A DNA stretch of 64,000 nt, from contig NZ_MPCX01000003.1 of assembly GCF_001874145.1 (NCBI RefSeq), positions 186,001-250,000 on the forward strand, given 5' to 3'. The notes under the pieces are model-generated. The model had not been told where the DNA came from. It saw only the letters and a program-made list of their open reading frames with translations, and ran no database searches. Made by a program: the position numbers and the translations under genes. This document shows, one piece after another, positions 1 to 64,000 of the stretch (positions are counted from its first letter, which is position 1; every line of letters begins with the position of its first letter). This DNA comes from Lacinutrix sp. MedPE-SW. Its GTDB lineage: Bacteria > Bacteroidota > Bacteroidia > Flavobacteriales > Flavobacteriaceae.

Positions 1-24
1 ACCGAAACTGTAATAGAATCATAA
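1..24 (+). CDS. Possible 3' end of an upstream gene (partial)
   Basis: Frame 1 reads seven codons (TETVIES) and then a TAA stop at 22-24, followed by a strong bidirectional hairpin terminator at about 47-84. That arrangement is what the end of a rightward gene convergent with the SusD gene would look like. Only eight codons are visible, so the product cannot be named and the call rests on context alone. Confidence 0.3.
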   Translation, partial: TETVIES

Positions 25-46
25 AAACGCAGTTGAATAATTTTAA

Positions 47-84
47 TAAAAAAAATCCGAAGCTAAAACTTCGGATTTTTTTTT
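47..84. terminator. Bidirectional rho-independent terminator
   Basis: Stem AAAAATCCGAAG / CTTCGGATTTTT (51-62 and 69-80) with a short loop and an A-run before and a T-run after. It can end transcription from the left and from the leftward SusC/SusD operon, whose last stop codon is at 104-106. Confidence 0.8.
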
Positions 85-103
85 ATTAATTATTTAAGTT
101 TAA

Positions 104-1432
104 TTATTCATTTTCAGATAATGGAATTGGTAATGTATTATAAATAACATCTCCCGCTCTATCAATTGGAAGTGTATTAGATAATCCAAATCTTCTTAAA
201 TCAAACATTCTATGGTTTTCACACCATAAAGAGTAACGTCTTTGATTTAACAACTCTGTAGTAAGAGATGCATCATCTAAACCTCCAGTATAGTTAGGTA
301 AACCAGCAGCATTTCTTATTACATTTAAAGCTGTTACTGCATCACCTGGACTACTATTAAGCATACTCGCTTCTGCATATAAGAGAATTAATTCTTCATT
401 TCTTAAAATATCTATTGGAGATGTACTTGAAGCATATAAACGTGTTTCATAAGCACCTACTAAATCATCTTGAGAAGCAGTTGGATCTGGTCTAAGTGCA
501 GCTTTATTAGCAACTCTTGTATCTCCTGGTTCTGCATCATTTATCCAACTATCATGAACAATAATTTGATCTCCATTATTTTGATTTTCAACTGTTGTAG
601 ATTGTAGTTTAAACAACCCGTTTAAAGCATCGTTTCCTCCTGTTGCAAATAGGTGTTTTGGACCATTGTTTAAATCTCCCATAAGGTCAAAATAAGAATC
701 GCCTAACGCTGTAATGGCTGCGCCACCATCTCCAGCGTAAACTGCTGCCATAGCTGCTACTGCTCTATTATATTGAGCGAAACTAGAAGCATCATTAAAA
801 CCATTAAATCCTGCGCTTAAATTAAATAAAAATGTTGCTCCAGTTAAATCTGTATTAGCTTCATTTAACATAGTTCTAATTTCTGCTAAAGCTTCATCTT
901 TTTCTAATACAGGACCTAAATTATTTTCGTCTGCGACATCTACTCTAGCTCTGTCATAAGATTTTACCATTTGTATTAACTCATAAGCTATCATAGTTTT
1001 TGCAAAACCAATGTATCCTCTTCTTTCCTCATCTGAAACAGCATTAGAGTTTGTAGCTGCATTAATTAATAAATTTGCATTCTTAATACAACGGTAACTA
1101 CCATTCCATTGTGAAGTACTATAAAAAGAATTATTATCTAAACCAATTCCATTTTTACCTAACAAATCTCCTGTATTTCTTGGGTCTGCATCAAATAAAT
1201 ACAGTTCTCTTGCCATAGTTCCACTTGCTGTAGTTTCAATTGCTATACCGTTTCTAGCTGAAGCTTCTACACCAACAACTAATTCGTTTAATTGACCTAT
1301 GGTAGCGTTAGATTCTACTCCATCTACACTTGGCCCATTAGGATCAACTTGCTCATCAAAAGTACATGATGCAAATAACATCATCACTGCAGCAATACCT
1401 ATATAGGATATTTTATTATATATATTTTTCAT
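104..1432 (-). CDS. SusD/RagB-family outer-membrane lipoprotein
   Basis: Surface lipoprotein that caps a SusC-type TonB-dependent channel and binds the imported glycan or peptide. I chose the start at 1432 (sequence MKNIYNK...) rather than the in-frame ATG nine codons upstream, because it puts a normal lipoprotein signal at the N-terminus with the lipobox cysteine at residue 23 (LFASC) and leaves a short gap after the SusC gene instead of an overlap. The C-terminal part (EELILLYAEA, LNVIRNAAGL, LNQRRYSLWCENHRMFDLRRFG) is the typical RagB/SusD domain. At about 442 residues it is shorter than many SusD proteins (500-550). Second gene of the SusC-SusD operon. No glycosidase or peptidase is adjacent, so the substrate cannot be inferred. 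Confidence 0.93.
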   Translation of the reverse strand: MKNIYNKISYIGIAAVMMLFASCTFDEQVDPNGPSVDGVESNATIGQLNELVVGVEASARNGIAIETTASGTMARELYLFDADPRNTGDLLGKNGIGLDNNSFYSTSQWNGSYRCIKNANLLINAATNSNAVSDEERRGYIGFAKTMIAYELIQMVKSYDRARVDVADENNLGPVLEKDEALAEIRTMLNEANTDLTGATFLFNLSAGFNGFNDASSFAQYNRAVAAMAAVYAGDGGAAITALGDSYFDLMGDLNNGPKHLFATGGNDALNGLFKLQSTTVENQNNGDQIIVHDSWINDAEPGDTRVANKAALRPDPTASQDDLVGAYETRLYASSTSPIDILRNEELILLYAEASMLNSSPGDAVTALNVIRNAAGLPNYTGGLDDASLTTELLNQRRYSLWCENHRMFDLRRFGLSNTLPIDRAGDVIYNTLPIPLSENE

Positions 1433-1445
1433 ATTTATTTTTTTA

Positions 1446-4379
1446 TTAAAAGTTAACATTTAAGTGTAAGTAAAACTGTTTCGCACTTGGAAAAGGTGTT
1501 ACTTCAATACCACTTGATAATCCTGCACCACCATTTACAGAAACTTCTGGATCATAACTACTATAATCTGTTACGGTAAATACATTTCTTCCTGAAACCC
1601 CTAATTTGATTCCTTCAATATTTCCACCTAAAAGCTTCTCTACTGTTTTACTTGGTAATCTATAGTAAAGTGCAACTTCTCTAAGTCTTAAATAACCTGC
1701 ATCTTCAACAAAACGTAATGCATTTGTTGGAGAATCTAAACGGTCTTGACCTTCTGGAGTTTCTAAATCTGGACTTGTTTGACCTAAATCTGTTAAAAAT
1801 CTTGATAAATTTAAGTTTTCACCGCCTTGTTTAAGTTGAAATAAAAATGAGAAATCAAATTGCTTAAATAAAGTTAAGTTGTTACTCCAAGACATTTGAA
1901 AATCTGGCTCTACATTACCAACTTGTTGTAATTCTCCATCAATATTTCCTACTAATTGTGTTACTGGCTGTCCTTCTTCTATATAAAAAGTACCTAATCC
2001 AGTACCAAATCCTGCTCCAGGTTGAGCGAATGCTGGTACATCCAGCCTAGTAATTTCTGAAGTGTTTTTGTAGAACTGTAGTCTTGAATTCCAAGTTGCA
2101 TTTTCTCCTCTAAGTATGTCTCCAGAAAGCGCTAATTCAACACCTGTGTTTTTTAAATCTGCAAGGTTTGTTCTTTCTTGTGTAAACCCAGAAGAACCAG
2201 GAAGTGATCGTGTTAAAATTAAATCTTCAACTTGCTTATTATAGTACGTTGCCTCTAAATTAATACGATTATTTAATACACCTACATCAAAACCAATTTC
2301 AAATTCTTTTGCTGTTTCTGGCTTTATATTAGGATCTCCTTTTAAACCTGCTAATGTTTGACCAACTGGACCACCAATAGTTGTACTTGCATAACTAGTA
2401 AAAGTAGATCCAAACTGTGCAGGGTTTCCTGTTTCACCGTATGCTGTTCTAAACTTTAATTGGTTTATAGCATCTACATTCCAAAAATCCATATTAGCAA
2501 TGTTAAGTGCTAAAGATGCTTTTGGGAAACCAAAAAATTCATTAGGATCTCCATTTCTTGTAGATTTATCTAAACGATACCCTAAAGTAGCAATTATTTG
2601 ATCTTTATAATTACCTTCTACTTGTGCAAACATTCCAAAGTCTTTTTCTTCTGAACGTGTTTGAAAAACATTTTGTACTGCAGAATTATCTACACTGGTT
2701 TGATTTGCCAATAAACCTGCACCAGTTGTTAAAACATTATCTCGGTCTTGGTATAAGTACGTTACACCTGCTTGAGTTGTTAAACCTAAATCTCCATTAG
2801 CTAAAGCATCATTATTCCATACTGCTACTGCTTGAGAGTTAAATTGTGTAAAATCATTATTTCCTACAGCAATAAACCCAGGATTTTGAGGGTCTGGATG
2901 TGACTGGTGAGTTTCTGGCACATAAACATATGTTGAGTTAGATAAGTAATCTACACCACCACTTAAAACAAACTTTAATCTATTTTTTTCGGTATTAAGT
3001 ATGTTTGTTTTTAAAGTCATACCTTGTATAAATCTATTATTTGAATCTTCATTTTTTGCGTTATCTCTAACAAAAATTGAATTACCACTATAATTTGGAT
3101 TATTTGGGTAGTTACCATTTGCATCTGGATATAAATTAACCCAAGGACGCGTAAAAGCTAAAGCATAACCATAGCTTAATCCTCCTTCGTTTTCATTACC
3201 TGTAAAAGATCTACTAGAGTTACTTCTTACATAATTACTTGTTGAAGTAATACTAAAAGTATTTGAGATTTCATGATCAATATTACCACGAATAGAAAAA
3301 CGATCGAATCCTGTATTAGCTATTATACCTTCTTCATCACGATAACCTGCACCAATAAAGAATTTTGTTTTTTCACTACCACCACTACCACTAATACGAG
3401 TGTCTGTAATTAATCCTGTATCGCCATAAATTTCATCTTCATAGTCGTATAAACTACCTCTACTAGCAATAACAGCTTCGTATTTATCTCTTTCATCTGG
3501 TCCAAAAGTATCTTCTACAGATTGTGCAGTCCAAGGACGCATACCTAATGGGTTTGCTATAGTATTAAATCCAGTATCCTGACTAAAATTAATTTTAGTT
3601 TTTCCAAGTTTACCTCGTTTAGTAGTTATAATAATAACTCCGGCATTACCACGTTGACCATAGATTGCTGCTGCAGATGATCCTTTTAAAATCTCCATAT
3701 CTTCTATGTCGTTTGGATCTAAATCTGCTAATCTATTCGCACCATTTTCTTCATTTGCTGCATTTGCACCAGAAGCTAAACGCAATCCTGAAGGAATTTC
3801 AACATTATTGATATAGACTCCATCAACAATAATTAAAGGTTGATTATTACCATTAATAGAAGAGATACCACGCAATCTTACTGCAAAACCTCCACCTGGA
3901 GCTCCAGAAGACGATGTAATATTCACACCTGTTACTTTACCGTAAAGTGCTCCATCTACAGTTGTTTGACTTGTAGTACCAACTAATTCTTCAGAAGAAA
4001 CTGATGATACTGCGTTTGCAAGATTAGAACGCTTAATACTCGTTCCTAAACCTGTAATAACAACCTCATCTAAAGAAGTTGTTGACTCTTGAAGTGTAAT
4101 TGTTACAGATTCTGCTTGATTAAGCGTTTGCTCTACAGAAGTGTAACCTAATGAAGAAACTTCTAAAACTGCTGGAAACTCACTAATATCTAAGCTAAAA
4201 TTTCCATCAAAATCTGTTGTAGTCCCATTGGTAGTTCCTTTTACAATAACGTTTGCACCTACTAAAGGCATGCTGGAAGCACCATCGATTACGGTTCCAG
4301 TAATGTTTTGCCCTAAGACTAAAAAAGGGAAGAACACTAATGAAAACACTAATGCTCTTAAAGACAATGTTTTACTCAT
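1446..4379 (-). CDS. SusC/RagA-family TonB-linked outer-membrane protein
   Basis: TonB-dependent 22-stranded outer-membrane transporter working with the SusD lipoprotein encoded 13 bp downstream. Visible in order: signal peptide (residues 1-23, ending VLGQ), a carboxypeptidase-regulatory-like domain (about 25-105, GTVIDGASSMPLVGANV and DFDGNFSL), a TonB-box-like stretch (LDEVVITG), the plug domain (LYGKVTGVNI, RLRGISSING, IIVDGVYINN, IYGQRGNAGVIIITTKRG) and a long beta-barrel ending in aromatic residues (FYLHLNVNF) as expected for BAM-dependent insertion. At 977 residues the length is typical. Its 5' leader contains no recognisable ECF or HTCS regulator gene, so control may be from elsewhere. 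Substrate unknown. Confidence 0.95.
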   Translation of the reverse strand: MSKTLSLRALVFSLVFFPFLVLGQNITGTVIDGASSMPLVGANVIVKGTTNGTTTDFDGNFSLDISEFPAVLEVSSLGYTSVEQTLNQAESVTITLQESTTSLDEVVITGLGTSIKRSNLANAVSSVSSEELVGTTSQTTVDGALYGKVTGVNITSSSGAPGGGFAVRLRGISSINGNNQPLIIVDGVYINNVEIPSGLRLASGANAANEENGANRLADLDPNDIEDMEILKGSSAAAIYGQRGNAGVIIITTKRGKLGKTKINFSQDTGFNTIANPLGMRPWTAQSVEDTFGPDERDKYEAVIASRGSLYDYEDEIYGDTGLITDTRISGSGGSEKTKFFIGAGYRDEEGIIANTGFDRFSIRGNIDHEISNTFSITSTSNYVRSNSSRSFTGNENEGGLSYGYALAFTRPWVNLYPDANGNYPNNPNYSGNSIFVRDNAKNEDSNNRFIQGMTLKTNILNTEKNRLKFVLSGGVDYLSNSTYVYVPETHQSHPDPQNPGFIAVGNNDFTQFNSQAVAVWNNDALANGDLGLTTQAGVTYLYQDRDNVLTTGAGLLANQTSVDNSAVQNVFQTRSEEKDFGMFAQVEGNYKDQIIATLGYRLDKSTRNGDPNEFFGFPKASLALNIANMDFWNVDAINQLKFRTAYGETGNPAQFGSTFTSYASTTIGGPVGQTLAGLKGDPNIKPETAKEFEIGFDVGVLNNRINLEATYYNKQVEDLILTRSLPGSSGFTQERTNLADLKNTGVELALSGDILRGENATWNSRLQFYKNTSEITRLDVPAFAQPGAGFGTGLGTFYIEEGQPVTQLVGNIDGELQQVGNVEPDFQMSWSNNLTLFKQFDFSFLFQLKQGGENLNLSRFLTDLGQTSPDLETPEGQDRLDSPTNALRFVEDAGYLRLREVALYYRLPSKTVEKLLGGNIEGIKLGVSGRNVFTVTDYSSYDPEVSVNGGAGLSSGIEVTPFPSAKQFYLHLNVNF

Positions 4380-4571
4380 AGTTTTTAGTTTATTTTGATT
4401 TGTATAACACTAATATCTTAATAAATTTTAAATAAAATGTAATTTTTAGCCAATAAAATGTTAAAAAAAAGATGAATAAGCATTATTTAAACACAATATG
4501 TAATGATTATAAAAAAAAATTAACGCATCAAATATGTATTATTTTAAAGATGTTAAAAAAAATAACTTCCT

Positions 4572-4579
4572 TAAATTTG
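4572..4579 (+). promoter_or_regulatory. Bacteroidota -7 box for aspS
   Basis: TAAATTTG matches the TANNTTTG -7 consensus and lies 19 bp before the aspS ATG. No good TTG -33 element at the ideal 19-bp spacing is visible. Confidence 0.5.
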
Positions 4580-4598
4580 CAGCCTAAAATCAATTACA

Positions 4599-6353
4599 AT
4601 GTATAGAAGTCATAATTGTGGAGAATTAACCGCACAAAACATTAATACTGAAGTTAGCCTATCTGGATGGGTACAAAAATCTAGAGACAAAGGCTTTATT
4701 GTTTGGGTAGATTTACGAGACCGTTATGGTATTACACAACTTGTTTTTGATGAAGAAAGAACCTCTAAAGAACTTTTAGAGAAAGCACAGAACCTAGGCC
4801 GTGAATTTGTTATTCAAGTTAAAGGAACTGTAATTGAGCGAGCTTCAAAAAATCCTAATATACCTACTGGTGAAATAGAAATCTTAGTGTCTGAGTTAAC
4901 TGTTTTAAATGAAGCACTTTTACCGCCATTTACAATAGAAGACAATACAGATGGAGGTGAAGATATTAGAATGAAATACCGCTACCTAGACATTAGACGA
5001 AATCCAGTAAAAGAAAGTTTAATTTTTAGAGCTAAAGTAACTCAAGCGGTTAGAAACTATTTATCTAACGATGGTTTTATTGAAGTTGAAACTCCATATT
5101 TAATAAAATCTACGCCTGAAGGTGCAAGAGATTTTGTTGTTCCTTCAAGAATGAATGAAGGTGAATTTTACGCCTTACCACAATCACCACAAACATTCAA
5201 GCAATTGCTTATGGTTGGTGGTATGGACAAATACTTTCAAATTGTAAAATGTTTTAGAGACGAAGACTTACGTGCAGATAGACAACCAGAATTCACACAA
5301 ATAGATTGTGAAATGGCATTTGTAGAACAAGAAGACATTTTAAATGTTTTTGAAGGCTTAACTAGACATTTACTTAAAGAAGTTAATGGTGTTGAGATAG
5401 AAAAATTCCCACGCATGCTTTACGATGATGCTATGCGTTTATATGGAAACGATAAACCAGATATTAGATTTGGGATGGAGTTTGGAGAACTAAACGAAGT
5501 TGCACAACATAAAGAATTTGGTGTTTTTAATAATGCCGAATTAGTAGTTGGTATCGCTGTACCTGGAGGAAATAGTTATACACGTAAAGAAATAGATAAA
5601 TTAATAGATTGGGTTAAACGTCCTCAAGTTGGCGCTTTAGGTATGGTTTACTCACGTTGTAATGACGACGGAAGCTTTAAATCTTCTGTAGATAAATTTT
5701 ATGATCAAGAAGATCTAGCAAAATGGGCTGAAGTCACTGGTGCAAAACCAGGTGATTTAGTTTGTGTACTATCTGGAGACAAAAATAAAGTACGAGCACA
5801 ACTTAGCGCATTACGTATGGAATTAGCAGAACGTTTAGGCTTAAGAGACCCTAAAGTATTTGCTCCTTTATGGGTAATTGATTTTCCATTATTAGAACTT
5901 GATGAAGAAACAGGTCATTACCATGCAATGCATCACCCATTTACTTCTCCAAAACCAGGGCAAATAGAATTATTAGACACAAATCCAGGAGAAGTAAAAG
6001 CCAATGCTTACGATTTGGTACTTAACGGAAACGAAATTGGTGGAGGATCTATACGTATACACGATAAAGCTACTCAAGCCATTATGCTTAAACATTTAGG
6101 CTTTAGCGAAGAAGAAGCCAAGGCACAATTTGGTTTCTTAATGGATGCTTTTGAGTATGGCGCACCACCACATGGCGGTTTAGCCTTTGGTCTAGATAGA
6201 TTAGTTGCCATTTTAGGCGGACAAGAAACTATTAGAGATTTTATTGCATTCCCTAAAAACAACTCTGGTCGTGATGTCATGATTGATGCTCCTGCACCTA
6301 TAGACAATGAACAGTTAAAAGAATTAAATTTAAAACTAGACTTACAATCATAA
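4599..6353 (+). CDS. aspS: Aspartyl-tRNA synthetase
   Basis: Charges tRNA-Asp with aspartate in the cytoplasm. The N-terminal OB-fold anticodon-binding domain (about 1-105, with [21 protein letters not shown]) is followed by the class II catalytic core: motif 2 at about 218-231 ([14 protein letters not shown]) and motif 3 near 526 (GLAFGLDRL), with the bacterial GAD insertion domain between them (about 280-420). At 584 residues it matches the bacterial-type enzyme. Whether it is discriminating or also acts on tRNA-Asn cannot be judged from this window. It is followed by a clear terminator and is probably monocistronic. Confidence 0.98.
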
Positions 6354-6356
6354 AAA

Positions 6357-6387
6357 TAAAAAATCCTGCAAATTGCAGGATTTTTTA
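6357..6387 (+). terminator. Terminator after aspS
   Basis: Perfect stem AATCCTGCA / TGCAGGATT with an AAT loop and a T-run, directly after the aspS stop. The next gene starts only 14 bp further. Confidence 0.85.
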
Positions 6388-6400
6388 TTACATTTAATTG

Positions 6401-8179
6401 ATGCCTAAAAAAACACCTTTAAAACGTTTTTTAATTTGGAGATACAAACATATCTCTGAAAAAAACTTCACTTTTATATTAAGTGCTATTGTTGGCCTTT
6501 TAGCTGGTTTAGCTGCAGTAACTTTAAAAAATATTACGTTTACAATACAAAAGGTTTTAAATAGTGCTATTATTAATTCACAAAACCAACTATACTTTAT
6601 TTTACCCGTAATAGGGTTACTACTTGTCTATCTATTTGTAAAATACATTTCTAAAAAACCTATAGAACACGCCATACCTTCGATATTATTTTCCTTATCT
6701 CGTAAAAGCGGTTTTTTAAGACGTTCAAAAATATATTTTCCATTAATAGCTGCACCACTAACTGTTGGTTTTGGTGGATCGGTTGGGTTGCTTGGTCCTG
6801 CAGTTTCTTCAGGATCTGCAATAAGTTCTAATTTAGGAAGGTTATTTCATATAAACAGAAAAACAAGAACACTACTTATTGGTTGTGCAGCGGCAGGAGC
6901 TATTTCTTCTATTTTTAAATCACCAATTGCTGCTATAATTTTTGCTGTAGAAGTTTTTAGTTTAGATCTAACATTTGTTTCCTTATTACCTCTACTTATA
7001 GCTTCGGTTTCTTCTGTCATTACTTCGTATTTCTTTTTGGGAGACGATTTGCTTTTCAATTTTAATTTTTCAGATAAATTTGAAATAAATGATGTTCTGT
7101 TTTACGTTGTTTTAGGTATTGGCACAGGCTTCGCGTCTATTTATTTTACAAAAATGTACTTTGCTATTTTAAAATTTTTCGATCGTTTTAAAACAGCATT
7201 TCAACGTTTAATTATTGGAGGCTTAGCTATTGGTATTATGCTTTATTTTATTCCTCCTTTATATGGTGAAGGTTTTGCATTTATAAATAATTTATTAGCA
7301 GACAAACATATTTTAGCCTTAGGCAAAACACCATTCGACGCTTATAGTGATAATATATGGGTCGTTATTGCTCTTCTTTTTGGAATAACTATTTTTAAAG
7401 CTGTTGCAATGACAACCACATTTGCTGCAGGTGGAGTTGGTGGTATTTTTATTCCTACTATGGTTATGGGTAGTGCACTAGGAAATGTTGTTGCCAAAGT
7501 AATTAACAATATTGGTTTAGGTTTTAATGTTAGTGAAACAAACTTTACACTAATTGGTATGGCAGGATTAATTGCTGGCGTATTACACGCGCCATTAACA
7601 GCTATATTTTTAATTGCCGAAATTACTGGTGGTTACGAATTGTTTATACCATTAATGATTGCCGTTGGCATATCATTTAGCATAAAAAAAAGTGCAATAG
7701 ACTATACTATTTACACAAGAGAACTAACTGAAAAAGGACAGCTACTAACACACAACAAGGACCAAAACGTTTTAACTTTAATGACTCTAGATTCTATAAT
7801 TGAAAGTCATTTTGCAGTTTTACATCCTAAAATGACTTTAGGCGATATGTTACACGAAGGTGTCGCAAAATCTACTAGAAACTTATTTCCCGTTGTAGAT
7901 GAGAATAAAAAACTAGCAGGTATTATTTTGTTAGACGATGTTAGAGAGATCATGTTTGACCAATCTCTGTATAACAATACTTTAGTTGAATCTTTAATGC
8001 ACAATCCTCCTGATAAAATAATTTATGGAAAAGATTCTATGCAAATAGTCATGCAGAAATTTCAAGATTCTGGAGCATGGAATTTACCTGTTATTAAAGA
8101 TGAAATATATATTGGCTTTGTATCCAAATCTAAACTCCTTACAGCTTACAGAAGACAACTTATTAATGTTACTACTTAA
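6401..8179 (+). CDS. ClC-family chloride channel with C-terminal CBS pair
   Basis: Integral membrane anion-conducting protein of the voltage-gated chloride channel family, about 592 residues, with the helical ClC core (about 1-440) and two CBS domains (about 455-590). I prefer the ATG at 6401 over the TTG three bases earlier. The core has the family landmarks GFGGSVG, the GGIFIPT filter loop and the YELFIPL tyrosine region. The usual GxEGP motif reads GLLGP (residues 129-133), so the external gating glutamate is a leucine at 131. The internal proton glutamate position after E184 (FAVEVF) is valine 185. Family knowledge says proton-coupled exchangers keep both glutamates, so I infer a passive or ungated anion pathway rather than a Cl-/H+ antiporter. 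Confidence 0.9.
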   Translation: MPKKTPLKRFLIWRYKHISEKNFTFILSAIVGLLAGLAAVTLKNITFTIQKVLNSAIINSQNQLYFILPVIGLLLVYLFVKYISKKPIEHAIPSILFSLSRKSGFLRRSKIYFPLIAAPLTVGFGGSVGLLGPAVSSGSAISSNLGRLFHINRKTRTLLIGCAAAGAISSIFKSPIAAIIFAVEVFSLDLTFVSLLPLLIASVSSVITSYFFLGDDLLFNFNFSDKFEINDVLFYVVLGIGTGFASIYFTKMYFAILKFFDRFKTAFQRLIIGGLAIGIMLYFIPPLYGEGFAFINNLLADKHILALGKTPFDAYSDNIWVVIALLFGITIFKAVAMTTTFAAGGVGGIFIPTMVMGSALGNVVAKVINNIGLGFNVSETNFTLIGMAGLIAGVLHAPLTAIFLIAEITGGYELFIPLMIAVGISFSIKKSAIDYTIYTRELTEKGQLLTHNKDQNVLTLMTLDSIIESHFAVLHPKMTLGDMLHEGVAKSTRNLFPVVDENKKLAGIILLDDVREIMFDQSLYNNTLVESLMHNPPDKIIYGKDSMQIVMQKFQDSGAWNLPVIKDEIYIGFVSKSKLLTAYRRQLINVTT

Positions 8180-8218
8180 ATTTTGAATTGATTAATTTTG
8201 AAAAAATATTAAATAGAA

Positions 8219-8455
8219 ATGAAATATATAATTTGGTTCTTTTTTATAGCATCTTTCTTATCTGTAATTTGTGGTTTTATGCTAGATGTCGCTTACTCTC
8301 AAAAACTTATCGGTTTTGGTGTTTTAGCGTTCTTTTTTATAGTTATACCTTTATTTTCGTGGTATAGATGGAAAGATAAAAACCCTAACGATTACTTATT
8401 AAACAAGGAAAATTTAGATAAAATGCGAGAGCGTGAAAGCGATAAACGACGTTAA
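8219..8455 (+). CDS. Small two-helix membrane protein
   Basis: A 78-residue protein with two hydrophobic segments (about 3-22 and 30-48) and a charged C-terminal tail rich in Lys, Glu and Arg. I do not recognise a named family. A TANNTTTG-like -7 box (TAATTTTG, 8193-8200) precedes it. It overlaps the 3' end of the convergent tadA gene by 4 bp. It follows the ClC gene by 39 bp and may be co-transcribed. Confidence 0.75.
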   Translation: MKYIIWFFFIASFLSVICGFMLDVAYSQKLIGFGVLAFFFIVIPLFSWYRWKDKNPNDYLLNKENLDKMRERESDKRR

Positions 8456-8901
8456 TTTAAATTTCGTTTTTCTATAAAAAAACGTTTCATTAAACTAGAA
8501 GCTTCTTTGGCTAATATTCCTCCTTCTAATTTTGTTTTTGGGTGTAGTTTGGTTTGTAAATTTATACAACCTCTTTCTTCATCTCTTGCTCCATAAACTA
8601 TTTTAGAGATCTGACTCCAATATAATGCTCCTGCACACATTTGGCATGGCTCTAAAGTGACATATAGAGTACAATTTTTTAAATATTTTCCTCCTAGAAA
8701 ATTTGCTGCTGCTGTTATTGCTTGCATTTCTGCATGAGCAGTAACATCATTTAATAATTCTGTTAAATTGTGAGCTCTAGCAATAATTCTATTTTCAATT
8801 ACTATTACTGCTCCAACAGGTATCTCTCCTTTATCAAAAGCAACCTCAGCTTCCTGAATTGCTTTTTTCATAAAATAATTATCGTCGTAAGGATTTATCA
8901 T
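8452..8901 (-). CDS. tadA: tRNA-specific adenosine deaminase
   Basis: Zinc deaminase expected to convert A34 to inosine in tRNA-Arg(ACG). The signature zinc site is present: HAE near residue 53 (VTAHAEMQAI) with the proton-shuttling glutamate, and PCQMC near 84-88. The N-terminal GEIPVGAV motif is also typical of TadA. At 149 residues it is normal in length. A guanine deaminase or riboflavin-type deaminase is less likely because of the PCQMCAGAL context. Confidence 0.93.
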   Translation of the reverse strand: MINPYDDNYFMKKAIQEAEVAFDKGEIPVGAVIVIENRIIARAHNLTELLNDVTAHAEMQAITAAANFLGGKYLKNCTLYVTLEPCQMCAGALYWSQISKIVYGARDEERGCINLQTKLHPKTKLEGGILAKEASSLMKRFFIEKRNLN

Positions 8902-8916
8902 ATTATAAAAATAAAA

Positions 8917-8943
8917 AAAGGCTGCTTAAAAAAGCAGCCTTTC
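8917..8943 (-). terminator. Terminator after the M36 peptidase gene
   Basis: Perfect 11-bp stem AAAGGCTGCTT / AAGCAGCCTTT with a 4-nt loop; on the minus strand it is followed by a T-run. It lies 22 bp after the stop of the leftward peptidase gene and before tadA, separating the two. Confidence 0.8.
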
Positions 8944-8964
8944 AAAAATTATTTAAAACTGATT

Positions 8965-11622
8965 TTAATTTTTAATTATTTTATCATTTGTAATGATATT
9001 CTCTCCTTTAATGGTTAGAATATACATTCCTGATTGTAAAGCATCTATATTAACATTTACAGAATCTTTAAGTTCAACGGTTTGAGTTAAAACTTGTCTA
9101 CCATTAATATCTGTTAGAGTTACAACTACTTCTCCAAAGTTCTTTTTAGAACTTATATTAATTTCATTATTTGCTGGGTTTGGATATATAGAATATTGAC
9201 TCGCTAAATTAAACTCGCTTACACTTAATGAAGTACAGTTTTGTAAAGATGGCATCGCCGGATCTGGCATAGTAAAATCTTCAACCTGATCTGTTCTAGA
9301 ACCAAACGTTCCTTGGCTAGCATTAACTCCTAATCCACGCGCAGCAAAGACTTCCCAAATTAAACATTGATCTTCACCTCCGGTAGTTGCTAAATCTGCG
9401 GCTAACAATCCATCACGCCCATCAACAAAACCAGCACCACATACTTGAAGTTTTAAACCATCTAACACAAGTTGCATTATTTTATTATTACCACCTGTAC
9501 CATTATAGATATCGGGATCAAATCCATATTTTTCAATATATTTCCAAGTTAAATCCCATAAAACAGTTCCCCAAACAGTACCTATACCATGCGGTTGAGA
9601 AATTGCTGCTGTGTTATTAGTGTCTGCATAGGTCAAAGGGTTTGTAGTAGTATCTGTACTATAAGGAAAAGGCCTTATACCTTGACCATCTACTGGCTGA
9701 GTCGTTGCGTAAGTTCCAATACCTCTAGCATCTGTTCCTAAGTCTGTACTTTTCATAGTAATCATTAACCCAAACCAATCTGACCAACCTTCACCCATTT
9801 GCTCTGCATTAGTTAAACAACCTGTATTAGCTGGACCACCTGCTAATCTTGAAGATATGCCATGACCATACTCATGAGCAACAATTACATTATCCAAGCT
9901 TCCGTCTCTCTGAAATGGAGGTGCCGCTACTAATGAAGCATTTACTGTTTCACCATTTAAAATAGCATTTATCATAGCATCTCCATCTAAAAAACTTACC
10001 ATTACTGATGGTATTGTTACTTGATCTCCTACTGCTCCAGGACCCATTTCAATTGGTGGAGTAGAAACATTATTAACAACAATAACAGCTACTGCTCCTG
10101 CGTTTTCTGCAGCTAAAACCTTAGCCCCAAATTCACAAGAACCTCTTCTCAAAATTGCAATATTTCCTGCTATTTCTGAAGCATTTATGATAGTATCACA
10201 AGCATCATTTGCATCGGTACTTGCACTTGCATTATCATCTACTACTAAAACTAAATCTGATACAATTGGTGTTGGTGGCAAAGCACCTCCAAAAGTTGCA
10301 GATGGAGCAGAATAAGTACCTGCAACACTAGAATTATTAATTGTTAACGGAGGTTGTTCTTGACCCACAGCAGACCATAAAAACATAGTCATTACAGGAT
10401 TTCCTCCGTCTGGTGGCGTACCAAAGGTAGCATTATTTAAACCACTTCCGTCTTGTCCATCTGCAAATACAAAATCTCCAGAAACTCCTCCATTTCCATA
10501 ATTATTTGCTTGAAAATTTCCACTTACCTCATTAAAACCATATTGATACCAAATATCATGCATTACATTATTTGTATAAAACAAGTTTGTTAAAGACACA
10601 TCTTGATACCCTAAAGGCTCCTGATTTGGATTAAAAGGAAAATTAAAATTTAAAGTTGCTCCTCCATCAGAAGAATACCCAGTACCATCATCTCCATTAG
10701 CATCCTCTTGAGCATACACATTATTCCCTCTAGTAATTGTAAACTCTGCACCTGCAACTCCATCTGTATCATGCCAACCAAATGGAGACGCTATTATATT
10801 TGATGGATCTGTAACTAACTGTATAGATCCATGATTAGGACTTTCTACTGGAATTGGAAAAACGTTATATTGAGAACCATCTGGCATCATAGAAACTTCA
10901 GGTTTAAACAAATTGAAATTTTCAGTTTTATCTGCAATATTAATCTCGTGGTGCACATGACCTGCTTCTCCAAAATTACAAGAAACTATCCAATCTAAAA
11001 CATCTATAACTTCTCCTGATACAGCATCTACTCTAATACTATACCAATTTTTACCATTATTGGTTTTTATACTTAAATCCCATGCTAAATTTAAATTACC
11101 TTCTTCCGTTTTTTGATATACTAATTCTACAGGAATATCTGCTTTCGAAATCCCTCCATTTGTATAAATATATTTATTGTGGCCTGTACTAATTAATTCC
11201 AGACTAGTAATTGTACCTAAATTAAACTGTGAAACAACACTACTTATAGCAGCTTCTGGATTTAATAATGGGTTAGTGGTATTTATTTTTGATGCTAAAT
11301 TTGATATAAATGCATTTGCATAATAGAAAACTCTATTATCTTTGATCGCTGTACTTGAAATTGCATTGTGAATTTTTATTCCTTGGTATGCTTGATTTAA
11401 ATAAACATGATTAATTTTTGTTTTATCTGAATAATAAGCATCACTAATTTGTATATCTAAAACATCTGTTTCTTGCAAACCATATTTATTAATTTCTGAC
11501 GATAACCACTTTTCTATAATAGAACCGTAAGCATTATCTGATAAGGCTTCTTGACCGTAGCTAAATTGCAGAAAAAAAAGCAAAATGAACGAATAAAGGC
11601 TATAAGTGTAATTTTTTTTCAT
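8965..11622 (-). CDS. Secreted M36 (fungalysin-like) metallopeptidase with T9SS sorting domain
   Basis: Extracellular zinc endopeptidase. In order: signal peptide (1-23, ending SYGQ), FTP/PepSY-type propeptide (about 40-215), the M36 catalytic region interrupted by a protease-associated (PA) domain (about 440-555, LRRGSCEFGAKVLAAE), the zinc motif HEYGHG near 582 and the downstream glutamate in EQMGEGWSDWFG, and a C-terminal type A T9SS sorting domain (last 80 residues, YPNPANNEI, LTDINGRQV, SGMYILTI). 885 residues. Transcribed alone. Secretion needs PorSS genes located elsewhere. It is likely a digestive exoprotease. Confidence 0.94.
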   Translation of the reverse strand: MKKNYTYSLYSFILLFFLQFSYGQEALSDNAYGSIIEKWLSSEINKYGLQETDVLDIQISDAYYSDKTKINHVYLNQAYQGIKIHNAISSTAIKDNRVFYYANAFISNLASKINTTNPLLNPEAAISSVVSQFNLGTITSLELISTGHNKYIYTNGGISKADIPVELVYQKTEEGNLNLAWDLSIKTNNGKNWYSIRVDAVSGEVIDVLDWIVSCNFGEAGHVHHEINIADKTENFNLFKPEVSMMPDGSQYNVFPIPVESPNHGSIQLVTDPSNIIASPFGWHDTDGVAGAEFTITRGNNVYAQEDANGDDGTGYSSDGGATLNFNFPFNPNQEPLGYQDVSLTNLFYTNNVMHDIWYQYGFNEVSGNFQANNYGNGGVSGDFVFADGQDGSGLNNATFGTPPDGGNPVMTMFLWSAVGQEQPPLTINNSSVAGTYSAPSATFGGALPPTPIVSDLVLVVDDNASASTDANDACDTIINASEIAGNIAILRRGSCEFGAKVLAAENAGAVAVIVVNNVSTPPIEMGPGAVGDQVTIPSVMVSFLDGDAMINAILNGETVNASLVAAPPFQRDGSLDNVIVAHEYGHGISSRLAGGPANTGCLTNAEQMGEGWSDWFGLMITMKSTDLGTDARGIGTYATTQPVDGQGIRPFPYSTDTTTNPLTYADTNNTAAISQPHGIGTVWGTVLWDLTWKYIEKYGFDPDIYNGTGGNNKIMQLVLDGLKLQVCGAGFVDGRDGLLAADLATTGGEDQCLIWEVFAARGLGVNASQGTFGSRTDQVEDFTMPDPAMPSLQNCTSLSVSEFNLASQYSIYPNPANNEINISSKKNFGEVVVTLTDINGRQVLTQTVELKDSVNVNIDALQSGMYILTIKGENIITNDKIIKN

Positions 11623-11655
11623 AATTTTTTAAGGATAATTTTTCGTAATAAGTCT

Positions 11656-11663
11656 CAAATATA
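11656..11663 (-). promoter_or_regulatory. -7 box for the M36 peptidase gene
   Basis: On the minus strand this reads TATATTTG, matching TANNTTTG, and would give a transcript start about 27 nt before the ATG. The -33 element is not clear. Confidence 0.45.
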
Positions 11664-11764
11664 AGCATGAACTTACACTTATAATAATTAGCGCCTAAAA
11701 TAATTGCGTTTTCCTCCATTTTTCCTACAAAAATTTAATAATTTTATAAACTTTTAAACCTTTT

Positions 11765-13543
11765 ATGTCTAAATCAGTTTTATCTACATTAAAAGCCATC
11801 AATTCTTTAAGGCAATTACCTAATGAAGATTTACTATTGCTATCTAAAGAATTAAGAAAATTTATAATAGATGCCGTTGCTGCCAAAGCAGGGCATTTGG
11901 GTGCTAGCTTAGGCGTAGTTGAGCTAACAATTGCCATACATTATGTTTTTAATACTCCAAAAGACCAATTAGTTTGGGATGTTGGACACCAAGCTTACGG
12001 ACATAAAATTTTAACAGGACGAAAAAATGTATTTCATACAAATAGGCAATTTAAAGGTATTAGCGGTTTTCCAAAACGCAATGAAAATGAATTTGACACT
12101 TTTGGTGTAGGCCATTCATCAACATCAATATCTGCTGCGCTTGGCATGGCAATAGCTGCACAAATTAAAGGCGATGATACAACAAATCACATTGCTGTTA
12201 TTGGTGACGCTTCTATTGCAAGCGGTATGGCTTTTGAAGGCTTAAATCATGCCGGCGTAACCAACTGCAATCTATTGGTTATTTTAAATGATAACACCAT
12301 TGGTATAGACCCAAGTGTAGGTGCATTAAAACAATATCTTACAAACGTAAAAAAAGGAACTCAAAAACAAGATAATATTTTTGAAGCATTAAATTTTAAT
12401 TATTCTGGACCTATTGATGGACATAACTTACCGCTTTTAATTTCAGAATTAAAACGATTAAAACATGTAAAAGGTCCAAAATTTCTTCATGTAATTACAA
12501 CTAAAGGAAAAGGATTACGACAAGCCGAAGAGAATCAAGTTACTTATCATGCTCCTGGAAAATTTAATGCAAAAACTGGTGACTTATATACTGAAGAAAA
12601 AACCTTAAAAGCTCCAAAATTTCAAGATGTTTTTGGACATACTATTGTTGAATTAGCTAAGACTAATAAAAAAATTATAGGTATTACACCAGCAATGCCA
12701 ACAGGAAGTTCTTTAAAATTTATGATGGAACAAATCCCTGAACGCGCTTTTGATGTTGGAATTGCAGAACAACACGCAGTAACATTAGCGGCAGGAATGG
12801 CAACTAAAGGTATGATACCATATTGCAATATTTACTCAACATTTTTACAACGCGCTTATGACCAAGTTATACATGATGTGGCTTTACAAAAATTACCTGT
12901 AATTTTTTGTTTAGATAGAGCTGGAATTGTTGGTGAAGATGGCGCTACGCATCATGGTGTTTTTGATATTAGCTATTTACGCTGTATTCCTAATCTAATT
13001 ATTTTTGCTCCGCGTAATGAAATTGAATTGAGAAATATTATGTATACTGCTCAATTAGGGCTAGACTATCCTATAGCAATTCGTTATCCTCGTGGTAGAG
13101 GTACAATAATAGATTGGCAGCAACCATTTTCAAAAATAGAAATAGGAAAAGCTCAAGTTTTAAAACAAGGAAAACAACTTGCTGTATTATCTATTGGAAC
13201 CATGGCAACAATTGTTGAAAACGCTATAAAAACACATGAAATTTTACATAATATTTCTCATTATGACATACGTTTTATAAAACCTTTAGACCATAATCTG
13301 CTTCATAAAATTTTTAAAAATCACGAAACAATAATCACTATTGAAGATGGAGCAAAAATTGGAGGTTTTGGAAGTAGTATTTTAGAATTTGCTGCAGAGC
13401 ATCAATATAAAAATAATATTTATACTAAAGCTATTCCAGATACTTTTATAGAACATGGAACTGTACATGAGCTCTTTGAGTCAATAGGCTTAGACCAAAA
13501 GTCAATATCAAAATTTATAATTGAAAAGTTATCTAAAAACTAA
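11765..13543 (+). CDS. dxs: 1-deoxy-D-xylulose-5-phosphate synthase
   Basis: Condenses pyruvate and glyceraldehyde-3-phosphate to DXP, the first step of the MEP isoprenoid pathway, also feeding thiamine and pyridoxal synthesis. Transketolase fold: HQAYGHK near residue 74, the thiamine-diphosphate motif GDASIASGMAFEG...NDN (about 147-177; the usual GDG is GDA), the catalytic glutamate in EQHAVTLAAG (about 334), and a C-terminal transketolase-C domain. At 592 residues it is slightly shorter than the E. coli enzyme (620). Its last 11 bases overlap the convergent dGTPase gene. Confidence 0.95.
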   Translation: MSKSVLSTLKAINSLRQLPNEDLLLLSKELRKFIIDAVAAKAGHLGASLGVVELTIAIHYVFNTPKDQLVWDVGHQAYGHKILTGRKNVFHTNRQFKGISGFPKRNENEFDTFGVGHSSTSISAALGMAIAAQIKGDDTTNHIAVIGDASIASGMAFEGLNHAGVTNCNLLVILNDNTIGIDPSVGALKQYLTNVKKGTQKQDNIFEALNFNYSGPIDGHNLPLLISELKRLKHVKGPKFLHVITTKGKGLRQAEENQVTYHAPGKFNAKTGDLYTEEKTLKAPKFQDVFGHTIVELAKTNKKIIGITPAMPTGSSLKFMMEQIPERAFDVGIAEQHAVTLAAGMATKGMIPYCNIYSTFLQRAYDQVIHDVALQKLPVIFCLDRAGIVGEDGATHHGVFDISYLRCIPNLIIFAPRNEIELRNIMYTAQLGLDYPIAIRYPRGRGTIIDWQQPFSKIEIGKAQVLKQGKQLAVLSIGTMATIVENAIKTHEILHNISHYDIRFIKPLDHNLLHKIFKNHETIITIEDGAKIGGFGSSILEFAAEHQYKNNIYTKAIPDTFIEHGTVHELFESIGLDQKSISKFIIEKLSKN

Positions 13544-14873
13544 AGCCTTTTATTTTTTTATACTGAGTGATTGCCTGACTATCACTCAACAAAGAAATAT
13601 AATGACATACGCTTAATAAACGCTCATACAATCTCTCTTGATTTATTTTTATGGTTTTTGGCAAACCTTTTAAAATTAGCGCATCGTAATTAGAAGCGAT
13701 ATTATTGTAACAGTTATTTACTGCCTTTGTATAAGTTTCTAACAAAACACTTAAAACACCATAACCTGCAATTTCTTTATCTACAACTTCTGTAGATTGA
13801 TAAATTTTATTAATACTTAGCTTAATAATATCCTCTATTTGGGCTTCATATTTACTCTTATCTAATAAAGCTTCATTAAAATTACCTGCCAAAATAGCTT
13901 CTTCATTTTTCATAAACATCTCAACCGCTTCATCTATAAGCGCTCCAATTGCCAATGCCCTTAAATAACTTACACGATCTTCTTTGTTAGAAAGTGCATG
14001 GTATTTTTCAGTTTTAATTTTATCTCTAACTAAGTTTATTAAATACTCTAAAGCAAAAGCTTCTGGTATTAAACCTAAATTAATACCATCTTCAAAATCA
14101 ATAATTGTATAACAAATATCATCTGCAGCCTCTACTAAATACGCTAAAGGATGTCGAGCATAACTTATGTCTTTTTTACTTCTTTTTTCTAGACCTAATT
14201 CTTGAGCAACATCTATAAAAGCTTCTTTTTCAGTTTGAAAAAATCCATACTTTTTATCTGCTATATGATTTGTTGGCTTTTTAGGTAATGATTCTTTAGG
14301 GTATTTTGTAAATGCTCCTAATGTTGCGTAACTTAATCTTAAACCTCCAACTCTACCTTTTCTGCTTTGAGTTACAATTTTAAACCCGTTAGCATTACCT
14401 TCAAAATCACATAAATCTTGATATTCTTTATCACTTAAACCACTTTTATAAATCTTTCCTTTTCCAGATTTAAAAAACTCTCCAATTGCTTTTTCTCCAG
14501 AGTGTCCAAATGGAGGATTACCAATATCGTGTGCTAATGCTGCCGCTGCAACTATAGCTCCAAAATCATGAGCTTGATAACCATGAATTTCATGTAAATG
14601 GGGATGTTTCTCTAAAATTCTTTGTCCCACGCGTCTTCCTAAAGAACGCCCAACAACACTAACTTCTAAACTATGTGTTAATCTGGTGTGTACAAAATCG
14701 GTTTTAGACAAAGGAATAACTTGAGTTTTATCTTGTAGACTTCTAAATTCTGATGAAAAAATTATACGGTCGTAATCTACCTCAAACCCTAAACGTGTTT
14801 CATCTTGTTCTTTTCGTAACCTCTTATTTGTATCACCAAAACGTTTTAAAGATAATAGTTGTTCCCAGTTCAT
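13533..14873 (-). CDS. dgt: Deoxyguanosinetriphosphate triphosphohydrolase (HD superfamily)
   Basis: Hydrolyses dGTP (and possibly other dNTPs) to the nucleoside and tripolyphosphate. The HD-domain metal ligands are visible: H in THSLEVSVVGRSLG (about 64), the HD pair in ALAHDIGNPPFGH (about 108-120) and the later D in EAADDICYTIID. At 446 residues it fits the Bacteroidota dGTPase-like group. The 3' ends of this gene and dxs overlap by 11 bp with no terminator between them. A dNTPase with broader specificity is the main alternative. Confidence 0.9.
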   Translation of the reverse strand: MNWEQLLSLKRFGDTNKRLRKEQDETRLGFEVDYDRIIFSSEFRSLQDKTQVIPLSKTDFVHTRLTHSLEVSVVGRSLGRRVGQRILEKHPHLHEIHGYQAHDFGAIVAAAALAHDIGNPPFGHSGEKAIGEFFKSGKGKIYKSGLSDKEYQDLCDFEGNANGFKIVTQSRKGRVGGLRLSYATLGAFTKYPKESLPKKPTNHIADKKYGFFQTEKEAFIDVAQELGLEKRSKKDISYARHPLAYLVEAADDICYTIIDFEDGINLGLIPEAFALEYLINLVRDKIKTEKYHALSNKEDRVSYLRALAIGALIDEAVEMFMKNEEAILAGNFNEALLDKSKYEAQIEDIIKLSINKIYQSTEVVDKEIAGYGVLSVLLETYTKAVNNCYNNIASNYDALILKGLPKTIKINQERLYERLLSVCHYISLLSDSQAITQYKKIKGFSF

Positions 14874-14955
14874 TTCTAAGTATTAATATGAGTGCAAGAT
14901 ATAACTTTCAATGTTAATTTAACGTTTCGAATTAACAAAAACATTTTCTCTTTGG

Positions 14956-15024
14956 TAACATTTTACTAACCTTTTAGTGAAAAAGGTTTAACCTTAAGTT
15001 AACCCAAACTTTACAACATGTAAC
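14956..15024 (+). promoter_or_regulatory. PHO-box-like array of 11-bp direct repeats
   Basis: TAAC or a close variant recurs at 14956, 14967, (14978 TGAA), 14989, 15000 and (15011 TTAC), each exactly 11 bp apart, with TAAC again at 15021. The best pair is TTTAACC-TTAA-GTTAACC. A 7-bp direct repeat on an 11-bp pitch is the architecture bound by PhoB/PhoP-type response regulators, and the TTAAC core resembles the B. subtilis PhoP and cyanobacterial boxes. A near-consensus -7 box (TTTCTTTG, 15025-15032) follows, so the array sits where an activator would bind. Confidence 0.6.
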
Positions 15025-15076
15025 TTTCTTTGCACCGAGATTTTAAACTAAAACAACACATATAAAAAACAATACA

Positions 15077-16357
15077 ATGAAAAAATTATTATTATCTGCA
15101 TTAGCAGTAAGCGCTTTAGCATTCACAGGATGTATTCAAGATGACGACACTCCTATTATTGTAGAAGAAACTACTATAATAAATAACAACAACTCAGAAG
15201 ATGGTTCTAGCGATGAGTGTATAGTAAAATCTGGAGGAATTGCTATTGATGAAACTTGGACTGCAGATAAGTGCTATATATTAGATAGAAAAGTTGTTGT
15301 ACAAGAAGGTGTAACTTTAACTATTATGCCGGGAACTATAATTAAAGGTAGAGCAGGTACAGGATCTTTATCTTCTGCATTAATTGTTGCTAGAGGAGGA
15401 AGATTAGTTGCAGAAGGTACTGCTACAGAGCCAATTATCTTTACTTCTGAAGCAGATAACATTGAAATAGGGTCTACTTCTGGTACTAACTTAAACGAAA
15501 ATAACATTGGTCTTTGGGGTGGTGTAATTGTATTAGGTAGAGCTACTGGTTCTTTTCCTGGAAACGTAACTGAAGTTCAAATAGAAGGTATTCCTGCAAG
15601 TGATTCTTTTGGATTATACGGTCCTGGTGACGATCCTGCTGTTGATAATGATGATTCTGGAATTTTAAGATATGTTTCTATTCGTCACGGTGGTTCTTTA
15701 TTAGGAGAAGGAAACGAAATTAACGGTTTAACTCTTGGATCTGTTGGTAACGGTACAGTTATAGACAATGTTGAAGTTATAGGAAACAAGGATGACGGAA
15801 TCGAGTTTTTTGGTGGTACTGTTGACGCTTCTAACTTATTAGTTTGGGCTCAAGGAGATGACGCTATCGATGTTGACCAAGCTTACTCTGGAACAATTAG
15901 TAATGCTGTAGTTATATTAGGAGATAACTCTGACCATGCTTTAGAAATTGATGGACCAGAAGGATCTATTAATGGAACATGTACTATAACAGACCTTACT
16001 TTAATTGGTAATGGTGCAATTGGATCTGAATATGCAGATTATAGAAGTAACACACAATCTATTACTAACAACGTTTACGCTTACGGATTTGGAGATTCTT
16101 CAGACGTAGAATTAGATAATGATGGAGTTGCTACTAACTACAACAATGGTTTAGTAACATTTAACAACTGGCAAATTGCTTTACCATCAGGTGTAACTGC
16201 TGTAGAAGATATTTTTGTAAACAATGCATCTACTGTAACTGTTACAGGGTTTGGATCTGAAGCTACAGCTGTAACAGAAGGTTCTCAAACTACTGGAGCA
16301 AATACAGCAAACCTTAACTGGACGTATGCAAATACTGCTGGTGGATTAGGATTCTAA
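15077..16357 (+). CDS. Beta-helix-like lipoprotein paired with a TonB-dependent receptor
   Basis: A 426-residue exported lipoprotein: signal with lipobox cysteine at residue 19 (AFTGC) followed by an acidic, Asn-rich linker (about 20-48). The rest is repetitive and Gly/Asn/Asp-rich (IMPGTIIKGRAG, LIVARGGRLVAEGTA, IIFTSEADN, GWGGVIVLG-like steps), consistent with a right-handed parallel beta-helix. No catalytic motif is recognisable. It precedes a TonB-dependent receptor by 84 bp and lies behind a PHO-box-like repeat array, so I infer a substrate-capturing or scavenging partner induced by phosphate shortage; the biochemical function is unknown. Confidence 0.8.
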   Translation: MKKLLLSALAVSALAFTGCIQDDDTPIIVEETTIINNNNSEDGSSDECIVKSGGIAIDETWTADKCYILDRKVVVQEGVTLTIMPGTIIKGRAGTGSLSSALIVARGGRLVAEGTATEPIIFTSEADNIEIGSTSGTNLNENNIGLWGGVIVLGRATGSFPGNVTEVQIEGIPASDSFGLYGPGDDPAVDNDDSGILRYVSIRHGGSLLGEGNEINGLTLGSVGNGTVIDNVEVIGNKDDGIEFFGGTVDASNLLVWAQGDDAIDVDQAYSGTISNAVVILGDNSDHALEIDGPEGSINGTCTITDLTLIGNGAIGSEYADYRSNTQSITNNVYAYGFGDSSDVELDNDGVATNYNNGLVTFNNWQIALPSGVTAVEDIFVNNASTVTVTGFGSEATAVTEGSQTTGANTANLNWTYANTAGGLGF

Positions 16358-16382
16358 TAAACAAACCTTTAAAAACAGAAAA

Positions 16383-16423
16383 TGCTGCTCATAACCTAAT
16401 AATGGGTGTGAGCAGTATTTTTT
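16383..16423 (+). terminator. Hairpin with T-run between lipoprotein and receptor genes
   Basis: Stem TGCTGCTCATAACC / GGGTGTGAGCAGTA (with GU and mismatched pairs) followed by eight Ts, 30 bp after the lipoprotein stop. It probably acts as a partial terminator, so the lipoprotein would be made in excess of the receptor. Confidence 0.65.
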
Positions 16424-16441
16424 TTAATTATAAACTTCAAA

Positions 16442-19297
16442 ATGAAAAAAATAACAAAAATACTTTCATTAATCCTACTTTTTACTACTTCTATTTCCTT
16501 TGCTCAAACTGGAAAAGTTGCAGGAAAAGTAATTGATGGTGAGTTTAATGATGTGTTATCTTTTGCAAATATTCTAGTAAAAGGTACTACTACTGGTACC
16601 ACTTCAGATTTTGATGGTAATTATCAATTAGAATTAGATGCAGGAACATACACACTTGTATTCTCATTTGTTGGTTATCAAACAACCGAAATTAGTGATG
16701 TAGTAATTACTGCAGATGGTGTTACAGATTTAACTGTAACATTAAACGCTTCAGAAAACGCATTAGACGAAGTTGTTATTACTACAACTGCGAAACGTAA
16801 TACAGAAAGCGCGTTATTAAATATTCAAAAAAAATCTGTTGTAATGCTAGATGGGCTTTCTGCTCAAAGCATTAAAAAAACAGGAGCAGGAGACATTGCT
16901 GCCGCTGTAAAAAGTGTACCAGGAGTATCGGTTCAAGGCGGTAAATACGTATATGTACGTGGTCTTGGAGATCGTTACACAAAATCTATTTTAAATGGTG
17001 TTGACATTCCTGGTTTAGATCCAGATAGAAACACAATACCAATGGATATTTTTCCTACAAATATTATTGATAACGTAATTGTATTAAAATCTGCTTCTGC
17101 AGAATATCCAGCCGATTTTACTGGTGGTATTGTTAATATTGTGACTAAAGATTTCCCTACAAAAGCAGAGTATTCTCTATCTGTTGGTGCTTCTTATAAT
17201 CCAGATATGCACTTTAAAGACAACTACTTATCTTACGAAGGAAGTAATACCGATTTTTTAGGCTATGATAATGGACTTAGAAATAGAAAAATAAATAGAT
17301 ACCAACCAATTCCTGGTACATTTGAAAACAAAAAACTATTAACTAGTTTAACAAAGCGCTTTAACTCACAATTAGGTGCAGACACAGAAACTAGTAACCC
17401 TAATTACAATTTTGGATTTACTTTAGGAAATCAATACGATGTTGGAGAAACTAACCGTATAGGTTATCAAGCCTCTTTTTCATATAAAAACAACACTAAG
17501 TTTTATGAAGACAGAGAAGATGGTGCTTATATAAGAAACCGTTTTGATACTTCTGTAAACGAATTAGGCATAAATAGAACCGTAAAAGGATCTTCAGGTA
17601 TTAATGAAGTTTTAATGAATACATTATTAGGGCTTACATATAAAACTGAAAATTCAAAGTATAAATTAACAGGATTACACATTCAAAATGGAGAATCTAC
17701 TGCTGGTAAATACGATTTAGTAATTAGTGAAGATAATGCTGGTGGTGGTTTATTAAATGCTACTGGAGATGAGCTTACTTATACTCAAAGGTCTATTACA
17801 AACTTATCATTAGCTGGTGAACACACATTAGATGCTAACTCAGGATGGAAAATGGATTGGGTATTCTCTCCGTCTTTTTCATCTGTTCAAGATAAAGATC
17901 ATAGAGCTACAGCATTAAGAATTGTTGATGTTGGAGATGATATACAATACCAAATAGATCCAAGTTCTGTTGGAAACCCAACAAGAATATGGAGAAACCT
18001 ATCTGAAGAAAGTTGGGTAGCAAATGCTAAACTTGAAAAAAAATACGAACTGTTTAATAGACCTGCACAATTAAAATTTGGTGGTGGTTACACATTTAAA
18101 TATCGTGATTTTAATTCTGATCAATATTTATTTGAAACAACTTCACCTAATGTTTTAAATGGTGATGTAAATACTATTTTAGCTGAAGAAAACATTTGGA
18201 CTCCTGCAACAGGTACTGGAACTTACTTAGATTCTAACAATATTTTTCAACCAGAAAACTCTTATGAAGGTGAATACAATGTAGCATCTATGTTTATTTC
18301 TAATGAATTTAATGCAACTGAAGCTTTTAAAATTATTTTAGGTTTAAGAACAGAGCAATTTTCATTATTCTATACTGGTGTAGTTGATGAAGAAAATGTA
18401 ACTGGAATAAAAACTATAGATGAGTTTGATTTCTTTCCTTCTGGAAACTTAATTTATGCGCTTACAGAGCAATCAAACTTAAGGGCTTCTTACTCTCGTA
18501 CAACCGCAAGACCTTCTTTTAAAGAAGCGTCTACAGCACAAATTTTTGACCCTATTACAAATAGATTTTTTATTGGAGGTTTAAACAATAACACTTTCGA
18601 TTCTGTAAGACCAACATACATTAACAACTTTGATGTGAGATATGAGTGGTTTAGAGAAAAAGGACAAATGATTGCTTTTAGTGGATTTTACAAAAGCTTT
18701 ACAGATCCTATAGAATTAACGTTTTTCCCTCAAGCACCTAAACAACTTACAGTTGCTAACTTAGGAGATGCTACAGTAATTGGTGGTGAAGTAGAGTTTA
18801 GACAAAATTTAGGATTTATTTCTAATGGATTCGAAAAATTTAAATTCAATGCAAATGTTTCTATCATTAGTTCTAAGTTACAAATGACAGATCAAGAGTT
18901 TAACCGTAGAGTGGCAAATGCAAGAGACGGAGAAACTATTGATGATACTAGAGATTTACAAGGTCAATCTCCATACCTAATTAATGCCGGTTTAGATTAT
19001 AGTGATAATGACAAAGGATTTAGAGCTGGTTTATTTTATAATGTTCAAGGAAGCACATTAGAAGTTGTTGGTACAGGAGATATTCCAGATGTATATACAC
19101 AGCCTTTTAACAGCTTAAACTTTACTTTAAACAAGACTTTTGGTAAAGACAACAAGTCTGCTATAGATTTAAAAGTAAATAACATTTTAGGAGATAAGAG
19201 AGAAAGTTTTTATGAATCTTTTGGTGCAGAAGATCAAGTATTCTCATCTAGAAACCCAGGAACAGAAATATCTTTAGGGTATTCGTATAAGTTTTAG
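16442..19297 (+). CDS. TonB-dependent outer-membrane receptor
   Basis: Energy-coupled outer-membrane transporter, 951 residues. Signal peptide (1-21, SFAQ), carboxypeptidase-regulatory-like domain (about 24-105, DFDGNYQLEL), TonB-box-like DEVVIT (about 112), plug domain (about 130-250, PGVSVQGGKYVYVRGLGDRYT, NGVDIPGLDP, GGIVNIVTKDFP) and a beta-barrel ending GYSYKF. It lacks the SusC-specific features and has no SusD partner; instead it pairs with the beta-helix lipoprotein upstream. Given the PHO-box-like operator and the PiT transporter next door, I infer uptake of a phosphorus-containing ligand, but the sequence does not show the substrate. Confidence 0.93.
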   Translation: MKKITKILSLILLFTTSISFAQTGKVAGKVIDGEFNDVLSFANILVKGTTTGTTSDFDGNYQLELDAGTYTLVFSFVGYQTTEISDVVITADGVTDLTVTLNASENALDEVVITTTAKRNTESALLNIQKKSVVMLDGLSAQSIKKTGAGDIAAAVKSVPGVSVQGGKYVYVRGLGDRYTKSILNGVDIPGLDPDRNTIPMDIFPTNIIDNVIVLKSASAEYPADFTGGIVNIVTKDFPTKAEYSLSVGASYNPDMHFKDNYLSYEGSNTDFLGYDNGLRNRKINRYQPIPGTFENKKLLTSLTKRFNSQLGADTETSNPNYNFGFTLGNQYDVGETNRIGYQASFSYKNNTKFYEDREDGAYIRNRFDTSVNELGINRTVKGSSGINEVLMNTLLGLTYKTENSKYKLTGLHIQNGESTAGKYDLVISEDNAGGGLLNATGDELTYTQRSITNLSLAGEHTLDANSGWKMDWVFSPSFSSVQDKDHRATALRIVDVGDDIQYQIDPSSVGNPTRIWRNLSEESWVANAKLEKKYELFNRPAQLKFGGGYTFKYRDFNSDQYLFETTSPNVLNGDVNTILAEENIWTPATGTGTYLDSNNIFQPENSYEGEYNVASMFISNEFNATEAFKIILGLRTEQFSLFYTGVVDEENVTGIKTIDEFDFFPSGNLIYALTEQSNLRASYSRTTARPSFKEASTAQIFDPITNRFFIGGLNNNTFDSVRPTYINNFDVRYEWFREKGQMIAFSGFYKSFTDPIELTFFPQAPKQLTVANLGDATVIGGEVEFRQNLGFISNGFEKFKFNANVSIISSKLQMTDQEFNRRVANARDGETIDDTRDLQGQSPYLINAGLDYSDNDKGFRAGLFYNVQGSTLEVVGTGDIPDVYTQPFNSLNFTLNKTFGKDNKSAIDLKVNNILGDKRESFYESFGAEDQVFSSRNPGTEISLGYSYKF

Positions 19298-19315
19298 TAA
19301 ATAAAACTTAATTAA

Positions 19316-19353
19316 TAAAAAAAGCGCTTAGAGATCTCTAAGCGCTTTTTTTA
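19316..19353. terminator. Bidirectional terminator
   Basis: Perfect inverted repeat AAAGCGCTTAGA-GATC-TCTAAGCGCTTT flanked by an A-run and a T-run, between the convergent receptor gene and the MORN-like gene. Confidence 0.9.
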
Positions 19354-19373
19354 TTTTTTATAATAAGAGATTG

Positions 19374-19727
19374 TTAGTTATTATCTGCAACTCTATCTTT
19401 AGTTTGCCACTCACTAACATTAGCAATAGCATTATTTGTGTAATCAACCTCTGTTAAAGTTTCTTTATTCCAAAAAAACCATTTTCCAACTTTAACTCCG
19501 TTATTATAAGTTCCAGAAGCTACTTTCTTGCCTTGTATATCAAAACTTGTCCAAGTACCTTGTAACTTATTATTCTTGTTAAAGAAACCTTTTTGAGCTA
19601 CTTCTCCATTATCATGGTAAAAAGTTGCTTCGGTTTGATCACCGTTTTTCTCAAATTTAGGTTTAACCTCTTGTGCGTATGTAACTGTAAATGCTAAAAG
19701 CATTAAAATTGTTAAAATATTTTTCAT
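19374..19727 (-). CDS. Small exported protein with MORN-like (YwqK-type) repeats
   Basis: A 117-residue protein with a signal peptide (1-18, VTYAQ) and three short repeats of the MORN-variant type: ATFYHDNGEVAQKGFF, GTWTSFDIQGKKVASGTY and GKWFFWNKE. Proteins of this type are common in Flavobacteriaceae, usually periplasmic or secreted, and their role is not known; the name toxin-antitoxin YwqK-like that such repeats sometimes attract is not supported here. It sits in the probable phosphate-responsive block and has its own promoter motif upstream. Confidence 0.8.
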   Translation of the reverse strand: MKNILTILMLLAFTVTYAQEVKPKFEKNGDQTEATFYHDNGEVAQKGFFNKNNKLQGTWTSFDIQGKKVASGTYNNGVKVGKWFFWNKETLTEVDYTNNAIANVSEWQTKDRVADNN

Positions 19728-19760
19728 CTTGTTTTGGGTATTTACTTAATAATATATTAA

Positions 19761-19768
19761 CAAAGATA
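19761..19768 (-). promoter_or_regulatory. -7 box for the MORN-like gene
   Basis: Minus strand TATCTTTG matches TANNTTTG, about 34 bp before the ATG. Upstream on the same strand, TTTAATG, TTTAATG, GTAAATG and TTAATTG recur every 11 bp (starting at 19820, 19809, 19798 and 19787), a weaker copy of the PHO-box-like pattern. Confidence 0.45.
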
Positions 19769-19948
19769 GCTTTTATTTTACAATTAATACACATTTACGT
19801 AACATTAAATTTACATTAAAGCTTTATTTAGTTGATTATCAGTTGTTTGTGTTTTAAAATTTAACATAATCAATTCTAGTTTTTCATCAAAAACCAATGA
19901 GACTAAAGCATTAGGATGCGTTTTTTTTTATAAAAAATGAAAAGAACA

Positions 19949-19992
19949 TAACATTAAATTAACATCACGTTCAATTAAATATATGAAATTTG
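19949..19992 (+). promoter_or_regulatory. PHO-box-like repeats and -7 box of the PiT gene
   Basis: TAACAT repeats at 19949 and 19960, 11 bp apart, with a degenerate third unit (TCAATT) at 19971, then a near-consensus -7 box GAAATTTG at 19985-19992. The distance from the last good TAAC to the -7 box (25 bp) is identical to that in the array before the lipoprotein gene (15000 to 15025). This matching register argues for the same activator at both promoters. Confidence 0.55.
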
Positions 19993-20016
19993 TTTTTCTT
20001 TAACTAAACACTTTCA

Positions 20017-22314
20017 ATGGAAAACTTATACTTGTTTATGATTATTGCTTTGGCCCTTTTAGCCATTGCAGATTTAGTCGTTGGCGTTAGTAATGACGCT
20101 GTAAACTTCTTAAATTCAGCTATTGGCTCTAAGGCAGTTTCATTTAAAACAATAATGATTGTTGCAAGTGTTGGTGTAGCTGTAGGAGCTATTTTTTCTA
20201 GTGGATTAATGGAAGTTGCTAGAAAAGGTATTTTTAATCCAGATCAATTTGTATTTAGTGAAATCATGGTCATTTTCATGGCCGTAATGATTACAGATAT
20301 CTTACTCTTAGATTTCTTTAACTCGGTTGGCATGCCAACTTCTACAACAGTTTCAATTGTTTTTGAATTATTAGGAGCTGCTGTTGCTGTTGCTTTATTA
20401 AAAGTATGGGAAGCTAACGAAAACACTGCAGACTTAATAAACTATATTAATACATCTAAAGCTACAGAAATTATTATAGGAATACTAATATCTGTCGTCA
20501 TTGCTTTTTCAATAGGAGCTATAATACAATGGATTACCAGAGTGTTATTATCATATAACTTTCAAGAAAAATCGGCTTGGGTTGGTGCGCTTTTTGGAGG
20601 TGTTGCACTGTCGTCTTTAACCTATTTTATATTTATAAAAGGTATAAAAGGAACTCCTTTTGCAGACGACACTTTTAGCTTTACTCAAGGTTTAACGATT
20701 AAAGATTATTTAGAAAGTCACGTTTTAAACATTGTTGCAATTAGCTTAGTTATATGTACAGGTATTTCATTTTTATTAATGACTGTTTTAAAACAAAACA
20801 TATATAAAATAATTATACTAGTTGGTACTTTTGCTCTAGCACTTGCGTTTGCTGGTAACGATTTAGTAAACTTTATAGGTGTACCAATTACTGCTTTAAA
20901 ATCGTATGAAGTTTGGCTAGCTTCTGGTGTACCTGCCAATGAATTTGGCATGTCTTTTTTAGAAGGCAAAGTCTCTACACCATCATACCTTTTATTTATC
21001 GCAGGAATGATAATGGTTGCAACATTATGGTTCTCAAGTAAAGCAAAAGATGTCGTAAAAACATCTATAGATTTATCAAGCCAAAGCAGCACTAAAGAAC
21101 GTTTTAAGCCTAACTTTTTATCAAGATCATTTGTTAGATTTGCTGTATTAGCATCTCAAGCGACAGCCTATGTTTTACCAGAAAACATCCAGGCAAAAAT
21201 TGAAAAGCAATTTAAACAACCAGAACTTTTACCTTCTGAAAAAGAAGAAGCTCCTGCATTTGACTTAGTTAGAGCAGCTGTTAATTTAATGGTTGCAGCA
21301 GTGCTAATATCTATAGCTACTTCAATGAAATTACCATTATCTACAACCTATGTCACATTTATGGTTGCAATGGGAACCTCTTTAGCAGATCGTGCTTGGG
21401 GAGCAGAAAGTGCTGTATATAGAGTTGCTGGTGTTATAAATGTTATTGGCGGCTGGTTTTTTACTGCATTAGTGGCATTTACTGCCGCAGCAATTATTGC
21501 ATTTTTATTAAGCTGGAATGTAAAAGTAATGACACCAATTTTATTACTATTAGCCATTTTATTATTAGTAAGAAATTATATAGCACATAATAAAAAAGCT
21601 AAAGTTTTAAAAGCCGAAGACACATTAACAAAAGCCGAAAGCAGCTCGGTACAAGGTGTAATACACGAAAGCGCATCAAATATTGCTAATGTTGTAAAAA
21701 GAGGAAATAGAATTTATTCTAACGCTATAAACGGTTTAGCAAAACAAGATTTATCATCTTTAAAAAAGAATAAAAAACAAGTATCCAAACTCTCTAATGA
21801 GGTAGATGATTTAAGAGATAATATTTTCTATTTTATTAAAAACTTAGATGAAGCTAGTGTAAGTGCAAGTAATTTTTACATTAATATTTTAGGTTATTTA
21901 CAAGATATGGCACAATCTTTAGAATACATTTCTAATACCAGCCATAAGCATATTAATAATAACCATAAAAAACTAAAATTTAGCCAAATTAAAGAGCTAA
22001 AAGAAGTTGATGAGTCGTTAGAAAGATTATTTATAGACATTAAACAAGCATTCGATTCTCATTCTTTCGAGCAAATTGGAAATATTTTAAATAGAAAAAT
22101 TGAAGTCTTTAATTTTGTTAAAGATAAAATAGACAAGCAAGTAACCAGAACACGTAGTGAAGAGTCAAGCCCAAAAAACACGACATTATATTTTGGTTTA
22201 CTTTTAGAAACTAAAGATTTATTAAATGCAACAATGAATCTTTTAGAAGAATACCATAAAGCACATGACGCTTCTGTAACACCTGCAAGAATTAATACTA
22301 CAGAAGAAGAATAA
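20017..22314 (+). CDS. pitA: PiT-family inorganic phosphate transporter with PhoU-like C-terminal domain
   Basis: Low-affinity phosphate permease of the inner membrane. The two PiT signature repeats are visible: GVSNDAVNFLNSAIGSKAVS (about 23-42) and FAGNDLVNFIGVPITAL (about 285-302), with about ten hydrophobic segments over residues 1-525. A hydrophilic, helical extension (about 540-765) looks like a PhoU/DUF47-type domain (SSSVQGVIHESASNIANVV, IFYFIKNLDEASVSASNFY). Family knowledge: DUF47/PhoU proteins normally act as separate partners of PiT, so here the regulator appears fused. At 765 residues it is much longer than plain PiT (about 500). Confidence 0.9.
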   Translation: MENLYLFMIIALALLAIADLVVGVSNDAVNFLNSAIGSKAVSFKTIMIVASVGVAVGAIFSSGLMEVARKGIFNPDQFVFSEIMVIFMAVMITDILLLDFFNSVGMPTSTTVSIVFELLGAAVAVALLKVWEANENTADLINYINTSKATEIIIGILISVVIAFSIGAIIQWITRVLLSYNFQEKSAWVGALFGGVALSSLTYFIFIKGIKGTPFADDTFSFTQGLTIKDYLESHVLNIVAISLVICTGISFLLMTVLKQNIYKIIILVGTFALALAFAGNDLVNFIGVPITALKSYEVWLASGVPANEFGMSFLEGKVSTPSYLLFIAGMIMVATLWFSSKAKDVVKTSIDLSSQSSTKERFKPNFLSRSFVRFAVLASQATAYVLPENIQAKIEKQFKQPELLPSEKEEAPAFDLVRAAVNLMVAAVLISIATSMKLPLSTTYVTFMVAMGTSLADRAWGAESAVYRVAGVINVIGGWFFTALVAFTAAAIIAFLLSWNVKVMTPILLLLAILLLVRNYIAHNKKAKVLKAEDTLTKAESSSVQGVIHESASNIANVVKRGNRIYSNAINGLAKQDLSSLKKNKKQVSKLSNEVDDLRDNIFYFIKNLDEASVSASNFYINILGYLQDMAQSLEYISNTSHKHINNNHKKLKFSQIKELKEVDESLERLFIDIKQAFDSHSFEQIGNILNRKIEVFNFVKDKIDKQVTRTRSEESSPKNTTLYFGLLLETKDLLNATMNLLEEYHKAHDASVTPARINTTEEE

Positions 22315-22327
22315 CTATAAAAAACTT

Positions 22328-22362
22328 CAAAAAAAAGCCTCGCATTGTCGAGGCTTTTTTTA
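22328..22362 (+). terminator. Terminator after the PiT gene
   Basis: Stem AAAAGCCTCG / CGAGGCTTTT with a 6-nt loop and T-run, 14 bp after the stop. Confidence 0.85.
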
Positions 22363-22459
22363 TACTAAAAGTTAAAATAAACCTAAAATTAACGTTTTAA
22401 AAGTCTGAATAAAAAATGTACACGTACATAGCTATAGATTATAAACTAAAATTTTAAAT

Positions 22460-23311
22460 ATGAAAAAAATTTCAATCCTATTTGTTTCGGCAATATTGTT
22501 ATCTAGTTGTGTTTCTAAAAAGAAATACGTTATGCTAGAACAAGAAAAAGGTGAAGTTGTAAGTGAACTAACCAAAACTAAAGTAGAAAAAGAAGAACTT
22601 GAAGCAAAATTTCAAGCCATTCAAGAGCGTGTAGATAACTACAACGCTAAAATAAATTCATTATCTCAAGATATTGATGGTCTACAAAAAGAAAGCGATT
22701 CTAAATTCACTGTTTCAACCAACGGAACAATGACTTCTAAGCTTACAGAGCGTCAAATGAGAGAAACATTATCTAAAGTTGACCCAAATAAAGTAAGCCA
22801 AGCTAAAACACTTAAAGACTCTATGAATTTAGCTATAGAGTACAATTTAAACAGAGTTATAGATACTAGCACTTTAAATGAAGATGAAGATATTGCAGTT
22901 AACATTAACGAAACTGTAGTAATGATTTCTATAAGTGATAAAATGTTATTTAATACAGGAAGTTATAGAGTAAGCAATAAAGCTAATGATATTTTACAAA
23001 AATTAGCAGATGTTATAAACTCTGAACCAAGTATTGATGTAATGGTAGAAGGTCACACAGATTCTAGAACAATTAGTACACCAACCTTAAAAGACAACTG
23101 GGATTTAAGTGTATTAAGAGCAACTTCTGTAGTAAGAAAATTACAAAATGAATACAATGTCTCTCCAGAAAAATTAATAGCATCAGGGCGAAGTAGCTAC
23201 CAACCACTTACTGCTAACGATACTAAAGAAGGCCGATCTAAAAATAGACGTACACGTATAATTTTACTCCCTAATATTGATAAGTTTTTTGCACTTATGT
23301 CATCAAACTAA
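22460..23311 (+). CDS. OmpA-family peptidoglycan-associated lipoprotein
   Basis: Outer-membrane lipoprotein anchoring the envelope to peptidoglycan. The lipobox cysteine is at residue 17 (LLSSC); a coiled coil with a heptad pattern covers about 22-75; a linker follows; the OmpA C-terminal domain occupies about 160-270 (LFNTGSYRVS, VMVEGHTDSR, RATSVVRKL, GRSSYQP, NRRTRIIL), including the Asp and Arg used for diaminopimelate binding. 283 residues. It resembles flavobacterial OmpA-like lipoproteins of Pal/YiaD type. Flanked by terminators on both sides, so it is monocistronic. Confidence 0.92.
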   Translation: MKKISILFVSAILLSSCVSKKKYVMLEQEKGEVVSELTKTKVEKEELEAKFQAIQERVDNYNAKINSLSQDIDGLQKESDSKFTVSTNGTMTSKLTERQMRETLSKVDPNKVSQAKTLKDSMNLAIEYNLNRVIDTSTLNEDEDIAVNINETVVMISISDKMLFNTGSYRVSNKANDILQKLADVINSEPSIDVMVEGHTDSRTISTPTLKDNWDLSVLRATSVVRKLQNEYNVSPEKLIASGRSSYQPLTANDTKEGRSKNRRTRIILLPNIDKFFALMSSN

Positions 23312-23338
23312 TTAATATTATAGACTATATATATTCCT

Positions 23339-23371
23339 TAAAAGCATCTCGAAAGAGGTGCTTTTTTTATT
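23339..23371 (+). terminator. Terminator after the OmpA-like gene
   Basis: Stem AAAAGCATCTC / GAGGTGCTTTT, GAAA tetraloop, followed by a T-run. Confidence 0.85.
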
Positions 23372-23403
23372 TTTAGTAATTTGTAAAAAATTAAATATAA
23401 TAC

Positions 23404-24123
23404 ATGAAAAATATTTTAAAATTGAGCATAGTACTGTTTACTACAATAAGCTATGCGCAAACCATAAGTGGAGAACAATTACTTAATAACGCTATAAAAT
23501 ATCACGACCCAAATAACAATTGGCAATCATTTAATGGCTCGTTAGATGTCATAATGAAAATGCCTAAGTCTAAGCCACGAATTAGTGAAATAACTATTAA
23601 TTTACCAAAAGAGTACTTTAAAGTAATCGCTAAAAGAGATACTATAATCTCAACATATATTATGGAAAAAGGCAACTGCATCATCTCTAAAAATGATTCA
23701 ATTCGTATTGCAAATTTAAAAGAAAAGCCCAAACGTACACATTGCGAAATGACTGCTCTATATAAAGATTATTACACATATTTATATGGCTTGCCAATGA
23801 AGCTAAAAGATGAAGGCACAAACTTAGCAGAAACAGTTGAGAAAAAAACCTTTAAAGGTAAAACGTATTTGGTTTTAAAAGTTACTTACGATGAAGCTGT
23901 TGGTAGTGACGTTTGGTATTTTTATTTTAACCCAAAAACCTATGCAATGGAAATATATCAGTTTTTTAAAACCGATGAAAATGGCAAGATGAAAAAAGAT
24001 AGTGGCGAATATATTTTACTTACCGAAGAGGTTGAGATTAATGATATAAAATTTCCTAAAAACCGTGCTTGGTATTACAATAAAAATGATGGCTATTTAG
24101 CCACAGATTATTTATCAAACTAA
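23404..24123 (+). CDS. Exported DUF6503-like protein
   Basis: A 239-residue protein with a signal peptide (1-18, ISYAQ). The body shows LLNNAIKYHDPNNNWQSF near the start, a long beta-rich stretch, TYEDEAVG-like KVTYDEAVGSDVWYFYFNP and YQFFKTDENGK, and a C-terminal NRAWYYNKNDGYLATD. This fits the Bacteroidota DUF6503 group, whose fold resembles LolA/outer-membrane lipoprotein-sorting proteins; the assignment is from memory and not certain. Probably periplasmic. It has its own terminator and no obvious operon partner. Confidence 0.7.
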   Translation: MKNILKLSIVLFTTISYAQTISGEQLLNNAIKYHDPNNNWQSFNGSLDVIMKMPKSKPRISEITINLPKEYFKVIAKRDTIISTYIMEKGNCIISKNDSIRIANLKEKPKRTHCEMTALYKDYYTYLYGLPMKLKDEGTNLAETVEKKTFKGKTYLVLKVTYDEAVGSDVWYFYFNPKTYAMEIYQFFKTDENGKMKKDSGEYILLTEEVEINDIKFPKNRAWYYNKNDGYLATDYLSN

Positions 24124-24137
24124 TTACTTTTAGTCTA

Positions 24138-24170
24138 TAAAAAAAGCATCCTTTTCAGGATGCTTTTTTG
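24138..24170. terminator. Terminator between convergent genes
   Basis: Stem AAAAGCATCC / GGATGCTTTT with TTTTCA loop and runs of A and T on either side, between the DUF6503-like gene and nrdA. Confidence 0.8.
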
Positions 24171-24218
24171 GTAATAACACTTATTTATAATCCTAAACCT
24201 TTAGGATTTTTTCTTTTT

Positions 24219-26696
24219 TTAAGAGCCACACATTAAGCAATCGTCACCTTCAGCTTCTTTTGCTTGTGCTATTAGTGCTTTCATTTCTTCTGCACTCATT
24301 GGCGTACCTTCTACAGTTTCAGTCGTTTTCTTTGCAAACTTCTCAGCTGTTTTAGCTGCTGTTTGTTGCTTTTGTGCAACACCATCATTATCTACAGTTA
24401 CATCTTTTGTAATAGGAGCCGCTTTTGTTGCTCTAGAAATAGTTACTTTTTTAGCATCTACTGCACTTTTAGTACGTAAGTAGTACATTCCTGTTTTTAA
24501 ACCGCTTTTCCAAGCGTAAAAATGCATAGATGTTAATTTAGCCATAGTTGCACCTTCCATAAATAAGTTAAGAGACTGTGACTGGTCTATAAAATAACCA
24601 CGTTGGCGTGACATATCTATAATATCTTTCATAGATAATTCCCAAACTGTTTTATAAAGATCTTTAATATCTTGAGGTATGTTTTCTACACCTTGTATAG
24701 AACCATTAGCTCTCATGATTTCGTTTTTTAAATCTTCATTCCAAAGTCCTAAATCTACTAAATCTTCTAATAAATGTTTGTTTACAACAATAAACTCACC
24801 AGATAATACACGACGTGTATAAATGTTAGATGTATAAGGCTCAAAACATTCGTTGTTTCCTAATATTTGAGATGTAGATGCTGTAGGCATTGGCGCTACT
24901 AATAACGAGTTACGCACGCCATGTTTTGCTACTTGTTTACGTAATTTATCCCAATCCCAACGACCGCTTAAAGTATCTTCTTGAATGTTCCATAAATTAT
25001 GCTGGAATTCACCTTTACTCATTGGCGAACCTTCATAAGTTTGGTATGGTCCATCTACTTGCGCTTCTTCCATACTAGCAGTTACTGCTGCATAATAAAG
25101 CGTTTCAAAAATATCTTGATTTAATTGTTTTGCTGCATCACTGGTAAACGGCATACGTAATTTTATAAACGTATCTGCCAAACCTTGTACACCTAAACCA
25201 ACTGGTCTATGACGAAAGTTAGAATTTTCTGCCTCTTTTACTGGGTAATAATTTCTATCTATTACTTTATTTAAATTCTTTGTTACACGTTTTGTTATAC
25301 GGAAAAGTTCTTTGTGGTCAAACTCACCATTTTTAACAAACATTGGTAGTGCTATAGACGCTAAGTTACATACAGCTACTTCATCTTCTGAAGTATACTC
25401 CATTATCTCTGTACATAAATTTGAAGAACGAATAGTTCCTAAATTCTTTTGGTTAGACTTACGGTTTGCTGCATCTTTATACAACATGTAAGGTGTACCA
25501 GTTTCAATTTGAGATTCTAATATTTTTTCCCAAAGCTCACGTGCTTTAATAGACTTTCTTCCTTTTCCTTCTGCTTCATATTTTGTATAAAGCGCTTCAA
25601 ATTCTTCTGAGTGTACATCGCATAATCCAGGACATTCATTTGGGCACATTAGTGTCCATTGTGCATCTTCTTGTACACGTTTCATAAATAAATCTGGCAT
25701 CCACATTGCGTAAAATAAATCGCGTGCACGTAACTCTTCTGCTCCGTGGTTTTTCTTTAAATCTAGAAAGTTAAATATATCTGCATGCCATGGCTCGATG
25801 TACATAGCAAAACTTCCTTTTCTTTTTCCACCACCTTGATCTACATATCTTGCAGTATCGTTAAATACTTTTAACATTGGTACAATACCATTACTGGTAC
25901 CATTTGTTCCTGCTATATAACTTCCTGTTGCGCGAATATTATGTATAGATAAACCAATTCCTCCAGCAGATTGCGAAATTTTTGCTGTTTGCTTTAATGT
26001 ATCGTAAATACCATCTATACTATCGTCTTTCATGGTTAATAAAAAACAAGATGACATTTGCGGTTTTGGTGTACCAGAATTAAAAAGTGTAGGTGTTGCG
26101 TGTGTAAAATACTTTTTAGACATTAACTCGTAAGTCTCTAAAGCAGCGTCTAAATCATTAATATGAATACCTATAGATACTCGCATTAACATGTGTTGTG
26201 GACGCTCTGCTATTTCGCCATTAATTTTTAAAAGATACGAGCGTTCTAAGGTTTTAAACCCAAAATAATCGTACCCAAAATCGCGATTATAGATAATAGC
26301 AGAATCTAACTTCGCCTTATTTTCCATGATAACGTTATATACCTCATCACTTAATAATGGTGCTTTTTTACCTGTACGTGGATTTACATACTGGTATAAA
26401 TCTGTCATTACATCACTAAACGTTTTTTTAGTGTTTTTATGTAAGTTTGATACAGATATTCTTGCTGCTAAACGCGCATAATCTGGGTGTGCAGTAGTCA
26501 TTGTTGCTGCTTGTTCTGCAGCTAAATTATCAAGTTCACTTGTTGTTACACCATCATATAATCCATCAATTACTCGCATTGCCACTTTAATAGGGTCTAC
26601 GAGTTCATTTAATCCGTAACATAATTTACGTACTCTTGCCGTAATCTTATCGAACATTATCGGCTCTTTTCTTCCATCTCTTTTTAATACAAACAT
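24219..26696 (-). CDS. nrdA: Ribonucleoside-diphosphate reductase class Ia, alpha subunit
   Basis: Reduces ribonucleoside diphosphates to deoxyribonucleotides together with NrdB. It has an N-terminal ATP-cone (about 1-90) for dATP inhibition, [11 protein letters not shown] (first redox cysteine), SNLCTEI near 424 (thiyl cysteine with the flanking Asn and Glu), CNLASIALP near 440 (second redox cysteine) and a C-terminal CLMC pair that regenerates the active site through thioredoxin. The last 75 residues before the CxxC form a long Ala/Lys/Thr-rich linker. 825 residues. It is downstream of nrdB with a 217-bp gap. Confidence 0.97.
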
Positions 26697-26845
26697 ACTT
26701 TACACATTTTTTAGGGTTTTCCTGAAATCACCAACTCCAGAAAAGGTTAATTAATTACTTGAACATCAGTAAAAAACTGATTAATAGCTAGTTATATTTT
26801 ATTATCGTTATAATATAGAAATAAAATTGGCAGTCTTAGTTACAC

Positions 26846-26868
26846 CTATAATGCAGAGCGCATTATAG
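26846..26868. repeat. Inverted repeat (hairpin) between nrdB and nrdA
   Basis: Perfect 9-bp stem CTATAATGC / GCATTATAG with a 5-nt loop in the 217-bp gap. Neither strand has the T-run of a terminator just after it, so it is more likely an mRNA stability or processing element, or a protein site, than an intrinsic terminator. It does not match the NrdR box. Confidence 0.5.
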
Positions 26869-26913
26869 ATTACTTAAAAAACAATTCTATATTTTATTTT
26901 TTGTTATTTGATT

Positions 26914-27897
26914 CTAGAAATCGTCTGAACCAAAATCGTATTTATTTTCTTCTTCTTCTTTATTTAAAACACCTGCTTTTTGGTATTCAGATACACGTTT
27001 TTCAAAGAAGTTTGTTTTTCCTTGTAGCGAAATCATATCCATGAAATCGAATGGATTGGCTGTACCATATTCTTTTTCACAGCCTAAGTCTTGAAGTAAA
27101 CCATCTGTTACAAATTCTAAGTATTGTGACATTAGTTTAGAATTCATTCCAATTAAACTTACAGGAAGAGACTCTGTAATAAACTCTCTTTCAATATTTA
27201 AAGCATCTACTAAAATCTCTCTAATTCGTTCTTTTGGCACTTTATTAATTAAGTGATGCTCGTGTAAGTGCACTGCAAAATCACAATGCATACCTTCATC
27301 TCTAGAAATTAACTCGTTAGAAAACGTTAAACCTGGCATTAAACCACGTTTTTTTAACCAAAAAATTGAACAAAAAGAACCAGAAAAGAAAATACCTTCT
27401 ACTGCTGCAAAAGCTATAAGGCGTTCTGCAAAACTTGGAGATTCTATCCATTTTAATGCCCATTCTGCTTTTTTCTTAATTGCAGGAAAGGTTTCAATAG
27501 CATTAAAAAGCATTGCTTTTTCTTTTTCGTCTTTTACGTAAGTATCAATTAAAAGTGAGTACGTTTCACTGTGTATGTTTTCCATCATGATTTGGAAACC
27601 ATAGAAAAATTTTGCTTCACTATATTGTACTTCGTTTACAAAGTTTTCTGCTAAGTTTTCGTTTACAATTCCATCACTTGCAGCAAAAAATGCTAACACG
27701 TGTTTTATAAAATAACGCTCATCGTCTGTTAACTTACTTGACCAATCTGTAAGATCTTGGTGTAAATCAATTTCTTCTGCCGTCCACATACTTGCTTCAG
27801 ATTTTTTGTACCATTCCCACAAATCATGGTGTTGTATTGGGAAGATTACAAATCTATCTTTATTTTCTTGTAAAATTGGTTCGACAGCTTGAGACAT
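26914..27897 (-). CDS. nrdB: Ribonucleoside-diphosphate reductase class Ia, beta subunit
   Basis: Carries the diiron-tyrosyl radical cofactor for NrdA. The metal ligands are recognisable: the Asp in FFAASDGIV, the E..H of ENIHSETY near 105-112 whose final Tyr is the radical tyrosine, the Glu in [10 protein letters not shown], and E..H in RDEGMHCDF. The C-terminal acidic tail ending KYDFGSDDF is the NrdA-binding peptide. 327 residues. Upstream gene of the nrdBA operon; its promoter should lie in the gene-free stretch to its right. Confidence 0.97.
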
Positions 27898-28278
27898 AAT
27901 ATCTTATTATATTGAAAAATTAAACGAAATTTTGATTATTCTTGGGACTAACAAAGATTGGAATAAATCTATGATTTTAAAAGGAAGATTGGTGTTAATC
28001 TTTTCAAAGTTTTTAACATCGATTGTTGAAATGTGGACTTACAAGCGAAGTTTATTGACTTGATAGCTTTTCAATAAATTAATATTTTTTTAACAGTTTT
28101 AAAAATTAGAAAAACAAGGATTTTAGTGTTTATTTTTAGGTTAAAACAACTAAAACTAAAACAGAAAAAACAACTAATAAAACCAAAGTGTTAATTAAAT
28201 AAAAACCTTTAATACTATTGTAAAAAAAGCCAAAAGAAACACAGTGTTTTGTATAAATATTTAGATTAAAAAAAGTTT
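27898..28278. other. 381-bp stretch without a convincing gene
   Basis: Very AT-rich. It must contain the nrdB promoter (minus strand); AATCTTTG at 27952-27959 is a one-mismatch -7 box. A 30-codon plus-strand frame at about 27972 has no supporting features. A small dyad AAACAC-A-GTGTTT at 28237-28249, followed on the minus strand by T-rich sequence, may be a weak terminator for the DUF3109 gene. No NrdR-type box is seen. Confidence 0.5.
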
Positions 28279-28845
28279 CTATTTCATGGTTTTAGCAACC
28301 TTTTCTAACTCTGTATACCAATTTTCTCCAAATTTTCTAATTAAAGCTTCTTTTACAAATTTATAAACTGGCACTTGTAATTCTTTTCCTAAAGAACAAG
28401 CATCGTCACAGATTTCCCATTTATCGTAATTTACTGCAGAAAATTCTGTGTAATCTTTAACTCTAATTGGATAAAGATGACATGAAACAGGTTTTTTCCA
28501 TGAAATTTCTCCTTGATTATATGCTTCTTCAATTGCACATAAAGCCGTGTTTTTTTCATCAAAAATAACATAAGCGCAATCTGCACCATTTATTAATGGG
28601 GTTTCTAAATCTCCAAAAACAGTTTTAATCGATGTGCCTTGAGCTTCAATTGCCTCGATTCCTTTTTTGCGTAAAAAAGGTTTTACTTTTGGATAAATAT
28701 CGTCTAAAATTTCGGTTTCTTCCTTTGTTAAAGGCGCGCCTGCATCGCCATCTATACAGCAAGCACCCTTGCATGCTGAGAGGTTACAAACAAAATCGTT
28801 TTCTATTATAGCTTCAGAAACTATAGTTTTTCCTAATTGAAACAT
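28279..28845 (-). CDS. DUF3109 family cysteine-rich protein
   Basis: A 188-residue cytoplasmic protein with a conserved cysteine cluster near the N-terminus (CNLSACKGACC) and further Cys residues (DCAYV, ALCAIEEA, VSCHLYP, ICDDACSLG), suggesting a bound zinc or iron-sulfur centre as in the related YkgJ-type CxxCxxCC proteins. Function unknown. I place the start at the internal ATG (28845) because a -7 box (TATATTTG on the minus strand, 28870-28877) overlaps the longer start at 28872, which would put that start upstream of transcription. It is divergent from marC. Confidence 0.88.
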   Translation of the reverse strand: MFQLGKTIVSEAIIENDFVCNLSACKGACCIDGDAGAPLTKEETEILDDIYPKVKPFLRKKGIEAIEAQGTSIKTVFGDLETPLINGADCAYVIFDEKNTALCAIEEAYNQGEISWKKPVSCHLYPIRVKDYTEFSAVNYDKWEICDDACSLGKELQVPVYKFVKEALIRKFGENWYTELEKVAKTMK

Positions 28846-28869
28846 TACAGTGTATTCGCAAATTTTAAG

Positions 28870-28877
28870 CAAATATA
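28870..28877 (-). promoter_or_regulatory. -7 box for the DUF3109 gene
   Basis: Minus strand TATATTTG fits TANNTTTG and decides the start codon of the DUF3109 gene in favour of 28845. Confidence 0.45.
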
Positions 28878-28937
28878 CGGTTTAAACTTTCAAAGTAAAA
28901 CGGATGGTTTTAATTAAAAAATAACCTAAATTTAACC

Positions 28938-28967
28938 TTGAATAAACTATTTATAAAAGTACTTTTG
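28938..28967 (+). promoter_or_regulatory. Consensus Bacteroidota promoter of marC
   Basis: TTG at 28938-28940, exactly 19 bp spacer, then TACTTTTG at 28960-28967: a full match to the TTG-N19-TANNTTTG housekeeping consensus, 23 bp before the marC ATG. Confidence 0.75.
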
Positions 28968-28990
28968 CAAAAAATTTCAATACAAAAAAC

Positions 28991-29572
28991 ATGAATTTAG
29001 ATTTTAAAGAAATATTTACCGTTTTCATGGTTCTCTTTGCCGTAATTGATATTATTGGTAATATTCCTATTATTATAGACTTAAGAAAAAAAGCAGGGCA
29101 CATACAAAGTGAAAAAGCAGCATTAATAGCTGGTGTTATTTTAATTGCTTTTTTATTTTTAGGAAAAAGTATTTTAAATCTAATTGGTATAGATGTAAGC
29201 TCTTTTGCTGTTGCTGGATCTTTTATTTTATTTTTTATTGCTTTAGAAATGATTTTGGGTATTACTTTATATAAAGAAGATGATACTAACCCAATGACAG
29301 CCTCTGTTTTTCCGCTAGCTTTCCCGCTAATTGCTGGGCCAGGAAGCTTGACAACACTACTATCTTTGAGAGCTGAATTTGCTATCGAAAATATTATTTT
29401 AGCTGTTTTGTTAAATGTTCTTGTTATATATATAGTTTTAAAAACCTCTACCAGAATAGAGCGTTTTATTGGTCAAAATGGTATTAATATAATTAGAAAA
29501 GTTTTTGGCGTTATATTATTAGCGATATCAATTAAGCTATTTGCAGACAATGTTAAGGTTCTTTTTTCTTAA
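28991..29572 (+). CDS. MarC family integral membrane protein
   Basis: A 193-residue inner-membrane protein with six predicted hydrophobic helices. Family landmarks are VIDIIGNIPI near residue 13-22 (the usual DPxGNxP region) and PLAFPLIAGPGSLTTLLSL near 103-121. MarC/UPF0056 proteins have no firmly established function despite the multiple-antibiotic-resistance name. First gene of a likely three-gene run with the 66-residue membrane protein (9-bp gap) and the FAD protein (0-bp gap). Confidence 0.92.
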   Translation: MNLDFKEIFTVFMVLFAVIDIIGNIPIIIDLRKKAGHIQSEKAALIAGVILIAFLFLGKSILNLIGIDVSSFAVAGSFILFFIALEMILGITLYKEDDTNPMTASVFPLAFPLIAGPGSLTTLLSLRAEFAIENIILAVLLNVLVIYIVLKTSTRIERFIGQNGINIIRKVFGVILLAISIKLFADNVKVLFS

Positions 29573-29581
29573 CTTTACAAT

Positions 29582-29782
29582 ATGAAAATTTTTACACTTA
29601 TTTTAAGCATATTAGCAGTTGGTTTAATAATTTATAATTTTACCAAGCTCGATTTTTCTAATCTTTTTGAAGGTGAAAGTACAGTAGCATTAATAACAAT
29701 TTTCGCTTCACTTTGCGCTATTTTACTTTTACAAATTTTAAGAATTTCGAAAAAAATTGAAGAAAAAAATAAAGGAAAATAA
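29582..29782 (+). CDS. Small two-helix membrane protein
   Basis: A 66-residue protein with two hydrophobic segments (about 3-19 and 36-55) and a basic, glutamate-rich tail (KKIEEKNKGK). I recognise the general pattern of small flavobacterial membrane proteins but not a named family. Its TAA stop directly abuts the ATG of the next gene, strong evidence for co-transcription and possibly translational coupling. Confidence 0.75.
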   Translation: MKIFTLILSILAVGLIIYNFTKLDFSNLFEGESTVALITIFASLCAILLLQILRISKKIEEKNKGK

Positions 29783-30394
29783 ATGATAGACACTTTAATA
29801 ATTGGAGGTGGCGCTGCAGGATTATCTTGCGCACTGGTTCTTGGCTCTGGCTTGCAAAAACCTTTTGCAAAAGGTAAACAAGTTGCTATTATTACACACC
29901 AAAAAACATCTCATTTACAAAATGCTTTATTTAATAATGTACTAGGTCTAAAACCTGGTACCTTAGGTAGTGATTTACTTGTTCAAGGCAAACAACAATT
30001 AAACGATTTATATCCTGAAGTTTTACAAATAGAAAACGAAAAGGTTATTAAAATTGTAAAACAGAATAATGATTTTACAATTATTACAAATAAAAGTGAA
30101 TATAAGTGTAAACGTGTTGTTGTTGCTGTTGGTTACACAAGTTTAATGTCTATAGAAGGTTTAGAATCTTACATAAAACCACACCCAAGAGCCGCAATTT
30201 CTAAAGATCGTATTTGGTTAGAAAATACAGATCATTTAATAGAAAAAAATCTTTATGTTGCAGGAACTTTAGCTGGATGGCGTAGTCAATTTGCTATTGC
30301 TTCTGGAAGTGGCGCTCATGTTGCGACCGATATTTTAACACTATGGAATAATGGTAAACATACTAAGGTGCACGACAAAACAGTAATCGCTTAA
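29783..30394 (+). CDS. Short FAD-dependent oxidoreductase (thioredoxin-reductase-like fold, no NAD domain)
   Basis: A 203-residue flavoprotein. The N-terminal dinucleotide motif IIGGGAAGLSCALVLG (residues 6-21) and the C-terminal FAD motif LYVAGTLAGWRSQFAIASGSG (about 158-178, with the Gly-Thr-Leu replacing the usual GD) are both present. What is missing compared with thioredoxin reductase (about 320 residues) is the inserted NADPH-binding domain and the redox CxxC. Both halves of the FAD domain are joined by a short linker (about 85-130), so this looks like a compact family rather than a broken gene. The electron donor is unknown. Its stop abuts that of the convergent S41 gene. Confidence 0.8.
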   Translation: MIDTLIIGGGAAGLSCALVLGSGLQKPFAKGKQVAIITHQKTSHLQNALFNNVLGLKPGTLGSDLLVQGKQQLNDLYPEVLQIENEKVIKIVKQNNDFTIITNKSEYKCKRVVVAVGYTSLMSIEGLESYIKPHPRAAISKDRIWLENTDHLIEKNLYVAGTLAGWRSQFAIASGSGAHVATDILTLWNNGKHTKVHDKTVIA

Positions 30395-31984
30395 TTATTT
30401 GGTTTTTGCAGATTGCTTAACAACTTCTGCAACCATAGAATCTTTTTGGTTTACAACTTCTTCGTAGGCGCCAAACCCAAATAATTGCTCTGCTATAGAT
30501 GCTTTTATATACTGTTTCACCTCTTCTCTGTAAGCGACAAATACAATTGTAGTTCTTCGTTTTTGATTAAGAAATTCTTGAAACTCATTTATAGTTTCTT
30601 CAGTTATTTGAAAATTATTAATAAAATCTTCTCTATTAGTATTTTTAAAAAGCGATCTGTCTTTTTCTAAAAACTCGAAGGCAAAAGCTCTAATGTAACC
30701 TCGACGTAATAAAAATGAAATTGTTTCATTTTGCATACTTTCATCTAACGGTACAAAAACATCTGGTATTATACCGCCTCCACCATAAACTGTTTTTCCT
30801 TTAGGTGTTGTAAATTTTAAGGAATCTGCAATTTCAATTTTATTAAAATCTAAAAGCTCTCCACTGTCTAATCTTTGATAATAATCATCAAAATAATCTT
30901 GCTGATTTCCTTTTTGGTAAGAGCGTTGTATTGAACGACCTGTTGGCGTATAATATCTTGAAACGGTTAATCTAACCGCGCTACCATCGCCTAATTGCAT
31001 TTCTCTTTGCACTAGGCCTTTACCATACGAACGACGACCTACAATGGTTCCTTTATCGTTGTCTTGTAATGCTCCTGCTACAATTTCGCTTGCAGATGCA
31101 GAGTTTTCATCTATAAGAACATAAACATGTCCTTTTTCAAAAGAACCTCGACCTGTGGCAAAACTTTTTTCTATATCTCCACGTTTATTTTTTGTAAATA
31201 AAATAAGCTTATCATCTTCTAAAAATTCGTCTATAATCTTTTCTGCTACACCAAGAAAACCACCTGGATTATCTCTTAAATCAAGCGCTAATTCTTTTGC
31301 ACCTTGATTCTCTAATTTTGTTAATTGTTTTTTAAATTCTTTATATGTAGATTCTGCAAACCTGTTAATTTTTATATACCCTAATTTATCTGTTAGCATA
31401 TAACCAGCATCAACACTCTTAATTGGAATATGATCTCTAACTACAGTAAACTCTAAAGGTTCTTCTTCTCCTTTTCTAATTACACCTAACACTACTTTTG
31501 TATCTATTGGACCTTTTAATTTTTTTACCAAATCACCGTTGGTTAAATCACGTCCAAACAAGGAGTCTCCATTAGCAGTAATTATACGATCGCCACCTTT
31601 TAATCCTGCTCGTGCACTTGGCCCATTTTCTATAGTACGAATTACTGTAATTGTATCTTTATATGTATTAAAGTTAATACCTATACCCACAAAATCGCCT
31701 TTCATATTCTCTGTAACGCGTTGCAAATCTTCTTTTGGTATATATACTGAATGCGGATCAAGATTTTCCATTATACCGTTTACAGTAACATCTACAATGC
31801 TATCTGTATTTACGTCTTCTACATATTCGTGTTCAATATAATCTATTAACCTATTTAGCTTATCTTTTTTACTGTTAGAAGTAAATAAACGATCTGATGT
31901 ATCATTGAAATTTAAATTGCCACCAATAAAAATACCAGCAGCTATAGCTACACCAAAAAGTAAAGGCCAGTATTTTTTATTCAT
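30395..31984 (-). CDS. ctpA: S41 family C-terminal processing peptidase
   Basis: Periplasmic serine protease of the Prc/CtpA type, 529 residues. A single N-terminal membrane anchor or signal (WPLLFGVAIAAGIFIGG), a PDZ domain (about 85-170, GIGINFNTYKD, GPSARAGLKGGDRII), and the S41 catalytic region with the Ser in ENSASASEIVAGAL near 292 and the general-base Lys in GKGLVQ near 319. The C-terminus has an extra helical region of about 100 residues. It lies 3 bp after the dCMP deaminase gene and is probably in the same operon. Confidence 0.93.
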   Translation of the reverse strand: MNKKYWPLLFGVAIAAGIFIGGNLNFNDTSDRLFTSNSKKDKLNRLIDYIEHEYVEDVNTDSIVDVTVNGIMENLDPHSVYIPKEDLQRVTENMKGDFVGIGINFNTYKDTITVIRTIENGPSARAGLKGGDRIITANGDSLFGRDLTNGDLVKKLKGPIDTKVVLGVIRKGEEEPLEFTVVRDHIPIKSVDAGYMLTDKLGYIKINRFAESTYKEFKKQLTKLENQGAKELALDLRDNPGGFLGVAEKIIDEFLEDDKLILFTKNKRGDIEKSFATGRGSFEKGHVYVLIDENSASASEIVAGALQDNDKGTIVGRRSYGKGLVQREMQLGDGSAVRLTVSRYYTPTGRSIQRSYQKGNQQDYFDDYYQRLDSGELLDFNKIEIADSLKFTTPKGKTVYGGGGIIPDVFVPLDESMQNETISFLLRRGYIRAFAFEFLEKDRSLFKNTNREDFINNFQITEETINEFQEFLNQKRRTTIVFVAYREEVKQYIKASIAEQLFGFGAYEEVVNQKDSMVAEVVKQSAKTK

Positions 31985-31987
31985 TTG

Positions 31988-32419
31988 TTATGCTTTTAAA
32001 TCTTCTATTTTTTCTATTTCTATTCCTGCTTTTTCTAAAAAGCGCAAACCAGAGTCGTCTTTATATCCTTCTTTATATACAACACGAATTATACCAGCTT
32101 GATGTATTAGTTTACTACATTCTTTACAAGGTGATAAAGTAATATATAGAGTTGCTCCATTACACGACTGAGTTGAAGATGCTACTTTTAAAATTGCATT
32201 CGCTTCGGCATGTAAAACGTACCATTTAGTATAACCTTCTTCGTCTTCACAAGGATTTTCGAAACCAGTAGGCGTTCCATTAAAACCATCACTAATTATC
32301 ATGCGGTCCTTTACAATTAAAGCTCCAACTTGTTTTCGTTTACAGTGAGATAGCTTTCCCCATTCTTGTGCAATTCGTAAATACGCTTTATCGTATTTGT
32401 GCTGTTTATTTTTTGGCAT
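31988..32419 (-). CDS. Deoxycytidylate (dCMP) deaminase
   Basis: Zinc enzyme converting dCMP to dUMP for thymidylate synthesis. The zinc-site motifs HAEANAI (about 69) and PCKECSKLI (about 97) are intact, and the N-terminal part (AYLRIAQEWGKLSHCKRKQVGALIV) with FNGTPTGFENPCED is typical of dCMP/ComEB-type deaminases. 143 residues. It heads the two-gene unit with the S41 protease. Confidence 0.93.
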   Translation of the reverse strand: MPKNKQHKYDKAYLRIAQEWGKLSHCKRKQVGALIVKDRMIISDGFNGTPTGFENPCEDEEGYTKWYVLHAEANAILKVASSTQSCNGATLYITLSPCKECSKLIHQAGIIRVVYKEGYKDDSGLRFLEKAGIEIEKIEDLKA

Positions 32420-32558
32420 ATTATAAAACTGAGTAGTATTATAATGTTATTATGCTTAAAAAAGCAAAAGCTACTACTCTACTAACAACGAAGATAACGT
32501 GTTAGTATTTTAATTACAATTTAACCAAGGAGATTTATGAAAATTTTATAGAAGCTAC

Positions 32559-33149
32559 TTATTTTATTAACGGACTATTTAATAACATTGGGATTACAAG
32601 TCCTACAACAATAGCTGAAACCACCATAATCCAATCGCGTTTAGAAAACCTAAATACCGTTTGTGTTAAGTAACCTAAAAATAGGACAATAAAAACTATA
32701 ATAACCTGAGCTAACTCTATACCTAAAGCAAACTCTAAGAGTGTTATTATTTTGTTATCATCGTTACCTACCAACAACTTAAATTCTCTAGCAAAACCCA
32801 ACCCATGGACTAAGCCAAAAAACAATGTAGAGATAAATAAAATACCTATTTTTTCTTTTTGAGCGCCTTTTCCAGAAGTAAACACATTAAAAAGTGCGAC
32901 AATTAATATTGTGACTGGTATTAAAAATTCAATAATATTTCCAGAAATTTTTACAGCTCCATAAGTAGCTAATATAAGTGACAAAGTATGCCCAACAGTA
33001 AAAACGGTTACAAGTAAAAACACTCGTTTCCAGTCCTTAAACATATAAGGAACAGTTAAAACAATAAGAAATAAAACGTGATCATAAGCATTAATATCAA
33101 GTACGTGATTAATACCATATTGTACATTAAACCAAAGTTCTTCAAGCAT
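32559..33149 (-). CDS. HupE/UreJ-like membrane protein
   Basis: A 196-residue integral membrane protein with about six helices. The histidine- and acid-bearing positions DHVLFLIVLT, FTVGHTLSL and LVHGLGFARE are those of the HupE/UreJ_2 family. Known members are linked to nickel or cobalt uptake for hydrogenase and urease, but many Bacteroidota homologues stand alone as here, so metal transport is only an inference. It sits just downstream of tRNA-Leu on the same strand with a hairpin between. Confidence 0.85.
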   Translation of the reverse strand: MLEELWFNVQYGINHVLDINAYDHVLFLIVLTVPYMFKDWKRVFLLVTVFTVGHTLSLILATYGAVKISGNIIEFLIPVTILIVALFNVFTSGKGAQKEKIGILFISTLFFGLVHGLGFAREFKLLVGNDDNKIITLLEFALGIELAQVIIVFIVLFLGYLTQTVFRFSKRDWIMVVSAIVVGLVIPMLLNSPLIK

Positions 33150-33191
33150 TATAAGTTATATTTTGGGTGTTGTAAATATATAAAAATAAAG

Positions 33192-33219
33192 AAAGGCATC
33201 AATAAAAAATGATGCCTTT
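33192..33219 (-). terminator. Terminator after tRNA-Leu
   Basis: Stem AAAGGCATC / GATGCCTTT with a 10-nt loop; read on the minus strand it directly follows the tRNA 3' end and leads into T-rich sequence. Confidence 0.7.
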
Positions 33220-33220
33220 G

Positions 33221-33302
33221 TACTCAAAGTGGGAATCGAACCCACACTCCCGAAGAAATTGGATTTTGAATCCAACGCGTCTACCAATTCCGCCATTTGA
33301 GC
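33221..33302 (-). tRNA. tRNA-Leu (anticodon CAA)
   Basis: Read on the minus strand, an 82-nt cloverleaf: acceptor GCTCAAA pairs with TTTGAGT (one G-U), the D-arm contains GGCGGAATTGGTAGACGCG as in leucine tRNAs, the anticodon stem TTGGA/TCCAA encloses TTCAAAA giving anticodon CAA (UUG codon), there is a long variable arm typical of class II tRNAs, and a T-arm with GGTTCGATTCC. The 3' CCA is not encoded. Confidence 0.95.
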
Positions 33303-33387
33303 CTTTTATTGGTACAAAAATATATCTTTTTTCGACAAACACCTTAAAAATAGTGGCGATTATACTGTATAGATGAAAAAATAGTCA

Positions 33388-33395
33388 TAAATTTG
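33388..33395 (+). promoter_or_regulatory. -7 box for prs
   Basis: TAAATTTG matches TANNTTTG, 52 bp before the prs ATG; no TTG at the ideal -33 spacing. Confidence 0.45.
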
Positions 33396-33447
33396 CACCT
33401 CATTAAAAATAACGTAGTGTTATTCACTACTTTAAAACATTTTTACG

Positions 33448-34389
33448 ATGCCAAATACTAAGCCAGACGCAAAAATTTTTTCAATAACGCAAAGTAAAAC
33501 TTTAGCCGAAAAAATCGCAGCGGCATATGGTGCTAAATTAGGTAATGTAATTACATCTACTTATAGTGATGGTGAATTTCAACCATCTTACGAAGAGTCT
33601 ATACGTGGTACAAGAATTTTTATTATTGGGTCAACAAACCCAAGCTCTGAAAATTTAATGGAAATGTTATTAATGATAGATGCTGCCAAAAGAGCTTCTG
33701 CGAGACACATTACAGCAGTTTTACCTTATTTTGGTTGGGCAAGACAAGATAGAAAAGACAAACCTAGAGTTCCTATTGCAGCAAAATTAGTTGCAAAAAT
33801 GCTTGAAACAGCTGGAGCAACTAGAATTATAACTATGGATTTACATGCAGATCAAATCCAAGGGTTCTTTGAAAAACCAGTAGATCATTTATTTGCTTCT
33901 ACTGTATTTTTACCTTACTTAAAAGAGTTGAATTTAGAGAATTTAACTATTGCCTCTCCAGATATGGGTGGTAGTAAAAGAGCGTATGCTTACTCTAAAG
34001 CAATGGAAAGTGATGTTGTTATATGTTATAAGCAACGTGCTAAAGCCAACGTGATTTCTCACATGGAATTAATTGGCGATGTTACTGGTAAAAATGTAGT
34101 ATTAGTAGACGATATGGTCGATACTGCAGGAACTTTAACTAAAGCTGCAGATTTAATGATGGAACGTGGTGCACTTAGTGTTAGAGCAATTTGCACACAT
34201 CCAATATTGTCTGGCAATGCTTATGAGAGGTTAGAAAACTCTAAATTAGAAGAATTAATTGTTACAGATTCTATTCCTTTAAAGAGAGAAAGCAAAAAAA
34301 TTAGAGTGCTTAGTTGCGCAAATTTATTTGCAGAGGTAATGCATAATGTACATTACAACAAATCTATAAGTTCTAAATTTTTAATGTAG
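33448..34389 (+). CDS. prs: Ribose-phosphate pyrophosphokinase
   Basis: Makes PRPP from ribose-5-phosphate and ATP, feeding purine, pyrimidine, histidine, tryptophan and NAD synthesis. Class I enzyme of 313 residues. The cation/ATP-binding DLHADQIQGFF is near 131, the flag-region motif RQDRKDKPR near 97, and the PRPP loop VLVDDMVDTAGT near 219-230. Followed 49 bp later by the L25 gene, the usual neighbour, suggesting an operon. Confidence 0.98.
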   Translation: MPNTKPDAKIFSITQSKTLAEKIAAAYGAKLGNVITSTYSDGEFQPSYEESIRGTRIFIIGSTNPSSENLMEMLLMIDAAKRASARHITAVLPYFGWARQDRKDKPRVPIAAKLVAKMLETAGATRIITMDLHADQIQGFFEKPVDHLFASTVFLPYLKELNLENLTIASPDMGGSKRAYAYSKAMESDVVICYKQRAKANVISHMELIGDVTGKNVVLVDDMVDTAGTLTKAADLMMERGALSVRAICTHPILSGNAYERLENSKLEELIVTDSIPLKRESKKIRVLSCANLFAEVMHNVHYNKSISSKFLM

Positions 34390-34438
34390 TTATTTACATT
34401 ACCAAAAAAGTATATTAATAATTAAATATAAATAAAAA

Positions 34439-35071
34439 ATGAAATCAATTACAATCAACGGATCTCAAAGAGAAAGCGTGGGCAAGAAGTCAACAAAAGC
34501 CTTACGTAATGCTGGTCAGGTTCCTTGCGTATTATACGGAGGAGACAAGGCAGTGCATTTCTCGGCAGCTGAATTAGCATTCTCTAAATTGGTGTATACA
34601 CCTAATGCGCATACAGTTGTAATCGAATTAGAAGGTGGTGACACTTACAATGCAATCTTACAAGATATTCAATTTCATCCTGTAACAGATAGAATTTTAC
34701 ACGTAGATTTCTACCAAGTATTCGAGGATAAAGAAATTACTATGGATATTCCTGTAAGATATATTGGTAACCCAAGAGGTGTAAGAAATGGTGGTGTTTT
34801 ACGTAAAAACAAACGTAGCCTTAGAGTTAAAGCTTTACCAGGAAACTTACCAGATTACATAGATGCTGATATTGAAAACCTTAAAATTGGAAACAAACTT
34901 TACATCACTAAATTAGAGTCTGAAGATTACACATTCATGCACCCAGATAACACTGTTGTATGTTTAGTAAGACGTTCTAGAGCTGCTGTAGTAGAAGATG
35001 ATGAAGATGATGAAGATGCAGATGATGTACCAGCAACAGAAACTGACGATGTAGCTGCTGTAAAAGAATAA
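34439..35071 (+). CDS. rplY: 50S ribosomal protein L25/general stress protein Ctc
   Basis: Binds 5S rRNA in the large ribosomal subunit. N-terminal L25 domain (about 1-90, [28 protein letters not shown]) followed by the beta-rich TL5/Ctc C-terminal domain (about 95-180, [15 protein letters not shown]) and a very acidic tail ([12 protein letters not shown]). At 210 residues it is the long Ctc type. The tail composition is common in the phylum. Confidence 0.96.
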
Positions 35072-35091
35072 ACAACTTATTCTGAACAAAT

Positions 35092-35130
35092 AAAAAAAGC
35101 ATTCTGAAATATTCAGGATGCTTTTTTATT
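35092..35130 (+). terminator. Terminator after rplY
   Basis: Stem AAAAAAGCATTCTGA / TCAGGATGCTTTTTT (one G-U) with an AATAT-type loop and a T-run. Confidence 0.85.
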
Positions 35131-35154
35131 TTTACAAAAAAAAGTAACTTCAAT

Positions 35155-35790
35155 ATGTTTGATTGGTTCTACAAAATATTTAAAACTAAAAACAATTCAA
35201 ATACAATTGAAAAAGCAAATTCTATGAAAAAATTCTTAATTGTTGGTTTAGGAAATATTGGTGATAAATACGAAAACACACGTCATAATATTGGCTTTAA
35301 AATTCTAGATTACTTTGCAAAAGAAGAATCTTTAACTTTTGAAACACAAAAACTTGGAGACATAACAACCTATAAATTAAAAGGAAGAACTTTTATTTTT
35401 CTTAAACCAAACACCTATATGAATTTAAGCGGAAAAGCTATTTTATATTGGTTAACAAAAGAAAAAATACCATTAGAAAATTTACTAGTTATAACAGATG
35501 ATTTAAACCTTCCTTTTGGAAGCATAAGAGTAAAAACCAAAGGAAGCGATGGAGGTCATAATGGCTTAAAGGACACTCAAGATAAGTTAAATACTAACAA
35601 ATACAATCGCTATAGATTTGGTATAAGTGATGCTTTTAGCAAAGGACGACAAGTTGATTATGTATTAGGAGAATGGACCGAAGAAGAAAACAGCAAACTT
35701 GAAGAGCGCCTAAAAAAATCTATAGAGCTAATTAAATCTTTTGGCTTAGCTGGAATAAATAATACCATGAATACTTTTAATGGAAAATAA
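35155..35790 (+). CDS. pth: Peptidyl-tRNA hydrolase
   Basis: Recycles peptidyl-tRNA released during translation. The catalytic His and substrate-binding residues are in ENTRHNIGF (about 42-50), with LKPNTYMNLSGKA and DDLNLPFG and SDGGHNGLKD further on. The first ATG gives a 23-residue basic and aromatic N-terminal extension before the usual Pth start (MKKFLIVGLGN, ATG at 35224). I list the longer form because similar amphipathic extensions seem to occur in flavobacterial Pth, but the shorter start is possible. The normal bacterial length is about 190. Confidence 0.93.
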   Translation: MFDWFYKIFKTKNNSNTIEKANSMKKFLIVGLGNIGDKYENTRHNIGFKILDYFAKEESLTFETQKLGDITTYKLKGRTFIFLKPNTYMNLSGKAILYWLTKEKIPLENLLVITDDLNLPFGSIRVKTKGSDGGHNGLKDTQDKLNTNKYNRYRFGISDAFSKGRQVDYVLGEWTEEENSKLEERLKKSIELIKSFGLAGINNTMNTFNGK

Positions 35791-35822
35791 AAAAAGGGAG
35801 CCAATTAGCTCCCTTTTTTTTT
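35790..35822. terminator. Terminator between pth and the convergent protease gene
   Basis: Stem AAAAAGGGAGC / GCTCCCTTTTT with a CAATTA loop and a long T-run. Confidence 0.85.
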
Positions 35823-35839
35823 ATAAAAAATACGGTAAC

Positions 35840-38800
35840 CTACTTTATAATCACCTTTTTTGTTTGAGATTTAATACCATCAGATATTTGTAAAACATAC
35901 ATACCAGACTCTACATTTTCTAAATTTATAGTCTCTTCAAAATTATTTGTACTTCTGTATAAATTATTAAAAACACGTCTTCCTCTTATATCATAAACAG
36001 AAATTGAAATATCATTTTGAGATAAATTATTAAATTTCACATTAAAAGATCCATTGTTAGGGTTTGGATATACAGAAAAACCAGAGATACCTGAATCAAA
36101 ATCATTAACAGATAGACTTCCTTGAACACAAAGGTCTAAATCAAAACTATTCCAGTTTCCTCCATCAAAGTTTGCATCATCAACAACTGTTAAAATCCAA
36201 TCTCCTCCAGACAACTCTCCATAAATAGTTGATAAATCACCTTCTGGCACAAAAGATCCTGTAAAAGGTGCTGCTCCTGCTGTTATAGGACCTGTAGCCT
36301 CTTGATCAAATACAGTTGCTGTATAATTATCTCCACTTCCACCATTATCACTTGTTAACTCAACAACAGTTCCATTTGGACTAGTTAAAGTTATATCTAA
36401 ATCTGCAACCCAAGTGTGATCTATATCTATAGTTACATTTACATCTGTTATAGGAAAATTTGCTACAACATTTATTGTAGATGTATAACTATTTCCTGCG
36501 CCACTTTCAGAAATTGTTTGTGGCAAATCTGTAGCACTAAAAGTCGCACAAGTTAAATTTGCAGTTGTAAAATTAAATACGGTTGATGGTGCTGCTGTAG
36601 CGCATTGGTTAGATGCTGTCACTCTCCAATAATATTGTGTATTAGCTGCTAATGCAGTGGTTGTGTAGGAGTTGGTCTGTATTGTTGCAGATTCAACAAT
36701 AGATGCAAAACCAGAATCTGATGCTATTTCTACAAAATAATTTTCTGCATTTACATCAACGTCCCAAATTAAATCACCGTCTACAGGAACATCTACAGCT
36801 CCATTTGCTGGTGACACTAAAGTTGTTGGATTTAAAACACTGCTATACACATTAAATACACCATCTACAGTTTTGGTAATTGTACCTGAAGTACCTTCTA
36901 ACACCATATTATATGGTCCTGCAGCCAAACTTCCAATTCCTGAAATTGTAACAGTTCCCATTGTTCCATCTGCAGTGGCAGACATTGGGTTAACAGTTGC
37001 AGTTGTACCTGCAGGTAGTCCTGATACTGTAAAGTTAGTAGTACCACTAAAACCTAAAAATGTATTGTAAGTAAAATTAAATACTGCATCATTAGGTGCA
37101 CAAACATTAACAACAGGATTATCAAGTGTAATTACAAATTCAGATTCTTGAATTGAAAAATTGGTTGAATTAACTGCATAAAAAATATTATTATTTCCTT
37201 CAACAATAACTCGTGCCATATTTGTATCACCTCCTGTAACAGGAACTACAACATCGTGTGAACCATCATTTGGTACATTTGACGCAATAACAAAAGGAAA
37301 TGTTAAACCTCCATCTACAGATAGTAAAATATTTACTGTTGGTGTATTAACTATACCCGTATTAGTTCCGGCAACATCCCATGTAACCGTTTGGCTAGAC
37401 CCAGCATCCCAAGTTTCATTTGTTGTTTGTGAAGTAACTGTAAATGGTCCTGAAACAGCATCAACCGTTACTAACATTTCATCAAAACTAGTTTGCGGTG
37501 ATTGCCCAACACCACCAACTTCAGAGCGGTCTCTAACAGTAAGAGCAAAATTTAAATTTCTTCCCACTGTAGATACAGTTTCCCAAGAAGAATTATCTAC
37601 AGTTTCTACTGGATTAGACTCTGTTAATTCTCCATTTAAAACTCTACTTAATATTGGCATGTATCTGTTTGGTGATGTACTAGGCGGTCTTGATCTCCAA
37701 ACACCACCCGTTACTTTAGTTGGCCCAAATGTAGTATTGGTAGTTACACCGTTATCTATTTGCTCCCAAGTATATGTTAGTGTATCTCCAGCATCAGCAT
37801 CTGTGGCAGCTCCCTTTAAAACAAACGCTGTACCTTTTGGTATTACGTAATCTAATCCAGCATCTGCTACTGGTGCGTTATTAGTAATTGGAGTTGTTAC
37901 AGCACAATTATTAGGAGCCGTAGTTACATTATTTAAAATTTGATCTATACTATAATAATGAAAATAAGGGTCACTATGATCTTGAACATCGTTTCCGCCA
38001 GTAATTCCTGCATAACCCATAATTGTAGTTCCACTTCCAGGTTCTGCGTTAACACCAGTTCCTTCAGAATTAAAAGACCAAGTATGGTTTGCTCCCATTT
38101 GGTGTCCAATTTCATGAGGCACATAATCTATATCGAAAAAATCTGCCATGTATGGGCCGCCATCATTATCTGTAAATTGATGTGCAGAAAATGCACTTCC
38201 TTTTCCGTTAGAACAAACACAACCTATACATCCAGCATTACCATTGTTTCCCGCAAATGCTAGTAAATGACCAATATCATAATCTGGCTCACCAACAGTC
38301 GCTGTTAAATTAGCTTGTAAGTCACCGTTTAAATCTGTGCCGTATGGGTCTGTACCAGAATATACTAAATCGATAGCGGGATCATCAGCCGTATCAACTA
38401 ATTGAAAAGTAATGGCCATATCAACTTCAAAAACTTCATTAGTTCTATTTAAAGTTGAAACCATTTGGGCAAGCGCATCTTGTTGTGCGTTACCATTTGC
38501 CGCATTTCCATCATCCCAATAATTAGTATATTCTGAAGTTACAGACATTGCCATTCTAAACGTTCGAAGTAATTGGTCATTTGCATCTCGAGATACTGTA
38601 CTACTAACAACACGTTTAGATATATCAACATCTTCAGTTAAACACTCAAATGTTTCTGAAGCATTAAGTTGGGCCGTTCTATTATATAGTAAATATTGCC
38701 CATTTGAAAATTTTGTTACTGGTTGAATATATATAGTTTCTTTTCCTGGTTCTGAAATCATAGCTTTTAAGCCTAAAGGCGTAACACTAAATCTCACTCT

Positions 38801-39175
38801 AGTACCAGAATTATCTATTCTAGATCCTAGATATGTTTTTATATCAGGATGTTGATGCTGGTTATCATTAGAAGAAAATATCTGCGTTTCTACTACCCTA
38901 TATTGCTGTATTTTTCCATTTAAAGTTGGAAAATCTACAATTGTATTAGATTTCCCTTGAGATACACTTCTTAGTGGTGCTCCATCAAGTTGCTGTTTTA
39001 ACGCCTGAATATTTAGTTGTAATACTTCAGAGTTATCTTTATCTAAATTCTGTAGTGAAATACCATTCGTGCCTTCCTTAAATGTTGTTTTATTCCATAC
39101 ATTATTTTGACTAAATGCATGATTTACAAATAGAAAAATTAGAGGCAATAAGAGGAAATGTAATCTTGTTTTCAT
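35840..39175 (-). CDS. Secreted reprolysin-like (M12B) metallopeptidase with P-domain and T9SS sorting domain
   Basis: A 1111-residue exoprotease. Signal peptide (1-22, AFSQ), propeptide (about 30-195), catalytic domain with HEIGHQMGANHTW near 354-366 (the HExxHxxGxxH zinc site) and a following Met-turn region (IMGYAGI). Downstream are Ig/fibronectin-like modules (about 430-875), a proprotein-convertase P domain (about 885-1025, ISESGAGNSYTSTI, IDIDHTWVADLDITL), and a C-terminal T9SS sorting domain (YPNPNNGSF, YDIRGRRVF, SGMYVLQI). It is divergent from another T9SS protease. Inferred to degrade extracellular protein for nutrition. Confidence 0.93.
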   Translation of the reverse strand: MKTRLHFLLLPLIFLFVNHAFSQNNVWNKTTFKEGTNGISLQNLDKDNSEVLQLNIQALKQQLDGAPLRSVSQGKSNTIVDFPTLNGKIQQYRVVETQIFSSNDNQHQHPDIKTYLGSRIDNSGTRVRFSVTPLGLKAMISEPGKETIYIQPVTKFSNGQYLLYNRTAQLNASETFECLTEDVDISKRVVSSTVSRDANDQLLRTFRMAMSVTSEYTNYWDDGNAANGNAQQDALAQMVSTLNRTNEVFEVDMAITFQLVDTADDPAIDLVYSGTDPYGTDLNGDLQANLTATVGEPDYDIGHLLAFAGNNGNAGCIGCVCSNGKGSAFSAHQFTDNDGGPYMADFFDIDYVPHEIGHQMGANHTWSFNSEGTGVNAEPGSGTTIMGYAGITGGNDVQDHSDPYFHYYSIDQILNNVTTAPNNCAVTTPITNNAPVADAGLDYVIPKGTAFVLKGAATDADAGDTLTYTWEQIDNGVTTNTTFGPTKVTGGVWRSRPPSTSPNRYMPILSRVLNGELTESNPVETVDNSSWETVSTVGRNLNFALTVRDRSEVGGVGQSPQTSFDEMLVTVDAVSGPFTVTSQTTNETWDAGSSQTVTWDVAGTNTGIVNTPTVNILLSVDGGLTFPFVIASNVPNDGSHDVVVPVTGGDTNMARVIVEGNNNIFYAVNSTNFSIQESEFVITLDNPVVNVCAPNDAVFNFTYNTFLGFSGTTNFTVSGLPAGTTATVNPMSATADGTMGTVTISGIGSLAAGPYNMVLEGTSGTITKTVDGVFNVYSSVLNPTTLVSPANGAVDVPVDGDLIWDVDVNAENYFVEIASDSGFASIVESATIQTNSYTTTALAANTQYYWRVTASNQCATAAPSTVFNFTTANLTCATFSATDLPQTISESGAGNSYTSTINVVANFPITDVNVTIDIDHTWVADLDITLTSPNGTVVELTSDNGGSGDNYTATVFDQEATGPITAGAAPFTGSFVPEGDLSTIYGELSGGDWILTVVDDANFDGGNWNSFDLDLCVQGSLSVNDFDSGISGFSVYPNPNNGSFNVKFNNLSQNDISISVYDIRGRRVFNNLYRSTNNFEETINLENVESGMYVLQISDGIKSQTKKVIIK

Positions 39176-39416
39176 ATTTTTTGTTTTATGGATTTATAAA
39201 TTTAATGAATTTTTAACATCTAATTCGCAATTTTGCAATAATTATCTTGTTAAAATTATGAGTTTCCTAAAGAATAATTCATACAAAAACCTATACTTCA
39301 GAGAAATACAAAAATTTTACGTTTTATCGTAAATAATTTACATTTAAACGCTTTTACTTCAGTCTTTTTCCATAATTTGTAAGCCAATAAATTAACGTGA
39401 ATTTAATCTATCGAAA

Positions 39417-42248
39417 ATGAAAAAAATTACTTTATTATTTTTGTTTGTTTCATTTAGTTTTTCAACAAACTTATTTGGACAACAAAACACACCTCTTTTA
39501 AACACAAAATCTAGCGTACAAAAGGAAATACCTTCTTTTGAATTAACTTCAGAAACTCAAAATGCTATTCTTAAAACAGGCTATGCTAGATGTCTTACAG
39601 ACGAGAATGAAGCAGCCTTGCAAAAACAATATCCTAGCCGTGCAAATTCTGAACAATTTGAAGCTTGGCTTGCTCCTAAATTAGCACAATACAAAGCAGA
39701 TAGAGCTGCAGGAAAAACTATGCCTCCTGTATTTAATATTCCTGTTGTTATACATATAGTACATAATGGCGATCCAATTAATACAAATGGATTACCTGGA
39801 AACGAAAACATCTCTGATGCTCAAGCATTATCTCAAATTCAAGTTATGAATGAAGATTATAGACGCTTAGTAAATACTCCAGGAGGAGCAAATACTACAG
39901 GTCTTGCTGAAGATGTTGAAATTAACTTTTGTATTGCTCAACAAGATCCTTTTGGAAACCCTACAAATGGTATTGTACGTCACAACATTACGCCTCCAAG
40001 TAATACAAGTGCGGCTACAGATGATTGGGAAACAAGAGCAGATACAGAAAATATGAAAACAACCACTCAATGGGATCCTAATAGATATTTAAATATGTGG
40101 ACTATTAAAGCTGGTGGACTACCATTAAACCAAGGAGGTCAACAAGGCCTTTTAGGTTATGCTCAATTTCCAGATAATTCTGGACTTCCTGGAATAAATA
40201 CAATTGGAGGTCCTGCAAATACAGATGGAGTAGTTGCAAGTTATGATGCTATGGGAACTTTAGCAGAAAATGATGGTTCTTTTATTTTAAATAACCAATA
40301 TAACTTAGGTCGTACAATGACTCACGAAGTTGGTCACTGGTTAGGATTACGCCATATTTGGGGTGATGGAAACTGTAGTGTAGATGATTTTTGTGCTGAT
40401 ACTCCTGTTGCAGGTGATGCTAATTACACATGTAATTTAAGTGCAGATTCTTGTCCAACAAGCGCTGGTAATGATCAAGTGCAAAATTATATGGACTATA
40501 CAAACGATGCGTGTATGGACACCTTTACTCAAGACCAAAAAGATCGTATGGTAATTGTTATGCAAAATTCACCAAGACGTATGCAGTTAAATACATCTAA
40601 CACATGTAGTCCTGCAAGTCCAACAGTAAACTATACTACTGCAGCACCAAATTCTGTTATTGAAGGAAGTGATTGTGATTTTCAAGATTTTACGTTTCAA
40701 TTATCACTAACTTCTGCAAGTACAGCCACAGCAACTGCTAGTTTAGTATCTACTGGAACTGCTACAGTTAATGAAGATTTTGAATTACTAAACAATACCG
40801 TAACTTTTAACGCGGGTTCTACAGCTGCTAACGGAAACGATACAGTAACGTTAAGAGTTTATAACGATAGTTTTGTTGAAACAGATGAAGATATAACTCT
40901 AGAAGTAAACGTAACAACAACTGGAGATGCAGTGGCATCAATAACACCTTTTACTTTAACTATAGTTAATGACGATATAGCTGCTGTAGGTAACTATACG
41001 ACTTCAATTTTCACTCAAGATTGGGAAACAACTACTGGATGGAGTGTTATAGACGCAGACGGAGATGGTAATAACTGGGGCGTTTTTAACCCTATTGCTC
41101 ACGGGAATTTAAATGGTTCATGGGCTGGATCTGTTACAAATGAAGCAGTAGTAGGTGGTACAGCTACATTGACACCAGACAACTATATTATTTCTCCTGC
41201 TATTACTATTAGCCCAAATGCATCAAGTGTAGAATTCACTTATGAAATTGGTGATTTTGGTAGTCCAGAACATTTCGCAGTTTACTTTACTACAGATACT
41301 ACAGACGAAACAACAATTATAGCTGGTACATTACTTGAAGAAACTAACTCTATTGGTGGTACTACAGAAAACAGATCTGTTATTACAACTAGCGCAAATG
41401 TTATTGGACAAACTGGTTATTTAGTGTTTAGACACTTTAACACCACAGGTAACAGCTTATTAATGTTAGATACTATTGAAGTTTTAGAGTCTTCTACATT
41501 TAATATCCAAACAGATGCAAACATTACAAATCCAAGTGAAGTAAACCTTAAAAGTTCTGGAGTTGCGTATGCTTACGATAATGCAAGTGGAAATATAATA
41601 GCAAGTATAGATAATACTGGTGGTTTTGATTACGATTGTACTACTGTTACTGTTACTAGAGATGAGGCTTTAGCTGGAGCTCCAACTGTATTACGTCCTG
41701 GTTCTACTGCTAACGAAGATAGAGTTATGGCAAAAACAATTAGTTTAACGCCTACAAATACAAATACATCTGGCGCAACAACGCTTAGCTTTTATTTTAC
41801 TAATGCAGAAGTTACTGCATGGGAAACAATTACCGGAGAAAGTAGAAATGATTTATTTGCCTTTAGAGAAGGTACAACTGTATCAGAACCGGTTACAGTT
41901 TCAGATTTTAACGGTGACTACATTTTAACTGTACCCTTTACAGATGGAATTAACGGTAATTACTATTTTGGTAGACAATTTAACTTATCTACACCTTCGT
42001 TTGATTTAGAAAATTCGGTTTCTATTTTCCCAAATCCAACAAGGTCTTCGTTAACAATTTCAATTAACAATAACGAGTTACCTAACGAATATAGTGTATA
42101 CAATATGTTAGGTCAACTAATTACAAACAAGCAAATTAATACCGAAGCAGATTTAACATTAAATACTAGTGCTTTAAGCAATGGTGTTTATTTTATTAAA
42201 ATTGCAAAAGAAAATGCTGCAGTAACTTTACGCTTTATTAAAGAGTAA
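39417..42248 (+). CDS. Secreted M43 (pappalysin/cytophagalysin-like) metallopeptidase with T9SS sorting domain
   Basis: A 943-residue exoprotease. Signal peptide (1-21, NLFGQ), propeptide, then the M43B zinc motif HEVGHWLGLRHIWGD at residue 303 with the cysteine-rich loop (NCSVDDFCADTP) and the Met-turn QNYMDYTNDACM characteristic of cytophagalysins. A Calx-beta-like module (about 412-520, ATVNEDFEL), a jelly-roll region (about 535-690) and a T9SS sorting domain (IFPNPTRSSL, YNMLGQLITN, SNGVYFIKI) follow. Promoter motifs in the 241-bp divergent region shared with the M12B-like gene are unclear. Confidence 0.93.
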   Translation: MKKITLLFLFVSFSFSTNLFGQQNTPLLNTKSSVQKEIPSFELTSETQNAILKTGYARCLTDENEAALQKQYPSRANSEQFEAWLAPKLAQYKADRAAGKTMPPVFNIPVVIHIVHNGDPINTNGLPGNENISDAQALSQIQVMNEDYRRLVNTPGGANTTGLAEDVEINFCIAQQDPFGNPTNGIVRHNITPPSNTSAATDDWETRADTENMKTTTQWDPNRYLNMWTIKAGGLPLNQGGQQGLLGYAQFPDNSGLPGINTIGGPANTDGVVASYDAMGTLAENDGSFILNNQYNLGRTMTHEVGHWLGLRHIWGDGNCSVDDFCADTPVAGDANYTCNLSADSCPTSAGNDQVQNYMDYTNDACMDTFTQDQKDRMVIVMQNSPRRMQLNTSNTCSPASPTVNYTTAAPNSVIEGSDCDFQDFTFQLSLTSASTATATASLVSTGTATVNEDFELLNNTVTFNAGSTAANGNDTVTLRVYNDSFVETDEDITLEVNVTTTGDAVASITPFTLTIVNDDIAAVGNYTTSIFTQDWETTTGWSVIDADGDGNNWGVFNPIAHGNLNGSWAGSVTNEAVVGGTATLTPDNYIISPAITISPNASSVEFTYEIGDFGSPEHFAVYFTTDTTDETTIIAGTLLEETNSIGGTTENRSVITTSANVIGQTGYLVFRHFNTTGNSLLMLDTIEVLESSTFNIQTDANITNPSEVNLKSSGVAYAYDNASGNIIASIDNTGGFDYDCTTVTVTRDEALAGAPTVLRPGSTANEDRVMAKTISLTPTNTNTSGATTLSFYFTNAEVTAWETITGESRNDLFAFREGTTVSEPVTVSDFNGDYILTVPFTDGINGNYYFGRQFNLSTPSFDLENSVSIFPNPTRSSLTISINNNELPNEYSVYNMLGQLITNKQINTEADLTLNTSALSNGVYFIKIAKENAAVTLRFIKE

Positions 42249-42272
42249 ATTTACAGCAAACTAAATTATATT

Positions 42273-42310
42273 AAAGAGGATTTGAAGTCATTTCAATCCT
42301 CTTTTTTTAT
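42273..42310 (+). terminator. Terminator after the M43 protease gene
   Basis: Stem AAAGAGGATT(T)GA / TCAATCCTCTTT with a T-run, 25 bp past the stop. The ribF -7 box begins inside its T-run. Confidence 0.8.
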
Positions 42311-42315
42311 TTTTG
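42308..42315 (+). promoter_or_regulatory. -7 box for ribF
   Basis: TATTTTTG matches TANNTTTG, 19 bp before the TTG start of ribF, which supports that start. Confidence 0.4.
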
Positions 42316-42334
42316 TAAACTAAAGACAAAGCAT

Positions 42335-43252
42335 TTGAAACCAAACGCGCTAGAAAACGAGCAAACAATTATTACAATAGGTACTTTTGACGGTGTACAT
42401 ATTGGACACCAAAAAATTATTAAAAGATTAATTACTGTTGGTAATAAAAAACATTTAAAACCAACAATACTAACCTTTTTTCCACACCCAAGAATGGTGT
42501 TACAAAAAGATGCTAATATTAAGCTTATTAATACCATGGAAGAAAAAGCTGCTTTATTAGAAAGCTTAGGTATTAAAAATATGATTGTCGAAAAATTTAC
42601 TCAAGAATTTTCACGTTTAACAGCTGAAGACTTTGTTGAAAAACTTTTAGTAAAAAAGTTAAATGCCAAATATATAATAATAGGTTACGATCATCACTTT
42701 GGTAGAAACCGATCTGCAAATATTGATAATTTAATAGATTTTGGTAAAACCTATAATTTTGAAGTTGAAGAAATAACAGCTCAAGATATTAACGATGTTG
42801 CAGTAAGCTCTACAAAAATTAGAAATGCCTTAAATGAAGGCGATATAAAAACAGCAAATACGTATTTAGGCTACAACTTTATGCTAACCGGAACAGTTGT
42901 AAAAGGAAAAGGAATTGGCAAAACAATAAATTATCCTACAGCGAATTTACAAATTAGCGAAACTTACAAACTTATCCCAAAGCATGGTGTTTATGTTGTA
43001 AAATCTACTATAGATGGTAAAACTGTTTTTGGTATGATGAATATTGGTACAAATCCTACAGTTGATGGTACTTCTCAAACCATAGAAACACATTTTTTTA
43101 ATTGGGAAGACTCGCTTTATAATAAAACATTAAAAATTGAATTATTAGACAGACTTAGAGATGAACAAAAATTTGAATCTATAGAGGTTTTAAAAACTCA
43201 ATTAAAAAAAGATCAAGACAAGGCATTTCTTATTATAAAAAATTATGATTAA
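42335..43252 (+). CDS. ribF: Bifunctional riboflavin kinase/FAD synthetase
   Basis: Converts riboflavin to FMN and then FAD. The N-terminal nucleotidyltransferase domain (about 1-180) begins with TIGTFDGVHIGHQ (about 13-25, HxGH-type motif) and includes YDHHFGRNRSAN; the C-terminal riboflavin kinase domain (about 185-305) has GKGIGKTINYPTANL and MNIGTNPTVDG. The start is a TTG (42335); no in-frame ATG lies nearby, and a -7 box 19 bp upstream fits it. No FMN riboswitch is visible. The next gene overlaps its end by 8 bp. Confidence 0.95.
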   Translation: MKPNALENEQTIITIGTFDGVHIGHQKIIKRLITVGNKKHLKPTILTFFPHPRMVLQKDANIKLINTMEEKAALLESLGIKNMIVEKFTQEFSRLTAEDFVEKLLVKKLNAKYIIIGYDHHFGRNRSANIDNLIDFGKTYNFEVEEITAQDINDVAVSSTKIRNALNEGDIKTANTYLGYNFMLTGTVVKGKGIGKTINYPTANLQISETYKLIPKHGVYVVKSTIDGKTVFGMMNIGTNPTVDGTSQTIETHFFNWEDSLYNKTLKIELLDRLRDEQKFESIEVLKTQLKKDQDKAFLIIKNYD

Positions 43253-44555
43253 CTCATTTCTTTTTAAACATATAGATAATAGTGCGCTTGTAGTATTCAG
43301 GATTATTTTTGGTTTACTATGCTTTTTAGAATCTGTTGGTGCAATTTTTACCGGCTGGATAACACGCACTTTAGTAGAACCAAAATTTACATTCTCGTTT
43401 ATGGGCTTTGGCTGGCTACAGCCATTACCAGGAAATGGCATGTACTTTTACTACGCAATTATGGGTGGTTTTGGTATTTTAATAATGCTAGGTTATAAGT
43501 ATAGGTTTAGTGCATTGGCCTTTTGTTTAATGTGGTGCGGCGTATATTTTATGCAAAAATCCTCATATAACAACCATTACTACTTACTTGTTTTATTAAG
43601 TGCAATTATGGCTATTTTGCCTGCAAATCGCTATGCATCTTTAGATGTTAAATTAAACCCTAAACTTAAAGAAATTTCTATGCCTAGTTGGTGTAAGTGG
43701 ATTTTTGTAATCCAGTTGTTTATACTTTACACTTACGCATCTAAAGCAAAACTATATCCAGATTGGATAGATTTAACTGTGCCAAAACTATTAATGAGCA
43801 GCAAAGCCAATTACCCTATTATTGGTGAGTTTTTACAAAACAGTTTTATGCCATATTTAGTAGCTTATGGTGGCATTTTATTTGACGGTTTAATAATACC
43901 GCTTTTACTTATTAAAGCCACTAGGAAATATGCTTTTTTTGCATCAATATTTTTTCATTTGTTTAACTCTATTGTATTTCAGGTTGGTGTATTTCCATAC
44001 TTATCGTTAGCTTTTTGCTTATTCTTTTTTGAGCCTAAAGTAATTAAAAACATCTTTTTAAAACGAAAGGAGTTTTACTCTAAAAATGAAGTTATTGTAC
44101 CAAACTATAAACCCATTTTGGTAACACTTGGAAGTATTTATTTTATAATTCAAATAATACTACCTATTCGCCATCATTTTATAGAAGATAATGTTTTATG
44201 GACAGAAGAAGGCCACCGTTTATCTTGGCGTATGATGCTACGCTCTAAAAACAGCAGAACAACTTATAAACTTGTTAATAATACCACTAAACAAGAAACA
44301 TTTATAAATTTAAATGATTATTTGTCTAAAAAACAAATACGCTCTGCGAGTTCTAAACCAGATGTTATGTGGCAATTTTCACAACGGTTAAAAGAAGAGT
44401 ACAAAAATAAAGGCGAAGATATTTCTATATATATTAACGCTCTTGTAAGTGTAAATGGTAAGCCACATAAACAATTAATAGACCCAAAAGTAGATATTGC
44501 AAATGCTAAGTATAACTACTTTACACATAATGATTGGATATTACCATCAAAATAG
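43245..44555 (+). CDS. HTTM-domain membrane protein (vitamin K-dependent gamma-carboxylase-like)
   Basis: A 436-residue integral membrane protein. The N-terminal half has multiple helices with the HTTM landmarks: RIIFGLLCFLES, FTFSFMGFGWLQPLPGNGMYFYY, YKYRFSALAF, SSYNNHYYL and YASKAKLYPDW. The C-terminal third (about 330-436) is soluble, containing TEEGHRLSWRMMLRSK and a domain like the lumenal part of gamma-glutamyl carboxylase. Bacterial members have no established substrate. It overlaps ribF by 8 bp and so is translated in the same operon. Confidence 0.88.
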   Translation: MINSFLFKHIDNSALVVFRIIFGLLCFLESVGAIFTGWITRTLVEPKFTFSFMGFGWLQPLPGNGMYFYYAIMGGFGILIMLGYKYRFSALAFCLMWCGVYFMQKSSYNNHYYLLVLLSAIMAILPANRYASLDVKLNPKLKEISMPSWCKWIFVIQLFILYTYASKAKLYPDWIDLTVPKLLMSSKANYPIIGEFLQNSFMPYLVAYGGILFDGLIIPLLLIKATRKYAFFASIFFHLFNSIVFQVGVFPYLSLAFCLFFFEPKVIKNIFLKRKEFYSKNEVIVPNYKPILVTLGSIYFIIQIILPIRHHFIEDNVLWTEEGHRLSWRMMLRSKNSRTTYKLVNNTTKQETFINLNDYLSKKQIRSASSKPDVMWQFSQRLKEEYKNKGEDISIYINALVSVNGKPHKQLIDPKVDIANAKYNYFTHNDWILPSK

Positions 44556-44621
44556 GTTTCTTTTTTATTTTACAACAAGCTAAATCTTACTACTTTTACC
44601 ATTATTAAAAATATGTTTCAA

Positions 44622-44727
44622 TTTGCGTTAAGGATTGAAAGGTTTGTTTGAGCTCCTCACAGAGAGCGAGCCTTGAAAGCCTGACCAAAAACAATGCTTT
44701 TTTAGCTTGTTTTTGGTAACGCCCAAA
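44622..44727 (-). repeat. About 105-bp intergenic repeat, copy A (reverse orientation)
   Basis: Read on the minus strand it begins TTTGGGCGTTACC, contains TCAGGCTTTC and CGCTCTCTGTGAGGAGCTC and ends CAATCCTTAACGCAA. Copy B (50878-50982, plus strand) shares these blocks in the same order with a diverged middle. The ends form an imperfect terminal inverted repeat (TTTGGGCGTT versus TTTGCGTTAA). This copy fills most of the gap before serS and ends 10 bp before its ATG, so it would be transcribed as leader. Confidence 0.8.
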
Positions 44728-44736
44728 ATAAAATTT

Positions 44737-46008
44737 ATGTTACAAGTACCATTTATTAGAGATAACAAAGAGGCTGTAATTGCTGGTTTAGCAAAACGCC
44801 ACTTTGATGCTAAAGATTTAGTTGAACAAGTTATTGTTTTAGACGAAGAACGCCGTACGTTACAATCGAAATTAGACAATACTTTAGCTGAATCTAATGT
44901 TATTTCTAAAGAAATTGGGATTTTATACAAGTCTGGTCAAGGCGAAAAAGCTAACGCATTAAAAGAAAAAACGAGTGCTTTAAAAGAAAGTTCTAAAACA
45001 CTTACCGAAGACTTAAACACAACCGCAGAAAAATTACAAAATTTATTATACCAACTGCCTAATGTACCACATGAGTCGGTACCTGCAGGAAAATCTGAAG
45101 AGGAAAACGAAGAAATTTTTAATGAAGGAGAAGTACCTAAGTTATTTGATGGCGCACAACCACATTGGGAATTAGCCAAAAAATACGATATTATAGATTT
45201 TGAGTTAGGTAATAAAATTTCGGGTGCTGGTTTTCCTGTTTATAAAGGTAAAGGTGCTAGATTACAACGTGCTTTAATTTCTTATTTTCTAGATAAAAAT
45301 ACTGCTGCTGGTTATACAGAGTATCAATTACCGCATCTAGTAAACGAGGCATCTTGTTATGGTACTGGACAGTTACCAGATAAAGAAGGACAAATGTACC
45401 ACGACTCTCGTGACGATTTATATTTAATACCAACTGCAGAAGTTCCTGGAACTAATGTATTTAGAGATGTTTTATTAAACGAAAGCGACTTACCTATTGG
45501 CATTACAGGTTATACACCTTGTTTTAGGCGTGAAGCTGGTAGTTACGGCGCACACGTGCGTGGTTTAAATAGACTGCACCAGTTTGATAAAGTAGAAATT
45601 ATACGTGTTGAGCACCCAGAAAACTCTTACAATGCCTTTTTTGGTATGGTAGAACATATTAAAAGTATTTTACGTGAGCTTAAATTACCTTATAGAATTT
45701 TAAGATTGTGTGGTGGAGACACAGGTTTTCCATCTGCTATGACTTACGATTTTGAAGTATTTTCTACAGCTCAAGATCGTTGGTTAGAGATTTCTAGTGT
45801 ATCTAATTTTGAAACTTACCAGGCTAATCGTTTAAAATTACGTTTTAAAAATAGTGATGGTAAAAATGAATTGGCGCACACTTTAAATGGAAGTGCGCTT
45901 GCATTACCTAGAGTTTTAGCTGGAATTTTAGAAAACTATCAAACTGAAAATGGTATCACTATTCCAGATGCTTTAGTTCCTTACACAGGATTTAAAACTA
46001 TTGAATAA
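44737..46008 (+). CDS. serS: Seryl-tRNA synthetase
   Basis: Charges tRNA-Ser (and tRNA-Sec where present). I choose the ATG at 44737 (MLQVPFIRDN), the family's normal start, over the ATG ten codons upstream, which lies inside the intergenic repeat. The N-terminal coiled-coil tRNA-binding arm spans about 30-105; the class II core includes motif 2 (PCFRREAGSYGAHVRGL) and motif 3 (GSALALPRVLAGILEN). 423 residues, typical. Confidence 0.97.
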   Translation: MLQVPFIRDNKEAVIAGLAKRHFDAKDLVEQVIVLDEERRTLQSKLDNTLAESNVISKEIGILYKSGQGEKANALKEKTSALKESSKTLTEDLNTTAEKLQNLLYQLPNVPHESVPAGKSEEENEEIFNEGEVPKLFDGAQPHWELAKKYDIIDFELGNKISGAGFPVYKGKGARLQRALISYFLDKNTAAGYTEYQLPHLVNEASCYGTGQLPDKEGQMYHDSRDDLYLIPTAEVPGTNVFRDVLLNESDLPIGITGYTPCFRREAGSYGAHVRGLNRLHQFDKVEIIRVEHPENSYNAFFGMVEHIKSILRELKLPYRILRLCGGDTGFPSAMTYDFEVFSTAQDRWLEISSVSNFETYQANRLKLRFKNSDGKNELAHTLNGSALALPRVLAGILENYQTENGITIPDALVPYTGFKTIE

Positions 46009-46135
46009 ACTTTCAATTTTGCTGTTTTTATCGATTAAATGTTAAAAAAACACGTTGTTTAACGAAAATACTCGATAAACTTTGTGTTTTTTAATTATAA
46101 TTCTCAAATTTATCTCGTTATAAAATAGTAATAAA

Positions 46136-46261
46136 ATGAAAAACATTAAGCGTTTGTTCCTACTTGCAACCTTAGTAATAGTTGCAACAGTTGTTTTTTC
46201 TGCTGAATATGATAAATTAAAATCAAAAATAAGCACTACAGCAATTGTATCTAACAATTAA
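46136..46261 (+). CDS. Small ORF, 41 residues, with an N-terminal hydrophobic segment
   Basis: ATG at 46136 opens a 41-codon frame ending TAA at 46259-46261. It encodes MKNIKRLFLLATLVIVATVV followed by FSAEYDKLKSKISTT and a short tail: a basic N-terminus, a hydrophobic stretch of about 15 residues and a possible signal-peptidase site after FSA, leaving a peptide of about 18 residues. A clear terminator lies about 80 bp downstream, and the gap it sits in is otherwise empty. It resembles the small signal-bearing peptides often seen in flavobacterial genomes. Function unknown; coding status is not proven. Confidence 0.5.
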   Translation: MKNIKRLFLLATLVIVATVVFSAEYDKLKSKISTTAIVSNN

Positions 46262-46340
46262 AATAATAATACAAAGATCCCCAATCGAGTATTTGAATCA
46301 TTTTTAAATATATGATTAATAGCACATTTATTTAGATTGG

Positions 46341-46371
46341 CATGCCTGATTAATTTCAGGCATTTTTTTTA
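46341..46371 (+). terminator. Terminator after the small ORF
   Basis: Stem TGCCTGA / TCAGGCA with a short AT loop and eight Ts. Confidence 0.8.
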
Positions 46372-46433
46372 CCTAAATTTTTATTATAACTACTAAAGGC
46401 ATAACATTTGTTATATTTACACAAACAATTGCT

Positions 46434-48209
46434 ATGAGACTTTTATTTATTTTCACCTTTCTTTTAAGTTTTAGTGCCTTTGCCCAAGATGACATTTTAG
46501 CCAGAGAATATTTTAAAAATGGAGATTTTGAAAAAGCTGCTACTACCTACAAAAAACTATATAAGAAAAATACTAGAAATAAAATTTACCTTTTACAACT
46601 AATAAAAGCATACCAACAATTAGAAAAATTTAAAGAAGCAGAAACACTATTAAAAAACGAATTAGCTCGTTATGAAAACCCACAATTATTAGTTGAATTG
46701 GGTAGAAATTACGCTTTGCAAAACGACACAATTAACAGTAAGTTAAATTACGATAAAGCAATACAAACTTTAGAAAAAAACCCAAATAATGCTTATGCAG
46801 TTGGTAGAAGTTTTGAGAATTTTTCGCTTTTAGAGCAAGCCATAACTACTTACAAAAAAGGCATGCAACTAAAACCTCAGCTAAACTTTAACTTAAACTT
46901 AGCACGAATTTATGGAGAGCAAGGCGATGTAGAAAAAATGTTTAATAGTTATATTAATTTTTCTGAAATTAACAAAACATATATTAATACCGCAAAACGA
47001 GAATTTAGCTCTTTTATTAGCGAAAATAAAGAGAATGAAAACAATATAATACTAAAAAAAATATTATTAAAAAAAATACAAACAGCTCCTAACCTTTTAT
47101 GGAATGATATGTTAAGCTGGTTGTTTATACAGCAAAAAGAATACAATAAAGCCTTTATTCAAGAAAAAGCTATTTACAAACGAGAGCTAGAAAGTTTAGA
47201 CCGTGTTGAACAATTAGCAAATATTGCCTACAACCAAAAACAGCCCGAAACTGCAAAAAATATATTTAAATTTATTATTGAAAACACACAAGAGATAGAC
47301 ATACAAATAAATGCACATTATAATCTTTTAAAAATAGAAACAGAATACGCTGAAAAAAAAGACTATAAATTAATAAAACAAAAATATTTAAACCTCTTAG
47401 ATGTATACGGTAAAACACCAAGAACCGTAAACTTGCAAATTGCATATGCTCATTTTTTAGCTTTTTATCTAGACCAACCTAAAGATGCTATCACTTTTTT
47501 AAAAGATAGTTTAAACATAAACTTTAGTAATTACCAATTAGCGCAAATAAAATTAGAACTTGGAGACATACTTGTATTAGAAGAAAAGTTTAATGAAGCA
47601 TTAATCTATTACACACAAATTCAACGTGCTTTAAAAAACACCAAAATCTCACAATTAGCAAGATTTAAAGTAGCAAAAACAAGTTATTATAAAGGTGATT
47701 TTAAATGGGCAGAATCTCAGCTTAAAATTTTAAAAAAATCTACATCTCAACTAACAGCTAATGACGCATTAGACTTAAAACTGCTTATAAGTGATAATAA
47801 ACAAGGAGACTCTTTACAAACTGCATTAAAAAAATATGCTAAGGCAGATTTACTAGCTTTTCAAAACAAAAAAGAACAAGCTATTACAATATTATCAAAT
47901 ATTATACAAGAGCATAAAACCGAAACCATTATACCTCAAGCCTTACTTAAACAGGCACAATTATTTGAAGACAAAGCAGACTTTGAAAAAGCAAAGTCTA
48001 ATTACCTTCAAATTATTTCAAATTATACAGATGGTATTTTAATAGACGATGCCATCTTTGCTCTTGCAGAGATCTATAATAACCAATTACAACTACCAGA
48101 AAAAGCTAAAGAACTTTACGAACGCATAATATTTAACCATGCAGATAGTATTTACTTTGTAGATTCACGTAAAAAATACAGAGCATTAAGAGGTGACGCT
48201 ATAAATTAA
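46434..48209 (+). CDS. Exported tetratricopeptide-repeat protein
   Basis: A 591-residue protein with a signal peptide (1-18, AFAQ) and helical repeats along its whole length that match the TPR pattern, for example REYFKNGDFEKAATTYKKLYK (about 25-45), AQLFEDKADFEKAKSNYLQII and ALAEIYNNQLQLPEKAKELYE near the end. No enzymatic domain. Probably a periplasmic scaffold or assembly factor. It lies between serS and a DUF4286 gene, a neighbourhood that I recall as conserved in flavobacteria, but the function is unknown. Confidence 0.88.
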   Translation: MRLLFIFTFLLSFSAFAQDDILAREYFKNGDFEKAATTYKKLYKKNTRNKIYLLQLIKAYQQLEKFKEAETLLKNELARYENPQLLVELGRNYALQNDTINSKLNYDKAIQTLEKNPNNAYAVGRSFENFSLLEQAITTYKKGMQLKPQLNFNLNLARIYGEQGDVEKMFNSYINFSEINKTYINTAKREFSSFISENKENENNIILKKILLKKIQTAPNLLWNDMLSWLFIQQKEYNKAFIQEKAIYKRELESLDRVEQLANIAYNQKQPETAKNIFKFIIENTQEIDIQINAHYNLLKIETEYAEKKDYKLIKQKYLNLLDVYGKTPRTVNLQIAYAHFLAFYLDQPKDAITFLKDSLNINFSNYQLAQIKLELGDILVLEEKFNEALIYYTQIQRALKNTKISQLARFKVAKTSYYKGDFKWAESQLKILKKSTSQLTANDALDLKLLISDNKQGDSLQTALKKYAKADLLAFQNKKEQAITILSNIIQEHKTETIIPQALLKQAQLFEDKADFEKAKSNYLQIISNYTDGILIDDAIFALAEIYNNQLQLPEKAKELYERIIFNHADSIYFVDSRKKYRALRGDAIN

Positions 48210-48256
48210 GAAAAGCTTAAACATTGTAGTTTTTCTTCAATTCCTTTTTAAAATCC

Positions 48257-48264
48257 TACCTTTG
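48257..48264 (+). promoter_or_regulatory. -7 box for the DUF4286-rsmA-mgtE unit
   Basis: TACCTTTG fits TANNTTTG, 33 bp before the DUF4286 ATG; no well-placed TTG -33. Confidence 0.45.
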
Positions 48265-48297
48265 CAAAAACTCTTTTTTCAATACAATTTTTAAGGA

Positions 48298-48621
48298 ATG
48301 ATTATATACAACGTCACAGTTAATATAGATAATAGTGTGCACGAGCAATGGTTAACTTGGATTAAAGAACATATTCCACAAGTACTTGCAACAGGTAAAT
48401 TTTTAGAAGCAAAACTTACCAAGGTTTTAGTAGAAGAAGAAATGGGTGGTGAAACCTACTCTATACAATATAGAGCACATTCTCGCGAATCTCTAAACGC
48501 TTACTATAAAGAAGACGCAGATCGCTTAAGAAACGAAGGTTTAAAACTATTTGCCGACAAGATGCTTGCTTTTAGAACAGAGCTAGAAGTTATAGATGAA
48601 TATGCTGTAAACTTTAAATAA
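48298..48621 (+). CDS. DUF4286 family protein
   Basis: A 107-residue cytoplasmic protein beginning MIIYNVTVNIDNSVHEQWLTW, with KEHIPQVLATGKFLEAKL and a C-terminal ELEVIDEY. It has the size and pattern of a ferredoxin-like (antibiotic monooxygenase-like) fold. The family has no known function and is a regular upstream neighbour of rsmA in Bacteroidota; here the two are 54 bp apart. Confidence 0.88.
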   Translation: MIIYNVTVNIDNSVHEQWLTWIKEHIPQVLATGKFLEAKLTKVLVEEEMGGETYSIQYRAHSRESLNAYYKEDADRLRNEGLKLFADKMLAFRTELEVIDEYAVNFK

Positions 48622-48675
48622 AATACAGCAAACCACAACTTAGTATTTAAACTAAAAAATTTAAAACAGCTACCA

Positions 48676-49488
48676 ATGACCAAAAAAAAACACAATCCAC
48701 ACCAAGTAAAAGCAAAAAAGTTTTTGGGTCAGCACTTTTTAGAAGACGAAAGTATAGCAGAACAAATAGCAGACGCTTTATCACTTGAAGGCTATAAAAA
48801 AGTATTAGAAATTGGTCCTGGAATGGGTGTTTTAACCAAGTATTTATTAAAAAAACCTGTAACAACCTATGTTATAGAAATAGATACCGAAAGTGTAGAA
48901 TATCTAAAAAATAATTATCTAAACCTTGCACCAAGAATTTTAGAAAAAGATTTTTTAAAATACGATGTTAGCGAAACCTTTGGAGACGAACCTTTTGCAA
49001 TTAGTGGTAACTTTCCATATAACATATCTACACAAATTGTATTTAAAACCTTAGAGCTAAGAGACCAAATACCAGAGTTTTCTGGAATGTTTCAAAAAGA
49101 AGTTGCCCAGCGCATTTGCTCTAAAGAAGGCAGCAAAGTATACGGTATACTCTCTGTATTAACACAAGCATTTTATAATGCAGAATATTTATTTACCGTA
49201 CCACCAACAGTATTTAATCCACCACCAAAAGTAGACTCAGGAGTATTAAAACTTACACGTAAAAAAAACTATAGCTTACCATGCAACGAAAAACTATTTT
49301 TTAGAGTGGTAAAACAAGCATTTCAGCAACGTAGAAAAACATTACGTAACAGTTTAAAAACATTCGAATTGAGTGATAATTTAAAAGCAAATGTTATATT
49401 TGGCAAGCGACCAGAACAACTCGATGTTCAAGCCTTTATTGAGCTTACAACATTAATTGAAAACGACACCAAAAACGAGTCTATTTAG
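48676..49488 (+). CDS. rsmA: 16S rRNA (adenine1518/1519-N6)-dimethyltransferase
   Basis: Dimethylates the two adenines in the 3' terminal helix of 16S rRNA (KsgA). The SAM-binding motif [16 protein letters not shown] is near residues 44-59, the catalytic NFPYNIS near 112, and the KVDSGVLKL and [12 protein letters not shown] regions follow. 270 residues, normal. Its TAG stop shares its last base with the GTG start of mgtE. Confidence 0.97.
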
Positions 49489-50861
49489 TGGAAGAGCAAG
49501 AAGAAAATATCCAATTTAAAATAAGCGATGCGCTTATAACTAGTGTAGAACAATTAGTAGATGCTAAAAATGATAACGCCATTTTAGAATTATTAAATGA
49601 ATATCACCATGCGGATATAGCCGAAATTCTTGAAGACCTAAATACAGAGCAATCCAGCTACATTATTAAATTATTAGATAGTGAAAAAACATCCGAAATC
49701 CTTATGGAAATGGATGAAGATGATCGAGAGAAAATCTTAGCAACACTATCTACAAAAGAAATTGCAGAAGAAATCGAAGAGCTCGATACCGATGATGCTG
49801 CAGATATGATTGCCGAGCTTCCCGAAGAACGACAAGAACAAGTAATTGCACAAATTGAAGACCAAGAGCACAAAGCTGAAATTCAAGAACTATTAACTTA
49901 CGACGAAGATACAGCTGGTGGTTTAATGGCAAAAGAATTAGTTCGAGTAAACGAAAACTGGACCGTTACAGAATGTGTACGCGAAATGCGCGCACAAGCC
50001 GAAAACGTAACAAGAGTTCACTCTATTTATGTAGTAGATGGTAATGAGAAGTTAATAGGACGTCTCTCACTAAAGGACTTACTTATGGCATCGCCAAGAG
50101 CCCACATTTCTACAGTATACATACCAAAAGTAGATTATGTAGACGTTAACGAAGAAGCCGAAGAAGTAGCTAGAATAATGCAAAAATACGATCTAGAAGC
50201 CATTCCTGTAGTAGACGAAAACAAAGTATTAATGGGTAGAATTACCATTGATGATATTGTAGACGTTATACGAGAAGAAGCAGATAAAGATTACCAACTA
50301 GCAGCAGGTATAACACACGATGTAGAGGCAGACGATAGTATTTTACAACTAACCCGAGCAAGACTACCATGGTTATTTCTAGGTTTAATAGGAGGAATTG
50401 GAGCATTTGTAATCATGTACTTTTTTGAAGGCAGACTACCAGAACAAGCCGTAATACTATTTTTATTCACACCATTAATAGCCGCAATGGCAGGAAATGT
50501 AGGAGTACAATCAAGCGCCATAATAGTGCAAGGTTTAGCAAACGACGATGTAAAAGGCAGTATAAATAATAGATTAGTAAAAGAAATGCTTCTAGCCGCG
50601 CTAAACGGTGTAGTATTATCTATATTTCTATTTCTATTTGTGTTCGCATGGGAACAAAACTTTAAGCTCGCATTAGCCATATCAGTATCACTAGTAGTAG
50701 TAATAATAATCGCCGGATTAATAGGCACATTTATACCGCTATTTCTAGACAAAAGAGGCGTAGATCCAGCCATAGCAACAGGACCATTTATCACCACAAG
50801 TAACGATATTTTTGGTATAGTAATCTATCTATTAATATCAAAATCAATATTAGGCTTTTAG
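49488..50861 (+). CDS. mgtE: Magnesium transporter MgtE
   Basis: Inner-membrane Mg2+ channel gated by cytoplasmic magnesium. It has an MgtE N-domain of superhelical repeats (about 25-130, LLNEYHHADIAEILEDL, DTDDAADMIAELPEE), a CBS pair (about 140-265, DEDTAGGLMAKEL, DENKVLMGRITIDDI) and five transmembrane helices (about 285-457) with the pore motif AGNVGVQSSAI. The start is GTG at 49488, overlapping the rsmA stop by one base, so translation is probably coupled. 457 residues. No magnesium riboswitch seen. Confidence 0.96.
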   Translation: MEEQEENIQFKISDALITSVEQLVDAKNDNAILELLNEYHHADIAEILEDLNTEQSSYIIKLLDSEKTSEILMEMDEDDREKILATLSTKEIAEEIEELDTDDAADMIAELPEERQEQVIAQIEDQEHKAEIQELLTYDEDTAGGLMAKELVRVNENWTVTECVREMRAQAENVTRVHSIYVVDGNEKLIGRLSLKDLLMASPRAHISTVYIPKVDYVDVNEEAEEVARIMQKYDLEAIPVVDENKVLMGRITIDDIVDVIREEADKDYQLAAGITHDVEADDSILQLTRARLPWLFLGLIGGIGAFVIMYFFEGRLPEQAVILFLFTPLIAAMAGNVGVQSSAIIVQGLANDDVKGSINNRLVKEMLLAALNGVVLSIFLFLFVFAWEQNFKLALAISVSLVVVIIIAGLIGTFIPLFLDKRGVDPAIATGPFITTSNDIFGIVIYLLISKSILGF

Positions 50862-50877
50862 TATTAAAAGTAAAATA

Positions 50878-50982
50878 TTTGGGCGTTTCCTTTTTTCTCT
50901 TCGTACCTCAGGTAAAAACGTCAGGCTCTCGCAAGTCGCTCTCTGCGAGGAGCTCCAACAATTGCTCAATCCTTAACGCAAA
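50878..50982 (+). repeat. About 105-bp intergenic repeat, copy B
   Basis: Begins TTTGGGCGTTTCC, includes GTCAGGCTCTCGC and GTCGCTCTCTGCGAGGAGCTC and ends CAATCCTTAACGCAAA. It starts 16 bp after the mgtE stop. CTCGCA and TGCGAG within it can form a small hairpin. It is inverted relative to copy A at 44622-44727, and together they bracket serS to mgtE. Confidence 0.8.
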
Positions 50983-51022
50983 ACTTTGTAACTTTAAACA
51001 CAATTAACTGCATTTAAAGATT

Positions 51023-51388
51023 ATGAAACCAATAAACATAAACCAAAAACACACCCTATTTACAAAACAATGGCATCCACACCGCATTGCAACAGTAGAT
51101 AATATGCAAGTACTACTAGCAAAACTAAAAGGAGAATTTGTTTGGCATAGCCATGATAATGAAGATGAGCTTTTTCAAGTAATAAAAGGCACATTATACA
51201 TGCAATTTAGAGACAGAACCGAGGTTGTAAATCAAGGAGAAATAATTGTAGTACCAAAAGGAGTAGAACATAATCCTACAACAAAAAATAATGAAGAAGT
51301 ACACGTGTTACTATTCGAAAAACTATGTACATCACATACCGGAAAAGTAAAACACGACAAAACACAAACCAACTACCCAGAAATTTAA
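51023..51388 (+). CDS. Cupin-domain protein
   Basis: A 121-residue single-domain cupin. The metal-binding motifs are visible: WHSHDNEDELFQVIKGTLYMQF (cupin 1, H.H....E) and PKGVEHNP (cupin 2, with the last His). Such small cupins bind a divalent metal; the substrate is not apparent. It is 22 bp upstream of the dehydrogenase gene and likely co-transcribed. Confidence 0.88.
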   Translation: MKPININQKHTLFTKQWHPHRIATVDNMQVLLAKLKGEFVWHSHDNEDELFQVIKGTLYMQFRDRTEVVNQGEIIVVPKGVEHNPTTKNNEEVHVLLFEKLCTSHTGKVKHDKTQTNYPEI

Positions 51389-51410
51389 AATAAAGAGCAT
51401 CACTAGTAAA

Positions 51411-52349
51411 ATGAAAATATTACATATAGATAGCAATCACCCATTATTAATAAACCAACTCAATACCTTAGGCTTTACAAATCATGAGAATTATGTAGAT
51501 TCAAAAGAAAACATTCAAAAAAGCATTCATGAGTACGATGGTTTTATAATAAGAAGTAGATTTAGTATAGATAAAGCCTTTATAGATTCAGCAACAAATC
51601 TAAAATTTATAGGTCGTGTAGGTGCAGGATTAGAAAATATAGATTGTAATTATGCAGAGCAAAAAGGCATAACACTTATTGCAGCACCAGAAGGAAATAG
51701 AAATGCTGTTGGAGAACACAGTTTAGCAATGCTATTATCTTTATTTAATAAGCTAAACAAAGCAGATCGAGAAGTAAGAAACGGGCAATGGCTGCGTGAA
51801 AACAACCGAGGATTAGAGTTAGATGGTAAAACCGTAGGTATAATAGGTTATGGCAATATGGGTAAAGCCTTTGCAAGAAAGCTACGCGGTTTTGATGTTA
51901 ACGTTTTATGCTACGATTTAAAAACAAACATTGGAGACAGTAACGCAACGCAAGTAAACTTAGCACAACTTCAAGAACAGGTAGATGTATTAAGCTTACA
52001 CACACCAGAAAACCCATCAACCATAAACATGGTAAATACAAATTTTATAAATGCCTTTAAAAAACCGTTTTGGTTAATAAATACAGCACGCGGTAAAAGT
52101 GTAGTTACAAAAGATTTGGTAACCGCATTACAATCTGGAAAAATATTAGGTGCAGGATTAGATGTTTTAGAATACGAAAAATCATCATTCGAAAATTTAT
52201 TTACTAGCAATAATATGCCAGAGCCATTTAAGTATTTAATTAAGTCTCAAAATGTTATTTTATCGCCACACGTTGCAGGCTGGACAATAGAAAGTAAAGA
52301 AAAACTTGCGCAAACAATAGTTAACAAAATTCAAGAAAAATTTTGCTAA
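51411..52349 (+). CDS. D-2-hydroxyacid dehydrogenase (phosphoglycerate dehydrogenase-like)
   Basis: NAD-dependent dehydrogenase of 312 residues. The Rossmann motif GIIGYGNMG is near 142-150; the catalytic Arg is in INTARGKSVV, and the His in LSPHVAGWT near 287. GRVGAGLENID is the substrate-domain motif. It lacks the C-terminal ACT regulatory domain of SerA, so serine biosynthesis (3-phosphoglycerate) is plausible but glyoxylate or hydroxypyruvate reductase activity cannot be excluded. Confidence 0.9.
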   Translation: MKILHIDSNHPLLINQLNTLGFTNHENYVDSKENIQKSIHEYDGFIIRSRFSIDKAFIDSATNLKFIGRVGAGLENIDCNYAEQKGITLIAAPEGNRNAVGEHSLAMLLSLFNKLNKADREVRNGQWLRENNRGLELDGKTVGIIGYGNMGKAFARKLRGFDVNVLCYDLKTNIGDSNATQVNLAQLQEQVDVLSLHTPENPSTINMVNTNFINAFKKPFWLINTARGKSVVTKDLVTALQSGKILGAGLDVLEYEKSSFENLFTSNNMPEPFKYLIKSQNVILSPHVAGWTIESKEKLAQTIVNKIQEKFC

Positions 52350-52376
52350 CTTTAAAGAGATTAAACATAAACTATA

Positions 52377-52832
52377 ATGACCTCGAAAGCTAAAACACCA
52401 GAAGAGTATATAGCCCAACTACCAGAAGATAGAAAAGCACCTGTTACAAAATTACATAATCTTATAAAAAAGCATATGCCAAAAGGTCTAGAGTCTGGAA
52501 TAGGCTATGGCATGTTAGCATATTATGTACCAAAAACTATTTATCCAAACGGTTATCATTGCAAACCATTTCCACCTTTACCATTTATAAATCTAGCATC
52601 ACAAAAAAACTACATAGCACTTTACCACTCTGGAATTTATGCTAAAAAAGAATTGCACGATTGGTTTGTAAGCGAATACCCAAAACACAGTAAACAAAAG
52701 TTAGACATGGGAAAAAGCTGTATTAGGTTTAAAAAACCAGATGCTATACCTTACGATTTAATAGAAGAATTGTTAGGTAAAATGACTGTAAAAGAGTGGA
52801 TTGAGATTTATGAGAAAACTATAAAAAAATAG
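52377..52832 (+). CDS. DUF1801 (YdhG/YjhG-like) domain protein
   Basis: A 151-residue cytoplasmic protein with the DUF1801 pattern: EEYIAQLPEDRKAPVTKLHNLI at the N-terminus, MPKGLESGIGYGMLAYYVPK and CIRFKKPDAIPYDLIEELL. The fold is TBP-like; the function is unknown. It is 27 bp after the dehydrogenase gene and 30 bp before the VOC gene, in the same direction, so an operon is likely. Confidence 0.85.
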   Translation: MTSKAKTPEEYIAQLPEDRKAPVTKLHNLIKKHMPKGLESGIGYGMLAYYVPKTIYPNGYHCKPFPPLPFINLASQKNYIALYHSGIYAKKELHDWFVSEYPKHSKQKLDMGKSCIRFKKPDAIPYDLIEELLGKMTVKEWIEIYEKTIKK

Positions 52833-52862
52833 ATATTAATTAATAATATTTAAAAAAAGGAA

Positions 52863-53249
52863 ATGAAAAAAAGAGTAACAGGAATTGGTGGATTATTTTT
52901 TAAAACAAAAGATCCAAAAGCCTCAAAAGATTGGTATAAAAAACACCTAGGTTTTAATACAGACGATTACGGTAGTACATTCTGGTGGAAAGACAAAGAT
53001 GGTAATGACTGTTCAACACAATGGTCACCATTTAGTGAAGACACTAAATATTATGAGCCTTCTAAAAAAGACTTTATGTTTAATTACCGTGTGGAAAATT
53101 TAGTAGAGTTATTAGCGACTTTAAAAGAAGAAGGTGTCACTATTGTTGGTGAAATGGAAGAATATGAATACGGAAAATTTGGTTGGATTTTAGATAACGA
53201 CGGTAATAAAATAGAATTATGGGAACCTATAGACCAAGCATTTAAATAA
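52863..53249 (+). CDS. VOC-superfamily (glyoxalase/bleomycin-resistance-like) protein
   Basis: A 128-residue single VOC domain: GIGGLFFKTKDPKASKDWYKKHLGF at the start, a central FNYRVENLVELLATLKEEG and the C-terminal DNDGNKIELWEP with its metal-ligand Glu. The first metal-ligand position is not a His here. Members range from dioxygenases to isomerases, so no substrate can be named. Confidence 0.85.
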   Translation: MKKRVTGIGGLFFKTKDPKASKDWYKKHLGFNTDDYGSTFWWKDKDGNDCSTQWSPFSEDTKYYEPSKKDFMFNYRVENLVELLATLKEEGVTIVGEMEEYEYGKFGWILDNDGNKIELWEPIDQAFK

Positions 53250-53297
53250 AAAATGTAACTTGTTTACCACAAAACTAACCCTATAACAACTAAATTA

Positions 53298-53816
53298 ATG
53301 GCAGAAGAAAACAAAAACTTCGAAGACGAGATTAAAGAAAAAATTGAAAACGCCGAAGAAAAAACAGAAACACTCGCCGAAGAAACTAAAGACTCTTTAA
53401 AAGATTTTAAAGACAAAGCATCAACTATAGCAGACGATGCCAAAGAACAATTAAACAACTTAAAAGATAAAGCATCGCACTTTATAAACGAAGATGGTAA
53501 AGATGTTTTAGACAAAGCAAAAACGAAAGCCTCTGAAATAGCAAATGAAGCCGAAGAGAAACTTGAAGAGTTAAAAGAAGACGCTAAAGAAACCTTTGAA
53601 AAAGCAAAACAAAAAACTACCGAATTTATAAACGAAGACGGTAAAGAATTGTTAGATGATGCTAAAGAAGCTTTCGACAATGTAAAAGAAAAAGCTACAG
53701 AAATAGCTACTGAGGCAGAAGATAAACTTGAAGATTTTGCAGATGATGCTAAAGAAGTAATTGAAGAAACTACCAAAAAAACAAAAAACTTTTTTCAAAG
53801 GCTATTTGGTAAATAA
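53298..53816 (+). CDS. Amphipathic helical repeat protein (LEA/apolipoprotein-like)
   Basis: A 172-residue, very acidic and lysine-rich protein without Cys or Trp, predicted to be almost entirely helical. It contains a 48-residue internal duplication starting at FINEDGK (residues 62 and 110): DKAKTKASEIANEAEEKLEEL against VKEKATEIATEAEDKLEDF. Eleven-residue periodicity of the K/E/A pattern recalls group 3 LEA and YtxH-like proteins. The end, TKKTKNFFQRLFGK, is a basic amphipathic tip that could bind membrane. Likely a stress or envelope protein; function unknown. Confidence 0.8.
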   Translation: MAEENKNFEDEIKEKIENAEEKTETLAEETKDSLKDFKDKASTIADDAKEQLNNLKDKASHFINEDGKDVLDKAKTKASEIANEAEEKLEELKEDAKETFEKAKQKTTEFINEDGKELLDDAKEAFDNVKEKATEIATEAEDKLEDFADDAKEVIEETTKKTKNFFQRLFGK

Positions 53817-53822
53817 AATATA

Positions 53823-53855
53823 TAAAACCTAAGAATGATATCTTAGGTTTTATTT
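53823..53855 (+). terminator. Terminator after the repeat protein gene
   Basis: Stem AAAACCTAAGA / TCTTAGGTTTT with a 6-nt loop and T-rich tail. Confidence 0.8.
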
Positions 53856-53872
53856 TTAAATTTTTTATTGTA

Positions 53873-53884
53873 ATATTGCAATAT
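53873..53884. promoter_or_regulatory. Palindromic site upstream of arsR-like gene
   Basis: Perfect 12-bp palindrome ATATTGCAATAT, 20 bp before the regulator's ATG. It resembles operators of ArsR/SmtB regulators (ATA...TAT dyads) and overlaps the expected promoter, suggesting autorepression. Confidence 0.55.
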
Positions 53885-53904
53885 CACGTTAAAATATTTA
53901 AACT

Positions 53905-54231
53905 ATGGGATTTACCAAAAAACATATTTTCGATAAACAACAAAATGATATTGCTACATTTACTAAAATGATTGGGCATCCTGCAAGAGTATCTATTATA
54001 CAATATATTAGTCAAAACAAAGATTGTAACTGTAATGCATTAGTTAAAGCAATTGGTTTAGCACAACCAACTATATCTCAGCACTTAGGCGAGATTAGAA
54101 AAACAGGTTTATTAAACCAAACAGTAAAAGGTAAAAGTCTATTTTATAGTATTAATCAAGATAAACTTAATGAGTGTAGAAGAGTTGTAAACGACTTTTT
54201 TGTAAAAACACAGGTTAACTGTAGTAAATAA
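53905..54231 (+). CDS. ArsR/SmtB-family transcriptional regulator
   Basis: A 108-residue winged-helix repressor. The recognition helix region is LAQPTISQHLGEIRKTGLL (about 51-69). Residues C41 and C43 (NKDCNCNAL) sit where the metal-sensing CxC of ArsR (ELCVCDL) is, so arsenite, antimonite or another thiophilic metal is a plausible inducer; two more cysteines occur near the C-terminus. No efflux pump, arsenate reductase or other resistance gene follows: the next gene is convergent, 8 bp away. Its target outside autoregulation is therefore unknown. Confidence 0.9.
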   Translation: MGFTKKHIFDKQQNDIATFTKMIGHPARVSIIQYISQNKDCNCNALVKAIGLAQPTISQHLGEIRKTGLLNQTVKGKSLFYSINQDKLNECRRVVNDFFVKTQVNCSK

Positions 54232-54239
54232 ACACGTAA

Positions 54240-55256
54240 TTATAAACCATAGTTTACTGGTAAGAAATCTCCAATACGTTGTCTGGCCATAAAGCCTCCA
54301 AAAAGTACTTTATCTATTGGAGAATGGTTTCCGTAAGCATCAATATAAAATCGTTTTACTTCACTTTTTATAGCAGACTGTCTTCCTTTACATAATATGT
54401 TAAGTTTCATTAAAAGCTCAACTTCTGTGACATTTAAACTGTCGTTTTTAAATGTTTTAATGTATAACGATGGGTCTGTTTGGTATTGACCTTTAAACAC
54501 TTTAAACTTTTCTTTTTTAATTCTATTATTTGCTATTGCGCGCATAAAATGTAAAGTAGAACCTATATATGCTTTTTCTCTATTTCTCAAAGCGCGTTTG
54601 TGCTTTTTAGATTTTATGTTTTCGAAAAAAGTTGTACCAGAATACACAACAGATGCTACTGTTTTAAAAGCTTTTTCTAAATCTAAATTAGATTCTAAAT
54701 TAATATTATAGGTAATGGCAAAATCTTTAATATCATATTTAATTATATAGTCTAAAGCTTCGTTTTTTATAATAATAGGAGAATTTGCTGATGCTATAAG
54801 TTGCTTTGTTTCACGTTCAAAATTTAGTATTAGAGCGTCTTCATTTAAAATTTTACATTGCTTTGCAAATTCAGATTGACCAAGAAATTCTCTTCTAAAT
54901 TGTTTGAGTTTATATTGGCGAGACCATTCGTCTTTACTATTTAAAACAACTTCTTCTAATGCATTTATATCTTCTTTTAACTTAAATTGTTTTATTGTAT
55001 TAAAGTTTTTTATAGTATGGATTTGTGTTTCAAAACCAATAAACGATACTACTAAAGGCGAATTAATAGGTTGCTTTAAATTTATACTAAATTCACCATT
55101 AAAGTTTGTTATTGTTCCTATTGAAGTATTATCAAAATAAACTGACGCTCCAACAATAGGTTCGTTGTTTTTAATGTTTAATACGGTACCTTTTAATTCT
55201 TGAGCTTTGCCAATTATACCAAATAATAAAACAAATACAAGAGTTAAAATTTTCAT
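54240..55256 (-). CDS. Exported protein with carboxypeptidase-regulatory-like domain
   Basis: A 338-residue secreted protein: signal peptide (1-18, GKAQ), a carboxypeptidase-D regulatory-like beta-sandwich (about 20-100, GTVLNIKNNEPIVGASVYF, TNFNGEFSINL, VVSFIGFET), then a 230-residue region of unknown fold (DEWSRQYKLKQFRREFLGQSEFAKQCKILN and YIGSTLHFMRAIANN). The layout resembles TonB-receptor N-termini but there is no plug or barrel. It follows the acyltransferase gene by 10 bp and is likely the last gene of that operon. Confidence 0.8.
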   Translation of the reverse strand: MKILTLVFVLLFGIIGKAQELKGTVLNIKNNEPIVGASVYFDNTSIGTITNFNGEFSINLKQPINSPLVVSFIGFETQIHTIKNFNTIKQFKLKEDINALEEVVLNSKDEWSRQYKLKQFRREFLGQSEFAKQCKILNEDALILNFERETKQLIASANSPIIIKNEALDYIIKYDIKDFAITYNINLESNLDLEKAFKTVASVVYSGTTFFENIKSKKHKRALRNREKAYIGSTLHFMRAIANNRIKKEKFKVFKGQYQTDPSLYIKTFKNDSLNVTEVELLMKLNILCKGRQSAIKSEVKRFYIDAYGNHSPIDKVLFGGFMARQRIGDFLPVNYGL

Positions 55257-55266
55257 TTATTAAATA

Positions 55267-57090
55267 TTATTTATCTGTTTCTGTTGTAGGTGTATTTGGA
55301 AACTTACTTTCTAGTTCTGCTTGAAATTCTTCCATTACAGGCCTAACAGTACTATCTGGAAGGTCTGATATTTTAATATACATTAAACCATCTACAGCAT
55401 TATTAAATAATGGATCTACATTAAAGGCTACAAGTTTTGCGTTTTGTTTAATGTACTTTTTTAATAATACTGGTAACCTTAAAGCTCCTGGTTCTATTTC
55501 GTCTATTATTTTATCAAATTTATTTAAATCTGCTTCAGTTTCTTCAAAAACAAAATCTTTATCTGCATCTTTTAACTTTACCTTAAATTCCTTTTTTGGA
55601 TGCACATATTGTGCTACATAAGGATCATAATAATGAGATTTCATAAACTCAATCATTAAAGACTTTGAAAACTCAGAAAACTGATTACTAATACTTACGC
55701 CACCAATTAAGTAATTGTGCTCTGGATGACGTAATGTTGTATGTACAATACCTTTCCATAGTAAAAATAAAGGCATTGGTTTTTGTTGGTAATCTTTAAT
55801 TATAAATGCGCGTCCCATTTCTATAGATTCGCTCATCATTTTATGCAATTCTGGTTCAAAACGAAATAGGTCTTGAAGATAAAAACCGTCTATACCATGA
55901 GCTTTAAATATTTGAGAACCTAGGCCCATTCTATAAGCTCCTGCAATTAATTTAGCTTCATTATCCCATAAGAACATGTGGCAATAGTAGCTATCAAATT
56001 TATCTAAATCTATAGCTTCATTTGTACCTTCTCCAACAGCTCTAAAAGTTATTTCACGAAGCCTACCTATTTCTGTTATTATATTAGGTATATCGCTTGC
56101 TGGCGTTAAGAACACTTCGTAGTTTTTACTTTCTAACAAGCGTTTATCGTTTTTTCTAAGTGCTTCTACTTCTGCTATCATTAACTCCTTACTAATTGGA
56201 GTTACAATAGTTTTTGGTGTTTTTAGCACTTTTAAACTTGACGAAATTGAACTTATAATTTTTTCTTTAGGTTCAAAAGTATTAGATAACATATATGTTT
56301 TACGACGAATAAAGGCTGTAAAACTTTCTAATGTTTTATGTTCATTTTGATCTTTAACAGAAATTGGTTTTCCTACTCTAACTTTTATTGTTCTCTTTTT
56401 TTGAGTAAGTAACTCTGATGGTAGTTTTGCTGTTCTAAAGGTATCGCTAATTTTAGATAGTTTATAAAACAATCTACTATTTTTAGCATGAAAATATATA
56501 GGTACAATAGGTACATTTGCTTTTTGAGCTAATTTCATCGCTGCTTCTTCCCAAGGTTTATCTACCATTAACTTACCGTCTTTATAGGTAGATACTTCTC
56601 CAGCAGGAAATAAACCTAATGGATGCCCTTCACGTAAATGCATAATTGCATTTTTAAAACCGGCTATACTAGACTTTACATCCTTTCTGTCTTCAAAAGG
56701 ATTTACAGGCATAATATATGGCTTCATTGGCTCAATACGATGCAATAAAAAGTTTGCTATTATTTTAAAATCGTCTCGCTTTTCAAGCATTAATTTTAAT
56801 AGTAAAATACCATCTATTCCTCCTAATGGATGGTTTGATACCGTTATATATGCGCCATCTTTAGGTAAACGTTTTAAGTCTTCTTCTGGAATTTCAAACT
56901 TTATTTGAAACTCGTTTAAAATAGCATCTAGAAATTCTATTTCTTTTAAATCCTTATTTCGATTATAAATTTTGTTTAAAGTAGAAATTTTTAATGCTTT
57001 CATTAATAGCCAACCAGCAAACGTGCCAAACACACCATACTTATTTAAATGGATTGCTTTTGAAACTTCTTTTGCTGTTACTAACGACAT
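55267..57090 (-). CDS. Fused lysophospholipid-type O-acyltransferase and N-acyltransferase (OlsF/GlsF-like)
   Basis: A 607-residue two-domain enzyme. The N-terminal half (about 60-290) is an acyltransferase of the PlsC/OlsA type with SNHPLGGIDG (residue about 83, active-site His and Asp) and LFPAGEVS. The C-terminal half (about 310-600) is a GNAT-like N-acyltransferase of the OlsB/hemolysin type (EIGRLREITFRAVGEGTN, YLQDLFRFEPEL, ESIEMGRAFI). Known flavobacterial fusions of this layout (OlsF/GlsF) make amino lipids such as ornithine or glycine lipids: N-acylation by one half, O-acylation by the other. The amino acid specificity is not readable. A -7 box lies in front. Confidence 0.88.
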   Translation of the reverse strand: MSLVTAKEVSKAIHLNKYGVFGTFAGWLLMKALKISTLNKIYNRNKDLKEIEFLDAILNEFQIKFEIPEEDLKRLPKDGAYITVSNHPLGGIDGILLLKLMLEKRDDFKIIANFLLHRIEPMKPYIMPVNPFEDRKDVKSSIAGFKNAIMHLREGHPLGLFPAGEVSTYKDGKLMVDKPWEEAAMKLAQKANVPIVPIYFHAKNSRLFYKLSKISDTFRTAKLPSELLTQKKRTIKVRVGKPISVKDQNEHKTLESFTAFIRRKTYMLSNTFEPKEKIISSISSSLKVLKTPKTIVTPISKELMIAEVEALRKNDKRLLESKNYEVFLTPASDIPNIITEIGRLREITFRAVGEGTNEAIDLDKFDSYYCHMFLWDNEAKLIAGAYRMGLGSQIFKAHGIDGFYLQDLFRFEPELHKMMSESIEMGRAFIIKDYQQKPMPLFLLWKGIVHTTLRHPEHNYLIGGVSISNQFSEFSKSLMIEFMKSHYYDPYVAQYVHPKKEFKVKLKDADKDFVFEETEADLNKFDKIIDEIEPGALRLPVLLKKYIKQNAKLVAFNVDPLFNNAVDGLMYIKISDLPDSTVRPVMEEFQAELESKFPNTPTTETDK

Positions 57091-57112
57091 TTTTATACTT
57101 TATTAACGCCTA

Positions 57113-57120
57113 CAAATGTA
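57113..57120 (-). promoter_or_regulatory. -7 box for the fused acyltransferase gene
   Basis: Minus strand TACATTTG fits TANNTTTG, 23 bp before the ATG, between it and the aspartate kinase gene. Confidence 0.4.
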
Positions 57121-57130
57121 AGCAAAAAGA

Positions 57131-58381
57131 TTATTGAGTTACTATCTGTACTGTTTGTTGAAACAACTGCTTAAGTAACACGGTTTTACCTTGCTCTAAA
57201 CTAGTAATTGAAGCATTATCATAATGCCTAATTGTATAAAGTGATACATTTTCGTGACAAGTTACTTTAAATTTTGCCTTTAAATGCAATAATAATTTTT
57301 CAAGATTATTATAATTGTTGTCTATACATACTGAAAAACTAATAGCAGAATTTTGTATAACACCAACCTTCATTTTATATTGTGATAATAAGTTAAATAT
57401 TTCACTAATATTCTCTTCAACTATATATGAAAAATCTAAAGTTGAAAGTGATAATAAAACTTGATTTTGTTTTAATATAAAACATGGTAATTGCGGCTCA
57501 ATCCCAATAGATTTATTTACCGTAGTACCATTATTTTTAGGGTTTAAAAATGATTTTACATGTAATGGTATTTCTTTTCTTTGTAAAGGTTGAAGCGTTT
57601 TTGGGTGAATTACAGAAGCTCCATAAAAAGCAAGCTCTATAGCTTCGGTATACGATATTGTATTTAGTAGCTTTGTGTTTTTAAAATGCCTTGGATCTCC
57701 ATTTAGTACACCTGGTACATCTTTCCAGACTGTAACACTTTCTGCATTTAAACAGTAAGCAAATATCGCTGCTGTATAATCACTTCCTTCTCTACCTAAG
57801 GTTGTTGTAAAATTATTAGCATCACTACCTAAAAATCCTTGAGTTATATATAATGTATCTGCGTTTACTGCTTTAGATATTATATCTTGAGTTAAATCCC
57901 AATTTACATTTGCATTACGGTAATAATCGTCGGTTTTTATGCATTGTCTTACATCTAACCAAGTATTATTATAATGCCTTTTGTTTAAATAATTACTAAT
58001 TATTGTGCTAGAAACAAGCTCTCCATAACCAATAACTTGATCGTATATAAAATTATAATTTGGAGATTTATTACTGTTTAAAAACTGTAATAATTCCTTA
58101 AAAAGCTCATTAACTTCTGTAAAAACTTTGTGTTGTTCATTTTCAAACAAATCACCCATGATTTTTTCATGGTATGCTTTTACTAATTGTATTTCAGATT
58201 TAAAATGGTCTTTATTATTTAAATATTTATCGATTACAACCTCTAAAGCATTAGTTGTTTTTCCCATTGCAGAAACTACAATTAATGTGTTTTTATGACC
58301 TAATGTTTCTAAAACTTGAATAACATTTTTTACTCCATTAGCGTCTTTTACAGATGCGCCACCAAACTTAAATACTCGCAC
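57131..58381 (-). CDS. Aspartate kinase (monofunctional)
   Basis: First step of the aspartate family (lysine, threonine, methionine, diaminopimelate). The kinase landmarks are KFGGASVKDANGV (residues 4-16), VSAMGKTTNAL, FLGSDANNFTTTLGREGSDYTAA and WKDVPGVLNGDPR. The C-terminal part (about 300-416) resembles an ACT pair but is weakly conserved. 416 residues, somewhat short for the class with two ACT domains (about 450). It overlaps the GNAT gene by one base, hence co-transcribed. No homoserine dehydrogenase domain is attached. Confidence 0.93.
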   Translation of the reverse strand: MRVFKFGGASVKDANGVKNVIQVLETLGHKNTLIVVSAMGKTTNALEVVIDKYLNNKDHFKSEIQLVKAYHEKIMGDLFENEQHKVFTEVNELFKELLQFLNSNKSPNYNFIYDQVIGYGELVSSTIISNYLNKRHYNNTWLDVRQCIKTDDYYRNANVNWDLTQDIISKAVNADTLYITQGFLGSDANNFTTTLGREGSDYTAAIFAYCLNAESVTVWKDVPGVLNGDPRHFKNTKLLNTISYTEAIELAFYGASVIHPKTLQPLQRKEIPLHVKSFLNPKNNGTTVNKSIGIEPQLPCFILKQNQVLLSLSTLDFSYIVEENISEIFNLLSQYKMKVGVIQNSAISFSVCIDNNYNNLEKLLLHLKAKFKVTCHENVSLYTIRHYDNASITSLEQGKTVLLKQLFQQTVQIVTQ

Positions 58382-58860
58382 TATATATTGTTTAAATAGT
58401 TTTTAATTCCATTTTCGTTTAAATGTACAACATCCCAATCTCGTTTTACATTAGCTCCTTTCTTTTCATAAAAAGTTATCGCAGGATCATTCCAGTCTAA
58501 TACCTCCCAACATATACGTTTTACACCTAATGTATTGCCGTATTTTACAACTTCGTTTAATAATATTGTACCCAATCCATGACCTCTCATTTTTTCGCTA
58601 ACAATTAAATCTTCAAGGTGTAAAACTTCTCCTTTCCATGTAGAGTAGCGCATATAAACTAATGCAGCACCAACAATTTTAGAGTCTATTTCTATAACAA
58701 AACACGTGAATTTTGGTTTTGCACCAAACCCATCAATTTCTAAATCACTAACAGAAATTTCGACCTCATTAGGTTCTTTTTCAAAAACGGCAAGTTCTAC
58801 AATTAAATCGTGAACTTGCTTCATGTCGCTTTTTGTTGCTAAACGCGCTATATAATTCAT
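58381..58860 (-). CDS. GNAT-family N-acetyltransferase
   Basis: A 159-residue acetyltransferase with the acetyl-CoA-binding motif KMRGHGLGTILLNEVV (about 98-113) and an upstream HLEDLIVSE, typical of the diamine/spermidine N-acetyltransferase-like branch (VHDLIVELAVFEKEPNEVEIS at the N-terminus). The substrate is unknown. It is the first gene of the minus-strand unit with aspartate kinase (1-bp overlap). Confidence 0.9.
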   Translation of the reverse strand: MNYIARLATKSDMKQVHDLIVELAVFEKEPNEVEISVSDLEIDGFGAKPKFTCFVIEIDSKIVGAALVYMRYSTWKGEVLHLEDLIVSEKMRGHGLGTILLNEVVKYGNTLGVKRICWEVLDWNDPAITFYEKKGANVKRDWDVVHLNENGIKNYLNNI

Positions 58861-58880
58861 AATAAAAATATATTGAAAAT

Positions 58881-58888
58881 CAAATATA
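58881..58888 (-). promoter_or_regulatory. -7 box for the GNAT-aspartate kinase unit
   Basis: Minus strand TATATTTG fits TANNTTTG, 21 bp before the GNAT ATG. Confidence 0.4.
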
Positions 58889-58982
58889 ACTTAAAGTTGA
58901 ATATCGTACTACATTTACATTATGGAAATCGATATAGTTTGTTAAAAAAAACGATATTTGCAAAAAGCATCACAAATACAAC

Positions 58983-59990
58983 ATGTCTAGAAAAAATCAA
59001 ACCTTAGGTGAATTTATTATTGAAAACCAGGCCTCTTTTAAATATACATCTGGTGAATTATCAAGACTTATTAACTCTATAAGGCTTGCTGCTAAAGTAG
59101 TAAACCATGAAGTAAATAAAGCTGGTTTAGTAGATATTACTGGAGCTGCTGGTGATGTAAATATTCAAGGTGAAGATCAACAAAAACTAGATGTTTATGC
59201 AAACGAAAAGTTTATACAAACACTAACAAATAGAAATATTGTTTGTGGTATTGCTAGTGAAGAAGAGGATGATTTTATTACTATAAACAGTCAAGATGAA
59301 AATAACCAAAATAAATATGTTGTCTTAATAGACCCATTAGATGGTTCATCTAACATAGATGTAAATGTATCTGTAGGTACAATTTTTTCGGTATATAGGC
59401 GAGTTACTCCTATAGGATCACCTGTTACAATAGAAGATTTTTTACAAAAAGGAAATCAACAAGTTGCTGCTGGATATGTTGTTTATGGTACATCTACAAT
59501 GCTAGTTTATACAACTGGACATGGTGTAAATGGTTTTACATTAAACCCAGCCATAGGGACTTTGTATTTATCACATCCAAATATGCAGTTTCCTGAAAAC
59601 GGAAATATATATTCTGTAAACGAAGGGAATTATAATCATTTCCCTCAAGGCGTAAAAGATTATATAAAATATTGCCAAAAAGAAGAAGATGACAGACCGT
59701 ATACTGCAAGGTATATTGGCTCTTTAGTTTCAGATTTTCATAGAAATATGATAAAAGGAGGTATTTATATATATCCTAAAAGCTCAAAAAACTCAGACGG
59801 AAAATTACGTTTATTATATGAATGTAATCCTATGGCGTTTATAGCCGAACAAGCAAATGGTAAAGCTAGTGATGGTTTTACAAGAATTTTAGACATAGAA
59901 CCCAAAGAGTTACACCAACGTGTACCATTTTTTTGCGGTAGCAAGAATATGGTAGAAAAGGCCGAAGAATTTATGAGCAAAAATTTGTAA
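58983..59990 (+). CDS. fbp: Fructose-1,6-bisphosphatase class I
   Basis: Hydrolyses fructose-1,6-bisphosphate in gluconeogenesis. The metal-binding motif [10 protein letters not shown] lies near 117-126 and the upstream EEED near 96; the substrate-binding [14 protein letters not shown] and [23 protein letters not shown] complete the family signature. 335 residues, as usual. Divergent from the GNAT unit with 122 bp between. Confidence 0.97.
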
Positions 59991-60012
59991 TACAACTTTG
60001 TTAAAATTTTGC

Positions 60013-60020
60013 TACATTTG
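60013..60020 (+). promoter_or_regulatory. -7 box for the GTPase/kinase operon
   Basis: TACATTTG fits TANNTTTG, 26 bp before the first ATG of the five-gene run. Confidence 0.45.
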
Positions 60021-60046
60021 TTAGAACTCAAACTATTAACAGCATA

Positions 60047-60400
60047 ATGGCTAAAGACGCTAAAACAAATCCTGAAATAACTAACGCTCAAGACCCAACA
60101 TCTAAAATTGATGCAATTAAGCAATTAATTTTTGGTGAAAATATGGTTGAATATAACCATGAATTTGAAGCTGTCAAGCAAGACATTCTAAATAAGAAAA
60201 AAGAGCTTGAGAATTTAGTAGATGAAGTAAAAGCAGAACTACTTCAAAATATAGATAATTTAAGTACAGATATTAACATTAGAATTACTGAACTTGAAAA
60301 TAATCTCGAGGATAAAGCTAATAGCTTAGACGAAAAAAAATTAGACCGTAAAATCTTTGGCGATTTACTTATTAAACTTGGCGAGAAAATAAGTAACTAA
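60047..60400 (+). CDS. Small coiled-coil protein, first gene of the GTPase operon
   Basis: A 117-residue soluble protein. Residues about 30-95 form an uninterrupted heptad-like helix (FEAVKQDILNKKKELENLVDE, ITELENNLEDKANSLDEKK) and the end is LDRKIFGDLLIKLGEKIS. No recognised domain. The stop is 15 bp before the next gene. The coiled coil suggests an adaptor for the following helical protein, GTPase and kinases; this is inference from context. Confidence 0.75.
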   Translation: MAKDAKTNPEITNAQDPTSKIDAIKQLIFGENMVEYNHEFEAVKQDILNKKKELENLVDEVKAELLQNIDNLSTDINIRITELENNLEDKANSLDEKKLDRKIFGDLLIKLGEKISN

Positions 60401-60415
60401 TTCGATTCTCACGCC

Positions 60416-61234
60416 ATGAATCAAGAAGAAAGACTTAGTATTTTAAAAGACATCTTATTAACAGATGAGCGTGAGTATGCCAAAAAAGTTGAAGAAAAAC
60501 TTCGTGTTGTCGAAGATATTGTAAACAGGCAAAACAAACTTTCTGAAAGAGTAAACCCAATAATCGATGATAAACTACACGAATTTGTTGTAGAAATCCC
60601 AAAAACATTAGGTCCAACAATAACAGAAGCTTTAAAAACTGAAATTAAAAACTCTCAAGACGCTGTAGTTGAAGCATTATTTCCAATAATTGGAAAAATG
60701 ATAAAAAAATACGTGCAGCACGAAATGCAAATACTTTCTGAGCAAATTAATGCCAAAATGAATAGTGCATTTTCTTTTGAAGGCTTAAAACGCAGATTTA
60801 TGTCTAAGAAAACAGGCGTGAGCGAAGGCGATTTAATTTTACAAAGCATAGCACAACCTACTGTAGAACAAATCATGGTTATAGAAAAAGGATCTGGTAT
60901 AATAATATCAGAGTATTCTAAAACACAATCTATAGACGAAGATATGGTTTCAGGAATGCTAACCGCTATAAAAAGTTTTGCAGAAGATGCCTTTGAAAAA
61001 AGTGATCAAGAATTGCAATATATAGAGTATGACAGCTTTCACCTACACCTTCAAAATTTTTCTTCTTACTATATTGCAGTAGTAATATCTGGAGCTTATA
61101 ATATATTATTTAAAGACAAATTAGAAGATAAGCTTTTAGACTTTGCTCAAAATTACATTAACAAAGAAGATTTAGAAGACAATGATTCATTTTCTAAGAA
61201 ATTAAAAGTATATTTCGGCAATGAAAATCTCTAA
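60416..61234 (+). CDS. Helical protein with a roadblock/longin-like C-terminal domain
   Basis: A 272-residue protein. The N-terminal half (1-135) is helical: KILL-type DILLTDEREYAKKVEEKLRV, then IPKTLGPTITEALKTEIKN and VVEALFPIIGKMIKKYVQHE. The C-terminal half (about 148-245) reads as alternating strands and helices: VEQIMVIEKGSGIIISEYS, DEDMVSGMLTAIKSFAEDAF, YYIAVVISGAY. The same arrangement occurs, as I recall, in front of the OmpA domain of large OmpA-family envelope proteins of other phyla, but here no OmpA domain follows. The pattern suits a roadblock/longin-type GTPase partner. Its 3' end overlaps the GTPase gene by 14 bp. Confidence 0.75.
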   Translation: MNQEERLSILKDILLTDEREYAKKVEEKLRVVEDIVNRQNKLSERVNPIIDDKLHEFVVEIPKTLGPTITEALKTEIKNSQDAVVEALFPIIGKMIKKYVQHEMQILSEQINAKMNSAFSFEGLKRRFMSKKTGVSEGDLILQSIAQPTVEQIMVIEKGSGIIISEYSKTQSIDEDMVSGMLTAIKSFAEDAFEKSDQELQYIEYDSFHLHLQNFSSYYIAVVISGAYNILFKDKLEDKLLDFAQNYINKEDLEDNDSFSKKLKVYFGNENL

Positions 61235-61712
61235 AAAAATAGTTTTATTAGGCCACTTTGGAGTAGGTAAATCGTCTTTAATTAGGCGTTTTGTAGAAAA
61301 TACATTTACCGAAGATTACAAAGTAACAATAGGCGTACATATATTTAAGAAAAACGTTACTGTACCAGAAAAAAACACAGATGTATCATTAATTATCTGG
61401 GATTTAGAAGGTAATGACGACATTACAAACACAAGGCTATCTTATTTATTAGGCACAAATGCCTTTATTTATGTGTACGATTTAACTAGACCTGCAACTT
61501 ACCAGAATATAAAATCTGAAATAGAATTTTTGCAATCTAAGCAACCAAAAACACCTATAACAATAGTAGGAAATAAAGAAGATTTAGTTACAAAGACATT
61601 TATAAAGCAGAACAACGATAATTTTGGCGCTTTAACGGATTTGTACGTTAGTGCAAAAACCGGAAATAAAGTTGATGAACTTTTTTCTAATTTAGCTGAA
61701 TCACTTATTTAA
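61221..61712 (+). CDS. Ras-like small GTPase
   Basis: A 163-residue single-domain GTPase of the Ras/Rab type. G1 is GHFGVGKS (11-18), the G2 Thr lies in VTIGV (T36), G3 is WDLEG (60-64), G4 is NKED (118-121) and G5 SAK (144-146). The residue after DxxG, which is the catalytic Gln in Ras, is Asn65, and Ras Gly12 corresponds to Phe13. There is no lipidation motif at either end. It overlaps the preceding gene by 14 bp and is followed by a sensor kinase, so it probably works in a regulated complex with those proteins. MglA-like roles in polarity are an alternative. Confidence 0.88.
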   Translation: MKISKKIVLLGHFGVGKSSLIRRFVENTFTEDYKVTIGVHIFKKNVTVPEKNTDVSLIIWDLEGNDDITNTRLSYLLGTNAFIYVYDLTRPATYQNIKSEIEFLQSKQPKTPITIVGNKEDLVTKTFIKQNNDNFGALTDLYVSAKTGNKVDELFSNLAESLI

Positions 61713-61735
61713 TTAAGAAAATTCCAGCTAATTCT

Positions 61736-63259
61736 ATGTTAGAAGAGTACAAAAAAAAACATACAAAACCGCTAGTACAACACCTAATACTAGAATTAAA
61801 TGGTGATATATTAGAAACCGACGAAGCATTGTTTTCTATTTCAAAAAATGAAAATATTGCTAATATCCATCCATTTTTCGAAACCTTATCTACATTATTA
61901 AATACAAATAATGAAGATTTTAATTTTTCATGTATTCATTTAAACATTGGAAACTATACTGCAATTTGTGATATAATTATAAAAACATTTTCTAGCGACA
62001 AAAAACCTTTATTAATTATTCATGATTTAACAGAGCACTACAAAACATACCAAACTACTGCTCAAGTAAGAAACGAATCTGTTATAAACTCTCAAATATT
62101 AGAGCTTAAAAATAATTATCTAAAAGAAAAAGAAGCTTTTAAAAACACATTTATTGCAAACTTTAGTCATGAACTTAGAGACCCATTAACTGGGATATTA
62201 ACCTTTTCAGACATTTTAAGTAAAACAAGTTTAACAGCACAACAAAAAGATTATATCCAAATCTTAAACTCATCATCAAGCTTCTTAAAACAAATGATTG
62301 ATGATATTTTAGATATTTCTAAAATAGAAGCAGGAAAGTTAGAACTTACAATAGAACCTTTTAGTTTAAGTGACTTGTTAGAAGAATTAAAATTAAACTA
62401 CACCTTAAAAGCAAAACAAAAAGGTATTGAGTTTAACTATAATTTTGACACTAATTTACCACAAATTGTAGGTGGAGATAGCAAAAGATTAAGACAAGTA
62501 ATTACAAACTTGTTAGATAACGCAATAAAATTTACACCAGAAGGAAGTGTAACCTTAAATGTATCGCTAAATCAAATTAGAGCTCAAAAAGCAAGTATTC
62601 ATTTCGAAATTATAGACACAGGAATTGGTATTAAAAAAGAGCACTATAAAGACATCTTTTCTAGTTTCACCCAAGTTAGTGAAAATGACAATTATAAAGG
62701 TACAGGTTTAGGTTTAGCAATAGTAAAATACTTGGTAGAACTAACTAATAGTAAAGTTAATGTAGAATCTGAATTAGGAAAAGGCACAACTTTCTCTACA
62801 AGTATTAATTTTTTAGCGCATTCTGGGTTAAAATTAACACAACAGAAAAAACAAACAGATATAGAATTCAACCCTAATAAAAAATATAATATTTTACTAG
62901 TTGAAGACTCAGAAATAACACAACTTTCTGTACTTAAAATCTTAGCTACAAAAGGTCAATTTTTTCTTGATATCGCATCAAATCCAGACGATGTAATTTC
63001 AAGAATTTCAACTTTTGAAAATGAAGTAGACTTAATATTAATGGATATTAAGTTAAAAGAACATAATGGAGAAGATATTGCTAAACAAATTAGAAGTTTA
63101 CCAGAACGTCAACATAGAAAAATACCAATTATAGCAATGACTGCTAAAGTGTTTAAAGAAGATTTTAAACGCTATAAAAAAGCAGGAATTAACGATGTAT
63201 TAAAAAAGCCTTTTAACGAAAGGCAATTTTTAAAAAAATTATCAGAACACCTAAATTAA
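61736..63259 (+). CDS. Hybrid sensor histidine kinase with receiver domain
   Basis: A 507-residue soluble kinase. The N-terminal 105 residues (LVQHLILELNGDILETDEALF, ADSTIHDLTEHYKTY-like ends) form a PAS-like sensor without membrane segments. A helical linker leads to the HisKA domain with H145 (NFSHELRDPLTG), the HATPase with NLLDNAIKFTPEG and the GTGLGLAIVKYLVE lid, and a C-terminal receiver (about 382-507) with E391/D392, phosphoacceptor D437, T469 and K491. The upstream small GTPase gene ends 23 bp before. The input is therefore likely cytoplasmic, perhaps the GTPase complex; this is inferred from gene order. Confidence 0.93.
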   Translation: MLEEYKKKHTKPLVQHLILELNGDILETDEALFSISKNENIANIHPFFETLSTLLNTNNEDFNFSCIHLNIGNYTAICDIIIKTFSSDKKPLLIIHDLTEHYKTYQTTAQVRNESVINSQILELKNNYLKEKEAFKNTFIANFSHELRDPLTGILTFSDILSKTSLTAQQKDYIQILNSSSSFLKQMIDDILDISKIEAGKLELTIEPFSLSDLLEELKLNYTLKAKQKGIEFNYNFDTNLPQIVGGDSKRLRQVITNLLDNAIKFTPEGSVTLNVSLNQIRAQKASIHFEIIDTGIGIKKEHYKDIFSSFTQVSENDNYKGTGLGLAIVKYLVELTNSKVNVESELGKGTTFSTSINFLAHSGLKLTQQKKQTDIEFNPNKKYNILLVEDSEITQLSVLKILATKGQFFLDIASNPDDVISRISTFENEVDLILMDIKLKEHNGEDIAKQIRSLPERQHRKIPIIAMTAKVFKEDFKRYKKAGINDVLKKPFNERQFLKKLSEHLN

Positions 63260-63322
63260 ATTAATATTAAATAAACCATCCCTCGATTTGATTATAGTAT
63301 ACCTTGTTTAAAAAAATTGTAT

Positions 63323-63339
63323 CTTTAGTAATACTAAAG
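63323..63339. repeat. Small perfect dyad between the two kinase genes
   Basis: CTTTAGTA-A-TACTAAAG, an 8-bp inverted repeat around a single base in the 96-bp gap; it overlaps a TATCTTTA sequence that is one base from the -7 consensus. It could be an operator for a second promoter, or a stem in the mRNA. Confidence 0.4.
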
Positions 63340-63355
63340 GTTTATACCTAAATGC

Positions 63356-64000
63356 ATGTTAGAAAACTACGACATTACCTACAAAGACTCTGCAAATCAA
63401 ATTCTTATAATAGATAAAAATGGTCTTGTAATAGAGTCTGAATCACAATTATATAAAAATGCAAAAGGTAAAACTATAGAGTCTTTACATCCGTTTTTTT
63501 TAAGTATAACAAACCTTTTAAAAATAGAAAACGAAACATTTAATTTTAAATGTGTAAACCTTATTGTAGACAATAAAAACTACACTGTAGACATTGAGCT
63601 ATATACAAATAAAAAGGAAGAGTTCGCAGTACTCGTAATACAAGACTTAACAAACCAATACATTAAATATCAAAAAGTTGCACAAAATCGTAATGAGTCT
63701 GAGATAAAATCTCAAGTCTTAGATTTTAACAATAAATTATTACTAGAAAAAGAAGCTTTTAAAGATAATTTTATCGCAAATTTTAGCCATCAAGTTCGTC
63801 TTCCTATTAATAGTATAGATGGTTTTGTTGCACAACTAGAAGAAAGTAACTTAGAGCAAAGTCAACGCTACAATTTAAATATTATAAAAAACACCAATGG
63901 TAGACTAAAAGCCATGGTAAACGATATAATAGACATATCTAAAATTGAAGCAAACCATTTTAAAGCCTACAACATAAGCTATAATTTAACTGAAGAATTA
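63356..64000 (+). CDS. Paralogous sensor kinase, partial at the window end
   Basis: The frame opens at 63356 and runs to the last base (215 codons), so the gene is cut. It aligns over its whole visible length with the kinase just upstream: same PAS-like N-terminus (QILIIDKNGLVIESESQLY), the same linker (ESEIKSQVLDFNNKLLLEKEAFKDNFIANFS) and the H-box histidine at the same residue number, 145. In the H-box the usual acidic residue after His is Gln (SHQVRLPI), which departs from the HE/HD consensus and may impair kinase chemistry. A tandem duplication with divergence. Its HATPase and any receiver lie beyond the window. Confidence 0.85.
   Translation, partial: MLENYDITYKDSANQILIIDKNGLVIESESQLYKNAKGKTIESLHPFFLSITNLLKIENETFNFKCVNLIVDNKNYTVDIELYTNKKEEFAVLVIQDLTNQYIKYQKVAQNRNESEIKSQVLDFNNKLLLEKEAFKDNFIANFSHQVRLPINSIDGFVAQLEESNLEQSQRYNLNIIKNTNGRLKAMVNDIIDISKIEANHFKAYNISYNLTEEL

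Follow-up and report, generated by a model that had tools for sequence, protein, structure and literature searches.

In the window, the 64,000-nucleotide stretch of Lacinutrix sp. MedPE-SW that was analysed, genes for a lipoprotein and a TonB-dependent receptor form one operon, followed by a small gene on the opposite strand and a PiT phosphate transporter gene (Table 1). Tandem TAAC-like repeats with an 11-bp pitch lie upstream of both the operon and the PiT gene.

Table 1. Features of the lipoprotein-receptor-PiT region (positions in the window)
Feature	Position	Strand	Description or basis
Putative PHO-type operator, lipoprotein/TonB-receptor operon	14956..15014	+	Six half-sites, 11-bp pitch: 14956 TAAC, 14967 TAAC, 14978 TGAA (poor copy), 14989 TAAC, 15000 TAAC, 15011 TTAC
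Weak -7 box TTTCTTTG	15025..15032	+	25 bp from start of fifth half-site (15000 to 15025)
Lipoprotein, 426 aa	15077..16357	+	Pfam/NCBIfam search, structure model
TonB-dependent receptor, 951 aa	16442..19297	+	CarboxypepD_reg-like N-terminal domain and plug
Terminator-like hairpin, 19 pairs	19314..19355	.	Between receptor and MORN genes; detected on both strands
Small MORN_2-like protein, 117 aa	19374..19727	-	Pfam match below cut-off
TAAC-N7-TTAC array, MORN/PiT intergenic region	19800..19814	+	Model search
Putative PHO-type operator, PiT	19949..19963	+	Two TAAC half-sites (19949, 19960), 11-bp pitch
-7 box GAAATTTG	19985..19992	+	25 bp from start of second half-site (19960 to 19985)
PiT phosphate transporter, 765 aa	20017..22314	+	PHO4 domain
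PiT C-terminal 242 residues, all-helical, PhoU fold	21586..22311	+	Structure comparison

The lipoprotein had no Pfam or NCBIfam match. Its structure model (pLDDT 89) was mostly beta and weakly resembled pectin methylesterases and pectate lyases, suggesting a beta-helix-like fold. No SusD-like gene was found among the neighbours of the receptor, and the locus is not of the SusCD type; a SusC/SusD-like pair at 104-4379, assigned by look, is a separate locus. A gene similar to the MORN_2-like gene occupied the same place in most fetched regions of relatives. The sequence of the PiT tail had no Pfam PhoU match. In a Foldseek comparison 10 of its 11 best matches carried PhoU or PhoU-like in their titles and one was a 'hypothetical protein'; probability was 1.00, TM 0.56-0.79 and identity 8-13%, values that we take to denote a PhoU fold. 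The lipoprotein and PiT genes shared a strand and were no more than 12 kb apart in 26/43 and 37/49 genomes (92 genomes with both genes listed, from 133 with a lipoprotein match).

The first-pass annotation had read the repeats as PHO-box-like operators of a phosphate-starvation regulon. All of its TAAC positions were reproduced, the copy at 14978 being a poor one, as was the distance of 25 bp from the last good TAAC to the -7 box at both promoters. Both arrays contain at least two direct repeats with an 11-nt pitch, as a PHO box does, and TTTCTTTG and GAAATTTG each match five of the six fixed letters of TAnnTTTG. Five perfect TAAC-N7-TAAC pairs were present on the two strands of the window, three of them at the reported sites, and the six-copy ladder at 14956 had the highest score. 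The fourth-best model match in the genome includes the array at 19800..19814, located 39 bp from the MORN -7 box and on the strand opposite to MORN, an exception to the coding-strand orientation of the operator. The third-best match (C7:64607) was rejected, as no gene lies downstream on its own strand and it overlaps the start of an apparent small gene on the other. The promoter of a MarC-like gene (28911-28947) was also rejected as an operator: it contains TAAC pairs, but its last TAAC (28933) lies 27 bp, not 25, before the TAnnTTTG box (28960), and with a good box and a TTG 19 bp upstream it was judged to be ordinary.

The crude repeat was not enriched across the genome. With up to one mismatch, TAAC N7 TAAC N7 TAAC gave 26/15 occurrences genome-wide versus 27/17 for the reversed control, and TAAC N7 TAAC N25 TTTG gave 36/32 versus 35/42. 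Exact copies of the latter numbered four in 3.04 Mb, versus ~1.5 expected from the base composition of the window: the two reported sites, a third before moxR and a fourth before a TPR-protein gene. By itself, the genome thus shows a repeat pattern barely above chance.

The significance of the operator lies in its conservation across genera. In alignment-free counts (200 shuffles, maximum 5), TAAC-TAAC at 11 bp was found in 27/29 PiT promoters and TAAC-TTTG at 29 bp in 26/29. The same 29-bp distance was kept in 23/27 lipoprotein promoters, where TAAC-TAAC distances of 44, 33 and 11 bp occurred in 21, 20 and 19. The lipoprotein set excludes L014 (sister species), L017 (misplaced start) and L026 (incomplete match), and the PiT set excludes sister L044. 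The six-copy 80-bp block fitted well in 20/28 lipoprotein promoters and poorly in 8/28. In 20 PiT regions of relatives, chosen by hand (191,720 bp), the cluster strand held 43 copies of TAA[CT]-N7-TAAC-N25-TTTG and the other strand none; with the spacer set to each of the twenty other lengths between 15 and 35, the counts were 0-3 and 0-1, respectively, and half-site gaps of 6, 8, 9 and 10 instead of 7 yielded 0, 0, 1 and 1. All 43 sites sit directly upstream of a gene. Twenty-seven of them are independent of the pattern definition (6 PiT, 14 receptors, 5 small CarbopepD_reg-like genes and 2 porins; checked by Pfam for 3 receptors, 1 small gene and both porins). The repeats thus stand at a constant distance from the core promoter and in the coding-strand orientation, as expected of a PHO box. 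Alignment A1 comprises 46 of 60 loci; L014, L017, L022, L024, L026, L028, L030, L031, L032, L034 and L042 (poor fit, incomplete or sister) and L044, L057 and L069 (sister, or lacking the strict pattern) were left out. This selection biases model R1 and the conserved letters of A1 toward good sites, and the invariant letters of A1 weigh less because rows were selected by pattern or fit. The decisive evidence is that over two dozen related genera keep the operator in an identical position. Chance repeats in promoters rich in A+T, or A+T tracts of UP-element type bound by no specific protein, would suit the unenriched crude pattern and the modest excess of exact copies in this genome, but not the spacings fixed in nearly all PiT and most lipoprotein promoters or the preference for the 25-bp spacer within the same regions, and we regard this reading as excluded.

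In the organism's own genome PhoU and a PstS query gave 0 matches each and Porin_O_P was not detected; the combination of PstS and a separate PhoU that defines Pst/PhoU signalling was therefore not found there, and the scan upstream of phosphate genes was moved to relatives. The gene heading pstSCAB has an upstream TAAC 18 bp before TTTG in 8/9 loci (only 56 bp are visible in the ninth), and TAAC at 29 and 40 bp in 3/9 loci each; pstS itself has TAAC 29 bp before TTTG in 4/9 loci, with no shuffle above 2. At the pst loci perfect TAAC pairs with the 11-bp pitch were scarcer (3/9 per set versus shuffle maxima of 2 and 3). PhoX was present in 2/12 Flavobacterium genomes, with a half-site pair upstream of one of the two; these were too few, and PhoX promoters were dropped as a test set. 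The predicted placement of the repeat upstream of phosphate genes was thus borne out in relatives: it precedes the phosphate porin (Porin_O_P)/pstSCAB units, pstS, PiT and a receptor facing phoB, as it precedes PiT here.

The genome encodes four OmpR-type regulators. One of them, on contig C2, is followed by a histidine kinase in the same operon, the arrangement of a PhoB-PhoR pair. Its best-scoring models were NF053854 and TIGR02154 at 216.5 and 213 bits, below their cut-offs of 270 and 296.2, and it is not a PhoB equivalog by NCBIfam; the partner kinase matched PnpS and PhoR best, below cut-off. In the 300 bp upstream of this phoB there is one perfect TAAC pair in each direction; the same interval before the other three regulators contained none. 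One of those three has two TAAT pairs in reverse. In one genus (L263) phoBR lies inside the lipoprotein-PiT cluster, and its PhoB is 79% identical to the PhoB-like regulator here. The top match of model R1 in two Flavobacterium genomes, at E = 0.09 with 150 of ~9,000 candidates scored per genome, was the TonB receptor facing phoB (PhoB 73% identical); the two count as one observation because both species share the same sequence there. This receptor takes the place of Fjoh_0545 in synteny with Fjoh_0545/0546.

Tandem 11-bp half-sites are general in the OmpR-type regulator family, and with four members in the genome the operator could belong to another of them, one that governs envelope or redox functions through an ArcA-like motif and has phosphate genes as only some of its targets. 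In agreement with this, the operator is found upstream of moxR in 28/29 genera (sister L220 excluded) and upstream of moxR here, and is thus not confined to phosphate genes. Moreover, the available part of a study of Riemerella anatipestifer PhoP (PMC9603813) likens its motif, with TTTAACA as the most conserved letters, to that of ArcA, and reports that PhoP affects the Bat operon, binds the moxR promoter in gel shift and is said to increase under phosphate starvation, moxR being lower in the phoP mutant. The motif and moxR target of Riemerella PhoP, a possible counterpart of the PhoB discussed here, also speak for the phosphate reading; in the part available, its sites are described with neither an 11-bp ladder nor a set distance to a -7 box, unlike those here, and the emphasis is on virulence and redox, not scavenging. 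Against another regulator stand the location of phoBR, which neighbours genes with the operator in Flavobacterium and falls within the cluster in L263, the operator at porin/pstSCAB units and the lack of perfect pairs before the other three regulators. In addition, the syntenic Fjoh_0545/0546 of F. johnsoniae are induced by low phosphate and do not respond to N or Fe limitation, according to the available part of PMC8115612. We consider this alternative improbable. Given the fixed geometry, the conservation and the association with phosphate genes and phoBR, the repeats are very probably the operator of a PhoB-type response regulator that switches on phosphorus scavenging at phosphate shortage. 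The phosphate-starvation regulon of the first-pass annotation is thus supported by the phosphate genes of relatives, by phoBR and by published low-phosphate induction. Its scope holds in that phosphate genes carry the operator, but moxR carries it too, and the regulator may extend beyond phosphate.

The sites of E. coli PhoB and Streptomyces PhoP replace the -35 element. As described in the part of PMC4415409 available, those PHO boxes share tandem 11-nt direct repeats whose number and organisation vary among promoters, as here. The half-site here is TTAAC/TAACAT rather than CTGTCAT or GTTCACC, up to six copies are present, and, unlike in E. coli and Streptomyces, they are phase-locked to the Bacteroidetes -7 box (TTTG at 18, 29 and 40 bp). 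Phosphorylated PhoB would bind head-to-tail on the 11-bp TTAAC-like half-sites along one helix face. Counted from the TTTG of the -7 box, these half-sites lie 18, 29, 40 and 51 bp upstream, continuing at the same pitch; there they would stand in for the missing -33 element, and phosphate starvation would thereby bring RNA polymerase to the promoter. PiT would be driven by two clear half-sites, the surface lipoprotein and TonB receptor by up to six. We infer that the organism's own PhoB is the binder, and that the lipoprotein and receptor bind or process external phosphorus compounds and pass them via the receptor, while PiT imports phosphate.

The lipoprotein and receptor have counterparts elsewhere. 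A Caulobacter lipoprotein made at low phosphate and related to FI-FIII is presumably ElpS. The relationship to FI-FIII is noted in the available part of PMC8115612, and ElpS, likened here by description, is likewise a phosphate-starvation lipoprotein, but proteobacterial and secreted (PMC2996285, in part). For F. johnsoniae 95 low-phosphate genes have been published. Its low-phosphate loci PUSIV (Fjoh_0541-0546) and PUSIII share a TonB receptor and a pectin-lyase-like lipoprotein (IPR011050); in PUSIV phoBR adjoins the two genes, and pstS is absent from its subclade (PMC8115612, in the part available). Here, in contrast, they adjoin PiT, away from phoBR, with the lipoprotein first. The first-pass annotation had proposed an outer-membrane phosphorus-scavenging system with no SusD: no SusD is adjacent, and the outer-membrane role would follow from the syntenic Flavobacterium proteins, distant homologues with only 32% and 26% identity.

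A true PHO box might instead control a lipoprotein and receptor that meet a need other than phosphorus uptake under phosphate starvation, such as the use of glycans or cell-wall polymers. The weak resemblance of the lipoprotein fold to pectinases points that way, as does the plant-polymer binding suggested by Lidbury et al. (PMC8115612, in the part available), and domain searches found no phosphatase domain. That many genera link these genes to PiT, Porin_O_P and Pst argues against it, and this alternative is possible but doubtful.

In relatives a small RNA is predicted that would be PHO-promoted and antisense to the porin leader (30 loci compared; 1 without anchor, 3 without readable leader). 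In the window the small-RNA model returned noise only: 19835-19934 scored 18.1 bits and the unrelated terminator region 19268-19361 scored higher, 19.1 bits. Its best E in the organism's own genome was 0.013, and no Rfam family reached its gathering score in window positions 14000-24000 or in five cluster regions. We tentatively propose, as a joint scheme, that (i) a phosphate switch free of Pst and PhoU operates here, in which PiT with its PhoU-like tail, under the PhoB operator, senses phosphate and holds PhoR off when phosphate flows; and (ii) in porin-bearing relatives a PhoB-driven RNA of ~110 nt upstream of the porin pairs with its leader and trims translation.

The regulon and the half-site letters are already partly published; the words 'promoter' and 'motif' are absent from the main text of PMC8115612, and we found no published description of the phase-locked architecture or the small RNA. 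The PhoB-type operator raises the question of how PhoR senses phosphate without PstS and PhoU, and its half-site geometry is open to direct mutational testing. A defined PHO operator of the Flavobacteriaceae would make their phosphate regulon readable from sequence, and it links the low-phosphate response of F. johnsoniae, the Riemerella PhoP motif and the lipoprotein-receptor-PiT cluster as one system.

Upstream of the lipoprotein operon, TAAC occurs at 14956, 14967, 14989 and 15000, with TGAA at 14978 and TTAC at 15011, and all six half-sites share one 11-bp register. Upstream of the gene for the phosphate transporter PiT, TAAC occurs at 19949 and 19960. The distance from the start of the TAAC to the box is 25 bp in both cases (from 15000 to the octamer TTTCTTTG, and from 19960 to GAAATTTG), and each octamer has 5 of the 6 fixed letters of TAnnTTTG, taken as the -7 consensus from PMC9723704. 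The repeat coordinates and 25-bp distances of the first-pass annotation, which had proposed PhoB-type 11-bp repeats controlling phosphate-starvation genes, proved correct when the sequence was read again. TAAC pairs at 11-bp pitch also lie at 28911-28947, upstream of a MarC-like gene (named by look), and are not in register with its -7 box. A further TAAC array (19800-19814) adjoins the small MORN_2-like gene (MORN gene) between receptor and PiT, but on the opposite strand. Of the 21 intergenic regions, 18 have an array near the MORN gene; in the 16 cases with a MORN -7 box as well, box and array lie 39 bp apart in 15 and 38 bp in one.

Coordinates of the features discussed (no prefix, the window; L, fetched loci; G000, the Lacinutrix sp. 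MedPE-SW genome)
Feature	Position	Remark
Lipoprotein gene	15077-16357	first gene of operon with TonB receptor
TonB receptor gene	16442-19297	second gene of lipoprotein operon
PiT gene	20017-22314	
moxR	L215:1616-2617 = G000 contig C6:17615-18616	followed by DUF58 and VWA/BatA-like genes
Small-RNA-like element	L255:4674-4805	homologous positions in L249, L251-L254, L256-L261, L266, L284-L313

From this genome alone, the evidence that the repeat exceeds chance is weak. With one mismatch allowed, the 11-bp repeat was no commoner there than a reversed control, and the exact pattern TAAC-N7-TAAC-N25-TTTG was found in 4 copies in 3.04 Mb vs. ∼1.5 expected from the base composition of the window. The copies precede the lipoprotein operon, PiT, a MoxR-type ATPase gene (identified by Pfam AAA_3) and a gene for a TPR protein (named by look). 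The last (contig C7:44183-44226) is either a regulon member or a chance occurrence.

Conservation across genera decides that the predicted operator is more than chance. Spacings were counted alignment-free in the best 30 loci each for lipoprotein and PiT, drawn from 149 genomes of the family, with 200 dinucleotide shuffles as control. In the PiT promoters (n = 29), TAAC-TAAC was spaced by 11 bp in 27 and TAAC-TTTG by 29 bp in 26. In the lipoprotein promoters (n = 27), TAAC-TAAC spacings of 44, 33 and 11 bp were found in 21, 20 and 19, respectively, and TAAC-TTTG of 29 bp in 23; no spacing exceeded 5 in the shuffles of either set. An 80-bp block fitted to 28 lipoprotein promoters placed six half-sites in 20 of them (score ≥50), the third conserved only as TnA, and the remaining 8 scored ≤37.

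The spacer was analyzed in 20 hand-picked regions around PiT from 20 other genera (191,720 bp). TAA[CT]-N7-TAAC-N25-TTTG had 43 copies on the cluster strand and none on the opposite one, whereas other spacers of 15-35 bp occurred 0-3 times each, and half-site gaps of 6, 8, 9 and 10 occurred 0, 0, 1 and 1 times. All 43 copies immediately precede genes: PiT (in 19 of 20 regions), 3 lipoproteins, 14 receptors, 5 small CarbopepD_reg-like genes and 2 porins; Pfam confirmed the names of 3 receptors, one small gene and both porins, and the others were named by size and similar ends. Independent of the definition of the pattern are 27 copies (6 PiT and all receptors, small genes and porins). The strict pattern was absent upstream of the receptor in region L260 and one letter off upstream of PiT in L256; in two regions the sequence upstream of the receptor lay outside view.

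PiT follows the lipoprotein gene at ≤12 kb, both on one strand, in 26 of the 43 genomes that have a close homologue (Lacinutrix sp. MedPE-SW and its sister species counted) and in 37 of the 49 that have a more distant one. In locus L255, the stretch from the MORN gene to PiT contains a porin, PstS, three additional genes taken to be pstCAB, and PhoU (porin, PstS and PhoU confirmed by Pfam). PstS was detected in 12 of 149 genomes, with nine good matches. A gene of ∼335-407 residues lies upstream of pstS in all nine, and in 8 (exception, G047) it is by position the listed Porin_O_P match. Ahead of this gene, TAAC-TTTG was spaced by 18 bp in 8 of 9 (only 56 bp were in view in the ninth), by 29 bp in 3 and by 40 bp in 3; ahead of pstS itself, the 29-bp spacing was found in 4 of 9 (shuffle maximum, 2). 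Perfect 11-bp TAAC pairs were present in 3 of 9 in each set vs. shuffle maxima of 2 and 3, and are few because other half-sites are variants (e.g., AAAC, TAAT). Ten further porin promoters had the 18-bp spacing in 6 and the 40-bp spacing in 5. Half-sites therefore lie 18, 29, 40 bp, etc., from TTTG, with a single phase across the putative regulon.

In many genera, the interval from the MORN gene to the porin contains a conserved ∼110-nt segment with a hairpin and T run at its end. Its terminator shows both-sided changes in 5 of 7 pairs (13 sequences), and the folds of four individual sequences have z scores of -3.2 to -4.2. A model built from 13 genera (E up to 5e-5 accepted) had matches in 61 of the 149 genomes; in 57, the match lay ≤12 kb upstream of PiT and on its strand. 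No Rfam match was found in five regions searched. The element's own promoter is in the PHO register (TAAT-TTTG spaced by 40 bp in 24 of 29 and TTAC-TTTG by 29 bp in 20 of 29). The putative small RNA shows complementarity to the leader of the gene that follows (porin where checked) in the 26 of 30 loci that could be read, which are related and hence not independent, with longest perfect runs of 7-17 nt (median 13) vs. a mean of 6.2 and maximum of 12 with shuffled leaders; no compensatory changes were seen in the pairing. No Porin_O_P match was obtained in 30 of the 149 genomes, Lacinutrix sp. MedPE-SW among them, and the window holds no intact small-RNA element, at most a relic. Only one of the 61 genomes (G109) has the small RNA without a Porin_O_P match, and there a 400-aa gene takes the porin's place.

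The lipoprotein had no match in Pfam or NCBIfam. Its structure model is mostly beta (pLDDT 89) and weakly matched pectin methylesterase (E 0.005), then tailspikes, pectate lyases and other beta-helix proteins, so the earlier label "beta-helix" is fair. The C-terminal domain of PiT (21586-22311) is helical (model pLDDT 86), and 10 of its 11 best structural matches are to entries named PhoU or PhoU-like. Neither PstS nor, by sequence, PhoU was detected in this genome; given the undetected PstS, the PiT tail is a candidate for connecting transport to PhoR.

An operator model from 46 aligned sites was run on F. tyrosinilyticum, F. anhuiense and Lacinutrix sp. MedPE-SW, scoring 150 of ∼9,000 candidates in each. 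Among those scored, the best match in each Flavobacterium (E = 0.09) was the promoter of a TonB receptor gene transcribed divergently from phoB, with a lipoprotein, a histidine kinase, a Porin_O_P gene and a glycosyltransferase (family-28 C-terminal domain) nearby. Matched by gene order and family, this locus corresponds to Fjoh_0546 to Fjoh_0541 of F. johnsoniae, where receptor and lipoprotein were strongly up at low phosphate (FC 8.02 and 9.91; PMC8115612, Table 1). The window proteins are 32% (lipoprotein) and 26% (receptor) identical to the syntenic Flavobacterium proteins, and PhoB is 73% identical to that of Flavobacterium and 79% to that of locus L263, where an operator separates the receptor from the divergent phoR and phoB. 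In Lacinutrix sp. MedPE-SW, phoB alone among the four OmpR-type regulators has perfect TAAC pairs ≤300 bp upstream, one per direction. A T9SS-sorted DUF5689 protein (L213, contig C2:53687-55489) is divergent from this phoB with half-site pairs between, in the place where Flavobacterium has its TonB receptor.

Both regulon and half-site letters are already published in part: PMC9603813 gives TTTAACA as the most conserved letters of the Riemerella PhoP motif. In the open-licence literature searched, we found no Bacteroidetes PHO-box ladder beyond that motif, no small RNA upstream of the porin, and no account of a phase-locked operator with multiple half-sites at PiT, the lipoprotein operon, porin-pst or moxR. 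The same paper on Riemerella reports that Riemerella PhoP binds the moxR promoter and that moxR is lower (log2 -2.03) in the phoP mutant. The strict operator pattern was present at moxR in 28 of 29 genera, which agrees with a single regulator; its sequence there is mostly tighter (TTTTTAACCAATTnTTAAC) than at phosphate promoters. The operator at PiT, porin/pst and the phoB-facing receptor supports the proposed phosphate regulon, and the moxR operator indicates that this regulon also extends past phosphate genes.
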